Notes under the pieces: model-generated
What the model was told of the DNA's origin: nothing
What the model saw: only the letters and a program-made list of their open reading frames with translations
Databases searched by the model: none
Translations under genes and position numbers: made by a program
From: an uncultured Pirellulaceae bacterium
Lineage (GTDB): Bacteria > Planctomycetota > Planctomycetia > Pirellulales > Pirellulaceae
DNA length: 57,557 nt
Assembly: GCA_938010615.1 (NCBI GenBank)
Contig: CALLUY010000187.1
Coordinates: forward strand, 1-57,557
Direction of reading: 5' to 3'
Shown: in pieces, positions 1 to 57,557 of the stretch
Position numbering within the stretch: the first letter of the stretch is position 1
Layout: the number at the start of each line of letters is the position of its first letter

Positions 1-2
1 CT

Positions 3-1886
3 TTTGCGCAGAGTCAGAATCCGTTGGCTGCGATTGGGCGTCGCGTGTCAGCGTACATGATCGATGTGGTCTTGGTCGCGATGGCGCTGGGATTATGCCT
101 TGGCGGAATGGGAGCCTATGCAGGCTTTGCGGCACAGCAAAAGGACGTAGATCTCCAAGAGATGCTCAAACCCATATCGTGGATCGGTCCGATTATCGGG
201 TTTGCTGTTCCGCTTCTCTACTTTTTCATCCTTGAAGCGATTACCGGAAAGACAATCGGTAAACGTCTGCTTGGTCTGAAAGTGGTCGACCATGAGGGTG
301 CCAAACCATCCTGGGGACGCGCACTTTTGCGAGCGTTCTTTATTCCTGGAGGAGCGGCAGTTCCCATGTTGCTTGGGCTGATGATTGTTTCGGTCTGGCC
401 ATTGACGACTTCGGCGGTTGACACAACGCTCCGCAGCGCCGTCAATTCGCTGGTATCGGTGGTGCCGCTTTTGATTATTCTGGCGCCGCTGATTCGCAAA
501 CGCGGAAACGAAGGATGGCACGAAAGACTTAGCGGCACTCGCGTGATTACGGATGGACGAACGTCAACGGGACAGCTACTGATTCCCGATCCGAAGCCGC
601 AATGCGATACCGAATCGTCGTTCATGCTGGGACCGTATCGTGTTGGCCAGATTCTGCATCAATCTTCTGACACGACGGTTTACCTTGGAGTCGACACACA
701 ATTGGATCGAAACGTTTGGGTCCACTTTTGCGAAGACGAAGGCTGCGCACCGTCAGAGCAACGAATTCTGCTTGCCCGACTTGCTCGACAACGATGGCTC
801 GACGGAGGATTTGACGACTGCAAACGATGGGACGCATTCGAAGCGATCGAAGGTCTGCCTGTTCAGGCCGTCGTTGCATCACGCTATCAAGTTGACTGGC
901 CGGAATACCGCACGGTTTTACAAGACGTCGCCGAAGAAATGAAGATCGCGCTTTCCGATGACACGATGCCTGAAAAACTCTCGCTGCCGCAAGTTTGGCT
1001 TGACCGAAACGGGCATGCAAAAATCATCGACAGGAGCCTTGTCGATGTAGTCGACTTGCCGCCCGCGGGTGAAGATCCGCGCACTGAGTCGTCTATGGAA
1101 GATACGCAAAAGCTTGCTTGGAGAACACCAGCAACTCCCGACACAAACGATGCCGTCGACTCAGATCGGCCTGAAGAAGGAGCCGCCCAGCTGCTCAAAG
1201 CACTTGCGAAATCTTTGTTCAAGGGTCGACCAATGCCGCTTTCGGCACAATCATTCTTGATGGAGCTTCAACGCCAACCGAACAATGAATCGACGCTCAC
1301 TTGGGCCATCGACCAACTGAGATCACTTTCTGGAAAGCTCGGAAAAATTGACTGGGAGACGCGGGTTGGAATTCTGGGTATCACCGTCGGCATTGAGTAT
1401 TTGCTCTACACCATGATCAGCGCGTTCATGTACTTGCTGGCGTTCTTTGTCATTCCGGTTCCAAACCCATCGCGATACTTTGTTGGACTGGCGCTGAGTC
1501 TGATTGCTCCTGTCATATTGGGTGTAATATTCCGCGGGGGAATCACATTCCACTTTATGGGAATCTCAATCAGCAACAACAAAGGAAAAAGAGTCGGCTA
1601 TCTTAAGCTCATTACTCGTTCGTTTTTGTCGTGGCTACCGGCCGTCGCGGCAACCGGAGCATGGATGATCTGCATCATTGGTGGCAATGTACGCATGAAC
1701 GCAGAAGAGCCAGAGGTTGGTTCATTGGCAGCCGACTTCGTTGCGAATCCAATGATTGCACTGTACGCACTGCTGATTATTGCTGCGTGTATTCTGTCAC
1801 AAGCAGCCGGCGTTTTGATTTCACTCGTTAGTCCAACGCGAGGACTACAGGATTATTTGATTGGAACACGTTTGCTACCCAAGTAG
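3..1886 (+). CDS. RDD-pseudokinase-RDD membrane protein (5' partial)
   Basis: The frame is open to the left edge. The first in-window start codon is a TTG at 24, but the codons before it (FAQSQN then PLAAIGRR) read as protein, so the real start lies upstream. An RDD-type membrane domain fills about residues 1-180 (counting from 24), with the family's GRR..AYMID start and several hydrophobic segments. Residues about 201-340 resemble a Ser/Thr kinase (LGPYRVGQIL, then TTVYLGVDTQLDR), but the VAxK lysine is replaced (VWVHF), no HRD loop is visible, and the DFG position reads IIDRSL. A second RDD-like domain follows (about 445-600). RDD domains are membrane modules of uncertain, possibly transport, function. 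I infer a membrane-bound pseudokinase; a true kinase domain could precede it off the window. The next gene starts 26 bases downstream. Confidence 0.75.
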   Translation, partial: FAQSQNPLAAIGRRVSAYMIDVVLVAMALGLCLGGMGAYAGFAAQQKDVDLQEMLKPISWIGPIIGFAVPLLYFFILEAITGKTIGKRLLGLKVVDHEGAKPSWGRALLRAFFIPGGAAVPMLLGLMIVSVWPLTTSAVDTTLRSAVNSLVSVVPLLIILAPLIRKRGNEGWHERLSGTRVITDGRTSTGQLLIPDPKPQCDTESSFMLGPYRVGQILHQSSDTTVYLGVDTQLDRNVWVHFCEDEGCAPSEQRILLARLARQRWLDGGFDDCKRWDAFEAIEGLPVQAVVASRYQVDWPEYRTVLQDVAEEMKIALSDDTMPEKLSLPQVWLDRNGHAKIIDRSLVDVVDLPPAGEDPRTESSMEDTQKLAWRTPATPDTNDAVDSDRPEEGAAQLLKALAKSLFKGRPMPLSAQSFLMELQRQPNNESTLTWAIDQLRSLSGKLGKIDWETRVGILGITVGIEYLLYTMISAFMYLLAFFVIPVPNPSRYFVGLALSLIAPVILGVIFRGGITFHFMGISISNNKGKRVGYLKLITRSFLSWLPAVAATGAWMICIIGGNVRMNAEEPEVGSLAADFVANPMIALYALLIIAACILSQAAGVLISLVSPTRGLQDYLIGTRLLPK

Positions 1887-1912
1887 CGTAATTTTGGAAA
1901 CTGAAAAACATC

Positions 1913-3052
1913 ATGACACTTTTAAAAGCTCACTTCTTCGCGACGTTCGTTGCAATTCTTCTGTTGCTATCGAGTTGCACCAAAGCAGAAGACCCAATCT
2001 CTAGGACAACGTCTCTCAAGGATGCAGCCAAAGGCCTGTTTAGCATCGGCGTCGGAACGAGCGCCAATGCGATGTCGACTCCCGGAGCGATGGACTTGCT
2101 GAAGCACGAGTTCGATTTCGTTACTCCAGAGAACTGCATGAAGCCAGTTGCGATCCAAAACAAGGATGGTCTCTGCGATTTTCGAGAGGCTGACAAATTC
2201 ATGAAGCTCGCTGAAAAGAACGGAGTTCAAATCGTCGGCCATTGTCTCGTTTGGGCCAAAGACGATCGTACGCCTCCATGGTTCTATCAGAATGGGGACG
2301 CGAAAGCGTCAAAGGAATTGCTGATCGCGCGGATGAAGTCCCACTTGGCAGGAGTTCAAGGTCGCTATCACGGCCGCATCAACCATTGGGACGTCGTTAA
2401 CGAATTTCTGTCCGATGGCGAAGGAACATGGCGAGAGTCCGGTTGGTTTTCAACTTGCGAACTCGATTTCATCATCGAGGCATTCAAAACAGCTCGCGAA
2501 CTCGATCCAGATGGTTTCCTGATCTACAACGACTATCGAGCCGAACGAAAAGGAAAACGCGAAAAGTTGTTCAAACTAATCGAGCACCTTCAGGCGAACG
2601 AAGTCCCGATCGATGCAATCGGACTTCAGGGCCACTACGAGCTCGATGATGTGCCTTACGAAGATCTCGAATTCACGATTGGGAAAATTCGCGAATACGG
2701 TTTGAAGGTCGTGATTTCAGAAGTCGATATCGACGTTGTGAAACGTGGACGATGGTATCAGGATGATGGAGCTTATCGAGAAGAGTTAAAAACTTATGAT
2801 CCGTACAAGGACGGTTGCTCCGAAGAAATTCTCAAACAACAAGCCGACCAGTATGCCAAACTGTTCGAAGTTTACGCTCGCAACGCGGACGTGATCGAGC
2901 GAGTTTCCTTTTGGAATCTTCACGACGGCCAGAGTTGGTTGAACTACTTTCCGTGGAAACGGGAAAATCATCCGCTGCTATTTGACCGGGATCTAAAACC
3001 CAAACCGGCGTATACGGCTGTGATCGAAACCTTGAAAAAGTATCGCAAATAG
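1913..3052 (+). CDS. endo-1,4-beta-xylanase, GH10 family lipoprotein
   Basis: This is a 379-aa secreted GH10 enzyme that would hydrolyse internal beta-1,4 bonds in xylan. The N-terminus has a hydrophobic signal ending in a lipobox (LSSC, Cys22), so it is probably a lipoprotein. GH10 landmarks appear in order: TPENCMKP (about 71-78), HCLVWAK (110-116), the acid/base motif DVVNE with Glu164, LQGHYE (238-243) and the nucleophile motif VISEVDID with Glu270. The length fits a single catalytic domain without a carbohydrate-binding module. GGAAA upstream of the ATG is a plausible ribosome site. It may be co-transcribed with the RDD gene 26 bases upstream; the sulfatase converges on it from the other side with a 13-base gap. 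Confidence 0.95.
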   Translation: MTLLKAHFFATFVAILLLLSSCTKAEDPISRTTSLKDAAKGLFSIGVGTSANAMSTPGAMDLLKHEFDFVTPENCMKPVAIQNKDGLCDFREADKFMKLAEKNGVQIVGHCLVWAKDDRTPPWFYQNGDAKASKELLIARMKSHLAGVQGRYHGRINHWDVVNEFLSDGEGTWRESGWFSTCELDFIIEAFKTARELDPDGFLIYNDYRAERKGKREKLFKLIEHLQANEVPIDAIGLQGHYELDDVPYEDLEFTIGKIREYGLKVVISEVDIDVVKRGRWYQDDGAYREELKTYDPYKDGCSEEILKQQADQYAKLFEVYARNADVIERVSFWNLHDGQSWLNYFPWKRENHPLLFDRDLKPKPAYTAVIETLKKYRK

Positions 3053-3065
3053 CAACCCATGCCTA

Positions 3066-4511
3066 TCATTGATAGCGATCGTTCAACTCCGTTGGCACCG
3101 GAGCTTTTGTTTTCTGTCGCCAATCCTTTAACTGCTGATGCAGCCTTCTCGCGACCTCCGGTTTGGCATCGGCAACATTTTTCGTTTCGCCAATGTCGGT
3201 CGCCAAATCGTAGAGTTCGAGTCTCCCATCTTCGAAGTACTCGTGCAGTTTCCAGTTGCCCAAGCGAATGGCTGAACCGGGCCGAGTGCGAAACCATCGA
3301 TCGTGAGTTGAAATCTCCTTGTTCTTTTTCCGACCCGTTGCTTGGAGATAAATTGGGAAGTGCCAAAACAGCGCACGCTCCTTGAGCGCCGCGTGAAAGT
3401 CTCTCATAATTGGAACTAGACTAACCCCGTCGACGACTTTAGCTTCAGGAACTTTTGCTCCAGCAGCTTCCGCAAACGTTGGCATGAAGTCAATATTGAT
3501 GACGGGTTCATCACAAGTTGAGCCGGGCTCGACATGCCCAGGCCAACGCACAATTAATGGAACACGAATGCCGCCTTCGAAGTAGGAACCCTTTCCCGAA
3601 CGCAGTGGAGTTTGATGGCTCGTGCTCCAAACGCCTCCATTGTCTGACGTAAAGACAACCATCGTGTTCTCTGTCAGCTTTAGCTCGTCCAACTTCGTCA
3701 GCAAACGTCCGACGTTTTCATCCAGGCTCTCGATCATGGCCGCGTAAGAGGCGTTGCTTTGGCCTGACTGACCTTTGACGGCGTCCCATTTTTTCTTCTT
3801 GTCGGCCTTCGGCTGCAGCGGGCTATGAACGGTGTAGAAAGGTAAGTACAGAAAGAATGGTTTGTCCTGTTTGTCGGCAACGAACTTGATCGCTTCATCA
3901 GTCAGCCGATCGGTCAGATACACTCCCGCTTCGTCCGCAACGCAGTTTACATATTTAAACGGGCTATGGTATCCGCCGAACTTTGCCATCGGGTGACCGA
4001 TCTGACTTCCTGCAACATTCTGATCGAAGCCGTTCTCAATCGGATTCTTACTGACATGCCACTTTCCGATGGTCGTCGAGCGATAGCCTGCATCTTTGAG
4101 CAAGTCAGCAATGGTCAAATTGTCGTTGGCGATGAACTTGGTGTTCTTCGTCGGGATCAGCTTTCGATGTTCCGCCGCACCACGATCGGAATTCAGAACT
4201 GTATAGACGCCATGGCGCGGTCCATATTGTCCCGTCAACATACATGCTCGACTTGGCGCACAATTCGACGCTGCAGCATACGCGTCGGTGAATCGCATTC
4301 CTTGGCTTGCAAGGCGATCAATATTGGGGGTTTTGTAGTAAGCGCTTCCCTGACAAGCCAGATCCCGCCAACCAAGGTCATCAACGTTGATCAACACGAT
4401 GTTGGGTCGTTCTGAGTCGTTTGCGAACGCGCCTGAAGAGCTATGAACCCAAACAGGAACCAGCAACCAAAAGAGAACCAGACACATCCGAGGACAAGGG
4501 CTGAAAGACAT
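3066..4511 (-). CDS. type I (formylglycine) sulfatase
   Basis: This is a 481-aa secreted arylsulfatase-type hydrolase that removes sulfate esters, in planctomycetes typically from sulfated polysaccharides. I start at the ATG at 4511 because the following residues form a signal peptide (MSFSPCPRMCLVLFW... to SSGAFA). A longer frame to 4634 only adds an unlikely 41-residue leader. Catalytic signs are the metal-binding NVDDLGW near the N-terminus, the formylglycine motif CAPSR with Cys84, GKWH, and the FTSDNGG segment. CxPSR-type sulfatases need a formylglycine-generating enzyme encoded elsewhere. The gene is divergent from the CocE-like gene (113-base shared upstream region) and convergent with the xylanase. 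The substrate cannot be read from sequence; the neighbouring xylanase makes a sulfated xylan-type glycan possible. Confidence 0.95.
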   Translation of the reverse strand: MSFSPCPRMCLVLFWLLVPVWVHSSSGAFANDSERPNIVLINVDDLGWRDLACQGSAYYKTPNIDRLASQGMRFTDAYAAASNCAPSRACMLTGQYGPRHGVYTVLNSDRGAAEHRKLIPTKNTKFIANDNLTIADLLKDAGYRSTTIGKWHVSKNPIENGFDQNVAGSQIGHPMAKFGGYHSPFKYVNCVADEAGVYLTDRLTDEAIKFVADKQDKPFFLYLPFYTVHSPLQPKADKKKKWDAVKGQSGQSNASYAAMIESLDENVGRLLTKLDELKLTENTMVVFTSDNGGVWSTSHQTPLRSGKGSYFEGGIRVPLIVRWPGHVEPGSTCDEPVINIDFMPTFAEAAGAKVPEAKVVDGVSLVPIMRDFHAALKERALFWHFPIYLQATGRKKNKEISTHDRWFRTRPGSAIRLGNWKLHEYFEDGRLELYDLATDIGETKNVADAKPEVARRLHQQLKDWRQKTKAPVPTELNDRYQ

Positions 4512-4624
4512 AACGTTCCCAGAATGATACTGAATCGAAATTCCAAACGGATTCACAGTCTGGCACCTGCACGACTGATGATCCATAATGATCTGCTCAG
4601 AAAAATTAACAACCCGAGGAACCC

Positions 4625-6439
4625 ATGCCGTCATTCAAATCTTTGTTCGCTTTCATTTTGGTAAGCGGAATTTATGTTTCTTTCGCAGCAGGTCAAACAA
4701 CACCCGTTTTCGTCGACGGCGAAGCGCAGGAAGTCGCCGCCTTCAAGGGAAAAGCAAACCGCGTGATGCACGACTTGTGGGTCGAAACGGAATTCGATTC
4801 TGATGGCAATGGAACAATGGATCGAATGCACGTATCCGTTGCTCGGCCGATTCAAACGGACACCGAGGGTTTGAAAGTTCCTGTCGTCTACAACACCAGT
4901 CCCTATTTCGCGGGTACCGCGGGGAACGCAAAAGGTACCTTCTGGGATCCTAAGCATGAAATCGGTGAAACTCCACCGGAACATAAACACCCAAAAGATA
5001 TCGAACAGCAAAGCAAGCGACCGGTCATTTCAACGGGACACACCAACTACTGGATTGCTCGCGGATTTGCAGTTGTGCATTCGTGTTCTCCGGGAACTGG
5101 ATTGTCGCAAGGTTGCGTAACGATCGGTGGCGACAACGAATCGCTGGCTCCTAAAGCCGTCATCGATTGGCTCAACGGGCGCGCTAAAGGATTTACTGAG
5201 CCTACTGGCGGCGTAGAAGTTCTGGCAACCTGGTGCACTGGCAAGGTTGGCATGACAGGAACAAGCTACAACGGAACTTTGCCAATCGCAGCAGCAACGA
5301 CTGGCGTTGAAGGTTTGGAAGCCATCATTCCAGTTGCTCCAAACACTTCCTACTACCACTACTATCGCAGCAACGGACTGGTACGACATCCCGGCGGCTA
5401 CATGGGAGAAGATATCGACGTGCTGTACGACTTCGTGAACAGCGGCGACATGGAAATGCGAAAGTACTGTGACTGCGAAGTTCGTGACAAAGCAATCCTT
5501 GCCAACATTGATCGCGAATCGGGTGACTACAGCGATTGGTGGGCGGGACGTGACTACATTCCAAAGCTTGGCAAAGTCAAAGCTGCAACACTGATCGCTC
5601 ATGGACTCAATGACTGGAACGTAATGCCGGCTCATTCGATCCGCGTCTATGAAGCATTGAAACAACAGGGAACTCCGGCTCAGATCTACCTTCATCAGGG
5701 CGGCCACGGCGGCCCACCGACACGTTCGATGATGAATCGCTGGTTCTCTCACTATCTCTATGGCATCGAGAATGGCGTCGAAAATGATCCGAAATCGTGG
5801 GTTGTCCGCGAGGGCGTTGACCGTGGCGAGCCAACCCCATACGAAAACTATCCCCATCCAGACGCAAAGATGGTTGCACTCTATCCGCAAAAAGGTGGAC
5901 TCAAAGTCGGCGTTTTGGATCAAAAGAAGATCGCAGGGCAGGGCACCGAAACGTTGACAGACGATGTTTCGATCGGCGGAAAAAAACTAGCGGCGAAAGC
6001 CGAATCGGAAACTCGTTTGCTATTCGCATCACCAACACTGACCGCGCCAGTTCATATTTCAGGCACGCCGAAGTTGAAGATTCGCGTCAGCTCTGACAAA
6101 CCGGCGGCCAACCTGTCTGTTTGGATCGTTTCGTTACCTTGGGACGAAAAGGCTCGCAAGCTAAACGCAAACCTGATCACACGTGGCTGGGCAGATCCTC
6201 AGAATCACAAGTCGCTAACCGAGAGTGAGCCACTGGAACCTGGCAAATTTTACGATCTTGAATTTGATCTTCAGCCGGACGACCAAATCATTCCCGCCGG
6301 TCAGCAGATCGGATTGATGATCTTCTCCAGCGACCGCGACTTCACACTCTGGCCCGATCCGGGCACGAAACTGACCGTGGATCTCGATGCAACTGAACTG
6401 CATCTGCCAGTCGTGATGGGGAACGAAGGATTGAAGTAG
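4625..6439 (+). CDS. CocE/NonD family hydrolase, X-Pro dipeptidyl-peptidase (S15) type
   Basis: This is a 604-aa secreted serine hydrolase with a signal peptide ending near SFAAGQ. The alpha/beta-hydrolase triad is visible: nucleophile Ser214 in GTSYNG, Asp330 in HGLNDWNV and His361 in HQGGHGG. Residues about 435-600 form the beta-sandwich typical of the PepX C-terminal domain. S15 and CocE enzymes share this architecture and act either as X-prolyl dipeptidyl peptidases or as esterases; the pattern around TWCTGKVGMTGTSYNG looks closer to X-Pro peptidases. A good Shine-Dalgarno (GAGGAA) precedes the ATG. The gene is divergent from the sulfatase and convergent with the GH5-like gene, with only 13 bases between stop codons and no obvious terminator. 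Peptidase versus esterase activity is not resolved here. Confidence 0.9.
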   Translation: MPSFKSLFAFILVSGIYVSFAAGQTTPVFVDGEAQEVAAFKGKANRVMHDLWVETEFDSDGNGTMDRMHVSVARPIQTDTEGLKVPVVYNTSPYFAGTAGNAKGTFWDPKHEIGETPPEHKHPKDIEQQSKRPVISTGHTNYWIARGFAVVHSCSPGTGLSQGCVTIGGDNESLAPKAVIDWLNGRAKGFTEPTGGVEVLATWCTGKVGMTGTSYNGTLPIAAATTGVEGLEAIIPVAPNTSYYHYYRSNGLVRHPGGYMGEDIDVLYDFVNSGDMEMRKYCDCEVRDKAILANIDRESGDYSDWWAGRDYIPKLGKVKAATLIAHGLNDWNVMPAHSIRVYEALKQQGTPAQIYLHQGGHGGPPTRSMMNRWFSHYLYGIENGVENDPKSWVVREGVDRGEPTPYENYPHPDAKMVALYPQKGGLKVGVLDQKKIAGQGTETLTDDVSIGGKKLAAKAESETRLLFASPTLTAPVHISGTPKLKIRVSSDKPAANLSVWIVSLPWDEKARKLNANLITRGWADPQNHKSLTESEPLEPGKFYDLEFDLQPDDQIIPAGQQIGLMIFSSDRDFTLWPDPGTKLTVDLDATELHLPVVMGNEGLK

Positions 6440-6452
6440 ATGGCTCCAATGG

Positions 6453-9113
6453 TTAGTTGATTTCAACTTCGTACCACAGCGTCTGGTGCTGCGATCCGAT
6501 CTGGAACACGATCTCCGATCCAACCTGTTCGACGCTGACTTTACCCGTTCGCTTTCCGGTTCCATCAAGTGAATAGACAGTAGGAACTCCGGCCAAGCCA
6601 CTTTTCGCAATTCGAATCGTGGCGGACACCGGATTGATCAGAGTCGGTCCTGTTCCCCAATTTTCACCGATTGAATTACGAGCCTCGTTCCAATTCATGC
6701 CTGTATTTTCTGCACTACTGGAGGCCAGCAACAGCATCGACTTGCTTTGCGTGATCGGTAAGTCATCTTGCGAGGTCAACATGATTGTCGCGTAGTTGTG
6801 AGTGACTTTTCCGACTGAAATCTTCGCATCGCCGATCGCAAAATCCGTTTCCGCAACTAGACCCCAAACTCCAATCGACTTTGGTGTATTCAAACGAATA
6901 AACGCCTTTTCCGGATCCGTCGCGTCCCAGAGCAAACTGCCGTCGGGCGTTTCAAATCGATTCGTCTGTGGCAATGAAACCGAATCCGGAGCCGAGCCTT
7001 TTGTGTCGATGCCAATGCGATAGTCAAACGCTGCTCGGCCATCGATCCGATCAGCGAAGGTTCCTGACTTGAGATTCTCAAGCGGTGCCAAATCTCCCCG
7101 CAGGTAAATGTTTCCGGCAGCGGCGAGTACCGCTTCCTTCACTGGATGTCCCGCGAAATCAAACCAACCCTCGAACCGATTCGCAAACCAACGATCCTGA
7201 TTTTCGGTGTAGTTAAAAAACATGATGCCGTCCCAATCCTGAGTCGCACCAATGATTGCAGCCATCATCACAGCTCCAGATCCGGTCACGTTTGGTTCGC
7301 CCTGATTCCATTCGCTCAACGTGAACGGCATGTCGTGGTATCGCCAACCAGTACGCATCAGAATTGAGTTGGCTGGCCAGTCGCTTCGTGTTGGAGCTGA
7401 TTCGATCGCTTGCTGATCAACCGTCCATTTGGATCTACTCCACTCAGCATCGCCCGGAAACAGAGGGTGATGCCAGTAGTTATGCAGATCGACGAAGTCA
7501 CAGGTCTCTGCCAGCACGCCCGGTGCGTGGTAGTTCTCCTGTGACGCCGTGATGGGAACTTTGACGCCTAGCTCATCTTTCAAGTAAGACTTCAATTCGA
7601 CCAGCCAAGATCGCTCTGTATCGACCATGAACTTTTGCAAGTCCGCATGAGAAGCCGTCGACCAACCAGAGGACGGAACTCCAACGGTTCCGGTTTCTAT
7701 CGATTGGGCCGCGTCCCATTCGTTTACCTCTACGCCTTCTCGCAACTGAACTCCGGCGACCTCTAACGGTGTCGCATTGGTTCCGAAATTTATCGACAGT
7801 GCAACTTCGCCCTCAACCGTTTCTTGCGGGAAAACGACGCGAGAAATTTCTTTCCATTGACGACCTGCAGCTACCCTTTCGAACATCCCAAGATCGCGCC
7901 ACTCTCCGCCGGCAGTGGTGGAGAGTTCCACACCGATTTCACGTTTCTCATCTGCTCGAACCCAACATTTAAACGTGTAGGCTTGTTTTGCTTTGACGGA
8001 CAAACCTAGCCGCTGAAGCTGCATATGAAATGCCTGATCCGATCTGCCGGAAGGAACAAAACGAACGGCGGTTGCAGTATCCGTGGGGCCTTGCTGACCA
8101 AAGATTTTTTCGACTGAGACATTCTTCTCGCCCAAACGCCACGGGGTCAGCTCAGTTTTCCACGCCATGGGTTCAACCAGAAACTCTCCCATTGGTTTTT
8201 GTTGACTCATCCACGAGTCACGCATCGTTTTCGTATCACCGTACTTCTTCTTCAGCCATTGGTTCCATTTTACGGCGAACGAGTCCTGATACTTTTGCGG
8301 CAATCGTTCAAGCAGCTCCGTGCCCTTCACCGCAAAGTAGTTCTCATTGAGCATCTCAACGATTGCAATTCCCGGATCATCGACACGGCGAAGTTTTCGA
8401 TAGGGATTCTCGTGCGTCAGCAAGTCACGACAGTACTTTTTGAGTTCTCGCTGCACATCGGGATCGTAGTACATCACCCACTTATTCGAACCGGTCCACC
8501 AAAGAACTCCTTTCTCAAGCTGCGGAAAACCTTCCGCTTCGGTCAGCGTCCTCGAAACGTGCAAGTTGATGTTGGCATAGATTCCATTCTTGTGCAGTTC
8601 ATTGAGAAAGTAATCCAGCCGATCAATCTGATCTGGATGTAGTTCGCGAGTACCGTCTTCTTTGGTGCGCCAGATTCCACCAGGCGCATCTTGCATGTCC
8701 ATGTGATGAAAGCGAACGACATTGAGCCCGAGCTTGCGAAAATGAGCGGCAATCTTCACAGCCTGTTCGTGGGTCGGAAAGTTTGCGCCGAAGCAAAGAT
8801 TCACTCCCCAGAAACGCTGACGTTTCCCGGCGACGGAAAATTTTCCATTGGTGATTCCGACAAAGCCATCGGAGCCAGCATCACGCTTCACTCGCGACGC
8901 AAAACTGGTGATCGTCTCGCTGAAATCGTCTCCCGGAACATGAAACGGAATCAGATTGCCTTGAGTGTTCTCATCGTTTTGCCCGCAAACAATTGAGGAA
9001 CAAAAAATGGTCGCAAGGATCGCCGCGGCAGAGAAAATCTGGAGAGGTCTACGGAAGTACATAAGGATGATCATCTGAATACGTTGTGTGGAGGGCGGAG
9101 TGGATCGGACCAT
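6453..9113 (-). CDS. large GH5-like glycoside hydrolase with internal carbohydrate-binding-like insert
   Basis: This is an approximately 886-aa secreted hydrolase. A TIM-barrel start is visible from about residue 98 (FWGVNLCFGANFPTHEQA, then GLNVVRFHHMD). Clan GH-A style catalytic sites are Glu257 in EMLNEN (acid/base) and Glu601 in TLSEWNQGEPN (nucleophile). The two halves of the barrel are separated by about 150 residues (310-470) that read like a CBM4/9-type beta-sandwich (TFKCWVRAD, then LSINFGT). A further beta-rich C-terminal part (about 680-886) is unassigned. The start is uncertain: a TTG at 9119 overlaps the upstream stop, ATG 9113 is used here, and ATG 9062 would give the most compact signal peptide. 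It is probably translationally coupled to the GH17-like gene upstream. The family is likely GH5 or a near relative; substrate unknown. Confidence 0.82.
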   Translation of the reverse strand: MVRSTPPSTQRIQMIILMYFRRPLQIFSAAAILATIFCSSIVCGQNDENTQGNLIPFHVPGDDFSETITSFASRVKRDAGSDGFVGITNGKFSVAGKRQRFWGVNLCFGANFPTHEQAVKIAAHFRKLGLNVVRFHHMDMQDAPGGIWRTKEDGTRELHPDQIDRLDYFLNELHKNGIYANINLHVSRTLTEAEGFPQLEKGVLWWTGSNKWVMYYDPDVQRELKKYCRDLLTHENPYRKLRRVDDPGIAIVEMLNENYFAVKGTELLERLPQKYQDSFAVKWNQWLKKKYGDTKTMRDSWMSQQKPMGEFLVEPMAWKTELTPWRLGEKNVSVEKIFGQQGPTDTATAVRFVPSGRSDQAFHMQLQRLGLSVKAKQAYTFKCWVRADEKREIGVELSTTAGGEWRDLGMFERVAAGRQWKEISRVVFPQETVEGEVALSINFGTNATPLEVAGVQLREGVEVNEWDAAQSIETGTVGVPSSGWSTASHADLQKFMVDTERSWLVELKSYLKDELGVKVPITASQENYHAPGVLAETCDFVDLHNYWHHPLFPGDAEWSRSKWTVDQQAIESAPTRSDWPANSILMRTGWRYHDMPFTLSEWNQGEPNVTGSGAVMMAAIIGATQDWDGIMFFNYTENQDRWFANRFEGWFDFAGHPVKEAVLAAAGNIYLRGDLAPLENLKSGTFADRIDGRAAFDYRIGIDTKGSAPDSVSLPQTNRFETPDGSLLWDATDPEKAFIRLNTPKSIGVWGLVAETDFAIGDAKISVGKVTHNYATIMLTSQDDLPITQSKSMLLLASSSAENTGMNWNEARNSIGENWGTGPTLINPVSATIRIAKSGLAGVPTVYSLDGTGKRTGKVSVEQVGSEIVFQIGSQHQTLWYEVEIN

Positions 9114-9115
9114 CG

Positions 9116-10936
9116 TCAATCTGAAGTGTAACGGACGTTTCGAAGCTGAATTTCGTTGCCATCGAATTCCTTTTCACCCTTCAAATACAAGGGGGAAGTA
9201 AGATCCTTGAGGTTTGCCTTGGCGTCCACTTTAATCAGCTCTTCAATCGGTATCGACCATTGCTTCCATTGCTCGGACAGCTGGTACTTTTCGGCAGGAC
9301 CGAACAACACCCCATTGTTCGTTTGGTTTCCTGCGGCGTAGCGACCGGTTTGAAAGCCTGTTCGGAACTGCGACTTGGTGGTCCCTTTAATTTCAAAATG
9401 CAAATGGCCTTTTTTAAAGCGGGACAAATTCTCGCCAACGGAATCTGATTGAATTTCTAGGCCACATCCCCACCACGCTCCGGTACCGGTACCAACATGC
9501 ATTTCACCATCGACGCGTTTGACCTCACAGGTACCTTCCCAAACATTGAGCTTCACCGGCTTGCTGGGGAACGAAGATTCCGCGGTGTTGTCTGGTGACA
9601 TTGTCTTGTGGAACACGATGTAGTTCTTCTCAGTGACGGGAGTTCCAATTTTTCGTTCACTGTTAACATTTGCCAACACGGTGCCGTCCCAGTTCCCGGA
9701 AACCGGCACCGGCAACAAACTCGCCAACAATTTATTCTCATCTCCACCAAACGTTTTCGTGATCGGATTTCCACCACGTGTCAGTCCTTCGAAAACTCCA
9801 GCATCAACCCGATCCCACAACGCGTATTTGGCTCGCCCTTGTAGATCAATTAAGCCAAAATGGTTTTCGGAGCCATCGGCACTCCCAAGGTCTTTCCACT
9901 TTTCATCGAAAGTTTCGAAGTAAAAACACGAGATATGTTCTTTCGCTGTCCAGGCTCGCATCGAGTCATAAAATCGTTTCGCTTTGTATTCGTCCGCGGC
10001 TTGCGACCCGTTGCCACCATAGAGTGCACCACAGACTGACGACCAACCGGTTTCGCCAATGTGGATCGGCTTGTTCACCCCAAGGCCCGAAACATAGTCA
10101 GAGACCTTTTTGTACTGAGATTTTGCACGTTCCATTGCACGGTCCACAGCCGCGTCAGCTTTCTCTTTCGCGGAAAGTTGTGCATCGGATTCCGGCGCGA
10201 TCCAAAAATCGGAATCGTAGTGCGTATCATGGAACGGATAAGTGTGCATCGAAATAAAATCCACGGCTCGAATCAGCTTTTCAAGATCCGGCTTGTGGTA
10301 GGCGACGGCTTCTCCGCCCCAAGACGCAAAGTTATCCGAACTCGTAATCCAAACGTCCGAAGACAGCTTGCCCGATTTCTTGAGATCCTGAAGATGGTTC
10401 ACCCATTTCAAAATGACGCCCGGCTCAACAAAGTAGTTGGTCGCCCAATGAACCATCGCTTCATTACCGACCGCGATCATTTTGACAGTTTTCGGATACT
10501 TGTTCGCCAACGCGACCGCGGCACCGACTTCTGCTGAATTGTTTTTTTCGTCGCCGAAATCGTGATCGGCGTTCTCACCCCACGCAGCTTTGCAATCGAT
10601 CCACGCGCCAAGCATGACATACATCTCGAAATCAGGGTTCTCCTTTTGAAGCTGATCGATTGCTTCGAGGAGATTGTCGACTTGTTTGAATTGCTGAGTG
10701 TTATACGTCCGAATCAGCTTCACACCGATCGCGGACAGGATCTTCATATCCTCTTTCAGTTCTTCGACTGAAGGAACTTCGTCTCGCGTCGCGCCTCGAT
10801 AGCCACCGTAAGAAAACGCAACGCAATCAGGATTGCCAAGGATTTCTTTGGCAGTGCTATCGGCAAATGATTTGCCACAACCAAACGATGTAAGCGAACT
10901 CAAGAGCGCGAGCAGAATGATGGAACAGAGTTTCAT
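9116..10936 (-). CDS. GH17-like beta-1,3-glucanase lipoprotein with C-terminal sugar-binding-like domain
   Basis: This is a 606-aa protein starting at the ATG at 10936, which gives a clean lipoprotein signal (MKLCSIILLALLSS..., lipobox SFGC, Cys20); the longer frame to 11008 would bury it. The GH17 style barrel shows YGGYRG and KLIRTYNT near the start, acid/base Glu159 in AVGNEAMVHW and nucleophile Glu295 in IHIGETGWS. Bacterial GH17 members cleave or transfer beta-1,3-glucan (laminarin-like) chains. Residues about 450-606 (NVWEGTC..., WWGCGLEIQS..., then LHFEIKG) look like an ExoP-type galactose-binding beta-sandwich. Its stop overlaps the possible TTG start of the next hydrolase. I infer that the pair acts on one polysaccharide, perhaps a marine beta-glucan. 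Confidence 0.85.
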   Translation of the reverse strand: MKLCSIILLALLSSLTSFGCGKSFADSTAKEILGNPDCVAFSYGGYRGATRDEVPSVEELKEDMKILSAIGVKLIRTYNTQQFKQVDNLLEAIDQLQKENPDFEMYVMLGAWIDCKAAWGENADHDFGDEKNNSAEVGAAVALANKYPKTVKMIAVGNEAMVHWATNYFVEPGVILKWVNHLQDLKKSGKLSSDVWITSSDNFASWGGEAVAYHKPDLEKLIRAVDFISMHTYPFHDTHYDSDFWIAPESDAQLSAKEKADAAVDRAMERAKSQYKKVSDYVSGLGVNKPIHIGETGWSSVCGALYGGNGSQAADEYKAKRFYDSMRAWTAKEHISCFYFETFDEKWKDLGSADGSENHFGLIDLQGRAKYALWDRVDAGVFEGLTRGGNPITKTFGGDENKLLASLLPVPVSGNWDGTVLANVNSERKIGTPVTEKNYIVFHKTMSPDNTAESSFPSKPVKLNVWEGTCEVKRVDGEMHVGTGTGAWWGCGLEIQSDSVGENLSRFKKGHLHFEIKGTTKSQFRTGFQTGRYAAGNQTNNGVLFGPAEKYQLSEQWKQWSIPIEELIKVDAKANLKDLTSPLYLKGEKEFDGNEIQLRNVRYTSD

Positions 10937-11015
10937 TGCTGATTTCAAAAACGATGTAATCGTGGAGGTAATTTCGCCGGTTACGCAATCCGTAACCTGC
11001 AACTCCATCTTACCA

Positions 11016-11888
11016 TCAACTCGCTTTTCGTTGGCCGAAATCCAATCCCATCAGCCAATCCACAGGCAACAGAAAGTACGCCACCAGAATGGCATTGAAG
11101 TGAAACCCGAAGTCAATGAACGTCGTCAGAACACCCAAATAGAAACCAAACAGCGCAAACCCAATGGCATATCGAAACCAACGATTCAGAATACAAAAAA
11201 TACTTAAACATTCGAGCGCGAGGGCTCCTGTTTGCATCCACGCCGTCAATCGAACATCCCATAGCAACAGTTTGCCAAACGGGGACGGCTTCCAGCCAAA
11301 AAGTTCCGTCCACAATTGCAATGAAACGCCGTTGCCCCAGTCAAATCCGCTATTGAGAATCTTCGAAAACCCGGCAAGCGAATGAAACCAACCCAGATAG
11401 AAAACGCATAGCCACAACACCCAGCGAGGGTACAGCTTCGTTTCCCAGAACGTCGAATCTCCGATCGCGTTTTTAATTTCGCGGTGTCGAAAATGAAACC
11501 ACATCGCATGAATGATCAGCAACCAATTCGTCACATTGAAGATGTGGGCTCCGTTGGTAAGGTTCTCCATCCGTAACGCCCAAGACATCGTGAACGCCGC
11601 AACAGTCAGCCAACACGAAAACGGAATCGCAACTCTCAACGCCCACAAAAACGCGCTTACAAACAGCACAACGCGAACGCCGAAAAACAGTTCCGGACTG
11701 CGAATAATCGATTCCGGCATCCAAGAGAAAACAGTTGCCGCATCGGATCGCCGTGGCCCACCATCAAATTCGATTGGCGTCCAAGCGACGACCATCGCGA
11801 ACAAGAGCAAGATCCACGTCGCGATCTGACCAAACTGCGGTGTTGCTTCATCCTGAAGCCAATCGAAAAATCGGTTCAGAAAATTCAC
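11016..11888 (-). CDS. HTTM-like multi-pass membrane protein
   Basis: This is a 290-aa protein rich in Trp and Phe with about six to seven hydrophobic segments. The segment pattern, the sequence FSKILNSGFDWGNG and the length suggest the HTTM (horizontally transferred transmembrane) family, related to vitamin-K-dependent carboxylase membrane domains, but no catalytic site can be assigned. It starts with GTG at 11888, overlapping the preceding stop by four bases (GTGA). The partner gene upstream encodes a membrane-anchored Cys-rich protein, and such HTTM-plus-small-partner pairs are common in planctomycetes in my recollection. A role in electron transfer, carboxylation or simple membrane support cannot be decided. 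Confidence 0.7.
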   Translation of the reverse strand: MNFLNRFFDWLQDEATPQFGQIATWILLLFAMVVAWTPIEFDGGPRRSDAATVFSWMPESIIRSPELFFGVRVVLFVSAFLWALRVAIPFSCWLTVAAFTMSWALRMENLTNGAHIFNVTNWLLIIHAMWFHFRHREIKNAIGDSTFWETKLYPRWVLWLCVFYLGWFHSLAGFSKILNSGFDWGNGVSLQLWTELFGWKPSPFGKLLLWDVRLTAWMQTGALALECLSIFCILNRWFRYAIGFALFGFYLGVLTTFIDFGFHFNAILVAYFLLPVDWLMGLDFGQRKAS

Positions 11889-12361
11889 TCCACGACCTGC
11901 ATTTCCGAATGGATCGAAATCGTGGCCTCTCGAACAGTTGCCTCAGGACAAGTCCCGTTGCAGCAAACGACGGATTGGCGAACGCGAATCGTCTTGCAAT
12001 CCGGTTTCACCGAAGAGGCTGTTTCTTTGAGATGGGCGACCACGCTTTCCAGTTCAGGGACTTCGCCAAACTCGTGCAAACGCGGCGTTGCTTCGATTCC
12101 CATCCCCAAACCAGGAGGATTCCCATCGTAAACCAGATGCAGCCCATACGATTCGAGGTCGAGCTCGTTGCCTTGGTCATCAAACAGCTGATAGGTGCAA
12201 TATTGCTCCGGCTGGTCACAGAACATCGGAGAAATGGTAAACGGATACATTTCACCAACAACCAACGGTGCCACCAAATTGATGATCACAAAAGAGACAA
12301 CCGCGATAAGTTCAAGTCGACGACTGGATGCGTTTTCAGGTTTTCCGTTGGCTTCATTCAT
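11885..12361 (-). CDS. membrane-anchored Cys-containing protein, partner of the HTTM-like protein
   Basis: This is a 158-aa protein not recognised as a named family. One hydrophobic segment near residues 18-38 (LIAVVSFVIINLVAPLVVG) is followed by the conserved-looking MYPFTISPMFCDQPEQYC, a soluble domain, and a Cys cluster near the C-terminus (VVCCNGTCPEA). The five or more cysteines suggest disulfides or metal binding on the periplasmic side. The stop overlaps the GTG of the HTTM-like gene, so the two are probably made together. It lies 14 bases after the 1,396-aa gene. Function unknown. Confidence 0.65.
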   Translation of the reverse strand: MNEANGKPENASSRRLELIAVVSFVIINLVAPLVVGEMYPFTISPMFCDQPEQYCTYQLFDDQGNELDLESYGLHLVYDGNPPGLGMGIEATPRLHEFGEVPELESVVAHLKETASSVKPDCKTIRVRQSVVCCNGTCPEATVREATISIHSEMQVVE

Positions 12362-12375
12362 GCAGATGCTTCCAA

Positions 12376-15300
12376 CTAAGCTGACTCATGCCGGTTGTTG
12401 GGAAGTTCTTCCAACTGCTTGCGCAAGTTTTCGATCGTCGGCTCAACGTCGCATCGCCAATCTGCGGCCGTTGACTTGAGACGCAATCTCGCTGGAAGAT
12501 GCAGTTGCTCGACCTCCTGTTCCAATGCGGCCAACCACGGAGGAAGCTCGATGCCGACGCCGGTTGTTGTTCGGCAGAAAGCCTGCGACTCGTGCTGTAG
12601 CAAATCAAACGCCTTCAGGGAATCACGCGTTCGCGGCTTTGCGACGGCGGGCTTGACCAGCGCGATCAGCCGGTCAATCTGAATTTGCGATTCGAAGCGA
12701 CCTTCAATGCGACGCCCCACCGATTCCAGTTGAATCGAATAGCGTTTTCGCAAATCCTGAAGTTCGTCGACGTATCGCTTGGCCTTTGGTGCAATCTTTG
12801 AGTTGAGTTCACGCCGCCACATTCGAGCAACATTGTTCTGTTTCTTGTCGACCAAAATCTTGTGAGCCCAAATGATTGGCTTCATCTTCCAGCGGACGCG
12901 ATCGTAGCTGCTGCGAAGACGCAAGAAGTCCAACAAAATGTAAATCTTGTCGCCGTGATCTGATTGCGTGGTCGTGGTGTTGTAGTCACGATACTCGGTG
13001 AAGTTCTCCATCACCGACTCCAGTACCAGCGTCAAATGAGCCACGACGCTGGGCCGCGAAATCTTGCCGCTGTCGATATCATCGAACAGCGCCAGCCCCA
13101 TCGTTTCGCCTGAATCTTCAACCTGTTCGATCCAGTGCTCCACGCCCTGATGCAAAATGGCCCGCACGTTGCCCAAATGCAAGAAATACTGCGTCAGCAA
13201 TCCATCGCCGTACTTTTTGACGAAATCCACCAGTGCCAACCAACGCGGTTTGTCGTGAACTTTCTCCAACACGCTCAATCGGAGCGTCTTGCTGTGCTCA
13301 AGCCACAATTGAAGCATCGATTCGGTCAGCAGCTTCTGACACGCAAACAGATCCTCTTCTTTTTCATCTCGCTCGCCAACGGCCTCACCATTGGTCGCAT
13401 CCACCAGCGAATCGACCATCGATGTGTAAGCCACTTTAAAAAGCTCGTCGAATTCGGTGACCGCTCCGAGCGCGACGGGATGCCTTTTTTCCATTCGCAG
13501 TACGGTTTGCGTCAACACCCACGTCTCGGTAAACATTCCAACGTCAGGCAACGTCCGCAGCAACTCCAGCATGTTGGATTGTACGAGCCGGACATCCACA
13601 ATCGATCGCGGATCGCCCCCACGCGTGAGAGGCACATAAAGAATCGGTTGGCTTTCAAAGTACTCGACCAACGCATCGAAACTGCTGGCGATGTGATCCG
13701 GATTCTGCATCACGAATCCAGCCAGCGTATTGATTAGCGGGGACAGACTGTCAGAAGAATCGTCGCACTGCTCATCGGCCGAACGATCTTGCAAAATAAA
13801 ATCGATTGACACGACAACCGCTCGAAGCGATCGAACCGCGTTCTCTGTTTCGACACAAGTATTAATCGTTTGCTCAAGCAAAGATTCCTTGAACAGGCGA
13901 TGTTGGTCATAGACGACCATCGAATCTTGATCGCCGCGGGTATCGGGCAATTTGTACGCGTTGATCGAGTCCAACAAATCAAGAAGCCGACTGCGATTCG
14001 AGTCCGCTTGGCGAACCCAGCTTTCAATCGTATCCCGTCGAGCCGCAAGTCTCTGTGCGTGCGACGTAGGGACTTCACCTTGCTTGAGTCGATCTGCTTG
14101 TCCAGCAAGCGGAATGGTTGAAGCGATACGCCAATAACTGGCAAGGTTGCCCAAGAACTCAAGCCGATCGAGCACTCGATCGATCTCTGCATTGAGCGCT
14201 TCGTCGCTCTCAATGTCGTAACTGCCGCCACCGCCGTCATGGATCTCGCCTTCGAATCCGTCGTCCGTCGTGTCGGTATAGACGAAGTTTTCGTAAGCCG
14301 CCTCAAAGAGTTCGCTGGATGAATCGTCTTGCTGATCATCATCTCCAAGAATCTCGGCATCCGATTTTCCGGTGTCAATCCGACGATCGATTTCAAACTG
14401 CGGCACATCCCAATACTGATCCGCGTTCGCTTCGAGGAAATCGTAGAACCGGCTAATTTTAGTCCACGTTTCCTGAACCGATTCGCAGTCAACGAACTGC
14501 TCCTGATCAACGCAGCGTTCCAGCAACAAACGTTTCTGTTCGGCGATCCACAGATACATCAAGTCATGAAATGAACTGGCACCCTGCTGCAGGCCAACGG
14601 TGGAAGATTGACCCAACCAATGAATCAAAAGAGCAGTCGTGGTCGTGTAGTCTTCGCGTTGCAATAACGCGTCGATCACCAACTTGTAAGCCTTTGGCGA
14701 ATCGAACAGCTGAGCATGTTTGGCCCAGAACCGAATGTCGCCCGCTTCAGCACCACCTTTTTGCCAGAGGTTCAACGCTTTGGAAACGAGTTCTGCGGCG
14801 TCAAAAATTTCAGTCGGATCGACCGCATCAACTGACATCACTTCATAAGCCGCGTACTTTCGCCACCAACTAACCACTGAATTGAATTCAGCCCGAACAC
14901 GCTCCGCCATCTCAGTTTCATCCTGAGCAGCGGCTTGACTCCACAATCGTGAATAGAGTGCCAGAATGCTCTCAACAAGATCCACCAACTCGTAGGCGCG
15001 ATGATCTCGAACGGAATCCTGAAGGGCAGGGAACAAACTGTAGTTTGCGTCGAAGCCAATAATGTTCCAAGGATCAACAATTGCTCCGCAGCCAATCCCC
15101 CGCTTGAGAAGCTCGACCATTCGACGAGTGGCCTTAAGCGCACCTTCGAGGTTCTTCTGTTCGATCGCTTGGAACGACACCGCCAACAAGCAGTCGATGC
15201 GACACACGATTCGCGCCGAAGCAACCGGAACCGTTTCCAGTTGCATTTGCGCCGCCGCCGGGAAACCCATGCGGGCAAAAATGGACGCCAAACGACAGTT

Positions 15301-16566
15301 GACCAACTGCGATGCTCGGCGAGCAGAAAGATTTGCGTTTAACGTCTGGCGGGCGGCCCCCAACGGTTGGTGTCGTTCGATCGCCTCCTCATTAAGTCGC
15401 CTGCGATGTTTTTCCGGCAATCGCTCGACGAGCACTTCATAGAATCGATCTCGATACCGGGCAACGACCGGCAGCAAAGTACCAAGCGTCGTTTCTGAAT
15501 CCCAAGCCCCAATGAAGTCTCCTGAAATCGCCGACGCCATCAACATCGTGCATGCCAAAACTGCGGCGGCTTCGGTCTCGAGTTCTTCTCGAGAAAGTTC
15601 ACCTTTTTCAACTTCGTCACGAACTCGGGTCAGCAACCCGTCAAGCGTCACTTGATGGACAATGAATCGACGATAGTAGCCATCGGGTCCAACCTGTTGC
15701 TCATCCCAAGTTCCGAAATGGTGATTCGGCCGTTTGTTGATCGGATGATCGAAATCAAAAGCACGCGGATCGATCGCAAGCTCATCCATGTTTTCGGGAT
15801 TGAACTTCGCGGCCCGCAGAATTTCGTCCGGGGTCGCTCGGATCAGATCAACTGCCATCTGAACGATCGTTTGATAGGGTCCGTCTGCGGCGCCGACACC
15901 TTCCACGTAAACCGGAACCGGACGAATCCACTCATTTGGATAGGCTTCGATTTGTTGCGATTCCAATGTCGCGATTGGGCGATGACCAAGGTGATCATTG
16001 AATTTTTCGAGGACTTTGGCCAGCAACTGTTCATCATTCAAATCAATCAGCTGTAACACCGTTTCAAAAACGCGTGCCACGAAAAAGGAATTGAACACGA
16101 AATCCGTTCGCTGATGGAAAAGCACGTCTCGATGAAACTCCAACCACTGGGGCAGAAAATCATCGAAGACAAACTTCAAAACGCGGCGAGCCTGTTTCGG
16201 ATCTCGAAACGTGTCGCTGTTCTCTGCAAGGAACTCGAGTCGCTGCTTTAGGACATCGGAGACTTTCTTCCAGGTCAGACAATCTGCATCGGACTGGTCG
16301 TCGGCCGAAGTTTCAAACGGATCGTTCTTGTCCAGTAGTTGCTCGACGGAGGTTTCTTCATTGGAGCGTTTGTTGCTGCGGGCCACATTGTGATCGGCAC
16401 CGTTGAGCAATTCGCACAACAGTTTCTCTGGCTGCGAGTGCTGGCTGAAGAGTTCGTTGAGCTGACGAAAGAAATTTACGTCATGATTTCCGGACGAAAA
16501 ATTCAGGTAGCCAAGAATTTTGTCCAGTGATGCATCGACCGGATTTTCAGGGTTCGTTCGTCCCAT
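12376..16566 (-). CDS. very large soluble protein of unknown function (1,396 aa)
   Basis: I do not recognise this protein. The ATG at 16566 is preferred over 16587 because a GGAG sequence sits at proper spacing before it. There is no signal peptide or membrane segment, so it is probably cytoplasmic. The predicted fold is mostly helical, with many leucine-rich amphipathic stretches resembling alpha-solenoid repeats, and acidic linkers around residues 770-800 (DGGGGSYDIESDE). Charged residues are evenly spread and no catalytic motif stands out. It leads a run of closely spaced minus-strand genes (Cys-rich protein, HTTM-like, two glycoside hydrolases). Whether it is functionally linked to them is unknown. 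Confidence 0.75.
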   Translation of the reverse strand: MGRTNPENPVDASLDKILGYLNFSSGNHDVNFFRQLNELFSQHSQPEKLLCELLNGADHNVARSNKRSNEETSVEQLLDKNDPFETSADDQSDADCLTWKKVSDVLKQRLEFLAENSDTFRDPKQARRVLKFVFDDFLPQWLEFHRDVLFHQRTDFVFNSFFVARVFETVLQLIDLNDEQLLAKVLEKFNDHLGHRPIATLESQQIEAYPNEWIRPVPVYVEGVGAADGPYQTIVQMAVDLIRATPDEILRAAKFNPENMDELAIDPRAFDFDHPINKRPNHHFGTWDEQQVGPDGYYRRFIVHQVTLDGLLTRVRDEVEKGELSREELETEAAAVLACTMLMASAISGDFIGAWDSETTLGTLLPVVARYRDRFYEVLVERLPEKHRRRLNEEAIERHQPLGAARQTLNANLSARRASQLVNCRLASIFARMGFPAAAQMQLETVPVASARIVCRIDCLLAVSFQAIEQKNLEGALKATRRMVELLKRGIGCGAIVDPWNIIGFDANYSLFPALQDSVRDHRAYELVDLVESILALYSRLWSQAAAQDETEMAERVRAEFNSVVSWWRKYAAYEVMSVDAVDPTEIFDAAELVSKALNLWQKGGAEAGDIRFWAKHAQLFDSPKAYKLVIDALLQREDYTTTTALLIHWLGQSSTVGLQQGASSFHDLMYLWIAEQKRLLLERCVDQEQFVDCESVQETWTKISRFYDFLEANADQYWDVPQFEIDRRIDTGKSDAEILGDDDQQDDSSSELFEAAYENFVYTDTTDDGFEGEIHDGGGGSYDIESDEALNAEIDRVLDRLEFLGNLASYWRIASTIPLAGQADRLKQGEVPTSHAQRLAARRDTIESWVRQADSNRSRLLDLLDSINAYKLPDTRGDQDSMVVYDQHRLFKESLLEQTINTCVETENAVRSLRAVVVSIDFILQDRSADEQCDDSSDSLSPLINTLAGFVMQNPDHIASSFDALVEYFESQPILYVPLTRGGDPRSIVDVRLVQSNMLELLRTLPDVGMFTETWVLTQTVLRMEKRHPVALGAVTEFDELFKVAYTSMVDSLVDATNGEAVGERDEKEEDLFACQKLLTESMLQLWLEHSKTLRLSVLEKVHDKPRWLALVDFVKKYGDGLLTQYFLHLGNVRAILHQGVEHWIEQVEDSGETMGLALFDDIDSGKISRPSVVAHLTLVLESVMENFTEYRDYNTTTTQSDHGDKIYILLDFLRLRSSYDRVRWKMKPIIWAHKILVDKKQNNVARMWRRELNSKIAPKAKRYVDELQDLRKRYSIQLESVGRRIEGRFESQIQIDRLIALVKPAVAKPRTRDSLKAFDLLQHESQAFCRTTTGVGIELPPWLAALEQEVEQLHLPARLRLKSTAADWRCDVEPTIENLRKQLEELPNNRHESA

Positions 16567-16799
16567 CACTCTCCGTCCCAATTGCATTTGTAGTTCATCA
16601 TTGAATCGCGACGCGTCACATTGGCGTCTGTGGAGCGTCTATCGTAAAAATCACCTTCAATTTGGTCTAGGGGATGTGTCCAGGTAGTGCGGCAGAACCT
16701 GCTTTTTCAAACAAGAAGTTTGTCTCATTCACGGAATCGCTATTGCTCTGGCGCCCACCATTAGGGACATTTTTTAAATACGGAACGCGGCAGGCAGAA

Positions 16800-17831
16800 A
16801 TGATTGAAAACAAAACATCCACTAGCACCGAATCGGATGCGAAAGTCCAACCGCCCGATCGGCCAGGTATTGGAGGATGCATCCTGAAAGTCGTCGCTGG
16901 CATACTGCTACTTGCGGTGGGGCTCTACGTACTTCAAACGATGATGGTCCCCGAGATTGCCGATGATAAAACGGTTGAGATTCAGTCCGGAAACGACGGG
17001 AAATCCGACTCAGATGCTTCAGTCCAGATCCCCGACGAGCCTAATAAGCCCAAGCGGCTCACAGACACGATCACGATCGAGAACGTCAACGCCGCCGACC
17101 ATCCGCTGGACCCGTTGATGGAACTGGCAAACCGCAGCCTTGAGATCATTGACTCAAAGTTCACCGACTACACAGCCAAAATGTTGTCTCAAGTGCGTGC
17201 TGGTGGCAAATTACACGAAGAGAACTTGATGTTCGTGAAAGTCAGACACGATCGCGAAATTGACGACGGTGAAAACAAAACGAAAATCCCGTTCAGCATT
17301 TACACGGAGTTCTTGAAACCGAAGTCGAAAGTCGGCCAAGAAGCGATTTGGGTTCGTGGAAAAGACGACGAACAGATTTTGGGGCACGGCACAGGGCTGC
17401 TGAACTTTAAAATCGTTCGACTGCCTCCCGAAGGTTCGTTTGCGATGAATGGAAATCGCTATCCGATTTATCAAATTGGTTTTCGCAATTTGATCATCAA
17501 GATGAAAGAGTTTGGTGAAAACGATCGTAAGTACGGCGAATGCGAAGTGCAGATCGAACGAAACCTGAAAGTCGACGGACGTTCGTGCACTTTGCTGACG
17601 ATCACTCATCCAGAGAAACGGGACCATTTCGATTACCACATCGCGAAGATCTACCTTGACGATGAATATGCGATCCCGACTGGCTACGAAGGCTACCTGT
17701 GGCCGGAAACCGAAGGAGCCGAACCGCCACTGCTTGAAAAATACTTCTATCTTGATTTGAAGTTAAATGTCAATTTGCAGGACATTGATTTCGATGTCAC
17801 CAACGACGCGTACAACTACCCCTCTTGGTAG
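16800..17831 (+). CDS. DUF1571 domain protein, single-pass membrane anchored
   Basis: This is a 343-aa protein starting at the ATG at 16800; an upstream frame to 16674 would add 42 improbable residues before a proline-rich cytosolic tail and a transmembrane helix at about residues 25-45 (ILKVVAGILLLAVGLYVLQ). The periplasmic part (about 95-343) matches my memory of DUF1571, a planctomycete family with a LolA-like beta-sheet: HPLDPLMELANRSLE, DYTAKMLSQVR, and the ending YAIPTGYEGYLWP then NVNLQDIDFDVTN. LolA-like folds bind hydrophobic ligands or lipoproteins; that role is inference. The gene is divergent from the 1,396-aa gene across 233 bases and is followed by a repeat island. Confidence 0.82.
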   Translation: MIENKTSTSTESDAKVQPPDRPGIGGCILKVVAGILLLAVGLYVLQTMMVPEIADDKTVEIQSGNDGKSDSDASVQIPDEPNKPKRLTDTITIENVNAADHPLDPLMELANRSLEIIDSKFTDYTAKMLSQVRAGGKLHEENLMFVKVRHDREIDDGENKTKIPFSIYTEFLKPKSKVGQEAIWVRGKDDEQILGHGTGLLNFKIVRLPPEGSFAMNGNRYPIYQIGFRNLIIKMKEFGENDRKYGECEVQIERNLKVDGRSCTLLTITHPEKRDHFDYHIAKIYLDDEYAIPTGYEGYLWPETEGAEPPLLEKYFYLDLKLNVNLQDIDFDVTNDAYNYPSW

Positions 17832-17923
17832 TGACCGACGGCAACACCATGCTCGTAGATTTGTAATCGCGAAACGTTTCAATACGATCCCGACGCGCAA
17901 GCTTTGATGTTGCACATATTTTT

Positions 17924-18121
17924 ATTCCGAAGGAATTTCAGCCATTAGCCGGAGGTCGAGCGTAGCGACCACCTCCGGAACCTTAAGGCTACACGATTCG
18001 ATCCTGAAGGGATCGCAGCAAACGCCCGCTGTGATCCCTTCGGGATCATGTTTGCTTTTCGACCGAATCCGGTGATGGCGCTGCGCTTATCACCGGCTAA
18101 TTGCTTGAATCCCTTCGGGAT
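17924..18121. repeat. REP-like composite: two inverted copies flanking a long palindrome
   Basis: Copy A (17924-17978, plus) and copy B (18069-18121, minus) share the same layout: a small palindrome of the form ATYCCGAAGGRAT, a linker with ATTAGCCGG, then a hairpin with a GAGCGTAGCGAC- or AAGCGCAGCGCC-type centre closing on CCGG. The hairpin stems differ in sequence but keep pairing, which is the sign of selection for structure. Between them, 18001-18046 forms another long hairpin (ATCCTGAAGGGATCGCAGC against its near complement, 17 of 19 matching). The layout resembles REP or BIME-type elements mobilised by RAYT transposases; none is encoded here. Confidence 0.8.
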
Positions 18122-18212
18122 GGGCCGATATGCAACTTCAAAACGCGCAGGCGAGGGATCCAGACATCCTCGGAAATATTCACTCGCTTGCGCTTTTTGA
18201 TGTTGCGCCATT

Positions 18213-18292
18213 GTCGCCTTTCGCTCCGCGAAAGTAGCGTTTGACACACTTTCGCGGAGCGTTTGACACACTTTCGCGGAGCGAAAGGCGAC
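18213..18292. repeat. perfect 23-base inverted repeat enclosing a 22-base tandem duplication
   Basis: The arms 18213-18235 (GTCGCCTTTCGCTCCG...) and 18270-18292 are exact reverse complements. Between and into the right arm lies a 22-base unit beginning AGCGTTTGACACAC that occurs twice in exact tandem (18236-18257 and 18258-18279). The structure could fold as a long stem with a loop containing one repeat unit. It reads like a REP-type hairpin in which the loop was duplicated. Two units are too few, and have no spacers, for a CRISPR. Confidence 0.85.
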
Positions 18293-18418
18293 TATCTCGT
18301 TAAGTTTGAAATTGCGACTTTCACAAATCATTTGCCATGGAAATGACCACCAATCTTGGAAAACGCGCAACTTCAAAACTTGCGCTTCGGGCTGGTATTG
18401 AGATAGTCCGACATCCAC

Positions 18419-18448
18419 AAAAAAAGCGGCGTCCTTGTGAGACGCCGC
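18419..18448 (-). terminator. Rho-independent terminator of the DUF937 gene
   Basis: On the minus strand an 8-base perfect GC stem (GCGGCGTC with GACGCCGC) and a 7-base loop are followed by seven T residues. It lies 26 bases past the DUF937 stop codon and is correctly oriented for it. Confidence 0.88.
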
Positions 18449-18474
18449 CATGCTACTTATCAGCCGAATTCAGC

Positions 18475-19635
18475 TTAGCCACCGAATGGAGAAAGCTTTT
18501 CCATCAGAGCGTCGATGACTGGCTTGAGAATTCCCATGATTCCTTCGGACTTGCCAGAGATCAACCCAGTAACGGCTTCCTTGAACTTTCCAACGAGCCC
18601 ACTGGTTGCTGTCTTGGCAGCACCATCGAGCTTATCGAGACCAAGGCCATCGATCGATCCGGTGAAGCCAGTAATTTTTTCTGCGAGGCTTGTGGCTCCC
18701 GCTTCGTCAGTAACGTCTTTCAGGCCGGTTGTAATATCAGAGAAACCAGTCGTCAGCGTCTTACCGGTTTCACCGAGTGCATCAAGACCAGGAATCGATC
18801 CGAAATCCATGTCCGGCATACCAGGAATTTCTGGTGCGGTTATCTCGCTTGGGTCAATCGCACCCGACGAACGGGTCATCATGTCCATTATTTTTGGACC
18901 AAAAAAGAAAGCGGCCACTCCAAGGAGACCGATCGGGATAATGTACTTCAACAACCCGCCGCCTGATTTCGCAACATCGCCCGCCGCACCAGCAGCATTC
19001 CCAACTGCACCGGCGGCTGCTCCACCAACATTGCCGACCGCGTCTCTGGCAGCTCCGCCAACGTTACCGACAGCGTCGCCGGCTTTGCCGAGCATGTCGC
19101 CGAAACCAAGATTGCTTGTAAGTGACGCAGGCATGTAACCAGAAAGATGAGATTTCTGCTCTCCCAGAAGGTTACCAAGCCCAACGGCATCAAGGGCTTT
19201 CGCTTTGATGTGCTTGCCGATAACTCCCATGACAATTGGAGCCGCCATCATCAGAAGCTTTCCAACGATCCCTTTGTCGAGGCCAAGAGCTTTGGCGACC
19301 ATCCCGATCATGCCAGCTGACTGCTGTGATCCGCCCATCACCATGTCGAGAATACCAGAACCCTGCTGCTCGAATTGATCAGTCGCATCTCCGCCACCGA
19401 GCAAATCGCCGAGCTTGTCCAGGACTGAACTGTCCTGCTTTTGCGCTGCCCCGAAGATATCCTGAGCGCCTTGTGCCGTTGCACCTTTCTTCATCATTCC
19501 GCCAAGGATCGAACCTGCAGCAGTTTCAAAAAGTGAAGGTGTTTTTTTCGCATCCGTGCCCAGTAGTCCTCCAATTTGGCCCATGACCTGATCCGAAACG
19601 GCGCCTTTGACCAGATCCATAATATTTACAGACAT
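18475..19635 (-). CDS. DUF937 domain protein with Gly/Ala repeats and one membrane helix
   Basis: This is a 386-aa protein. The N-terminal part (about 1-150) matches the DUF937 pattern: MDLVKGAVSDQVMGQIGGLLG, then LFETAAGSILGGMM and the DMVMGGSQQ region, with many Gly and Met residues. A low-complexity block (about 184-222) repeats DAVGNVGGAA-like units. A hydrophobic helix follows (about 229-250, YIIPIGLLGVAAFFFGP). The C-terminal third has degenerate helical repeats (SLAEKITGFTGSIDGLGLDKL). A strong Shine-Dalgarno (AGAGGAAAT) precedes the ATG and a clear terminator follows, so it is probably a single-gene unit. DUF937 proteins have no established function; the repeats suggest a surface or envelope structural role, which is inference. 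Confidence 0.8.
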   Translation of the reverse strand: MSVNIMDLVKGAVSDQVMGQIGGLLGTDAKKTPSLFETAAGSILGGMMKKGATAQGAQDIFGAAQKQDSSVLDKLGDLLGGGDATDQFEQQGSGILDMVMGGSQQSAGMIGMVAKALGLDKGIVGKLLMMAAPIVMGVIGKHIKAKALDAVGLGNLLGEQKSHLSGYMPASLTSNLGFGDMLGKAGDAVGNVGGAARDAVGNVGGAAAGAVGNAAGAAGDVAKSGGGLLKYIIPIGLLGVAAFFFGPKIMDMMTRSSGAIDPSEITAPEIPGMPDMDFGSIPGLDALGETGKTLTTGFSDITTGLKDVTDEAGATSLAEKITGFTGSIDGLGLDKLDGAAKTATSGLVGKFKEAVTGLISGKSEGIMGILKPVIDALMEKLSPFGG

Positions 19636-19815
19636 TTGATTTCCTCTAATAGCAAAAGTGGTTGAAGTGTTTGTTGTTTGATTGGTGGACGAAGTATAAC
19701 GGTTTTGACTCGCTCGGGCACCTTATTTGATTCGCTTCGGCCAAACCGAGTTGTCAAAACACGTAGTTTCGCGAAGGTTTAAGGCGACACAGACACTTCC
19801 GAACCAGCCTCACGG

Positions 19816-20595
19816 CTACCAATATCGCTCGAGCACAATTTGTCCCGGAGCTTTACTGCGATGCTTTGTCATCGAACGCTGACCGAGCACTTCTTCCATC
19901 GAGTCGAGCATCGCTGGGTTGCCGCAAAGCAAAACGGAACAGTTATCTTTTGTCATCTCCGTGCCTGCCGCTTTTTCAAGCTCACCATTTTCGACAAGTG
20001 CCGGAATACGGCCCTCGAGCGTGTCATCCGTTGATTCGCGAGTCAACGCCTGCACCAGCTTGAACGCACCAGATCGAGATTTCTCCAGTTCTCTCAACTC
20101 TTCGGTGTAAGCCAGATCATTCGCGTGACGAACGCCGTGGACAACGACGATCTTTTTGAATCTCTGCCAAGGCGAATCTTCTCGCAACATCGCAACGTAA
20201 GGCGCGAGCCCCGTACCGGTCGCGATCAGCCAAAGATTCTCCGCGTCGGGAGTTTTCTCGAGCGTGAACCTTCCGGCAGCTTTCTCGGAAACCTCAATGT
20301 CATCGCCTGGTTCCAGCTGCGCCAGATGCGGAGTCAGCTCTCCATCCTCGACGAGCACGATGAAGAACTCCAGCTTTTCACCGTGTGGTGACGCCACCGA
20401 GTAAGGACGATTCACTCTTTGCTTTTCGCGTTGCTCGTCGTCCGCATCGTTGGCGATTCCATTTGGGTAACCCGCAAGGTGCAAAAACTGCCCAGGCAAA
20501 AACGGTTCGACACCCGAACCATCAATCGTCAACGTAAACAGGCCTTCTGTCCAAACTTTCTTTTCCAGAACTTTGGATTGGAACCACTTGGGCAT
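19816..20595 (-). CDS. fpr: ferredoxin--NADP+ reductase
   Basis: This is a 259-aa FAD enzyme passing electrons between NADPH and ferredoxin or flavodoxin. The FAD-binding barrel shows FLPGQFLHLAG and the flavin motif RPYSVASP (about 65-72). The NADP-binding half shows ATGTGLAPYVAMLR (about 130-143) and CGNPAMLDSMEEVL near the end. The C-terminus ends ERYW, close to the bacterial (Fpr, subclass II) ending with a terminal aromatic residue. The length matches the Escherichia coli type. The TPR gene ends 67 bases upstream on the same strand, so they may be co-transcribed, but no functional link is evident. Confidence 0.93.
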   Translation of the reverse strand: MPKWFQSKVLEKKVWTEGLFTLTIDGSGVEPFLPGQFLHLAGYPNGIANDADDEQREKQRVNRPYSVASPHGEKLEFFIVLVEDGELTPHLAQLEPGDDIEVSEKAAGRFTLEKTPDAENLWLIATGTGLAPYVAMLREDSPWQRFKKIVVVHGVRHANDLAYTEELRELEKSRSGAFKLVQALTRESTDDTLEGRIPALVENGELEKAAGTEMTKDNCSVLLCGNPAMLDSMEEVLGQRSMTKHRSKAPGQIVLERYW

Positions 20596-20662
20596 GGCAA
20601 ACTCGGCGAGGAATAGAAGTTGGAAAAATACTTAGCGAAGTTTAGATCGAAGCTGAGTCACT

Positions 20663-22744
20663 TCATTCAGGAATCCAGAGTCCAGATGATTCTCCACCAC
20701 CTTCTGGCGCACTTTCGACAGCGGCAGTTTCCGCAGCGGCCATCTCGGCCTCCGGCGGCATGCCTCCAGGTTGAATCCCGAGCGACTGAAAAAGTCGAGC
20801 CAATTCTTGCTCGACGCCTGGTTCTTTCATGTGCCGCGACTCAATGGTTGCCAAAAGCGAATCGAGTTTGTCTTCGAGACCATTTCGCAGCCGATACTCA
20901 AATTCGGCAACCAGCAAAATTCCGATCGGCGCACCGATTTTCGCGGCTTCTGCACGCGATTGCGAGAAATGCTCAAGCGCTTCTTCGCTCGTTTCACTGA
21001 AGCGTGCCATGTTGATGTGACAAATGTCTCGCCTGGCACCTTCGAGATGATCGCGTTTAAGCACTTCGGGAGTGATGTATCGCAAAGCCAAAAAGTTTTG
21101 CGTCATGGTCGCAACTTGAAAGTAACCCAACAACTGTTCGTCGCTCAGTTTTTCTGCATCGATGCGACACGTCTGCATCGGGGTCAAGAATTCGTCTTCG
21201 CCGGGAGCCAGTTTTTCCAAATGCGAAACACCGATCTCCGTTCGCAACTCGTCAACCATTTCAACGCTAAACGCCTCGCCATTGGCTGTCTGCTGCAAGT
21301 GCAACAGCTTCGCCTGAATCCAGGGCTCCAACTCTGAATTGCCCGCAACTTCGCCGATCGTTTTTCCGTCAACAAATTCGTGCGACAGCTTCGACCAGCG
21401 TCCCAAGGCCACCTTTTTCATTTCGACCAGCAGTTCCGCATGCTGCTCGCGCGTCGTGCCTTCGGGAAGATTCCAATTCCACGTAACGGCATCAGATCCT
21501 TGATTGACTTTGTCGAACGCCAACTTGACAGGATCACCCGACAGACCAATCGTGCTCTTGAGCAAATCAACGGCGGCATCGAATCGATCATTTTCAACGC
21601 AAACCAACTCAACTCGCGCCGATCGATCCGTCTGTTTGCCGTAGAGCAAAACTTCGCCAAGAGAAAACGGAACGTTGTCGAGGCTCAAATTATCTGCCGA
21701 CCGAAGCGCGGGCTTGTCGAGAATCATAAACCCACCGCGAGGTGCTGGACCTTCGTCGAAAGGATCGTGTTCCGGCGTCGGCTCCATCGGAATCATGCAG
21801 TCCGTTGAGATGCAGGCTTCCTTGACTTCATCAAAGTTATCAATCTCCCAGGTGCAGCGATTGACCGGAACATAGCCTTCACTACCAGCCATTGCAGCAA
21901 CCGCTTCTGCCAAACCATGATATTCGATTGCTTCGTGATGTTTGGCGGTTGGTATCGCAGCAACGGTTCGCCAAGCAGCAATCTGTGCTCCCATCGGCGC
22001 GAACATCGAAGTTACGATCGCAATGCCTTTCGTTATTTCTGGCTGATCAGGAAACTGCTCATTTAACTGCAACAGCATGCCCAACGCGCGACGGAACTGC
22101 CCGCGTCCAACAGCGCGATGCACGTTCGTGAAAGACTTTTCCCAATCCGCGCCTTCGACCGGAGGATCCAACTGATGGTCAGCTTTCAAAAACAGCACAG
22201 CGCCGGAAGGGTTGTAGAGTTCTCGAAGCAGATGCGTTAACCGCGGATCTTCTCCTTTGAGGAACAGTGCAAACGAAAGATGTGCTCGGGCGGCAAGAAT
22301 ATTCTGCTTCGCAACCAACGCCATGCCCAGACTTTCGAAAGCGCGAGCCAACGAGACGGGAAGTTCCGTCCCTTTGATTGCGTCCATTGCATCTTGCAAC
22401 GTCAACGTGGCTTGATCGACTTCTCCACGCATGATCTCAATCAACGCACGATGCTGAAGACCGGTCGGATGGTCAGGACATCGCTCAAGAAAAGCCTCAT
22501 TGTTCTCAGCGGCGCCATCAACGTCCTGAGTCGAAATCTGGACGAAGGTTTTGAAAGTCGAAAGACAATCTTTCGGACCCATCGACTCCATGGCTCGGTC
22601 CAATTGCTCAAGAGCAGCCTGTGACTGGCCAGAGTGATGTTTGGCCAACGCGTCGTTCAAGTCTTCGATGACGGCCTTGCCGCAGCAAAACTTGATTTTC
22701 TTTTCTTCGTGGCAAGGGCACTGCTGATAAATATCAATCGACAT
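20663..22744 (-). CDS. SEC-C zinc motif plus TPR-repeat protein
   Basis: This is a 693-aa cytosolic protein. The N-terminus carries CPCHEEKKIKFCCG (about 9-22), matching the SEC-C consensus CxCx(8)CC, a small zinc-binding motif best known from the SecA tail that can contact SecB or ribosomes. Helical TPR-like repeats fill about 30-300 (NDALAKHHSGQSQAALEQLDRAM, then AAENNEAFLERCPDHPTG). The central and C-terminal parts (320-650) are unassigned; the last 40 residues are Ala/Glu rich. The gene diverges from the OleC-like gene. The zinc motif and TPRs suggest protein-protein contact, perhaps with ribosome or export factors, but this is inference. Confidence 0.78.
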   Translation of the reverse strand: MSIDIYQQCPCHEEKKIKFCCGKAVIEDLNDALAKHHSGQSQAALEQLDRAMESMGPKDCLSTFKTFVQISTQDVDGAAENNEAFLERCPDHPTGLQHRALIEIMRGEVDQATLTLQDAMDAIKGTELPVSLARAFESLGMALVAKQNILAARAHLSFALFLKGEDPRLTHLLRELYNPSGAVLFLKADHQLDPPVEGADWEKSFTNVHRAVGRGQFRRALGMLLQLNEQFPDQPEITKGIAIVTSMFAPMGAQIAAWRTVAAIPTAKHHEAIEYHGLAEAVAAMAGSEGYVPVNRCTWEIDNFDEVKEACISTDCMIPMEPTPEHDPFDEGPAPRGGFMILDKPALRSADNLSLDNVPFSLGEVLLYGKQTDRSARVELVCVENDRFDAAVDLLKSTIGLSGDPVKLAFDKVNQGSDAVTWNWNLPEGTTREQHAELLVEMKKVALGRWSKLSHEFVDGKTIGEVAGNSELEPWIQAKLLHLQQTANGEAFSVEMVDELRTEIGVSHLEKLAPGEDEFLTPMQTCRIDAEKLSDEQLLGYFQVATMTQNFLALRYITPEVLKRDHLEGARRDICHINMARFSETSEEALEHFSQSRAEAAKIGAPIGILLVAEFEYRLRNGLEDKLDSLLATIESRHMKEPGVEQELARLFQSLGIQPGGMPPEAEMAAAETAAVESAPEGGGESSGLWIPE

Positions 22745-22905
22745 ATAATGTTCCGAAGTAGTGACTGGGGAAGCGGCGGTGCAATCGCACGCTTGCTACC
22801 TCATTCCAGTGATTAGCAATACCTAAATTTAAAGCAATCAAGACTTGCGAGAAACCCTTTGCTCGGGGAAATGCAAGGTTTGACGGTTTTCCATTGAGAA
22901 CAAAC

Positions 22906-24669
22906 ATGGCCCAACCTGGCTACAAGACAGGAATCAGCTCAGGAATTGAGCCATGGGATTTTTCGGCGCTGAACAACGTTGGGCACACGCTCTCCGAAAC
23001 GGCGAAACGAATGCCCGACTATCTCGCCGTTGCCGCGCCACAACCGTCTGGCAATGCTGCAACTCGATTCCTCCGACGCATGGCTAGGAATAACAAAGTT
23101 GAGAATCACCAACGGTTGCCATTTGAAACGGCAACGTTCAGCCAACTTGAGAACGACAGCAACGCCTATGCGAACGGGTTTCGGGATGCCGGAATCAAAA
23201 AGGGAACTCGAATCGCGTTGATGGTTCCACCGGGCATCACGTTCGTCACGCTTGTGTTCTCGTTGTTCAAAACTGGCGCCACAATCATCCTGATCGATCC
23301 GGGCATGGGTCGTGACAATCTGGTGAAATGTCTTTCCGATGCAAACCCTGAGGGCGTTGTCGGTTCTCGTTTGGCGCACACCGCGCGGACGATTTATCGC
23401 AAGTGGTTTCCGAATTGCAAATTGAACTTCGTTGCCGGCGGCTCGTTTCCCGGTTGCATACCGCTGAAGAAATTTGAGCAATCTGGAACCGTCACGTTTG
23501 AGCCAATCGAGATGACCCGCGAAGATTCGGCCGCCATCATTTTCACCACTGGTAGTACAGGACCTCCAAAGGGCGTGCACTATCGACATCGAACTTTCCT
23601 CGAACAGTCGCGGCAGATCAGAGACTGGTTTGACATTCGTCCAGGGACGGTCGATGTATCCGGGTTTCCACTGTTCGCACTTTTCAATACGGCGATGGGA
23701 ACCGCAACCGTCTTTCCCGACATGGATCCGACTCGGCCAGCGGACATCTATCCACCAAATCTAATTCATGCGGTTGAGACTTTTAACGCCGACCAAAGTT
23801 TTGGTTCGCCGGCTCTTTGGAACACGGTTTCGCGATACTGCGCCGACAACGATCGAAAGCTACCGACGATCAAACGAATCCTGTCGGCGGGTGCTCCGGT
23901 TCCGCCGCACGTCTTGCAGCGGATCAAATCCGTGATTGCGGGCGATGGAGAAGCGTGGACGCCTTACGGTGCAACCGAGTCGCTTCCTGTGGCTTGCATT
24001 GGTGCGACGGAAGTGCTGAACGAGACCGCTGAAAAAACAGCAACTGGAGCAGGTACCTGCGTCGGGAAAAAATTTCCGGACATGAAATGGAATCTGATTC
24101 CGATCTCTGATGATCCGATTGCTTCGATTGAAGAAACCAACTTTCTTCCGCAGGGCGAAATCGGCGAACTGATCGTGCAAGGAGCAGTCGTTACGGATAA
24201 GTATTTGACTCGTCCTGACGCCAATGCCGATCACAAGGTCGCTGACGGCGACAATTTTTGGCATCGCATGGGCGACCTTGGCTACTTCGACACCGAGGGG
24301 CGATTTTGGTTTTGCGGCCGGAAGTCACATCGGCTCGAAACCGCAAACGGCGCGATGTTCACGGTGCCTTGTGAATCCATTATCAATTCACATCCGAACA
24401 TTTATCGTAGTGCTTTGGTCGGAAGCGGGAAACAGGGTGAGCACGTTCCTGTCTTGTTCGCCGAACCGTGGCCCGAAAAGTTCCCAAAGAACGTAGCCGA
24501 ATCGAAAGCGTTGATCGAAGAGTTGAAAGCGTTGGCCGCCAAATTCTGGCAAACCGATTCCATCAAGCATTTCGAAATCTACGAAAAGCTCCCCGTCGAC
24601 ATCCGACATAACTCAAAGATCTTCCGTGAGAAGATGAGACCATTGGCGAATCACGTTGTGAACTCCTAG
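22906..24669 (+). CDS. OleC-like fatty acyl adenylating enzyme (AMP-binding superfamily)
   Basis: This is a 587-aa ANL-superfamily protein starting at the ATG at 22906; a TTG four codons earlier is less likely. The P-loop motif FTTGSTGPPKGVHYRH (about 210-225), the adenine motif YGATES and the ribose-binding GDLGYFDTEGRFWFCGRK are intact, so it should form acyl-AMP. The sequence pattern, notably KGVHYRHRTF and the C-terminal SHRLETANG, is closest to OleC, the beta-lactone synthetase of long-chain olefin biosynthesis, often annotated as a fatty acid CoA ligase family protein. No oleA, oleB or oleD gene lies beside it. It could act with a distant ole set or be a fatty-acid activating enzyme of other function. 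Confidence 0.82.
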   Translation: MAQPGYKTGISSGIEPWDFSALNNVGHTLSETAKRMPDYLAVAAPQPSGNAATRFLRRMARNNKVENHQRLPFETATFSQLENDSNAYANGFRDAGIKKGTRIALMVPPGITFVTLVFSLFKTGATIILIDPGMGRDNLVKCLSDANPEGVVGSRLAHTARTIYRKWFPNCKLNFVAGGSFPGCIPLKKFEQSGTVTFEPIEMTREDSAAIIFTTGSTGPPKGVHYRHRTFLEQSRQIRDWFDIRPGTVDVSGFPLFALFNTAMGTATVFPDMDPTRPADIYPPNLIHAVETFNADQSFGSPALWNTVSRYCADNDRKLPTIKRILSAGAPVPPHVLQRIKSVIAGDGEAWTPYGATESLPVACIGATEVLNETAEKTATGAGTCVGKKFPDMKWNLIPISDDPIASIEETNFLPQGEIGELIVQGAVVTDKYLTRPDANADHKVADGDNFWHRMGDLGYFDTEGRFWFCGRKSHRLETANGAMFTVPCESIINSHPNIYRSALVGSGKQGEHVPVLFAEPWPEKFPKNVAESKALIEELKALAAKFWQTDSIKHFEIYEKLPVDIRHNSKIFREKMRPLANHVVNS

Positions 24670-24729
24670 CCGTTGCCCTCAAATCCGGCTACGGACTGCT
24701 ATCAGACAAGGAAAATCTCAGAACGGCAT

Positions 24730-24776
24730 TGCGTATTTACTACACGTGTCGTAATCTTTTATGACAACCGTAGTAA
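24730..24776 (+). promoter_or_regulatory. blaI-blaR1 promoter with two BlaI-type operators
   Basis: A near-palindrome TACTACACGTGTCGTA (24739-24754) and a second, weaker one TATGACAACCGTAGTA (24761-24776) match the BlaI/MecI operator type with TACTACA or TACGACA half-sites; their centres are 22 bases (two helical turns) apart. A promoter fits over them: -35 TTGCGT at 24730, 17-base spacer, -10 TAATCT at 24753. Binding of the regulator would block RNA polymerase, giving autorepression. The second site ends 13 bases before the blaI ATG. Confidence 0.8.
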
Positions 24777-24789
24777 AAGGGCGTTTTCG

Positions 24790-25200
24790 ATGGCGAAGAA
24801 ACTAACCGTGAGACTGGGAACCGGGGAACTGGAAGTTCTCGAAATGCTGTGGCATACCGGCCCGGTGAATCTTTCTCAAGCTCATGAGACATTCAAAAAA
24901 CAAGTCGGCTACACGACGATTCAAACTCGGCTCAATCGGTTGGCAAAAAAGGGCGTCGTCAAGAAATCGAAAGATCGTCCTGCTCTCTATTCAGCAGCAA
25001 TAACTCGCGACCAAGTGAACAAGCATGACTTGGACCTACTGGTCAATCGCGTGAACGAAGGAAAGTATCTCCCACTTGTCGCTCATCTTGTTAACGATCG
25101 CCGACTGAGCTTCGACGAAATTGCTGAGCTCAAATTGCTGATTGCAGCTGCAGAGAAAAGGGCAAAGAAGCTTGGAAAGCGAGGAAAGAACAGTGATTGA
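24790..25200 (+). CDS. BlaI/MecI family transcriptional repressor
   Basis: This is a 136-aa winged-helix repressor. I choose the ATG at 24790; an open frame reaches back to 24673, but the operators and promoter lie inside that stretch. The DNA-binding domain spans about residues 10-72 (GELEVLEMLWHTGPVNLSQAHETF, then GYTTIQTRLNRLAKKGVV). The following dimer region ends in a Lys/Arg-rich tail. Members are dimers that leave DNA when a cognate BlaR1/M56 metalloprotease triggers their cleavage. Its gene overlaps blaR1 by eight bases, so the two are co-expressed. The signal sensed is probably not a beta-lactam, given the sensor in the partner. Confidence 0.93.
   Translation: MAKKLTVRLGTGELEVLEMLWHTGPVNLSQAHETFKKQVGYTTIQTRLNRLAKKGVVKKSKDRPALYSAAITRDQVNKHDLDLLVNRVNEGKYLPLVAHLVNDRRLSFDEIAELKLLIAAAEKRAKKLGKRGKNSD
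25181..25188 (+). promoter_or_regulatory. ribosome binding site fixing the blaR1 GTG start
   Basis: GAGGAAAG lies at proper spacing before the GTG at 25193, inside the blaI 3' end. It favours this start over a TTG at 25142 and implies translational coupling of the two genes. Confidence 0.7.
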
Positions 25201-27241
25201 ATTCGCTTCCGACCTCAGTTTTCAAATCCTGCGAATTGCTGCCGTTCTGGCAATTTCCACGGTCGTACTGAGCATTCTATTCAAAGTCACGAATGCTTCG
25301 CCTTCAACGCGTGCTTTTGCTTGGCTGCTGGTGCTAATACCTGGCTGGATGCTGTTTCCTGTCGGGTTGGAACTACCATGGTACGAAGCAGACAGTCCGG
25401 CATCTATCGGTATCAGCTTTTCACCCGAAACCTTGCCTGCCGAAACACTCGACGACGCAGCTATCGCAATCGTTCGACAGCAACAATCCCCAGACTCAAA
25501 CTATTGGAACGATGTCACGGTCATTGCGTCTGCCGTTTGGCTAATTGGCATAGTCGCGCTGCTGATCAACGGGCTGCGAAGATATTGGCAAACGATGTTG
25601 GAATCGAGGCGAATCCCGCAATGTGAGGATCCGACTTGGCTTGGAGAACTTGAAACAGCTTTTGCAGCCAGTTCGCTGAAGGAGTCGCCACGCATGTTGT
25701 TGTCGGAATCTTTCGGTCCCGCCGTTTGCAAGCTTGGAACAGAAAACGCCATCATTGTTCCAACGTCATTCTGGGAAAAGTGTTCTTCGCGACAACGTAT
25801 CGCCTGTTTGTGTCATGAGTTATCGCACCTCGAACGTGGAGATCTCTGGTTATCGCTAATCGCCCGTTTGCTTTTCATCCCTCAATGGTTCAACCCAATC
25901 GCGTGGTTTGCCATTCGGAAATTCGACGAATCCATTGAAATGGCTTGCGATGATTTCGTTGTCCAGACACGCGAACTGGATCGAATCGAATACGCCAAAG
26001 CTCTCTTGGCGATGGTTGAGCTCACATCGCCTTCGACTTCATTGTTCAAAACATCGCTCGCCGCGACGGGACCGCCAATCAAACGAAGAATTCAACGACT
26101 TATTCTCAACGAAGGAATTGAAATGAAGTTTACAAGGATGTTCACAACGCTTTCACTCGTCACGTTATCACTTTTTGCAATCGTTCGTTGTGAACTGGTA
26201 GCAAAGCAAACAGATTCCGAGACATCTCAAACGCCTGCCGCTGCAATGTCGCAAACCGAAAATGCGATTCCCCAATTGAGTTCGAATCCGAATCCAATTC
26301 TGCCCGCCAATGAAATGAACGCGAACGGCGAGCCTTTGATTACAGAGACCTACTACGTAGGTGATTTGCTTTTGCATTTCCTGCGTGATCGAGCCGAACC
26401 CGCGTTAACCACTGTCGCTCACGATTTAAGTGCTGAAACGAAAGGAAGTGGAATCACGTTAAGAGACTTCAAGGTGATGAAAGATTTGATCTCGAACACG
26501 ATACGACGGGAATCGTGGAAAGAAGGCGGTGGCACAATGCAAGCCTATCCTCCAAATCTAAGTTTGATCATCAGCCAAACTCAAAACTGTCATACGGAGA
26601 TACGTGATCTACTGACCAAGTTGCGTGAGTTGTCCGCAGTTACGGTCAAGTTGAAGGCAGATATCGTCGTCGTCGATCAAACCCATGCATTAACTCTTAA
26701 AGGCAACACAATCCGCCCGATGTCCAACAAAGAGTTTGCCGAGGAGTTCAACTACAATGAAGCGTGCAAGGGAGCGATTGCAACTTTTGAAATCAAGATT
26801 CCATCTCTTTTCGGCAGTCAGAGTTACACATGCGAGTCACGTGAATCTGACAAATGCCGTTTGGCCGCGTGGGAATTGGCGGTTAATGTATGGCCCGACA
26901 CGAAAAGCGTCGATCTGATCAGTTGGCAAATGATCAAGGAATTGAATGAGTCAAATTCCATCTTGGTCGGGCAACAGCCTCGCCGTTCAAGCGATCAGCC
27001 GGATAGTGCACCAGGCGATCTTAAAACGATGCGAATCGCAGACCGCAACAAGTGCAGAAACATTTTTAATGTAGCGCGGATTGCGTGCGATAGCAGTGCG
27101 GTAATGGACGTAACACAATTGCTTCAAAACAACTCGGCCAACCACAAGGCATTTTTGTTCGTGAGACCGAAAATGACAGATCGTCGTGATGAGGTTAAGG
27201 ATCCAAGTTACATGCCAGCAGGTTTGAAGGGCAAGAACTAA
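25193..27241 (+). CDS. BlaR1/M56 family metalloprotease sensor with non-penicillin-binding C-terminal domain
   Basis: This is a 682-aa protein. Hydrophobic helices at about 10-30, 40-60 and 108-128 precede the M56 zinc protease domain: HELSH (His208, Glu209, His212) and a distal Glu249 in ESIEMACDD. A fourth helix (about 311-332, MFTTLSLVTLSLFAIV) leads to the outside. In classical BlaR1 the outer domain is a penicillin-binding fold with SxxK; here I find none. Instead residues about 385-520 show a YYVGDLLLHFL segment, then DLISNTIRRESW, GGGTMQAYPPNLSLIISQT and HTEIRDLLTKLREL, an arrangement resembling secretin N0/N1-type modules seen in other planctomycete proteins. The protease would cleave BlaI on signalling; the ligand is unknown. 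Confidence 0.88.
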   Translation: MIEFASDLSFQILRIAAVLAISTVVLSILFKVTNASPSTRAFAWLLVLIPGWMLFPVGLELPWYEADSPASIGISFSPETLPAETLDDAAIAIVRQQQSPDSNYWNDVTVIASAVWLIGIVALLINGLRRYWQTMLESRRIPQCEDPTWLGELETAFAASSLKESPRMLLSESFGPAVCKLGTENAIIVPTSFWEKCSSRQRIACLCHELSHLERGDLWLSLIARLLFIPQWFNPIAWFAIRKFDESIEMACDDFVVQTRELDRIEYAKALLAMVELTSPSTSLFKTSLAATGPPIKRRIQRLILNEGIEMKFTRMFTTLSLVTLSLFAIVRCELVAKQTDSETSQTPAAAMSQTENAIPQLSSNPNPILPANEMNANGEPLITETYYVGDLLLHFLRDRAEPALTTVAHDLSAETKGSGITLRDFKVMKDLISNTIRRESWKEGGGTMQAYPPNLSLIISQTQNCHTEIRDLLTKLRELSAVTVKLKADIVVVDQTHALTLKGNTIRPMSNKEFAEEFNYNEACKGAIATFEIKIPSLFGSQSYTCESRESDKCRLAAWELAVNVWPDTKSVDLISWQMIKELNESNSILVGQQPRRSSDQPDSAPGDLKTMRIADRNKCRNIFNVARIACDSSAVMDVTQLLQNNSANHKAFLFVRPKMTDRRDEVKDPSYMPAGLKGKN

Positions 27242-27288
27242 AGCCCATAAACTCGTAACGTTGTCAAAAGACTACGGGCCTTCAACCA

Positions 27289-28116
27289 TCAGTCTCCCGA
27301 CTGTTTCGGCAAATCTTCAAACTGGCTCCACTCACTCCATGATCCAACGTAGAGCTTTCCGAGCTTCATGCCGAGGTGTTCCAGTGTCAGCAAATTGTGG
27401 CAGGCGCTAATTCCGGAACCGCAATAAAACGTGACCTCTTCGCTTGGCACGTCGCCAAGCAATGCTTCGAATTCAGCTTTCAATTCAGCGACGTCGCGAA
27501 GTTTGAGGTCCTCATCCTTATTCTCTGCATGACAACGGTTCTTAGCGCCAGGGATGTGTCCCGCCGCTGGATCCGAACCCGAGGAATCGCCACGAAAGCG
27601 TTCAGCATCGCGAGAATCGACTAACATCCGCTGAGCCAAAACTTCGTCGAGAACCACCAACATCTCACGCTTGGCTTCGCCCTCGAAGTCGCTTGGCGTG
27701 TTGGTTTCGATTCCTTCGGAAGTCTCGTGTCCGGCGTCCGTCCACGCTTTGATCCCTCCATCAAGAACAGCAACTTTGTCGTGACCCATGTACTTGAGCA
27801 GCCACCACAACCGCGCCGCGGTGATCCCACGATTGTCGTAAGCGATGACTTGAGTGTCTTTGGAAATGCCCAGTTGAGAAAATACCATCTCAAGTTGATC
27901 AGCTGAGGGCAACGGGTGGCGACCTTGATCGGTCAGTGGTGGGCCACTGAGATGTTTGTGCGGGTGAGCATAGACAGCGCCCGGAATGTGGGCTCGTTGG
28001 TACATTTCGTAGCCGGCTGCTTTGTCCTTCAAGTCATAACTTGCGTCGACGATAACCCAATCTGAATTGCCGAGATTTGAAGCCAACTCATCGACGCTGA
28101 CCAAAGTCGTGTGCAT
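27289..28116 (-). CDS. sseA: 3-mercaptopyruvate/thiosulfate sulfurtransferase
   Basis: This is a 275-aa protein with tandem rhodanese domains (about 5-130 and 150-270). The catalytic Cys232 sits in CGSGISA, close to the CGSGVTA loop of mercaptopyruvate sulfurtransferases rather than the CRKGVTA type of thiosulfate enzymes. The first domain is catalytically dead (its loop reads YDNRGITAARLWW) but keeps the structural HIPGAVYA motif; the second has HIPGAKN. It would move sulfane sulfur from 3-mercaptopyruvate to cyanide or thiols. The adenylate kinase gene upstream ends 30 bases before its ATG, so they are likely one transcript. It converges with blaR1. Confidence 0.92.
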   Translation of the reverse strand: MHTTLVSVDELASNLGNSDWVIVDASYDLKDKAAGYEMYQRAHIPGAVYAHPHKHLSGPPLTDQGRHPLPSADQLEMVFSQLGISKDTQVIAYDNRGITAARLWWLLKYMGHDKVAVLDGGIKAWTDAGHETSEGIETNTPSDFEGEAKREMLVVLDEVLAQRMLVDSRDAERFRGDSSGSDPAAGHIPGAKNRCHAENKDEDLKLRDVAELKAEFEALLGDVPSEEVTFYCGSGISACHNLLTLEHLGMKLGKLYVGSWSEWSQFEDLPKQSGD

Positions 28117-28146
28117 TTTCTATTATCCTTAATTTCAAAAAGTCAA

Positions 28147-28767
28147 TCAAACATTTTCACGGAAGTGTTTATTCTGCACCGGCACAACGGCATCCAAAAT
28201 TCGCTTAAGCACTTCGGCAGGAGAACCGTTGGCATTGACTGTCGAAATGATCTCTGACGGATAGCATTCCAACACTGCCGACGACTTCTCACGGAAGACT
28301 TTAAATCGATTCCGAATGACATCTTCGTTCGCGTCATCGGCGCGATTTTCGCGAATCGCGCGGCGCCGCATTCTATGAATCATCTCTTCTTCATCTGAGC
28401 ATTGCAAGTTGATGACTTGCAGGATCTCGAGGTGATCTTTCACCAATTCTGTTTGTGCAACGTTCCGCGGGATGCCGTCGAGAATTAGAATATCTTCTCG
28501 AGGTTTGTAGCGAGTCAAAGCTTCGTAGGCGTGCAGAGCTTTCTTCCAAATTTTCACCGTTAGTTCATCGGGCACTAGCTGGCCTTGAGAACTGTAGCGG
28601 TAAACCTCCTGCCCGTCGTCGCTACCAATATCGATCGATCGAAACACGTCCCCTACCGAAAGGTGGAAGAACCCTGGCACGGATCCAAGAATGGCTCCTT
28701 GAGTCCCCTTACCGACGCCGGGAGGGCCGAACAGAAGAACAGACCGAAACTTCTTTTGTGATTCCAT
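28147..28767 (-). CDS. adenylate kinase-like nucleoside monophosphate kinase (short form)
   Basis: This is a 206-aa P-loop kinase, starting at the ATG at 28767 (the longer frame to 28827 adds 20 residues that look untranslated). It shows GPPGVGKGT (about 14-22), the AMP-binding LSVGDVFR, DGIPRNVAQTE (canonical DGFPR) and the RADD lid arginine. There is no zinc-type LID insertion, so it is a short adenylate kinase, which would interconvert AMP, ADP and ATP. A canonical adk may exist elsewhere, in which case this would be a paralog with a modified nucleotide preference. It precedes sseA on the same strand. Confidence 0.85.
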   Translation of the reverse strand: MESQKKFRSVLLFGPPGVGKGTQGAILGSVPGFFHLSVGDVFRSIDIGSDDGQEVYRYSSQGQLVPDELTVKIWKKALHAYEALTRYKPREDILILDGIPRNVAQTELVKDHLEILQVINLQCSDEEEMIHRMRRRAIRENRADDANEDVIRNRFKVFREKSSAVLECYPSEIISTVNANGSPAEVLKRILDAVVPVQNKHFRENV

Positions 28768-28905
28768 GGAAACAGGCAGTCGAGGCAATGGATTTCGAAC
28801 GCTAAATCGGCATAACCAACACGCCAATCAACTTTCGATTGTGATCCATCACATTTCCATAAGCAAGGCCGCGCACCGCGAAATCGCGAGTTAAACTGTA
28901 GCGAG

Positions 28906-28939
28906 ACGTCTTGATATCACGAACGTCTTGATATCACGA
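28906..28939 (+). repeat. 17-base exact tandem duplication in the M61 leader
   Basis: The unit ACGTCTTGATATCACGA occurs twice without gap (28906-28922, 28923-28939) and is followed by a partial third copy (ACTTGATCA). It lies 27 bases before the protease ATG. It contains a small palindrome (GATATC) and could affect transcription or be a recent slippage product. Confidence 0.8.
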
Positions 28940-28965
28940 ACTTGATCAACATCTTGCAGGTTTCC

Positions 28966-30888
28966 ATGATCCGCAACTTAGTACTCGCAATCGCCCTGTT
29001 TGCCGCACTGACGACTTCTTTGCAGACGTCACATGCCCAAATCAACTACACCGTCGGTCTTGAAAACACGGCGCACCGATACGTGCACGTGACGATGGAG
29101 TTCGAAACCGACGACGATGAAACGGAACTGATGATGGCGGTGTGGACGCCTGGTTCGTATCTGGTTCGCGAGTACGCACGGCATATCGATAGCATGACCG
29201 TCACCGATCAGGATGGAGAACCGCTCTCGTATCGCAAGACCCGCAAGAATCGTTGGCTGGTCGAAACTGACGATGTCGATTTCGTCAAAGTAGGCTATCG
29301 GCTTTACTGCAACGAAGAGTCGGTACGCACGAACTTCGTCAACCACGACTACGCCGTTTTGAATGGTGCTCCGACGTTCATCACGATTCCCGATCGGCTC
29401 GATCAGGAACACATCGTTAAACTGAACTTACCCCCAAAGTGGAAGCGCTCCGCGACCAGCCTTGTTGAAGGCGATGATCCACACGTTTACACCGCCAGGA
29501 ATTTTGACGAATTGGTCGACAGCCCGATCGTTGCCGGCAACCTGCAAGTCTATCCGTTTGATGTCGGCGGAGTCCCCCACCAATTGGTCAACATCGGCGA
29601 ACAAGGAATGTGGGACGGAACCAAAGCAGCCTCCGACTTGAAGAAAGTCGTTGCGTCTCATCAGAAAATGTGGGGCAACGTTCCCTACGATCGTTATCTT
29701 TTCCTGAACGTCCTTAGCGGCGGAGGCGGAGGACTGGAACACGACAACAGCACCCTGGTCATTTCCAGCCGCTGGTCATTTCGCGACAAGAGTCGCTATG
29801 CAAGTTGGCTAAGCCTTTGCAGTCACGAATTCTTTCACACTTGGAATGTCCGTCGCTTGCGTCCGAAGCCGTTGGTGAAATATGACTATGAGAACGAAAT
29901 CTACACCGATGGTTTGTGGATCGCCGAAGGTATCACGAGCTATTACCAAGACCTTGCTTTGGTTCGGGCCGGGCTACTCTCGAAAAGCAAATTCATGTCG
30001 GGTGTCAGCAATGAGATCGAATCCGTCCAGCGAACCGTAGGCCGTAAATATCAGTCTTTGCGTGACAGTTCCTTCGACACGTGGATCAAATTTTATCGTC
30101 CGGACGAAAACTCGCGAAACACGCGCATCAGCTACTACGCGAAGGGAGCTGTCGCAGCATTTTTGTTGGACATGAAAATTCGCTCGTTGACAGACAATGA
30201 AAAATCACTGGACGATGTGATGCGAAAGATGTTCAGCAAGTATTCGAAGAAAGGATTTACGTCCGAACAGTTCCGTCGCGTCGCCGGCCAAGTTGCTGGC
30301 CAGAAACTGGACGATTGGTTTGAAAACGCAATCGATTCGACGAACGAGTTGGAGTTCGATTCGAGTCTCACGTTCATGGGAATCGACATCCCAAATGCCG
30401 CTATGAAGAAAGACGACAAAGAAAAGAAAGCTAGGAAAGTTTCTCGATCGGCACCAGCGACCATCGGAGCATCTTTTTCAGGCACCCGAATCTCTCGTGT
30501 CACTCCAGACTCACAAGCTTGGCGACTGGGAATGGTATCGGGAGATGAAGTGCTGGCAATCAATGGCTTCCGCCTGTCAGGATCGTTTTCGGATCGACTA
30601 CGTCAGTACGAAATTGGTGATCAGGTTGAGCTTCTAATCTCTCGCGACGATCTGCTTTTCTCGGAAACTGTAACTCTTGAGTCCAGTAAAACGGAAGATT
30701 GGGCGATCAGCTGGTCGTCTAATCCGTCGAAAGATCAAAAGCAGCGGATTATGGCTTGGCTGGAGATCAAAACGAGGCAAGCCGATAAAAAGAACGGTCA
30801 AGACGCGAAGGAAGAAGTTGGCGAATCGTCCGAAGAGGCTCCCAAAAAGAAACGGAAACGCCGACGAAAAAAGCCTCTCAAGTCTTAG
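28966..30888 (+). CDS. secreted M61 family (glycyl aminopeptidase-type) metalloprotease with PDZ domain
   Basis: This is a 640-aa protein starting at the ATG at 28966, which gives a clean signal peptide to SHAQ. The M61 landmarks are all present: GGGGGLEHD (about 252-260), zinc motif HEFFH (His287, Glu288, His291) followed by TWNVRRLRP, and the third ligand in AEGITSYY (Glu321). A PDZ-like domain lies at about 510-590 (FSGTRISRVTPDSQAWRLG, then GDEVLAING). The C-terminus is a very basic Lys/Arg tail, unusual for a secreted protease and perhaps a surface or nucleic-acid-binding element. M61 enzymes release N-terminal glycine or alanine. The leader carries a 17-base tandem repeat. Confidence 0.93.
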   Translation: MIRNLVLAIALFAALTTSLQTSHAQINYTVGLENTAHRYVHVTMEFETDDDETELMMAVWTPGSYLVREYARHIDSMTVTDQDGEPLSYRKTRKNRWLVETDDVDFVKVGYRLYCNEESVRTNFVNHDYAVLNGAPTFITIPDRLDQEHIVKLNLPPKWKRSATSLVEGDDPHVYTARNFDELVDSPIVAGNLQVYPFDVGGVPHQLVNIGEQGMWDGTKAASDLKKVVASHQKMWGNVPYDRYLFLNVLSGGGGGLEHDNSTLVISSRWSFRDKSRYASWLSLCSHEFFHTWNVRRLRPKPLVKYDYENEIYTDGLWIAEGITSYYQDLALVRAGLLSKSKFMSGVSNEIESVQRTVGRKYQSLRDSSFDTWIKFYRPDENSRNTRISYYAKGAVAAFLLDMKIRSLTDNEKSLDDVMRKMFSKYSKKGFTSEQFRRVAGQVAGQKLDDWFENAIDSTNELEFDSSLTFMGIDIPNAAMKKDDKEKKARKVSRSAPATIGASFSGTRISRVTPDSQAWRLGMVSGDEVLAINGFRLSGSFSDRLRQYEIGDQVELLISRDDLLFSETVTLESSKTEDWAISWSSNPSKDQKQRIMAWLEIKTRQADKKNGQDAKEEVGESSEEAPKKKRKRRRKKPLKS

Positions 30889-30981
30889 TCACCCCTAGCA
30901 TTCATATAATCAATTAGCACAATTCGACAATTAACTTTGCATCTTTCCAAATAACCACTTCCGACCGGAAGATATGCATTG

Positions 30982-32322
30982 ATGAAACTGGTGTCTAACA
31001 ACTATCTATTTTCGCGGCAACTGTGCATCGCTGGGGTGGCAATTTTCGCCATGTTTACCTGCGGCCAAATTGGCGACGTGAACGCTCAACTCTATATTCG
31101 TCCGAACGTGAGATACCCTTCGGAGTCAACCATAACCGACGACGGTTTGTCTAAAGACGCAGTTACGCCCGAAGAAGCCCAACGTCTTTACAACCGGCCC
31201 AAAACGAATCCACCTCCAAAGTTTGATCCCAAAAGCCGGTGGCCGCGAATTGCGGGTGAGTTTGAAAAACAGAATGCGATCCTGATCAGCGTTAGTGAAC
31301 TTCTGCCGCAACACGCAAGTGTTTTCAAGCGAATTGCTGAGCTCACAGAGAACCATGTACCGTTGATCATTTTGTTCAACGACACGGATCAGGTTTTGGA
31401 AGCATTGAAAATTTTGCAAAAATCAAAGCAGAAGCTGGAACATGTTCGCTTCATGCATTTGGAACTTGATACCGTTTGGTTGCGTGACTTTGGTCCTGTG
31501 CTGGCCGAACAAGAAGACAGCGGCGTGATGTCGATTGACTTTTTCTATAACGGCCAGCGTCCGACCGATGACCACTTTCCTCGCGAATGGGCCAAGTTAA
31601 CGTCCGCTGAACACAACTCAGTCCCGTGGACGATTCAGGGGGGCAACCTTTTGTGCAACGGCGGAGGACTGGCGCTGACAACCACGCGCATCTTTGACGA
31701 CAACAAAGTCACTTTCAAACGTCGTCCGGGCGCGGACATCGAAAAAGAACAGCGTGAATTCCTCATTCGCGAATTTAAACAATACACCAACCTAAAACAC
31801 ATCGAAGTGCTTGAACCACTGCGAAACGAAAAGACCAAACATGTCGACATGTTTGCATCGTTCGTTAACAGTACCGAGGTTTTGGTTGCAAAACTCGATC
31901 CGCGACTGGATCCGATCAACGCGCAAGTTCTCGACTACAACGCTCAGAGATTGCAGCGAATCAAAATCGACGGAAAGCCGCTAACGGTTCACCGCATCCC
32001 GATCCCTGTTCGACGCGGCACATCATGGAGCCCTTACACCAACGCGATTATCGCCAACAAACTGATCATGATGCCAGTCATGCAAACTGATGATCGGCGA
32101 ACAATGCAAGCAGCGATCAACGTCTATCGGAAAACGTTTCCTGACCATCGCATTACGACCGTCGACATTACTTCGATGGCGAAGCTTCAAGGCGCATTGC
32201 ATTGCATGTCGATCCATGTCCCGCACTTCGTTGACATCCCGGAGAAGAAATTGGTTTCCTATGAGCGGGCTATCGGCTGGAAAGAAAGCCAAAAAAAGAA
32301 GAATCGGGACGAATCCAAGTAG
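30982..32322 (+). CDS. secreted agmatine deiminase/peptidylarginine deiminase (PAD_porph) family protein
   Basis: This is a 446-aa guanidine-modifying enzyme of the pentein fold. It begins at the ATG at 30982 with a signal peptide (to about NAQ, residue 36). The conserved sites are recognisable: LDTVWLRDFGPV (substrate Asp), WTIQGGNLLCNGGG, KHVDMFASF (catalytic His) and Cys408 in GALHCMSIHVP. Agmatine deiminases are normally cytosolic; export points either to a Porphyromonas-type peptidylarginine deiminase or to use of extracellular agmatine. Which substrate it uses cannot be decided by eye. The protease gene ends 93 bases upstream on the same strand. Confidence 0.87.
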   Translation: MKLVSNNYLFSRQLCIAGVAIFAMFTCGQIGDVNAQLYIRPNVRYPSESTITDDGLSKDAVTPEEAQRLYNRPKTNPPPKFDPKSRWPRIAGEFEKQNAILISVSELLPQHASVFKRIAELTENHVPLIILFNDTDQVLEALKILQKSKQKLEHVRFMHLELDTVWLRDFGPVLAEQEDSGVMSIDFFYNGQRPTDDHFPREWAKLTSAEHNSVPWTIQGGNLLCNGGGLALTTTRIFDDNKVTFKRRPGADIEKEQREFLIREFKQYTNLKHIEVLEPLRNEKTKHVDMFASFVNSTEVLVAKLDPRLDPINAQVLDYNAQRLQRIKIDGKPLTVHRIPIPVRRGTSWSPYTNAIIANKLIMMPVMQTDDRRTMQAAINVYRKTFPDHRITTVDITSMAKLQGALHCMSIHVPHFVDIPEKKLVSYERAIGWKESQKKKNRDESK

Positions 32323-32367
32323 CCGCGATCGCCTACGACCAGAACGCCACTGCTTCCGGTTCAGGGC

Positions 32368-33330
32368 TTAATCCTCTTTGGCACCACGTCCAGCAACCCG
32401 AGTTAGAACTGCTTCCAAAGAATTCACTCTTTCGGGATTCACATGCGCTGAATCGGAGGGAACTTCGTTCGGTTCGGTGGTCGGACCCTTGTCGGATCGC
32501 GAACCAAAAATCTGTGACCACGCGTGACTAAACGAAGCTCCGAAGAAAACGACCAGCCCCGTCATATAAACCCAAACCAACAGCACGACCAACGAGCCGG
32601 CGGCACCGTACACTTCACTGGTTGTGGAAAACTGCAAGTACAAGTCCGTCAAATAGCGACTGGCAGCGACCAGCAAAGCTGTCAAAACTGCGGCTGGCCA
32701 AACGTCTCTCCAATGAACCTTGGCCGCAGGAACAAACCAGAAAATCATGGCGAAGACGAAGGGCATCAAAAGAAACGACAAACTTCGGTCTGCAATATTT
32801 AGCCATCCAACGATGCGCGGAAAGTCATCAACAAACTGATTCAGATACGCAATCGCAGACCCGACTCCCAGCGTTGCGATCAGCAACACTCCCGCCGTCA
32901 AAACCATTCCAACGCCGATCAAACGTTTTTGGATTGAGTGTAAAAATCCAGTGCGGGATTCAAACGGAATCTGCCAAATATCGTTAAACGTATCATAGAG
33001 TTGTGAAAAAACGCCCGACGCGCCGTAGAACAGCACCACCAAACTGAGCGTGCTGGCCAACAATCCAGACCCGGGAGACGTTGCGTTCTTGATCAGTCCG
33101 GCCACGGTCTGAGCAATTTCTGGTGTCGTTACGACGCTGACCTGTTCAATGATTTCGCTTTCCGCGATCTGGCCTTCGTAGACGAAACCGGCAATGGCAA
33201 TGGCGATCATCAGCAAAGGAGCCAACGACAACATCGTATAGTAAGTCATCGCAGCCGACATCCGCGACGATTTGGCTCGACCCCAAATCACGAAAGTGGT
33301 AACGATCAGTTTCCAAACACGACGAAACAT
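32368..33330 (-). CDS. YihY/BrkB family inner membrane protein
   Basis: This is a 320-aa protein with six hydrophobic segments. YihY features are visible: RMSAAMTYYTMLSLAPLL (about 25-42), the LVVLFYGASGVFSQLYDTFNDIW region, VHWRDVWPAAVLTALLV and LVVLLVWVYMTGLVVFFGASFSHAW. The ATG at 33330 is used; a TTG seven codons earlier is less likely. The C-terminal 45 residues are polar and disordered. The family was once called tRNA-processing ribonuclease BN, later corrected; its real role (transport or virulence-associated) is unsettled. Confidence 0.9.
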   Translation of the reverse strand: MFRRVWKLIVTTFVIWGRAKSSRMSAAMTYYTMLSLAPLLMIAIAIAGFVYEGQIAESEIIEQVSVVTTPEIAQTVAGLIKNATSPGSGLLASTLSLVVLFYGASGVFSQLYDTFNDIWQIPFESRTGFLHSIQKRLIGVGMVLTAGVLLIATLGVGSAIAYLNQFVDDFPRIVGWLNIADRSLSFLLMPFVFAMIFWFVPAAKVHWRDVWPAAVLTALLVAASRYLTDLYLQFSTTSEVYGAAGSLVVLLVWVYMTGLVVFFGASFSHAWSQIFGSRSDKGPTTEPNEVPSDSAHVNPERVNSLEAVLTRVAGRGAKED

Positions 33331-33464
33331 AAATGTCGGCAATTGAATCAAGAGAAGCGGGTGTTCTACACGCGGTCGAAACGCGTCACCCTATTTTATC
33401 ACGATTGTACCCGACAACGATCGTTCGGCTCAGAAGTGATCGACATTACTTGGCCGCCACAAGG

Positions 33465-35087
33465 CTACTCTGCGGAAACGCGGGGCATCAAGTTGATAAC
33501 TCGGCTTGCAATTTCGCCGTCATCATTTTCGATCGGACTGGATTCCTGTAAGTGTCCCCCATGATGCAGTGCGCTCAAGTGCACATCCATCGCACTGACT
33601 CGATCTTGACTGTCAAAAACCAATGTTTCGGGTGGCTCTGCGACACGTCGATGAACCAAATCAACTTTGAGACGCGTGAGATCGGCCCGTTGGCGGGAAA
33701 TTTCCGCGCGTTCACGTGATACTCTCAGTTGTAGTTCGGCCAGCTCTTGCTCTGCCTTAATATCGGTCACCAGCTCTGCGTTCCGTTGATCGAATTGCTG
33801 ACGAAGCCGTTCCTTTTCATCTTGAGCAACTTTTAACTGCGACTGCAATGATTCAATCTGACTGTACAGACCGTTGGCAAGTTCCGCCGGGAGCGACTCA
33901 CCGGAACCGGTTTTTAATGACATCACACCCTGTAAGCACTCATTTGATTTCTGTTGGATTTCATGAGCCTCTCGCAAGAGCGTCTTGAGCCGCTGAATTT
34001 CTGTTCTCGCTTCCGCTTCGCGTTGGTCGACTCGGCTTTCCAGTTCAGAAACCCAACTTTCGATATGCTTTCGCTCTTGTTGCTCATCATGGTTCGCCTG
34101 ATCAGCAACGCGAAGCAACTCTTCCATCTGACGACTGCGGATGTCTGAATTCTTTAGCTCAGCCAACAGCTCTTCCAGCTTTCCAACCATCAGTAAAGAT
34201 TGTTCGCGACTGAGAAATTCCGGATTGACGTCGGAGCCCGACTGCCTCTGCTTCAGCTCGGCTCTGAGCTGATCGACTTCCATTCGCAGATTGTGCGACT
34301 CTTCATCCGAGTTCGAACGCTGCTGATCCAACTCAGATTTGAGTCGGTCGACTTCCATTTGCAAGCTTTGTAGCTCTTCATCCGCATTGGCGTCGGTGTT
34401 CGAATTCTGCTGCTCCAACTCAAATTTGAGTTGATCTACTTCCATTCGCAAAATGTGCATCTCTTCAGCGTCGACGGGCACTGCAACGTTATGTACCGTT
34501 GCTGTTTCCATCGCTGGTTCGTCTACAGTAGGCTCTTCTACTGCAGATGGAGCCTCAAACTCTTCGACACCATCCTGTTGATCTGCAATCGGTTCAACGG
34601 CAATCGTTGAATCTTCTTCTGCAACTCGATCGTTTGTTTCCGATTGCAAGTCAGATTCCAATGGCCGTTCCGGACGGGTCCAGAAGTCAGGATACTGCTC
34701 CTCTTCGATAGCCGACTCACTCGACTGTGAATCATTTTTTGGCGTCACCTTCGGACGGCGACCGTCATCGACGAGAACTGCAGAAATTTCGTATTCGCCG
34801 ATTTGCAGAAGATCTTCTTCAGCCATCATCGTGGGCTTGGAAATCGCAATCCCGTTAAGGTATGTGCTGCCAGTATTCCAATCACGCACCTCAATGAGGC
34901 CATCTTCCTTCACCGATAGAATGCAGTGCAACGAACGAATGTCGTCACCCACCAACCGAATCTTGCAATGACCACCAACTCCGACAAGCGCGTTGGATTC
35001 GGGATCCAACTGAAAATACTGAACGTCGTCGGCAGTTTTCAAACACAAGTAGGGCACGTAGGGGATTGCGTTATCCGGTTCGTTCAT
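33465..35087 (-). CDS. FHA domain plus long coiled-coil protein
   Basis: This is a 540-aa cytosolic protein. An FHA domain occupies about 30-108 (VGVGGHCKIRLVGDDIRSLHCILSV, then GSTYLNGI). FHA domains bind phosphothreonine peptides, but the usual GR and SRxH residues read VG and RSLH here, so binding may be altered. An acidic linker (115-205) precedes a coiled coil from about 208 to 500, starting with three tandem units with the core MEVDxLKxELxQQ at Met215, Met244 and Met269. The C-terminal end is unstructured. There is no membrane segment. A scaffold role, perhaps with Ser/Thr kinases or division proteins, is an inference. Confidence 0.85.
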   Translation of the reverse strand: MNEPDNAIPYVPYLCLKTADDVQYFQLDPESNALVGVGGHCKIRLVGDDIRSLHCILSVKEDGLIEVRDWNTGSTYLNGIAISKPTMMAEEDLLQIGEYEISAVLVDDGRRPKVTPKNDSQSSESAIEEEQYPDFWTRPERPLESDLQSETNDRVAEEDSTIAVEPIADQQDGVEEFEAPSAVEEPTVDEPAMETATVHNVAVPVDAEEMHILRMEVDQLKFELEQQNSNTDANADEELQSLQMEVDRLKSELDQQRSNSDEESHNLRMEVDQLRAELKQRQSGSDVNPEFLSREQSLLMVGKLEELLAELKNSDIRSRQMEELLRVADQANHDEQQERKHIESWVSELESRVDQREAEARTEIQRLKTLLREAHEIQQKSNECLQGVMSLKTGSGESLPAELANGLYSQIESLQSQLKVAQDEKERLRQQFDQRNAELVTDIKAEQELAELQLRVSRERAEISRQRADLTRLKVDLVHRRVAEPPETLVFDSQDRVSAMDVHLSALHHGGHLQESSPIENDDGEIASRVINLMPRVSAE

Positions 35088-35520
35088 GGTTCTGCCTCAA
35101 CCGTTATCCTGCTACGTCTTTTGAGCTCAGCTTGATTGCCGAAGCTCTCAGTCGGACTTTCATCTCGGCGAGCTTGCCAACACTTCCACTATCCTTCGGT
35201 TTTAGGAAGATCGAACTTTCAGAGCCCGTTCGCCAACAGAAATAGCTTCGAATGCGTTTGTTTTCTCGACTATTTGGGACTTCCGCCCCATCCAGCCAAT
35301 TCGAATCCGCCAACAAACCGACGGCGCATCCTGTTCTAGCTAGCCGAGCTCTGCTATCAGTTCGCCTCGCCAATTGGTCCAGAGTGCCGCCGCACTCGAA
35401 CTTTTTCCCTCGAATTGCCCATTCCAATGAGTCAAATCCGATGTTTTGTCGCCACTTTGCGTCTGCGAACGATTCGTCATAATGGCCTGTCAAACGAACG
35501 GATATTCAACAAAAAAAGCG
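35088..35520. other. intergenic region without a convincing gene
   Basis: About 430 bases separate the FHA gene (minus) from the hypothetical gene at 35521 (plus). A 129-codon minus frame (35104-35493) begins at a TTG, has no early ATG, contains rare-looking codons and a composition unlike a known protein. No tRNA, terminator or known RNA fold could be recognised. Promoters for both flanking genes must lie here. Confidence 0.6.
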
Positions 35521-36177
35521 ATGATCAACGAATCAGAAATTAGATTGTTATGCGAACGTAAAGTCGGCGTAAAAACGTTAAGTGGATTTCGCAAGCATTA
35601 TCGGATGCCGGACAAAGGCAGTACCGTCTCCGATGAGTTCCTTGCTGACATAGCGGAAAGCGACTTGAACGAAGACTTAGACAACACGTTCGCGAAATTG
35701 AAATCCGAATTTGGACTCAAACGTAAGGAGCTCTCCGCAACGGATCCGATCGGCAACTTCGGCGAAGTGACCACGCCGGGTTTTACGTACGAGGTTTCGA
35801 TTTCCACGATCGATGGGGAGTCGGGAAACGTTCTTTGGCGACGCGCAATTTCAAAAATTTCAGAAGCTGAAACGGTTACTTGTCCAGCTTTCGAAACGAC
35901 GTTTGGCAAACAGTTCAATATCCTCGAACTGGTTCTTCAGGAACCCATCGATGTTGAGGACGTCATCGATCAAGTCGAAGATTGTGACGACGATTCGGTC
36001 AAAGTTGACTACGAAAAAGATGCCTCGTGGTGTCGGATCGATTTTCGCGGTCGCAAAGAATCGATTCACGTTGAAGCCGATCGAATCAGATTCAAGCACG
36101 GTGGAGAAGTTGCTCCTTCCCAATTGATCGAGACGTTTCTTTCGGCTCACGCTCGTTTCTTCAGCTCCAGCAAGTAG
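35521..36177 (+). CDS. hypothetical protein, acidic, cytosolic
   Basis: This is an approximately 218-aa protein not recognised as a family. The start is uncertain: the ATG at 35521 (MINESEIRLLCERK) is used, but the ATG at 35482 would add 13 residues. The sequence is a mix of helices and strands, for example SISTIDGESGNVLWRRAIS and SWCRIDFRGRKESIHVEADRIRFKHGG, with no membrane segment or signal. The pncC gene starts eight bases after its stop, so the two are probably co-transcribed. Confidence 0.6.
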   Translation: MINESEIRLLCERKVGVKTLSGFRKHYRMPDKGSTVSDEFLADIAESDLNEDLDNTFAKLKSEFGLKRKELSATDPIGNFGEVTTPGFTYEVSISTIDGESGNVLWRRAISKISEAETVTCPAFETTFGKQFNILELVLQEPIDVEDVIDQVEDCDDDSVKVDYEKDASWCRIDFRGRKESIHVEADRIRFKHGGEVAPSQLIETFLSAHARFFSSSK

Positions 36178-36185
36178 AGATTTTG

Positions 36186-36701
36186 ATGTCCGAACCAGAA
36201 AGCTTGGACGATCGCCTCGATCGCGTTGCCACTGAGGTTGCACTTTCTCTTCTAGCCACAAACAAGAAATGTGTTTTCGCTGAAAGCTGCACGGGTGGAA
36301 AAATGGCTTCTGCAATGACCACAGTTCCTGGGGTCTCCGCCAATTTTTGCGGCTCAGCCGTGACCTATCGCGAGAGCACGAAGACGGCGTGGCTTTCGAT
36401 TGCGGCGGAAGATTTGGCAAAGCACACTGCTGAATCCGAGTTCACAACCATCGAAATGGCGAAGGGTATTCTTACTCGGACGCCAGAGGCAGACTATTCG
36501 GTTGCGATTACCGGTCACCTTGGTCCGAACGTTGACACCGAGGTCGATGGTCTTGTATTTGTATCGATTGCTGACCGAGCTTTTTTTGAATTGCACAAAC
36601 CGAAAGCGACACGACATCAGCTCGCGAGTTCAAGTCGGAAAGATCGCCAAACAGAGGCAGCTTCCATTGCGTTGGAGCAGTTTTTGGTGTCGTTGCGATA
36701 G
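36186..36701 (+). CDS. pncC: CinA C-terminal domain protein, nicotinamide-nucleotide amidohydrolase
   Basis: This is a 171-aa stand-alone CinA C-domain, which deamidates NMN to nicotinate mononucleotide for NAD recycling. The active-site motif FAESCTGGKMASAMTTVPG lies at about 31-49, followed by FCGSAVTYRESTK and VAITGHLGPN. The N-terminal COG1058 (ADP-ribose pyrophosphatase-like) domain of full-length CinA is absent, as in the E. coli PncC form. The ATG at 36186 has AGAG upstream. It converges on the lactonase gene with a four-base gap. Confidence 0.9.
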   Translation: MSEPESLDDRLDRVATEVALSLLATNKKCVFAESCTGGKMASAMTTVPGVSANFCGSAVTYRESTKTAWLSIAAEDLAKHTAESEFTTIEMAKGILTRTPEADYSVAITGHLGPNVDTEVDGLVFVSIADRAFFELHKPKATRHQLASSSRKDRQTEAASIALEQFLVSLR

Positions 36702-36705
36702 CGAA

Positions 36706-37860
36706 TCAGCGAATCGAAACGCAAATTGCGCCGGGTACGAATGCTGATTTTCGATGATAGGTCAGCGTACCGTCTTCCTGATCGATCGCGAAAACGGATA
36801 CCGAGTTCGAATTTGCTCCTGCTGCCAACAGCCATTTCCCATCCGGAGTCAGATTGAAGTTTCGAGGAAAGGCGCCGTGAATGGCAGCCGTTTGTTTCCT
36901 TTTGAACATAAAACTTCGCGTCCCGAAATGGAAAACTGAAATTGAGTCGTGGCCGCGGTTGGCGCTGTACACGAATTTGCCATTAGGGTGAATTCGTACT
37001 TCCGAACCGCTGTTGAAGTCATTTTCATTACGTTGTTCTTCGGTGAGCGTTGGTTCAGTGCCCATCATTTTCATCGTGCCATCATCGTTGACCACGAAAC
37101 AGCTTAGCGACATCGCAAGTTCATTGACGACGAAAGCAAACTTTCGATCTTCCAAATCCGTCGCGTCGAGAATCTTCATGTGCCTGGCACCACCGCCAGC
37201 GACACCGTCAACTGGTTTGTCCGTCGGCACCAACTTTTGAGATTCAAGATCCAGTTTGTAGACCACCAACTGATCCAACCCAAGATCAGGAACAAAGACG
37301 AATTTATTGTCAGGGCTGATCTCCGCATAATGTGGATGCGGACTTTTCTGGCGACCCGGAACAACGTTGGATCCGCCTTCGTGCTTGATTTCTTGAATCG
37401 AGTCGCCAAGCATTCCGTCGTCGGCGATTGGGATGCTGATGACCGATCCGCCGCCATACTGCGTGCTAATCAGGACCGAACCGGTTCGGTCCGTGGTGAC
37501 AAAACAAGAGCCATCGTTGATCGGCTTTGTCTGCGCAATTGAGAGAGACTTGTCTTCTGCGACCTTGATCGAGCATATCGAAGGTTTACCGTCGACATTT
37601 GCCGTCGCGTAGATGAGCGGCAGTTTTGGATGCCAAGTAATCCAGCCTGCGTTCCTTAGCTTTAACGCAAGACGCCCTTTTGAGATGTCACCCGTTTCAG
37701 TGTTGAAGGCTGAGTGATAAATCCCCTCAGGTTGCCCAGCATTGTTCCCACCGGTTCCGAACCAGATATCAAGTTCATCGGCTTCGGCTGACGCGCTGAA
37801 TGCCAACAGGAATCCAAAGGCGATGCAGAGTGCGGCGATGCGGAGCAGGAGTCGTTTCAT
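36706..37860 (-). CDS. secreted lactonase family seven-bladed beta-propeller protein
   Basis: This is a 384-aa protein starting at the ATG at 37860 (AAGGT upstream; signal peptide to about SASA). The repeats fit the 6-phosphogluconolactonase/YkgB-type lactonase family: WHPKLPLIYATANV, PHPHYAEISPDNKFVFVPDLGLDQLVVYKLD, IHPNGKFVYSANRGHDSISVF and NLTPDGKWLLAAGANSNSV. The family includes cytosolic Pgl; this one is exported, so an extracellular lactone or an unrelated substrate is likely. It is the third gene of a tight Tex/small protein/lactonase run (four-base gap to the previous stop). Confidence 0.88.
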   Translation of the reverse strand: MKRLLLRIAALCIAFGFLLAFSASAEADELDIWFGTGGNNAGQPEGIYHSAFNTETGDISKGRLALKLRNAGWITWHPKLPLIYATANVDGKPSICSIKVAEDKSLSIAQTKPINDGSCFVTTDRTGSVLISTQYGGGSVISIPIADDGMLGDSIQEIKHEGGSNVVPGRQKSPHPHYAEISPDNKFVFVPDLGLDQLVVYKLDLESQKLVPTDKPVDGVAGGGARHMKILDATDLEDRKFAFVVNELAMSLSCFVVNDDGTMKMMGTEPTLTEEQRNENDFNSGSEVRIHPNGKFVYSANRGHDSISVFHFGTRSFMFKRKQTAAIHGAFPRNFNLTPDGKWLLAAGANSNSVSVFAIDQEDGTLTYHRKSAFVPGAICVSIR

Positions 37861-37864
37861 GGAT

Positions 37865-38347
37865 TTACCTTGCGGCGAATTGTTCGGCAAACTGGATCAT
37901 CCAGTCGTTCAGCTTCTGTTCGAAACCTTCAAACGTTGCCTCGTCGATATCTTCGAAATGATTCCAGCTAAAGAGTTCTTTGTCAGAAATCGTTCCTTTG
38001 CCCGCGATGTTCACTACGTTGTAGCTATTGATTGCACGGATCGTCAGTTCGAGTCGCGAAAAGAACGAACCAGCGCGACCATCGGGGCCACGTGTCAGAT
38101 CTTGGCGGTGAATCGCTCCGCCCCAGCCTTTGCCACCGTAGATAATTTCGTATTCGAATCCCGGAAACCGATCGGCCAGACTCTTCATCGATTTTTCGAT
38201 GTAGTCGGAAAGATGTAGACGAAACTCGTTGTGCCGCCGCTTGATCTGGTCGGCATCAAGCGACTCCTTCTTGCGATCCTGCTCACGTTTGACATTTCGT
38301 TGTTGGCCACGCTGAATGGCTTTTTCAAGTTGATCTTCGAAATCCAT
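37865..38347 (-). CDS. hypothetical protein between tex and lactonase
   Basis: This is a 160-aa protein of unknown function. The first 45 residues are strongly charged and helical (LEKAIQRGQQRNVKREQDRK), likely a short coiled coil. The rest holds aromatic-rich strands (FPGFEYEIIYGGKGWGGAIHR, then SFFSRLELTIRAINSYNVVNI). There is no signal peptide. It starts nine bases after the tex stop and ends four bases before the lactonase start, so it is co-transcribed with both. Confidence 0.72.
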   Translation of the reverse strand: MDFEDQLEKAIQRGQQRNVKREQDRKKESLDADQIKRRHNEFRLHLSDYIEKSMKSLADRFPGFEYEIIYGGKGWGGAIHRQDLTRGPDGRAGSFFSRLELTIRAINSYNVVNIAGKGTISDKELFSWNHFEDIDEATFEGFEQKLNDWMIQFAEQFAAR

Positions 38348-38356
38348 ATAATTCGG

Positions 38357-41300
38357 CTACTTGTCCGTGCTATCTTCCGGCTTCTTTTTTACAAACTGCA
38401 TCAAATCAGAGAACGACGTCATCGGCTTGTCACCTTTGAGCATCTCATCAGTGATCGGCGTGACAGGCTTCGGCTTACGAGGCTTTGGCTTCCACGATTT
38501 TTTGGTGGCGGGTTTTCCACGTTGATTGCGGCTATGAGTTGGCTTGGAACCAGAACGAGCTTGTGCACCACCGCTTTTTCTTGCACCGCTGTTTTCAGTT
38601 TTACGTTTCCGCGGAGCACGCGATCGTTCAGTGCCAGGTCGAATCGCTGTTAGCTTAACACGACGTTTCTTCGGTTCAATTTCAGAAATCCACGTGTGAA
38701 TCACATCACCAATCGCATACATAACCTGTGGGTCACGAATGAATCGATTCGAGAGCTGACTCACGTGAACAAGGCAACTTTCACCCAGTCCGATGTCAAC
38801 AAACACACCGAAATCGACCACGTTAACGACCTGAGCCTCAACCTGCATTCCTGGTTTCAAATCGTCAGTCTTGATCATGCCACGACGGAAGACAGGCTTG
38901 CGAACTTTCTCGCGAGGATCCCAATCAGGGCGTTTCATCGTACGAACAATGTCGGTCAGCAAAAGCTTCCCGGCCGAGATCTCTTTCGCGAGCACTTCGA
39001 AATCGAGAGCTGAAATTTTCTCAACGATCTCACGTCGCTTCTTCCTCGCAGCCAACACTTCCGGAGAGGGCTTCGCCTGAGCAGGTTTGGCAGAAGCAGG
39101 TTTGGCAGAAGCAGGTTTGCTGGGAGCAACTGGCGCGGGCGACGCAGCGTCGGCCGTATTTGCAGCAACCGCTTCGGCTGGTGCTTCCGTTGATTCAGGT
39201 GGAGTTGAAGTTGCCTCGGCCGGAGTCGACGGTGGAGGCGTTGTGGGTGTATCGGTCGCGGGCGCCGCGTCCTTTACTGGCGGAGTCTCCGCTACGGCAT
39301 CGGGTTCAGCAGGTTCTTCAGTAGCTTTTTCAGCCGCCTCAATCTGTACTTGTTTATGGTTGCGTACGACTTTAGGAAACAGTTCATCCGCGGTCGCATC
39401 GACACGTTGGATAATCTGCTGTGCGATCGGATAACTTTCGGGGTGAATCGAAGTTGAATCCAGAGGGTTATCACCACCTGAAATTCTCAAAAATCCGGCA
39501 GCCTGAATAAACGTTGCATCGCCAAAGCCACTAACTTCCATGAGCTCCTGACGATTTTTGAATCCGCCTTTTTCCTTGCGATGTTCAACCAAACGCCGTG
39601 CGGTCAACGCGTTGAGTCCACTAACATATGACAACAACGAAGGGCTGGCCGTGTTCACATCAACACCGACACGGTTGACACAAAAGTGCACCACTTCATC
39701 AAGCGACTCACTCAAATGCTTGGCTTTGACGTCGTGTTGATACATACCGACGCCAATATTGGCTGGGCTGATCTTCACCAACTCGGACATTGGATCCTGC
39801 AATCGACGGCCGATGGAAACGGCACTTCGAATCGCGGGCGTCAAATCAGGTAGCTCCTCGCGGCCAACTTCACTGGTTGAGTAGACGCTCGCCCCCGCTT
39901 CGTTCACCATCACGTAACGCATCGCAGGATGGTCAGCAAAATGTTCTGCGATGCAATCGGACACCATCTGCTCAGCTTCGCGGCATGCAGCCCCGTTTCC
40001 GATTGCGATCAAATCGATTTCGTATTGCTTCGCCAGTTCGGCAACTTTTGTTTTGCTTTCATCGCGACGCGTCTGATTGCCAACAACGAACACGTGGTCC
40101 GAATGCAGCAAGTCGCCATTCCTTTCGATGATCGCAACTGAGCAACCTCGCTTGTAACCGGGGTCAATCGCCATTACGCGGCGATTTCGGGTAGGAGGCT
40201 GCAGCAAAAGATTTCGCAAGTTGTTAGCAAAGACTTCCACAGCGTGCTGTTCCGCGGCTTCAGTCATCTCACGGCGAATTTCACGTTCAAGAGACGGCAT
40301 CACCATTCGTGAAAGTGCATCTTGCACACAAGTCTTTAAGTAGCTGGCAAACGGGTGGTCCTCAGGAACGAGTTTTGTGGTCGCCAGATCGAGGACTTTC
40401 TTTTCATCACATTCGATTTTGACTTTTAGCTTCTTTGCCCGCTCACCGCGATTGATCGACAACGTGCGGTGAAAGGGAAACTTTTTAACTGGCTGTTTGA
40501 AGTTGTGATAATCCTTGTAAGGATCGTCAACCGGCTTCTTTTTCTTCTTTTTCTTTTTCGACTTTGGTTTGGCCGCCGCAGCAGGCTTGACTTCAGTGGC
40601 TGCCGGTTTGGCATCGGCAGGCTTAGTATCGGCGGATTTAACCTCGGGCTTGGTTGCGGAATCAGGAGTTGGAGTGTCCGATTTGGCTTCGGGTTCCGGT
40701 TCAGTTTTTTCAGCAACCACTTTCTCTTCAGCTGGCTTGTCCGCCTCAGGTTTCTTTTCTGCTTCAGGTTTCTTTTCCGCCTCAGACTGCGATTCCGAAT
40801 TTCCGACAGGCGCTTCGGCCGGTTTTTCCGTGGACTCTGACGCTGGAGTTTCCGAAGCGACTAGCGGCTTTGGTTCCTTGTTCGCTTCTGCGTTATCGTT
40901 TGGCTTTGCCGCTGGCATTTGCTTTGCGACGACTGCCGCAGCTGCGGCTTTTTCTTGCTCGGCTTTCAACGCCAACTGAACCGTCGACTGAGCAGTCAAC
41001 TTCCCGGTGTCGCTCATCAACGTGCGAAGTTGCTGACGCAATTGAGCGTCGTTCGCGTATCGCTCCGCCAGAAGATCACCAACGCCGCGAATAACATCAT
41101 CGACCGAATTAAGACCCTTGTCGACGCGAACGTACTCAGTGGCTTTTGTGGCAAGGTCAACTTCAGGCGACGTGCCGTTGAAGATATCGTCCGCGAGAGG
41201 CCCAAGTCCTTTTTGGCGTGCTTCCTGAGCACGTGACTTTTTGCGTGGCTTGAACGGTAAGTAAACATCTTCGACAGCCCGGCTTGTATTCGCCTTGTCG

Positions 41301-41563
41301 AGCGCAATCTTTATTTCATCCGTCAGCTTGCTTTGCGATTCAATCGACTTGAGCACGAACGCTTTACGTTCAGCTAACGCACGCAGAGAAGTCGTCTGCT
41401 GCTTAACCGATAAAATCTGCTCTTCATTTAACCCACCTGTTTCGTCTTTTCGAAATCGAGTGATGAATGGAATCGTATTTCCATCATCTAACAGTTCGAC
41501 AGTACGCTGAACTTTCTCGGGTGGTAAATTCAGTTCTTTGGCAATTATTGAAATATCAATCAT
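38357..41563 (-). CDS. tex: Tex family RNA-binding transcription accessory protein with two long low-complexity inserts
   Basis: This is a 1,068-aa protein, about 300 longer than usual Tex. The N-terminal Tex helices (IPFITRFRKDETGGLNEEQI), the VYLPFKPRKK segment, YqgF-type domain (VMAIDPGYKRGCSVAII, about 463-560), helix-hairpin-helix domain (about 640-695, FKNRQELMEVSGFGDATF) and S1 domain (about 903-975, DFGVFVDIGLGESCLVHVSQL) are all present in order. An Ala/Glu/Lys/Pro-rich insert spans about 200-350, ending in nine lysines, and a Pro/Ala/Thr-rich insert spans about 745-840. The C-terminal tail is very basic. Tex acts at the RNA polymerase/ribosome interface. The ATG at 41563 fits the family N-terminus; ATG 41578 is an alternative. 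Confidence 0.93.
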   Translation of the reverse strand: MIDISIIAKELNLPPEKVQRTVELLDDGNTIPFITRFRKDETGGLNEEQILSVKQQTTSLRALAERKAFVLKSIESQSKLTDEIKIALDKANTSRAVEDVYLPFKPRKKSRAQEARQKGLGPLADDIFNGTSPEVDLATKATEYVRVDKGLNSVDDVIRGVGDLLAERYANDAQLRQQLRTLMSDTGKLTAQSTVQLALKAEQEKAAAAAVVAKQMPAAKPNDNAEANKEPKPLVASETPASESTEKPAEAPVGNSESQSEAEKKPEAEKKPEADKPAEEKVVAEKTEPEPEAKSDTPTPDSATKPEVKSADTKPADAKPAATEVKPAAAAKPKSKKKKKKKKPVDDPYKDYHNFKQPVKKFPFHRTLSINRGERAKKLKVKIECDEKKVLDLATTKLVPEDHPFASYLKTCVQDALSRMVMPSLEREIRREMTEAAEQHAVEVFANNLRNLLLQPPTRNRRVMAIDPGYKRGCSVAIIERNGDLLHSDHVFVVGNQTRRDESKTKVAELAKQYEIDLIAIGNGAACREAEQMVSDCIAEHFADHPAMRYVMVNEAGASVYSTSEVGREELPDLTPAIRSAVSIGRRLQDPMSELVKISPANIGVGMYQHDVKAKHLSESLDEVVHFCVNRVGVDVNTASPSLLSYVSGLNALTARRLVEHRKEKGGFKNRQELMEVSGFGDATFIQAAGFLRISGGDNPLDSTSIHPESYPIAQQIIQRVDATADELFPKVVRNHKQVQIEAAEKATEEPAEPDAVAETPPVKDAAPATDTPTTPPPSTPAEATSTPPESTEAPAEAVAANTADAASPAPVAPSKPASAKPASAKPAQAKPSPEVLAARKKRREIVEKISALDFEVLAKEISAGKLLLTDIVRTMKRPDWDPREKVRKPVFRRGMIKTDDLKPGMQVEAQVVNVVDFGVFVDIGLGESCLVHVSQLSNRFIRDPQVMYAIGDVIHTWISEIEPKKRRVKLTAIRPGTERSRAPRKRKTENSGARKSGGAQARSGSKPTHSRNQRGKPATKKSWKPKPRKPKPVTPITDEMLKGDKPMTSFSDLMQFVKKKPEDSTDK

Positions 41564-41768
41564 CTTGGGAAAACCCATTTGGGGATGATCCACGGGATTC
41601 GGTTTTCGATCGAGGGACCTGAATCGCGTCGGAAGGGGGCCATGATTTTACCAACATTTTGGGGGAATCGAACAGCCTATCTACCTCGAACAGAGCAATC
41701 TATTCGCAAAAGGTTCCATCTCCAAGAAAATAGTTGTTAGTTATGCGTTTACCAGAAATACCAACGAC

Positions 41769-43454
41769 TCAATAACCGCTCGCCTGTCCGTCCTTACGAG
41801 ATTCCGATGCGCCCAAATAAACATCGTTGACGGCGTCATACTGAATCCCCTGATAGCCGCCAAACGAACCCACGTTTCGCGTCAAACGATGTCGTCGCTT
41901 GACCAGTTCACGAAGCACTTCGCTATCGAAACCTGACTCCAGAGACACCGTGCCGCCATCGGCCATTTGCTCTCCTGTTGGCTGCGAAGACCCCGTGTGC
42001 AAGATCCGCGGGGCGTCTCCTGCCTCCTGAGCGTTCATCCCAAAGTCCACCATGTTCATCACGATCTGAGCGTGTCCTTGCGGTTGCGTTGCGCCACCCA
42101 TCACGCCGAAGCTCAAAAACGGTTTTCCATCTTTGGTAACAAAGGCTGGAATGATTGTATGGAACGGTCGCTTGCCCGGAGCATAGGAATTCGGGCGACC
42201 GGGAGTCAAATCAAATAGCTCGCCGCGGTCTTGCAAACAAAAACCCAATCCGTCGGGACACATACCTGACCCCATCCCGCGATAGTTACTTTGAATCAAT
42301 GAGATCATGTTCCGATCTTTGTCCGCGACGGTTAGGTAGATCGTGTCTCCATCGGTGATGCCAACATCGTATCGGCTGGCCGCAGATTGCCCGATCAATT
42401 TACGACGCTCCGCCGCGTAAGATTTTGAAACAAGACGCTCAACAGGAGATGAATAAAATTCCATATCGGCGTAAAGTCGCGCACGATCTTCGAAGGCTAA
42501 CTTTTTCGCTTCGACGAAATAGTGAACGTGTTCGGTGCTGCCGTATTTAATTTTCGAAAAGTCGTAACCTTCTAAAACATTCAACATCTGTAGCGCTGCG
42601 ATTCCCTGGCCGTTGGGAGGCAACTCCCAAACGTCGTAGCCTCGATAGTTCGTTGAAACCGGTTCTACCCATTCGCTCTTGTGCGACGCGAGGTCTTCAT
42701 ATGAAAGATAGCCGCCGTGCTTTTTCATGAAGGCGTCAATCGTTTTGGCGATTGAACCTTTATAGAATTCGTCACGTCCGCCGCTTGCCAATTTCTCCAA
42801 TGTCGCCGCCAACATGGGATTGCGAAAGATTTCTCCTTTGGCGGGAGCCTTGCCATCGCGCAGGAATGTGTCCTCGAAACCCGGATAGCGTTTTAGAAAA
42901 GCACTGCGGTTCCAGTAGTAAGCGATTAATTCAGAAACGGGAAACCCTTCTTTGGCGTAGCGAATAGCCGGTGCTAAATTCTCCGCCATGGACAGCTTTC
43001 CAAACTTCCCATGGAGTTCAAACCAGCCATCCACACATCCGGGAACCGAAACCGGAAGCGGACCAAGCGCTGGAATTGATTTTTCTTCTCCAATCTCCTG
43101 TCGTAGCTTCTCCAGCGTCAAACTCTTCGGCGAACGACCGCTCGCATTGAGTCCATACAGCTTCTGTTCTTTCTCGATCCAGACGATTGCAAACAGGTCG
43201 CCTCCCATTCCATTGCCTGTCGGCTCCATCAATCCCAACGTCGCATTGGCGGCGATCGCAGCATCAATCGCATTACCACCGGACTTGAGAATGTCGATCG
43301 CAACTTGCGTCGCCAGTGGCTGACTGGTCGCGGCCATGCCGTTAGATGCAATGACTTCACTGCGAGTTGCAAACGGTTTTCCGGTAATTCGATCCTGCGC
43401 CACAAGCGGATGCGAAACCAACAAACCGATTAGCAAAATCATGAACGTACGCAT
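41769..43454 (-). CDS. ggt: gamma-glutamyltransferase
   Basis: This is a 561-aa periplasmic enzyme with a signal peptide (to about VAQ). It is made as one chain that cleaves itself before the catalytic Thr371 (DGDTIYLTVADKD), which becomes the N-terminus of the small subunit. Family marks include GGNAIDAAIAANATLGLMEPTGNGMGGD (about 59-85), ELPPNGQGIAALQMLN, FEDRARLYAD and SFGVMGGATQPQGHAQ. It would hydrolyse or transfer the gamma-glutamyl group of glutathione or similar peptides. The SpoU gene ends 15 bases before its start. Confidence 0.94.
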   Translation of the reverse strand: MRTFMILLIGLLVSHPLVAQDRITGKPFATRSEVIASNGMAATSQPLATQVAIDILKSGGNAIDAAIAANATLGLMEPTGNGMGGDLFAIVWIEKEQKLYGLNASGRSPKSLTLEKLRQEIGEEKSIPALGPLPVSVPGCVDGWFELHGKFGKLSMAENLAPAIRYAKEGFPVSELIAYYWNRSAFLKRYPGFEDTFLRDGKAPAKGEIFRNPMLAATLEKLASGGRDEFYKGSIAKTIDAFMKKHGGYLSYEDLASHKSEWVEPVSTNYRGYDVWELPPNGQGIAALQMLNVLEGYDFSKIKYGSTEHVHYFVEAKKLAFEDRARLYADMEFYSSPVERLVSKSYAAERRKLIGQSAASRYDVGITDGDTIYLTVADKDRNMISLIQSNYRGMGSGMCPDGLGFCLQDRGELFDLTPGRPNSYAPGKRPFHTIIPAFVTKDGKPFLSFGVMGGATQPQGHAQIVMNMVDFGMNAQEAGDAPRILHTGSSQPTGEQMADGGTVSLESGFDSEVLRELVKRRHRLTRNVGSFGGYQGIQYDAVNDVYLGASESRKDGQASGY

Positions 43455-43469
43455 GGCATTCCTCTTTGT

Positions 43470-43964
43470 TTAACCAACCGGGAACTGACGGCAGTACTCA
43501 TAGACGGCCATCGTCGTCGCGGTGACAACATTGTAACTGTACGGCAACCCGTAAACAGGAATTTCGATGCAGTCGTCAGTCAACGCTAACTCAGCGTCAG
43601 GAATTCCGTGTCGCTCGTGCCCAATCAAAATCGCTGTCTTCCTTTCGTAGCGATAGTCGAAGAGGTTGTGCGAATCGTCTGTCTGCTCAAGGCCAACAAT
43701 TCGAAAGCCATCGGACTTCAACTGCTTGAGAACCGGCACCAAAGTTCGCTTGTGAACAATCTCGACTTGCTCAGCGCCGTCCCGCGCGATCTTGGGATCG
43801 ATTTTTGGATTGCCGGACGTGATCATTTTCGTGATGCCGGCACAAGAAATCAGCCGCACCATTCGAGAAAGATTAACATTGCTTCGCAGAGCAGGGCACA
43901 CGACAACGACTTCTCGGGGACGTTCGAGATCAGTACCGGGTTTGTGGCGGATTTGTTCAGTCAT
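43470..43964 (-). CDS. SpoU/TrmH family RNA methyltransferase
   Basis: This is a 164-aa SPOUT-fold enzyme consisting of the catalytic domain only. Motif 1-like NVNLSRMVRLISCAG, motif 2 ILIGHERHGIPD and motif 3 IEIPVYGLPYSYNVVTATTMAVYEY (around the C-terminal knot) are visible. The core S/T-LN residues of motif 3 read SYNVVTA, a small change from SLNVSxA. These enzymes usually 2'-O-methylate tRNA or rRNA with SAM; the target is not predictable. It is followed directly by ggt on the same strand. Confidence 0.88.
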   Translation of the reverse strand: MTEQIRHKPGTDLERPREVVVVCPALRSNVNLSRMVRLISCAGITKMITSGNPKIDPKIARDGAEQVEIVHKRTLVPVLKQLKSDGFRIVGLEQTDDSHNLFDYRYERKTAILIGHERHGIPDAELALTDDCIEIPVYGLPYSYNVVTATTMAVYEYCRQFPVG

Positions 43965-44042
43965 TGATCAAAGCGAAGATTCGGAAACGCAAGACACGCC
44001 CACGGGCGCTCAAAGGTGTTAACTACGAACATCGTGCAATCT

Positions 44043-44660
44043 CTAAATCATGCCGAAGTCCATCAAGTCGTCCGCAGATGTATCGTCGCCGGTGGCTTCG
44101 GTTGCCGTAGCGGCTGCTTGCTGAAGACCGACGTATTCGACGCTTGAAGGATCCCCGACGAGAAAGAAAATTTCGCCCGAATCGTTGTGCATCAGAAACC
44201 CCGCATCCGCTTCGAGGCCGCCACGAAAACTGTAAGGAAACTTGAAGATCGCTCCTTCAGCAAGTGCCGCCTCAAGCGACTCATCAAGCGTTTCACTTTC
44301 CAATCGATAGATCAATCGAATATTGTGGTTCAGCAAATCTTCCGCGTCCGCCTTGTCACTCAATTCGACCGGCGCAGAAAAAGATGACGCAACTGGATCA
44401 ATTTGGTTGCCTTCCAAGTCAACGGCCGTCAAATTGGATTTTTCAATCCAGTTACCATCGGCGTCAACATAACCGATTCCCGTGCCGCCTTTTCCGATCA
44501 GAGTCTTGCCATCTTCAGCCAATGTGTTGAGTTCGCAAGCTTCGCCATCTTCATCGAGCACCAGCAGTTCTTTGAATCCATACAGCTTGGAACGATCGAC
44601 TTTGTGCATTTCAAAGTCGATCTGATTTGAGCCGTGATTGAAAGACAGTGTGCGTGGCAT
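44043..44660 (-). CDS. hypothetical acidic protein, last gene of the ExbBD run
   Basis: This is a 205-aa protein of unknown function with no signal peptide or membrane segment. The first half is strand-rich with charged turns (FGFKELLVLDEDGEACEL-type pattern, then GTGIGYVDADGNWIEKSN); the second half includes DAEDLLNHNIRLIYRLE and FPYSFRGGLEADAGFLMHND. The C-terminus ends in a short Ala/Thr/Asp stretch. It begins 24 bases after the previous gene and may be co-transcribed with it. Confidence 0.65.
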   Translation of the reverse strand: MPRTLSFNHGSNQIDFEMHKVDRSKLYGFKELLVLDEDGEACELNTLAEDGKTLIGKGGTGIGYVDADGNWIEKSNLTAVDLEGNQIDPVASSFSAPVELSDKADAEDLLNHNIRLIYRLESETLDESLEAALAEGAIFKFPYSFRGGLEADAGFLMHNDSGEIFFLVGDPSSVEYVGLQQAAATATEATGDDTSADDLMDFGMI

Positions 44661-44684
44661 GAAAGATCTTTCGAAATACGTGGG

Positions 44685-46310
44685 CTATTTAGCTTCGGGT
44701 TCTGACTTCGCGGCAGGCGCCGGCTCTGCATCTGGCGCGACTTCCGGAGGCGGATCGGGAACTTTACCCGAGTCGATCCACTTGCGAATTTCGGCTTCCG
44801 AATTCTTGATGAAATCCGAACTGGCGATCTTCTTCAGCGGAGAAAACAGCTTCTGAATATAAATCTTCTCGCGTTGGACGGGAGTCTGAGCCTTCAGTCG
44901 AATCTCTTCGTCCGCCATTCGTGCCCGAAGATCCTGTGGATTCTCAAGTTCAGAATACGTTTGCAAAATCTTGCGAGCTTCGTCTTTCTTGCCATCCTTG
45001 ATGGCCTTTTCAATTTGTTTTTGATAGATCTGCCGCAGAACTGCTAACGAAAGAATCTCATTTTCGATGCCCGTTACGACACCCGTGGCCAGAAGACGAG
45101 TGTCGTCGGCGGTGATCGTCGTCTCCAGTTCATTGCGAAAGCCAGGAATGACTGGAATCTTCTTTAGCCTTCGTCCACCGCGTCGGACCAGCAACATTCT
45201 CATTCCATCGCCGGTCGGGATTCGAATCTCTCCGCGCCAATCAGTCTTACCGTGATACTCAAGCTCCTTCGTAATGTCACCCGGTTCAACCGTTGCAATG
45301 TCGTAGCCTTCGAGCGGCTCAACCTCTTCACCGCCACGCGAAACCAATCGCAAAACGGTTGTCCCATCACCCGGACGAATCACGAGCCCCAACTTTTCAG
45401 CTCGCTTACTCTTGCGACCGGCCAGCGGTGCACGTACCGACGAGTACACTTTTCCGTTGATCACGGACCCTTCGATGTCTTCGATCGCAATGAATGTGAA
45501 TGGAACCGCATCAAGCTTCACCAATTTTCCGCTGCGGTCGGATCGCACCACAACCGGCAACAATCGATCGGTATCGCGAACGAAACAGGGGGAGTTCGTA
45601 TTGGTGACGACTTCGGGGACCAGGTCTTCGTTGATCTCCGTTCGAATACAGGCTTCGATTCCTCGAGCTCTCAGTTCGGCTTCGTTCTTCATGGTGACTT
45701 CGTCGATCCGCGCGATCGGCATGAAGGCGCGACTGACCAGCTTTGACGCCAGCGAACCAACCGAAGACATCAGTCTGGTTTGCGCTTTGACGGTAGGGCC
45801 AATCTGCTGCGTCCGAGCGTCAATCTCTCGAACACTAACGTCGAATCCGCCAGCGTTTGCCTTGATTCGGACCACCATCAGTTTGTCGTAAAACTCAAGC
45901 TCTGGTTCTGCCAAAACTTTCGCAACGGCCTCATCATCGATCTGCGAATTAAGCAACTTCCAACGCCACTGACTTGGCGGCGTGCCAACGTTGACGTTCC
46001 AACCGCTTGGATCAATCAGTTGACATTCGGCGCTGATCCGTTGGCAAATTTCTGATTCGCTATTGGTCAGAGCTGGCGAACCGTCAAGGCAAAGCCACGC
46101 GGCGACTTGGTACGGACGAGTCTCCCAAGCACGCTTCGATGCCTCGGGTTCTTCCGTGATTTTGATTGAGCGAAATTCGCCTCGCCAAGACGGCGGTGCA
46201 GGAGTCGCCTCGGCTTGTTCGGATTCAGGATTTTCCTGAATCGCAAAAGCAGGGCAGCACAAAAGCGTTAGCAACAGCAACGATGCAGATATTGATCGAC
46301 AACTGATCAT
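44685..46310 (-). CDS. secreted protein of unknown function with C-terminal helical region
   Basis: This is a 541-aa protein starting at the ATG at 46310, four bases overlapping the upstream stop (ATGA), with a signal peptide (MISCRSISASLLLLTLLCC to AFA). The body is beta-rich; it includes PYQVAAWLCLDGSP, a region FVRDTDRLLPVVVRSDRSGKL and WRGEIRIPTGDGMRMLLVRRGGRRLK. A helical segment at about 440-520 (KQIEKAIKDGKKDEARKILQTYSELENPQDLRARM) resembles a TPR-like hairpin. It ends in a Pro/Glu/Ala tail. No family recognised. Translational coupling to the solute-binding gene places it in the same periplasmic system. Confidence 0.75.
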   Translation of the reverse strand: MISCRSISASLLLLTLLCCPAFAIQENPESEQAEATPAPPSWRGEFRSIKITEEPEASKRAWETRPYQVAAWLCLDGSPALTNSESEICQRISAECQLIDPSGWNVNVGTPPSQWRWKLLNSQIDDEAVAKVLAEPELEFYDKLMVVRIKANAGGFDVSVREIDARTQQIGPTVKAQTRLMSSVGSLASKLVSRAFMPIARIDEVTMKNEAELRARGIEACIRTEINEDLVPEVVTNTNSPCFVRDTDRLLPVVVRSDRSGKLVKLDAVPFTFIAIEDIEGSVINGKVYSSVRAPLAGRKSKRAEKLGLVIRPGDGTTVLRLVSRGGEEVEPLEGYDIATVEPGDITKELEYHGKTDWRGEIRIPTGDGMRMLLVRRGGRRLKKIPVIPGFRNELETTITADDTRLLATGVVTGIENEILSLAVLRQIYQKQIEKAIKDGKKDEARKILQTYSELENPQDLRARMADEEIRLKAQTPVQREKIYIQKLFSPLKKIASSDFIKNSEAEIRKWIDSGKVPDPPPEVAPDAEPAPAAKSEPEAK

Positions 46311-48688
46311 TTGGCCGCCTTCTGTTGGTTCGGCTTCTGTTGGGTCGCATAGCCTTCGATCTTCCAACGACGGATATTTTGATAGAGGTGAATCAAGTCG
46401 CGACCAAGTCCGTAGACGTTTTTGCGAAACGCAAAGTGCTCCTTGATTTGGTACATCGGTATCACGGAGAGATCATTCGACACCTGACGATGAATTCGAC
46501 GCAACGTTCGGCTGGCTCCCTGCCAAGACTCGCTGTATCCCAACATCTGCAGCGACTGGTCGACCGGCGACGAAACTGATTTGGCAATCCCATGAGTTCC
46601 CATGATTCGTGTTGCATCGGTCAGAGGTTCTTCGATTGCGGCTTCCACGTAAAGCAAATCCCAATTGTCATCTTCGGGGAATGAGACGGCTTCATCGAGC
46701 GGCCTAAGCGTCGTAGAAATCCCAGACTCTTCCCAGCTTTGTTTGATTTTGTAGCAAGCAGCGGTCGCCAAAGATCCTGACGGATGAGCCAGCACGATCG
46801 ATGGCGGTGCAGAGCGACCCTCTGGATATTTCGCTGTCTTTGAAGTGTACGCCATGTGGCTCAACACCATCGAAAGCCGTTGCTGATACGGGAGCGGCTT
46901 AACTTTCAAGTCGTAGCCGTAGGAAACTTGATCGTATTCATCGCTGCCGATCGGAAACGGCCCGCTCAACGGCTCACAGCCATCAATGTCGGCGCCACCA
47001 AAAACATCGTTGACGATTCCTTCGCGATCGATGCCGGTTGAAAGACTACGGATCAACTGCATCGATCCTTTGTACTCGCCACGAATTTTCGGGACCAGAA
47101 AGTGAACGGTTGGGATCGCGTAAGCTCGAACTTCGATCCCTTTGGCTTTCCGAAGTTTCGGAATATCTGATAGGGCAGGGCGGTCAACAACGTCGACTTG
47201 GCCTCGAATAAGTGCATCAACGGCATCCGAAGAGGCTCGATAATACTCTTCGATCACAACCGGATACTGTTTACCGGGCTCACGTTCGTAGCGATCGTTG
47301 AATTCAAATGTGCACTCGTCGCCTTTTTTGGAAGTCATCGCATAAATGCCATCCTGGATTGGCTGGCCATCTTCAAGACGATCAGAATACTGAAAACGAG
47401 CAACCGCAGCGGGGCGAACAAATGGCTTTCGCAACTGGATAGCGACTCGATTGCTGTCGACTGAAACAGAATTAAAGATCTTCGCCCAAGCCGGCAAGTA
47501 GTTCGGCGAAAGGGCGTCGGCGTGATCCAACAACCTCGACGCGATTTGATTTGGCGTCGCCCGAGGTAGCAACGGATCAACTTGTTCATCAAAAATGAAC
47601 GCGTACTCCATGCCAAGGTCATCTGTCCGTTCGAATCGCCCATTGAGAAATTTGTATCGCCCGCCTTCATCACTAAGCCCCGTCAATTCAATCAACGTTC
47701 GCTGAGTCAATCGTCCGACTCTGCGAGAACCCCAATGGGCGAGCCGATTCGGGTTGGCGTCACCGGCGGGCTGATTCACCGCCACGACAATCAATGGAAA
47801 CTGTTCTGTAATTCGAACTTGAATCTCGCGTATCTCAGGCAAGCCTGAATTAATCCGTTCAGCAAGTCGCGAAAGATAGTGAGCCTGCCGCCCGTCTCCC
47901 GCAGCTGCTGCTTTAAGCGCATCGCGGGCGACCTGCTTCGACTGATCAATAAATCGTTTTCGCCAAGCTGCAACGAAATCCTTGGCTTCATCTCCGTACT
48001 GACGTTCGATCGCAACAAGAGCCGACTTAATATATTCGGCATCTCCATTTTCAAATCGTCGCTGAAGAAGGCCGTCATAACATTGCTGGATAATTTCCAT
48101 CAACGTCGCGTCAACATCTGGAATTTTGAGCGAAGGATCTTTCTCGTAGAGATCTTCGAAAATCGAAAGAGAAAGCTCGTAGTTTCCGTCTTCCAAGTTT
48201 GCGGCTGCATCCTTGAACAGACAGCTCTGCAGTCGCGCACGGACTTGAGGATCGCTCGCACCGCCATTGTCGTAGACGTACAGCAAGTTCCTCAACGCGG
48301 CAGCATATTCTTTTCGACTTAGAAAATCTTCGGCTTCTTCGAGCAACAAATTGTTGAACGGAACATATTCGTCAATGTGCTGATACGGGACCTGAAGTAG
48401 ATACTCCGAATCTTCACGAAATTCAAACTTTAGCGTTCCTTCTTTTGGAAACGGCAGCTTGGGATTTTCGAGTGGCACGATCCGGATGATGACACTATCG
48501 CTCTTTTCGTCCAAGTAAATTAAATCGAAGGGCTCTTCGTCCATCAGTGGCGTGGGCCACTCGCCCTCTTGAACGACTTGAGCATCGGACTGATTTGTCG
48601 CCCACAGAAAAACAGCGCACAGTCCCATCGCCAGCAACGCCAAGCGATGCCATCGAACCACCGAATCAATTTTGTATTGTGAAATCAT
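46307..48688 (-). CDS. orphan family 5 (peptide/oligo) solute-binding protein with N-terminal repeat domain
   Basis: This is a 793-aa exported protein (hydrophobic signal about 14-37, ending QSDAQ, no lipobox). Residues about 115-280 are helical and TPR-like (LLEEAEDFLSRKEYAAALRNLLYVYDNGG). From about 300 the sequence follows the SBP_bac_5 pattern: LTQRTLIELTG, DALSPNYLPAWAKIFNSVSV, IQDGIYAMTS, DALIRGQVDVVDRPA, RSLSTGIDREGIVNDVF and a C-terminal SDLSVIPMYQIKEHF. Such proteins normally feed a dipeptide ABC transporter, but no permease or ATPase gene is nearby. It sits between the propeller gene (28-base gap) and an unknown secreted protein, and may be a ligand-binding part of the envelope system. 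Confidence 0.83.
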   Translation of the reverse strand: MISQYKIDSVVRWHRLALLAMGLCAVFLWATNQSDAQVVQEGEWPTPLMDEEPFDLIYLDEKSDSVIIRIVPLENPKLPFPKEGTLKFEFREDSEYLLQVPYQHIDEYVPFNNLLLEEAEDFLSRKEYAAALRNLLYVYDNGGASDPQVRARLQSCLFKDAAANLEDGNYELSLSIFEDLYEKDPSLKIPDVDATLMEIIQQCYDGLLQRRFENGDAEYIKSALVAIERQYGDEAKDFVAAWRKRFIDQSKQVARDALKAAAAGDGRQAHYLSRLAERINSGLPEIREIQVRITEQFPLIVVAVNQPAGDANPNRLAHWGSRRVGRLTQRTLIELTGLSDEGGRYKFLNGRFERTDDLGMEYAFIFDEQVDPLLPRATPNQIASRLLDHADALSPNYLPAWAKIFNSVSVDSNRVAIQLRKPFVRPAAVARFQYSDRLEDGQPIQDGIYAMTSKKGDECTFEFNDRYEREPGKQYPVVIEEYYRASSDAVDALIRGQVDVVDRPALSDIPKLRKAKGIEVRAYAIPTVHFLVPKIRGEYKGSMQLIRSLSTGIDREGIVNDVFGGADIDGCEPLSGPFPIGSDEYDQVSYGYDLKVKPLPYQQRLSMVLSHMAYTSKTAKYPEGRSAPPSIVLAHPSGSLATAACYKIKQSWEESGISTTLRPLDEAVSFPEDDNWDLLYVEAAIEEPLTDATRIMGTHGIAKSVSSPVDQSLQMLGYSESWQGASRTLRRIHRQVSNDLSVIPMYQIKEHFAFRKNVYGLGRDLIHLYQNIRRWKIEGYATQQKPNQQKAAK

Positions 48689-48716
48689 TCAATTCCCAAA
48701 TCGTAAGTGACTCGAC

Positions 48717-51700
48717 TTATGAACCGGTCGAAAGTACGTGAACCGTTCCATCCATCCCGGAAAAGAAAACTTTACCGTCGGTGAACGTTGGTGCGTGAAC
48801 GATTGGCTGCCCAATGTCCATCTGGTTCGCATCCTTGCCCTGTGCATCCAAGAAGAGCACCTTGCCACTTTGCAGAATCAATGCCAGCTGACCAGAGATA
48901 ACCTGCGGCGGACACGCGAATCGTTCACTGGAAACATTCCGCACCCATTTTTGATTCAACGATTCGTCGAACAAAACCACTTGGTCACTGTCGAGCAGCA
49001 CAAGAACTCCTCCATCGACAGCCCAAGGCCCGTCGACAACTTGACCGTTGGTAGGAACGCGAGCAAGCTCGACCGCTCCAGCGTCAACTTTGACAATCGA
49101 GTCCGTTTGATCGACTCGATCGGCAGCAAAAACAACGCCTCCGGCAGCGGCAAGTTTTCCAACAAAGTTACCTTTCGACTCAAGTGAACCAGCACTGCGA
49201 ATCGATCGCCCTTTTTCAATTTCCAACAGATAAAGCGTACTCGTGGTGGCTCCACTGTTGGGGCCGACCTGTGTGGCAATGGCGACCTTACCTTCGCCAG
49301 TCTCAACGGGACGAACCCATTCAACTTTCTTGCCCGGAGCAACCGGAGGCAGAAACGCTTCGCCGCTCATTCCGCCGGTCGAAGGATCCACTGCGGCAAC
49401 TTGTCCGTTGGAGTTCGCGACAATCAACTGGCCGTCAACCGTAATCGGCGTACATGCAGGATTGTCCGATGGAGCCGCGTAGTTCTTAAGCTCCAACGAA
49501 CCGCTGGCGACATCAATGACTGCGAATTCGCGAGAGCCTTCGCCGCCGGCGCTGACCCAAACATTGCCGCCAAGTTTTGAGGTGCCCGAGAAATTGAGAT
49601 TTTCGATGACCGTGCTTGCTTTGGCTGCCTGCCTGACAAATCCGGTGCTTGAGGATTGCGACACATCAAACAGGTCGCCCTGGCTGGAAACCGCAAACTG
49701 CGACCCACCGGCCGCGATGACAGGACCGGCAACTGCGCCGCCAAAGTCATTTCGCCAAATGGGCTCGAGCGTATTGGCATTCACCAAAGATGCGGACACC
49801 ATCCCCGAACCAATGCGCTTCCGTACGTGGAAGAGTTTGTCGTCCAATTTCAAACAAGGTGCGACAAACGAGTCAGTTCCATGCTTGAGGACCTTCAGGT
49901 CGAATTTCCCGAGGTTACGTTTTACTTTATAGAACGCGGCACCTGTGCCACAGACCCACAGGCTACTACCATCGGTTTGAATAAACGACGGCTGGCCTTC
50001 CTTGCTGTCGAAACGTTCGCTGGCAAATTTTGAAATCGGCGTTTTGTCGTCACCTTGATTGAATTCCAAAATCACCATCTGGCCACCATCACTCACGGCC
50101 AACAACCAACGACCGTATCGCTGGAGGTGTCGAGTCACGGGCCCATCGGTAACACGACGAATGACTTGCACCGGATCAGGCCCCAACTGCAACCCGTTTT
50201 CCTTTGGACGCAATACAAACATGTCACAGAAATCACCGCCGTTGACCAAAACGATCAAATGGCCGTTGTACATATACGGCGGAACGGAGATGCTTTCGCT
50301 GTAGTGACCGAGATAAAACACTTCCTTACAGAGCATGTCTTCGGTGCCGATGACATACAGATTGGACTTCAAACCGGCTTGATAGATCAGCGGATCCTGC
50401 TCACTGATAAAGCATCGCGTGTTGGCACCTTGTGGAAGCTGCGCCGAACCAAGCAACTGACCGCTGGCTGGATCGAGTCGCAGAAGCTTCCCTGAGGCAG
50501 TCGTCACGACCAGCTTTTCGGGCGTCATCGCCGGAGTGAAAAACGTTTCTCCAATCGGAACGCGCCAAACAAGCTCTCCACTGGCAATCTTCAGTTTCAG
50601 CAACTCGCTGCTGGCAACGTCAGAGACGAGCACATGTTCTTCGTTCATCTTTTGTGGCTGAATCGACGAGCCAAGCCCGACAAACTTACGCCATAAGATG
50701 TCGCCAGAGCCAGCATCAAATCCGATGACCGAACCGTCAACCAAAGTCGGAATCACTTCGCCTTGCAAGCCTTCGTCAGGACTGCCGACGACGGCGCCCA
50801 GGACATAAGTTTGCTGGATCAATGAAGGGGCCAAATCGCTTTTAGGTTCGATGTTTACATCGGCAGCAGAAATCAGTTTTGACTCGAGCTCACTTGTCTT
50901 CACCATTAGCTCACGCAACTCTGCACGTGCGCCCAAGTCGCCATACTTTCGCGTCAGATCCTGGAACGTCTTAAAGGCGTCCTCTGTTTTACCTTGTGCA
51001 CCGAGTTCGTTAATTGCCACCAGCGCGACCGAGTAATCCTTCTCCTTTTTGATCGAACCCTCGATCGTGCGAATATTATTCTCGATCAGATCGATGTTCT
51101 TTTTATTGGTCGGTGCCTTCCGCGACGAACTCGGCACGAAGGAGACATTTTCGACGAGCTCTTTCCTGAACTTAGTCGCTTCGACGAGGTTGTCCTCCAT
51201 CGCCTTGAGTTCCGTGTCCTTCAGCATCCTGGTTGTCAGCTCAGCCACCGAACGCGGCAACATCAAACCAAGGTCGTCGCGAATGAAATCCAGTGCGACA
51301 TCTTCGTCTTCCGCATATTCAGGCAGCTTGATCGACGCTCGGTCCAGCGTTTCTTTCCACAGCTCGGAATCGTACGAATCTCGCAACAGACTCTGAACTC
51401 GCCGAGCTTTTGCTTCCTTGATAAATTTGTGGCGTGGGTACGCTTCGATGTACTCGTCGTAAGCCTTGATCGCCGCCTGATAAGAAGAATTTTCAAAGTG
51501 GTCGCGAGCGTTGTTGTACATCGCCTCTGGCGTCATATTGCTGACGGAAAACCACAGAAAAGTCCCGACCATCAACAGGAAGCCGAGCACACCAAAGCCA
51601 ATGTACGGCCAACGACTGTTCCACTGATCGCGTTTGTCTTTCTTGCCGCTGAACGTTGGCTTCAGCTTTTCTTCGTCAGCCGATGGATCTGTGAATTCGT

Positions 51701-52112
51701 CGACCGCTTCGGGACCGTAGTCGTAGGCGCCAGCCGGAATGGCATCGACTTGAACTTCGTCGACGGGCGAGCCAACTGGAACGATCGAGCCTGCATCTGC
51801 CCGCGTCTGCGCGTCGCGATTGGATCGAATCGGTTTCCGCTTAACTTCCGCTGATTCCGTTTCCTGCTCATCATCGTTGACACCGAGCATCAAATCGTCA
51901 GTGTTCTTACGCGAGACTTTTGGCATCTCGCCTTTCATGATCTGACGAGCCTGATCTTCTGTGAGCTGTCCTTTGCGGACGAGATAACTGAGAACGGCAC
52001 TGACTTTGACGGTGCGTTCCGGGTCTTCAATCTGGATACGAATCTTGCGCAGTGCCTTGGATTCGATCGAGCCCAGGCTCTCAAGTTTCTGTAAAAGTTC
52101 CTTGGGCGTCAT
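48717..52112 (-). CDS. membrane-anchored TPR plus PQQ-type beta-propeller protein
   Basis: This is a 1,131-aa protein. Residues 1-60 form a small helical module (VLSYLVRKGQLTEDQARQIMKG) like that preceding kinase domains in planctomycetes. An acidic linker leads to a transmembrane helix at about 169-191, so the N-terminus is cytosolic and the rest periplasmic. A TPR-like part follows (200-260, DHFENSSYQAAIKAYDEYIEAYPRHKFIKEA), then a helical stretch, then a propeller from about 435 onward with PQQ/BamB-type blades (GSVIGFDAGSGDILWRKFVG, GELVWRVPIGE, GQVAAVDPSTG). BamB-like propellers are protein scaffolds. The start codon touches the ExbD stop (TGAATG), with GAGGAACT upstream. Confidence 0.85.
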   Translation of the reverse strand: MTPKELLQKLESLGSIESKALRKIRIQIEDPERTVKVSAVLSYLVRKGQLTEDQARQIMKGEMPKVSRKNTDDLMLGVNDDEQETESAEVKRKPIRSNRDAQTRADAGSIVPVGSPVDEVQVDAIPAGAYDYGPEAVDEFTDPSADEEKLKPTFSGKKDKRDQWNSRWPYIGFGVLGFLLMVGTFLWFSVSNMTPEAMYNNARDHFENSSYQAAIKAYDEYIEAYPRHKFIKEAKARRVQSLLRDSYDSELWKETLDRASIKLPEYAEDEDVALDFIRDDLGLMLPRSVAELTTRMLKDTELKAMEDNLVEATKFRKELVENVSFVPSSSRKAPTNKKNIDLIENNIRTIEGSIKKEKDYSVALVAINELGAQGKTEDAFKTFQDLTRKYGDLGARAELRELMVKTSELESKLISAADVNIEPKSDLAPSLIQQTYVLGAVVGSPDEGLQGEVIPTLVDGSVIGFDAGSGDILWRKFVGLGSSIQPQKMNEEHVLVSDVASSELLKLKIASGELVWRVPIGETFFTPAMTPEKLVVTTASGKLLRLDPASGQLLGSAQLPQGANTRCFISEQDPLIYQAGLKSNLYVIGTEDMLCKEVFYLGHYSESISVPPYMYNGHLIVLVNGGDFCDMFVLRPKENGLQLGPDPVQVIRRVTDGPVTRHLQRYGRWLLAVSDGGQMVILEFNQGDDKTPISKFASERFDSKEGQPSFIQTDGSSLWVCGTGAAFYKVKRNLGKFDLKVLKHGTDSFVAPCLKLDDKLFHVRKRIGSGMVSASLVNANTLEPIWRNDFGGAVAGPVIAAGGSQFAVSSQGDLFDVSQSSSTGFVRQAAKASTVIENLNFSGTSKLGGNVWVSAGGEGSREFAVIDVASGSLELKNYAAPSDNPACTPITVDGQLIVANSNGQVAAVDPSTGGMSGEAFLPPVAPGKKVEWVRPVETGEGKVAIATQVGPNSGATTSTLYLLEIEKGRSIRSAGSLESKGNFVGKLAAAGGVVFAADRVDQTDSIVKVDAGAVELARVPTNGQVVDGPWAVDGGVLVLLDSDQVVLFDESLNQKWVRNVSSERFACPPQVISGQLALILQSGKVLFLDAQGKDANQMDIGQPIVHAPTFTDGKVFFSGMDGTVHVLSTGS

Positions 52113-52718
52113 TCAGAGTTCCTCATCCGTCGTTTCGATGGAAATTTTCTCGATTCCGGCGACGACTCCTGCGTCCCACGCCGAAATTACTTTCTTGTGC
52201 ATCGAGTCGACATGAGCACGGATAATCATGCGACCGACGTTGTCGGTGGTTTTGGATTCTTTTACCCGCGTCCACATTTCGCGTTCGCTCGGGCATTCGA
52301 CTTCTTCGTCCGATCGTGACGTGACGTAGAAGGTATTGTTTTGGTCGATCAGGACCGTGACGTAGTCCGGATCCTGCTCTTCTTCGACGACTTTATCCGA
52401 TGGCTCGTCGGTTTCTGGCGGCGGTTGCTCGATCGATTTTTGCAGCGAGAAACTGGCGGTCACCATAAAGAAGATTAACAGCAGGAACGTGACATCCACC
52501 ATCGGCGTCATGTCGAGTTCATCTTCCGGAATCTTGTCCTTATTCCCAACAGTGGCAGGCTCTTCGTACTCTTCATCGATCTCGTCTTCGTGATCTTCGA
52601 AGCCCTTCCAACCCATGTCCTTGTAGTCACCGTCCTCGTGAGTCTTGGCCCCTTTGGCTTTGAACTCGAGAACAATTTCGTCCTCGTTCACATCCGGCTC
52701 TTCAGAATCGGCACTCAT
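52113..52718 (-). CDS. ExbD/TolR family biopolymer transport protein (second, long N-terminus)
   Basis: This is a 201-aa protein. An unusual acidic cytosolic extension of about 66 residues precedes the single membrane helix (about 69-92, DMTPMVDVTFLLLIFFMVTASF), which carries the proton-relay Asp75. The periplasmic domain (about 95-200) shows DPDYVTVLIDQNNTFYV and MIIRAHVDSMHKKVI. ExbD/TolR works with ExbB/TolQ to convert the proton gradient into force on TonB or TolA. Its ATG overlaps the first exbD stop (TAATG) and is preceded by a strong GGAGGAG site, so the two subunits are coupled. Confidence 0.92.
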   Translation of the reverse strand: MSADSEEPDVNEDEIVLEFKAKGAKTHEDGDYKDMGWKGFEDHEDEIDEEYEEPATVGNKDKIPEDELDMTPMVDVTFLLLIFFMVTASFSLQKSIEQPPPETDEPSDKVVEEEQDPDYVTVLIDQNNTFYVTSRSDEEVECPSEREMWTRVKESKTTDNVGRMIIRAHVDSMHKKVISAWDAGVVAGIEKISIETTDEEL

Positions 52719-53197
52719 TATTGCTCCTCCTCCACGCCTACGTAGACTTTTCGCTCCGCCGCCATCTCAGATCCAGCCACACCACGGCGCACCATCTCGA
52801 CGGTGCCCGTTTTTACCTCGCCGGCTGCCTTGATCAGGATCGATGTCTTTTCAGGATTGGCGCCCAATTCATCCTGCACGAACTGAGCGATCTCTTCCTC
52901 GATACCGTCTGGGTCGGTAGCGAGAACCGGATCGTTCTCGTTCTTCCCTTTGAAGATCGTGTAGTTATCCGTTCCTTCTTCCAAAGTCACCAACAACGTC
53001 ACGGCAGCCTTCTCGGGAATGGCAACGCCGTAGCTGGCTTTGGGCAATTCGATCGCTGCCTGCGGATCCATTTTGGAGGAAACAACAAAAAACGCCAGCA
53101 ACAGGAACACGATATCAATCATCGGCGTGACATCGAGTTCACCGTCGTCAGGATTTCGCTTTCGCTTGGGAAGCTCAAGTCCGGATTCTTCTTTCAC
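52718..53197 (-). CDS. ExbD/TolR family biopolymer transport protein (first)
   Basis: This is a 159-aa ExbD of standard size. A short basic N-terminus (KRKRNPDDGELD) is followed by the helix DVTPMIDIVFLLLAFFVVSSKM with proton-relay Asp28, then a periplasmic domain (ITVLVTLEEGTDNYTIF-type strands and KTSILIKAAGEVKTGTVEMV). It differs from the following ExbD in having no acidic extension and in its periplasmic sequence. Two ExbD copies next to one ExbB occur in several systems and can give a mixed pentamer-dimer motor. It starts 12 bases after the exbB stop. Confidence 0.92.
   Translation of the reverse strand: MKEESGLELPKRKRNPDDGELDVTPMIDIVFLLLAFFVVSSKMDPQAAIELPKASYGVAIPEKAAVTLLVTLEEGTDNYTIFKGKNENDPVLATDPDGIEEEIAQFVQDELGANPEKTSILIKAAGEVKTGTVEMVRRGVAGSEMAAERKVYVGVEEEQ
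52724..52733 (-). promoter_or_regulatory. strong Shine-Dalgarno for the second exbD
   Basis: GGAGGAGGAG on the minus strand lies inside the 3' end of the first exbD, five to six bases before the overlapping TAATG, and supports the start at 52718 and translational coupling. Confidence 0.75.
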
Positions 53198-53209
53198 GAT
53201 AGACCCCGA

Positions 53210-53854
53210 CTATTTGTTGGGGAATCGGATATTTGCTTCCTTGAAGATCTCAAGGAACTGATTGAGTCCGTAGCCGACCAAGTCTTCCATCTTTTTGATT
53301 TGGACGTTGATGTAAGCCGTACCAATAACCAGAGGAATCGCGATCGACAGACCCAACGCCGTCGTGATCAAAGCAAACTGAATGTCTTTCGCCAACGCAC
53401 TGACATCAACGGAAGCTCCACCAACGGACAGCTTTGCGAAAGCCGCCATCATACCGAGTACCGTTCCCAGCAGCCCAATCATGGGAGCAGCCTTAATGAC
53501 CGTATAGACCCAACTGAGTCGGTACTCCAAATCTTGTAGCACATCGCGTTGAAAGCGATCGACCAACAACTGTTTGACTCTAGAGTAACCGAGCTTTCGA
53601 TTGGCGATTGCCATTTGCGAAAGCTGACAGGTGGCCCGCCGGTCTCCATCACAGAGTTCGTTCGCGGCATCGTAGTCGCCTCGCGAAAGCGGCTCTTCGA
53701 TCGCTTCCAGAAACGCCGTCTGCTGCTCTTCGCTGGTGAATTGCTTTTGCCTCACGCGACTGATAACCATCACGATGCAAAACGCGCCCCAAAGAGCAAT
53801 GAAGAAAATGACTACATAGATGCAGTTGCCAAGTATCGTAAAAACGGATTCCAT
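53210..53854 (-). CDS. ExbB/TolQ/MotA family proton channel protein
   Basis: This is a 214-aa protein with three membrane helices (about 8-32, 112-138 and 150-175). The hallmark AAPMIGLLGTVLGMMAAFAKL lies at about 121-141, and the third helix TTALGLSIAIPLVIGTAY carries the conserved Thr pair region. The cytosolic part between helices 1 and 2 (EPLSRGDYDAANELCDG) is typical. It forms the pentameric stator around which ExbD turns. GGTTGGGG upstream is a plausible ribosome site. A 254-base gap with a hairpin separates it from the preceding paralog gene. Confidence 0.93.
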   Translation of the reverse strand: MESVFTILGNCIYVVIFFIALWGAFCIVMVISRVRQKQFTSEEQQTAFLEAIEEPLSRGDYDAANELCDGDRRATCQLSQMAIANRKLGYSRVKQLLVDRFQRDVLQDLEYRLSWVYTVIKAAPMIGLLGTVLGMMAAFAKLSVGGASVDVSALAKDIQFALITTALGLSIAIPLVIGTAYINVQIKKMEDLVGYGLNQFLEIFKEANIRFPNK

Positions 53855-53989
53855 CTAGCCCCAACCTGCCTGATTCCAAAGCCAATTCAATTTTCAGATG
53901 ACATTTTAGGGTGGCATTTAGCCAGTATTCACCCTGCGGAAATGTCCATTCCGGCGAGCCGCATTATGAACCAGATCAAAAAATTGAGA

Positions 53990-54025
53990 AGGCATGTATC
54001 GCATTTTCAGTGAAATTGCATGCCT
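53990..54025 (-). other. hairpin between the second paralog gene and exbB, possible weak terminator or processing site
   Basis: On the minus strand AGGCATG pairs with CATGCCT and the loop itself contains ATTT/AAAT pairing; a T run (TTTTTT) starts a few bases after the stem. It lies about 85 bases past the stop of the second paralog and 135 bases before the exbB ATG. It could reduce read-through so that motor genes and paralogs are made at different levels. Confidence 0.4.
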
Positions 54026-54108
54026 CTGGAACTCGCGGCTGATAATACAGCACACGTTGCAACCCATCTTGATTTGGAAGAGCGAAGAGACGGGAGACTT
54101 CATCTTAG

Positions 54109-54957
54109 CTAATGAAACACGAATCCGGAAACGGATATTATGAAGCCGTCGTCCAAGCTCGAAATTTTCAGTTTTGTTTCGGTGACCTCATCGAGGTTTC
54201 GACCCAATTCCTTCAACTTGACAGCCTCCAACTTGAGGATTTGGGACTCAACAGAAGCGGGATAGAACTGAACGAACAGCATTTCTTGCACGGCAAGCCC
54301 CGAGTCACCTACGATTTTTCGATCCCATCGCTTCAAGGCTGGATGCGAATGGGCAAACCAAATGGCATCTTTTTCACTCGATCGGCTCGAATGCGTCACG
54401 GTCGCGTCGGAGGACAGCGTTCCAACTCTCCAAATATCGCTCTCACGACTGGCAATGACGCCGATTTCGATACCGAAGAAATCCAACTGCCTTTTGTAAT
54501 CCTCGATACTTTCGACTTCGTAACTGATTTTCCAACGTCGTGACGGAGGAATCAGCTCCGGAACTGGATTCGGATCGAGCACACCGGGAGTCCCGACACC
54601 AAACTCACCGCTTCCAAGACGACCGTCTTGAGCAAGGATCTTTGACACCGAGTCTTCGACTGACTCAACAAGCGAAACAAGCTCGATGCCAGTCGCACCG
54701 CTAGAGACGAATTCCAGTTCCTGTTCTGAGTCGCCTTCTGCTTGATCCGCCTCGACTTCACCCCAGTCTTCGTCCAGTGGAGGAATGAATCCAAGCTGAG
54801 ATTGATCATTGCCAAAGAGCCAAACCGCAAGCAGGCTCAACACGACGAATCCGCAGATAGAGATCGAAGCAATCAGCCCTGCGTTAAAACGATCATAGCT
54901 GGACGCTTTCGGCGAAAACCGGTTGTCGACCTCCAACTCGCGAATCACTGCGCCCAT
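54109..54957 (-). CDS. single-pass periplasmic protein B, paralog of its upstream neighbour, ExbBD-associated
   Basis: This is a 282-aa protein not recognised as a named family. The topology is TonB-like: a short cytosolic N-terminus, one helix (about 26-50, LIASISICGFVVLSLLAVWLF), an acidic Gly/Glu linker (60-135) and a C-terminal domain (about 137-282). The C-domain shares with the neighbour RWKxxYEVxxxxxYKRQLDxF, IxIGV, a central RxxEx region, KxWDxxI and VQFYP. The membrane part also matches (SxYDRxxAxLxA, GFVV, VW). It lacks the TonB His-containing helix and TonB domain signature. I infer a force-receiving partner of ExbB-ExbD. The gene starts 17 bases after the paralog stop. Confidence 0.8.
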   Translation of the reverse strand: MGAVIRELEVDNRFSPKASSYDRFNAGLIASISICGFVVLSLLAVWLFGNDQSQLGFIPPLDEDWGEVEADQAEGDSEQELEFVSSGATGIELVSLVESVEDSVSKILAQDGRLGSGEFGVGTPGVLDPNPVPELIPPSRRWKISYEVESIEDYKRQLDFFGIEIGVIASRESDIWRVGTLSSDATVTHSSRSSEKDAIWFAHSHPALKRWDRKIVGDSGLAVQEMLFVQFYPASVESQILKLEAVKLKELGRNLDEVTETKLKISSLDDGFIISVSGFVFH

Positions 54958-54974
54958 GGCATCTCCAATTCCAA

Positions 54975-55841
54975 TTACTTAAAAATACAGTTCACGATCG
55001 TGAACTTGAAACCACCACCGTCTGCTTCAACTTTAATGTTCGTTCTACGAACCTCTTTTAATTCACGACCGACGCTCTTCAAGAATTCATCTTCGGCTTT
55101 GGCGATCTCCAAACGCGTATCCTGTGGGTAGAACTGCACCATCAAGGCTCCGTTGATATCGACGCCGGCTTTCCTGGAGATCTCCTGATCCCACTTTTTC
55201 ATCCGCAGCTTCGCGTGAGAAAACCGAAGCGACTTGGCTTCCCGTTCGCGAGTCGTTTTCTGGATGTTGACTCCCTTGGAGACGTTGCTGATTCGCGAAA
55301 TGACTTCACCGACTGGCTGAACCACGCCGATCTGAATATTGAAGTAGTCCAACTGACGCTTATAAGTGTCCTTGTTGTCGACCTCGTAGACAATTTTCCA
55401 ACGCTTGTAGTCTGGAATCCCTTGACCGGAACCAGATGGACCACCTTCGCGACTCCCGTAGCCGCCACCCTTACCCATCACGGCAGCATCGCCGCTGACA
55501 TGTTCAGAATTCGCACGGATCGTGGAAACAGCATTCGAAACGGCTTCCAGTGCCTCGGCTAACTGAGGCGTTTCGACTTCTGCGAAATCCTCGACGCCGG
55601 GATCGAGTTCGTCATCCTCGAAACCTTCCGGTTTGTCGTTTCCGTCGTCGCCAATCGTCGCCTGTTCAAACGGAGGCGCGATATTGCGTTCAAACTTGAA
55701 GACCGATGTAAACCAAACCAAAAACAGCGCCGCCACGACAAAGCCGACCAGCAAGATCAACGCCGTCAACCAGGCACTCAGGCGATCGTAAGCGCTGGTC
55801 TTTGATTGGATCTTGTCCAGCGGTTTAAAAAACGTACTCAT
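54975..55841 (-). CDS. single-pass periplasmic protein A, paralog of the following gene, ExbBD-associated
   Basis: This is a 288-aa protein of unrecognised family with the same layout as its neighbour: short N-terminus, helix (about 25-47, LTALILLVGFVVAALFLVWF), an acidic linker (55-110, rich in Glu/Asp), a Gly/Ser stretch (GGGYGSREGGPSGSGQG) and a C-terminal domain (about 143-288) with YKRWKIVYEVDN, KRQLDYFNIQIGV, KKWDQEIS and MVQFYPQDTRLEIAKAEDEFL. Two such paralogs beside ExbB/ExbD suggest a heterodimer or two alternative force transducers. It starts 12 bases after the squalene-cyclase-like gene stop with GAGAAC upstream. The RxxE... KxWD... FYP pattern could seed a family search. Confidence 0.8.
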   Translation of the reverse strand: MSTFFKPLDKIQSKTSAYDRLSAWLTALILLVGFVVAALFLVWFTSVFKFERNIAPPFEQATIGDDGNDKPEGFEDDELDPGVEDFAEVETPQLAEALEAVSNAVSTIRANSEHVSGDAAVMGKGGGYGSREGGPSGSGQGIPDYKRWKIVYEVDNKDTYKRQLDYFNIQIGVVQPVGEVISRISNVSKGVNIQKTTREREAKSLRFSHAKLRMKKWDQEISRKAGVDINGALMVQFYPQDTRLEIAKAEDEFLKSVGRELKEVRRTNIKVEADGGGFKFTIVNCIFK

Positions 55842-55853
55842 GTTTGTTGTTCT

Positions 55854-57557
55854 CTATTCCAAAAGCTCGGCGTCAGGGCGAATTTCAAGGTACCACTTGG
55901 TCCACTGTTGCTTCAGCCGCGCCAACTCAAGAAGGTTATCCTGCTGGTTGCCTCTGTCCTCAAAGACAAACGTATCGAACTTTCGACTGACCAATCGAAG
56001 CCCGTTGTGAGCGTGAATCGCGATCGTCGGATCCGGGTCTCCCATCGCGTACAGCAAGGCCGGAACGTTATCCATATCCTGCTCGCCGGACAAAAACCTG
56101 ATCGCCACGAGTCGGCGATAGTAATTTTTTTCGCTGATCATCGTTTTCAAAAACGAGGTGACTTCTCCGCGCGACCGTTTGCCCTGCGATTTGAATTCGC
56201 GAACGGAACGCTTCATCGCCTCGGTGATCTGCTGCAGTTGACGATCGTCAAGCGTGGCATCAGAGAGAGATGCAATCAAACCCTGTAGGCTCTTTTCTGC
56301 TTCCGAGGAAACGATCGTGCCTGATTTGCTTTGCGTAAGCGTGCCTGCCCCGAAACCTTCACCGCCCAGCAACTCACTACCTGTCGGCGGCAGAGAAATA
56401 ATTTCGCTTGCTCGTACAAGGAACAGCAACGAAAACGCCGTGTTCACATTGAGCGGCATATTCACGGCGCGTTGGTGACCCTCAACGGCACCTGATTCGT
56501 TTTGATACTCTTCGATGTAGTCGACGCCATCGTCGTACCACGAACTCAATGAGCTACCCAAGTTCCCGTCAGCCTGCTCTTTGAAGTATGCATAACGCTC
56601 CAGAGCATACATGAAGTACGAATTCCACGTGTTGATCGGAAATTGAAACTGACTTGAGTACCAAGAGTTACCCGCGCTCTTGCAACTTGCCAATTTCCCT
56701 CGTTCAAATTTGACAACCGGACCCGTTCCATCACCCCATGCCGCCTGAAGATCGCCTTCTTTGTCGTCAGCTGGAGGGACGTAAACCGTGACATTTTTGG
56801 GGAGGCCCAGCGACGAATCTGCACTGGCAGTGGCCATGTTTTTGACCCGTTTTGAAAGCCGCAACATGTCCGCCAAAAGATAAACCGAACTCAGCGACGC
56901 TGAGTGGATTGAGTTCGTTCCGGCGACGTTACCTCCTCCGAGCTGCGCTTTGTAGCTCCAAGTTCCACTTTGCGCTTGATAGTCGACGTAGAACTGCAGC
57001 AGACTGTGCGCGTGCTTTGGATCGAGCGGAATGCGATGCTGGCGTGCGACGAAAAAGGCGAGTGCCCCGAATTGGGATTGGGAAGTATCACCGGTCGAAT
57101 CACGACTATAGGTAAACGCACCGTTGCTTAACTGGCGTTCAATCAACGTATCCAGAATCTTCATGATCTGAGGCTTGTACTTTTTGGCGTCGTACTCCGC
57201 CAATAGAATCAAGGCCAACGCTGGGAAATAAGTTTCCCGATTTTCAAGCACCTCGGCGGCTCCGGAATCGACCATCCCGGCAATTCTTCGGACCACCCTT
57301 TTAACCATCGGATTGTCCGTTGGCACAGTGCCGTCGTAGCGTTTGTAGTATTCCAAAACCGCAAGTGCACAAATCGGTCCCGACTTGCCCGAGGCGCTAT
57401 CGGACTCCAAAAATCGCGCCGCTTTGTCAGCGATCCTGACGACTTTGTCGGCGTAGGGGTCTTTGTATTTTTTCTGAGCCCAACAGGCGGTCGGCGAGAA
57501 GCATCCGAAACATACCGCGACCATCAACGAGCCAACGAGGGCTCTTTGCGACCTGAA
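55854..57557 (-). CDS. secreted squalene-cyclase/prenyltransferase-repeat protein with HEAT-like tail (5' partial)
   Basis: The frame stays open to the right edge. From the edge it reads FRSQRALVGSLMVAVCFGCF to CWAQ, a signal peptide whose start lies a few residues outside; the internal TTG at 57527 is not the likely start. Counted from that TTG, residues about 30-380 contain QW-like toroid repeats (LIERQLSNGAFTYSRDSTGDTSQSQFGALAFFVARQH, YQAQSGTWSYKAQL, SSVYLLADMLRL). The catalytic DxDD motif of squalene-hopene cyclase is not visible, so it is probably a binding toroid. The C-terminal 90 residues look HEAT-like (YRRLVAIRFLSGEQDMDNVPALLYAMGDPDPTIAIHAHNGL). As the first visible gene of the run it may encode a periplasmic scaffold. 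Confidence 0.82.
   Translation of the reverse strand, partial: FRSQRALVGSLMVAVCFGCFSPTACWAQKKYKDPYADKVVRIADKAARFLESDSASGKSGPICALAVLEYYKRYDGTVPTDNPMVKRVVRRIAGMVDSGAAEVLENRETYFPALALILLAEYDAKKYKPQIMKILDTLIERQLSNGAFTYSRDSTGDTSQSQFGALAFFVARQHRIPLDPKHAHSLLQFYVDYQAQSGTWSYKAQLGGGNVAGTNSIHSASLSSVYLLADMLRLSKRVKNMATASADSSLGLPKNVTVYVPPADDKEGDLQAAWGDGTGPVVKFERGKLASCKSAGNSWYSSQFQFPINTWNSYFMYALERYAYFKEQADGNLGSSLSSWYDDGVDYIEEYQNESGAVEGHQRAVNMPLNVNTAFSLLFLVRASEIISLPPTGSELLGGEGFGAGTLTQSKSGTIVSSEAEKSLQGLIASLSDATLDDRQLQQITEAMKRSVREFKSQGKRSRGEVTSFLKTMISEKNYYRRLVAIRFLSGEQDMDNVPALLYAMGDPDPTIAIHAHNGLRLVSRKFDTFVFEDRGNQQDNLLELARLKQQWTKWYLEIRPDAELLE

Follow-up and report, generated by a model that had tools for sequence, protein, structure and literature searches.

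Gene content of the locus

The stretch of DNA analysed here (the window) is a 57,557-nucleotide contig of an uncultured Pirellulaceae bacterium, and its minus strand carries an operon with the gene order PT-A-B-ExbB-ExbD-ExbD-(TPR + beta-propeller)-SBP5. A and B are tandem members of one protein family, named TLK in this study. Copy A (54975-55841, minus strand; 288 aa) is the slow copy; copy B (54109-54957, minus strand; 282 aa) is the fast copy, with the anchor and C-terminal domain as in A and a partly lost Gly motif. The pair is preceded by PT (55854-57557, minus strand), an exported alpha-alpha-toroid-like protein whose gene may continue beyond the contig at its 5' end and whose relatives gave matches to squalene-hopene-cyclase domains and HEAT repeats.

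One ExbB and two ExbD genes follow the pair directly on the same strand, which confirms the ExbB adjacency described in the initial annotation. The ExbB/TolQ-like motor subunit (53210-53854, minus strand), of a subtype that tracks with TLK, has the conserved GLLGTV and TT motor residues, and the ExbD/TolR-like subunits 1 (52718-53197, minus strand) and 2 (52113-52718, minus strand) carry the membrane Asp within TPMIDIVF and TPMVDVTF, respectively. ExbB was assigned to PF01618 and both ExbDs to PF02472, all above the curated cut-offs and with the motor residues present.

The next gene (48717-52112, minus strand) encodes an inner-membrane-anchored protein with TPRs and a BamB-like PQQ_2 beta-propeller. 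It is followed by a conserved operon member, an exported protein with an SBP_bac_5 (peptide-binding type) domain after a long N-terminal region (46307-48688, minus strand). Directly behind the SBP gene lies the gene for an exported 560-aa protein without a Pfam match (44685-46367, minus strand); relatives of this protein were present in 30 fetched loci, the window included, and it is perhaps a further operon member. In two relatives of the propeller protein (loci L133 and L181) an FHA domain precedes the anchor, and at loci L120 and L198 the corresponding N-terminal part is apparently Ser/Thr-kinase-like. Through these kinase-like and FHA parts, phospho-signals may feed into the machine.

Sequence of the tandem copies

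Copies A and B are 31% identical over 280 residues (E 6e-44), a similarity far beyond chance, so that the tandem paralog pair proposed in the initial annotation was confirmed, with both open reading frames at the positions given above. The motifs quoted there were also recovered (SxYDR, GFVV, VW, RWKxxYEV, YKRQLDxFxIxIGV and VQFYP, with KxWDxxI exact or near), as was the difference between the linkers, which is Gly/Ser-rich before the C-terminal domain in A and acidic with less Gly in B. Neither copy had a credible match in Pfam, NCBIfam or PADLOC, and no PDB chain was related to them by sequence; Pfam gave no TonB or TolA domain for A or B, in agreement with the earlier reading. Matches to DUF5053, HGxxPAAW and similar entries were dropped, being far below their cut-offs.

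Predicted structure of TLK

Copy A begins with a cytoplasmic N-terminal end, followed by an anchor helix at residues 17-47 (SAYDRLSAWLTALILLVGFVVAALFLVWF), an acidic disordered segment, a helix at residues 94-110, a Gly/Ser-rich linker with the conserved residues G127, G129 and G133, and a C-terminal domain at about residues 144-288 (54978-55418, minus strand). The AlphaFold2 model, generated with 94 sequences, contained both helices (17-47 and 94-110), the acidic disorder between them and the Gly-rich stretch, and its compact domain, with a pLDDT near 97, starts near residue 144; helix, extended linker and globular tip are arranged in it as in TonB/TolA-like transducers. When the C-terminal domain was predicted alone with 105 sequences, the pLDDT was 96, the pTM 0.88 and the order of elements b-a-b-b-b-b-a-b-a-b-b.

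Foldseek searches of the PDB at E 0.001 returned zero matches for the full model and for the C-terminal domain alone, and the domain was also without a match among viral predicted structures. The predicted fold therefore appears to have no counterpart among the PDB entries and viral predictions compared. The comparison with TonB, TolA and FtsN-type folds suggested in the initial annotation is covered by the PDB search, and four known tips were rejected: TonB_C (no Pfam match for A or B, none among the 105 C-terminal domains and no fold match), TolA (no Pfam match for A or B and no Foldseek support), vWA (neither a Pfam nor a Foldseek match to the PDB) and the FtsN-type SPOR domain (no Pfam match and no PDB fold match).

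Distribution of TLK

Single-sequence searches detected TLK in 140 of the 149 genomes of the window's family and in 37 of 58 genomes of an order sample. With a profile built from alignment A1 it was found in 181/199 genomes of the class Planctomycetia. In the phylum sample (n=294) just six weak profile matches occurred outside Planctomycetia (E 1e-5 to 1e-3). They were not taken as homologues because they covered the anchor and linker part only, and they comprised vWA-like proteins, toroid fusions, a low-complexity frame and an unrelated ORF. TLK is thus a conserved family, nearly universal in Planctomycetia and, within the phylum sample, not found elsewhere. A single-sequence contig scan, which reaches close relatives only, returned one relative, L001 from an uncultured Pirellulaceae bacterium, at 57% identity.

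No paper describing TLK was found within the open-access literature, and the TLK operon genes are absent from the main text of the essential-gene paper on Planctopirus limnophila. In Rhodopirellula baltica, RB12053 and RB12055 are salt-induced exbB/exbD genes, and a link to the TLK operon could not be made. Families f111, f112 and f21 are called Gemmataceae, Isosphaeraceae and Planctomycetaceae-like here, names inferred from the sizes of the class and its families.

Gene order and co-inheritance with ExbB

ExbB lies less than 600 bp after TLK on the same strand in 72 of 101 regions across several orders, the regions having been chosen for family spread and not at random, and some of the exceptions being contig ends. 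Loci with the complete arrangement PT-TLK-ExbB-ExbD-ExbD-propeller-SBP were found again in the window's order and the Planctomycetaceae-like family, and the propeller protein is almost as conserved in the operon as TLK. In Gemmataceae and in the genomes G193, G166, G180 and G167, PT-TLK-propeller-SBP occurs without motor genes at the locus, and in Isosphaeraceae TLK stands alone. The persistence of this gene block without adjacent ExbB/ExbD is what would be expected if PT, TLK, the propeller protein and SBP5 formed a motor-independent periplasmic complex, serving peptide or glycan capture or peptidoglycan tethering, with ExbB-ExbD as a mere frequent neighbour.

A profile of the operon ExbB (A2) was built to test the coupling independently of adjacency, and 36 chosen genomes were searched with it. 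All 13 Gemmataceae tested, as well as G193 and G166, contained an unlinked ExbB scoring 170-262 bits, with the second-best ExbBs at or below about 122 bits. The unlinked genes were mostly part of ExbB-ExbD-ExbD cassettes without an evident transducer alongside, and they fell with the operon ExbBs in a tree (SH-aLRT 87 for the split, which one long-branch row disturbs). G180 and G167 had no operon-type ExbB anywhere in the genome, a further point in favour of a motor-independent complex.

Among the 199 class genomes, cross-tabulated by hand from two tables, the operon-type ExbB was present in 134 of the 137 with main-type (His-less) TLK, and the three misses (G586, G598 and G601) are assemblies that are 77-85% complete. 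It was present in 0/44 genomes whose TLK has an alternative N-terminus (G180, G167, G176, 37 of f112 and 4 of f115; N-termini were read directly for G180, G167, G176 and four f112 genomes, the other f112 and f115 genomes being placed in this group on the basis of their family and a weak match) and in 0/18 genomes without TLK, giving 0/62 for the two groups together. The association of anchor type with ExbB subtype had a Fisher p of 2e-48, with genomes treated as independent though they are related. Anchor and ExbB also changed in concert, each time independently, inside families (G180 in f17, G176 in f13, G494 in f113 and G516 in f111).

This co-inheritance is the strongest new evidence for motor coupling. 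It makes the motor-independent complex very unlikely, since the same ExbB subtype is kept unlinked in Gemmataceae, G193 and G166, and neighbourhood alone gives no explanation for a subtype that tracks main-type TLK so closely. Equating a position far from ExbB with the absence of motor coupling was rejected for Gemmataceae on the same ground. Homologues far from ExbB/ExbD, which according to the initial annotation would count against its reading if they occurred in most genomes, do exist there, but their motor genes are unlinked and nevertheless co-inherited, so that the family reading stands.

Anchor types and motor residues

The main-type anchor follows the pattern S-x-[YF]-[DE]-R-V...G..V..LF..W, in which S-x-[YF]-[DE] stands before the helix and the conserved residues G33, V36 and W43 follow. 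His at the TonB position was found in 0 of 107 main-type TLK sequences, A and B included. The SHLS His is essential in the TonB and TolA of E. coli. Its absence from the main branch weakens a force-transducer reading of TLK. The SHLS residues of TonB/TolA are essential for stator association, the His being structural and not proton-carrying (PMC8928145), and according to the title of a study cited in that paper, Asn can replace His20 of TonB.

A TonB-like S-x3-H helix on a TLK tip was seen in Isosphaeraceae (f112) and in G176 only. The earlier statement that the helix lacks His consequently holds for A, B and the main-type sequences, and fails for G176 and the Isosphaeraceae sequences read. 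No other single observation speaks as clearly for the C-terminal domain as a transducer tip as that in G176, where the S-x3-H TLK is encoded right beside ExbB-ExbD-ExbD. The Isosphaeraceae-type loci L190-L193 and the distant G176 (locus L198) share the N-terminus YS-x-x-H-E-[FL]-P...S-x3-H-G, which suggests an old or transferred second anchor type.

Two further N-termini were found in the genomes without an operon-type ExbB. In the TLK of G180 (L196, 8151-9005, plus strand) a lipoprotein-like signal (VRLAVLLLGTAVAIGC) stands in place of the anchor, and the TLK of G167 has a plain helix. The Gly linker is gone in both, and the C-terminal domain, PT, propeller and SBP are kept. Where the ExbB subtype was missing and TLK present, the C-terminal domain was retained and the N-terminal half differed. 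In the operon ExbB, GLLGTV and T165 are invariant, and the membrane Asp was present in 141 of 157 ExbDs. The N-terminal half changes where the ExbB subtype is missing, while the tip and, in G180 and G167, its neighbours stay. From this we infer a division of labour, with the N-terminal half working with the motor and the C-terminal domain with periplasmic partners. The TLK operon of G180 and G167 being without the operon-type motor, part of the job of TLK may need no motor.

Copy number and duplication

Most genomes and loci have a single TLK copy, and more than one was found in 14 fetched loci. A tree of 64 sequences showed tandem copies clustering by lineage: those of the window fell with L068, and L077, L080, L087/L088, L107, L117, L118 and L198 fell separately. 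This pairing within lineages indicates that TLK was duplicated many times independently and, together with the usual single copy, that the ancestral state is a single transducer. Most pairs combine one short and one long end branch (0.37 for A and 1.31 for B), and the fast copies tend to lose the Gly motif (G127, G129 and G133) while keeping the anchor and most domain residues.

The initial annotation had offered a heterodimer or two alternative transducers. An obligate heterodimer as a principle of the family is excluded by the usual single copy and the independent duplications. For A and B themselves, an obligate heterodimer on the motor would be in keeping with the multi-copy loci and with the anchor and domain residues kept in the fast copies, but in view of the single copy in most genomes and the pairing of copies by lineage we regard it as improbable; a heterodimer could have arisen as a local invention. 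The copies may be alternative transducers or subfunctionalised, and the duplicates are more simply read as the gain of a further transducer with a specialised role. For the window's genome we propose that A is the conserved transducer and B a faster-evolving variant on the same motor. The possible new TonB-like family of the initial annotation is accordingly upheld, on the evidence of its layout, its gene neighbours and the ExbB subtype inherited along with it, but not with a tandem pair as its defining trait.

TLK as a probable motor-coupled transducer

TonB and TolA have long been the textbook force arms of ExbB/TolQ-type motors. TLK resembles both (PF03544, PF06519 and PF13103) in its N-terminal membrane helix, long low-complexity linker and globular tip, in a gene position beside ExbB/TolQ and ExbD/TolR and, in one subfamily, in the S-x3-H motif. 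It differs in a tip that matches TonB_C and TolA neither in sequence nor in fold, in a main branch without the SHLS His, and in a linker that is acidic and Gly-rich, whereas those of TonB/TolA are Pro-rich or helical. The closest precedent is provided by the vWA-tipped transducers with SHLS described beside tolQ and paired tolR in the PVC group (PMC12204202, 2025). TLK is of the same kind and likewise has a TPR protein nearby, but its tip is not a vWA domain and its main-branch anchor lacks the SHLS His, both of which those proteins have. Two vWA-like proteins of the phylum (L172 and L173) showed at most weak anchor/linker similarity to TLK.

The TLK operon is also similar to Tol-Pal (TolQRA-TolB-Pal-CpoB), since in both a single operon brings together motor, transducer, TPRs and a beta-propeller protein. 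The TLK operon differs in having no TolA domain and no Pal/OmpA gene, and in a propeller that is BamB-like and inner-membrane anchored. The genome of the window has seven MotA/ExbB-family genes and a single OmpA-domain match, on another contig. No TonB_C and no TonB-receptor Plug domain were found in this genome (84% complete), which makes classical Ton transport an unlikely job for the system.

TLK is probably a new family of force transducers, coupled to a motor and built from two modules. The His-less helix would dock on the dedicated ExbB-ExbD proton motor, and the disordered acidic and Gly-rich linker would span part of the periplasm. The globular C-terminal domain would then engage the periplasmic partners encoded beside TLK, namely the toroid PT, the TPR-propeller and the SBP5 proteins, and would be pulled or turned against them as protons pass through the motor. 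On account of the propeller and TPR partners, we guess at a Tol-like task, in which the envelope is tethered or organised at the outer membrane, and not the opening of receptors as by TonB.

The case for TLK is weakened by a second protein of the operon that spans the inner membrane, the TPR-propeller protein. It has a cytoplasmic domain, one helix, and periplasmic TPRs and a propeller of the BamB class, its conservation in the operon is near that of TLK, and it could itself be the transducer, TLK then acting as a scaffold or regulator bound to the motor. Tol-Pal, too, has a beta-propeller component, TolB. We nevertheless judge this arrangement unlikely. The S-x3-H subfamily indicates that the anchor of TLK can be a motor-docking helix, the anchor type of TLK follows the ExbB subtype, and TLK itself has the helix-disorder-tip layout, while a comparison of the propeller anchors by eye at 16 loci gave no clear result.

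Taking TLK as the transducer, a wider proposal can be made, to which we give about an even chance: that TLK is an ancestral, class-wide proton-motor transducer which docks without the SHLS His, has a tip fold not in the PDB, and drives a planctomycete-specific envelope machine replacing Ton or Tol. The cell plan of Planctomycetes has long been debated, and TLK points to a conserved, unstudied envelope machine in this group. If the proposal is true, TLK adds another independent tip beside the TonB, TolA and vWA arms, the last of these proposed in 2025, and most members of a bacterial class can dispense with the anchor His on which E. coli depends. The rules of docking would also become testable, as two anchor types occur on one tip.

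Toroid-tipped proteins beside other ExbB genes

Two large proteins encoded beside other ExbB genes of the window's genome (L203:4190-6163, minus strand; L205:7578-11561, plus strand) combine an S-x3-H helix and a Pro-rich linker with a C-terminal cyclase-like alpha-alpha toroid, and are probable toroid-tipped transducers. The same fusion of a His anchor and a toroid was seen in other planctomycete classes (L169:1360-2913, plus strand; L170:1411-2958, plus strand). The toroid of these four proteins is of the same kind as PT, but it is fused to the anchor, whereas PT, in the TLK operon, is exported as a protein of its own.
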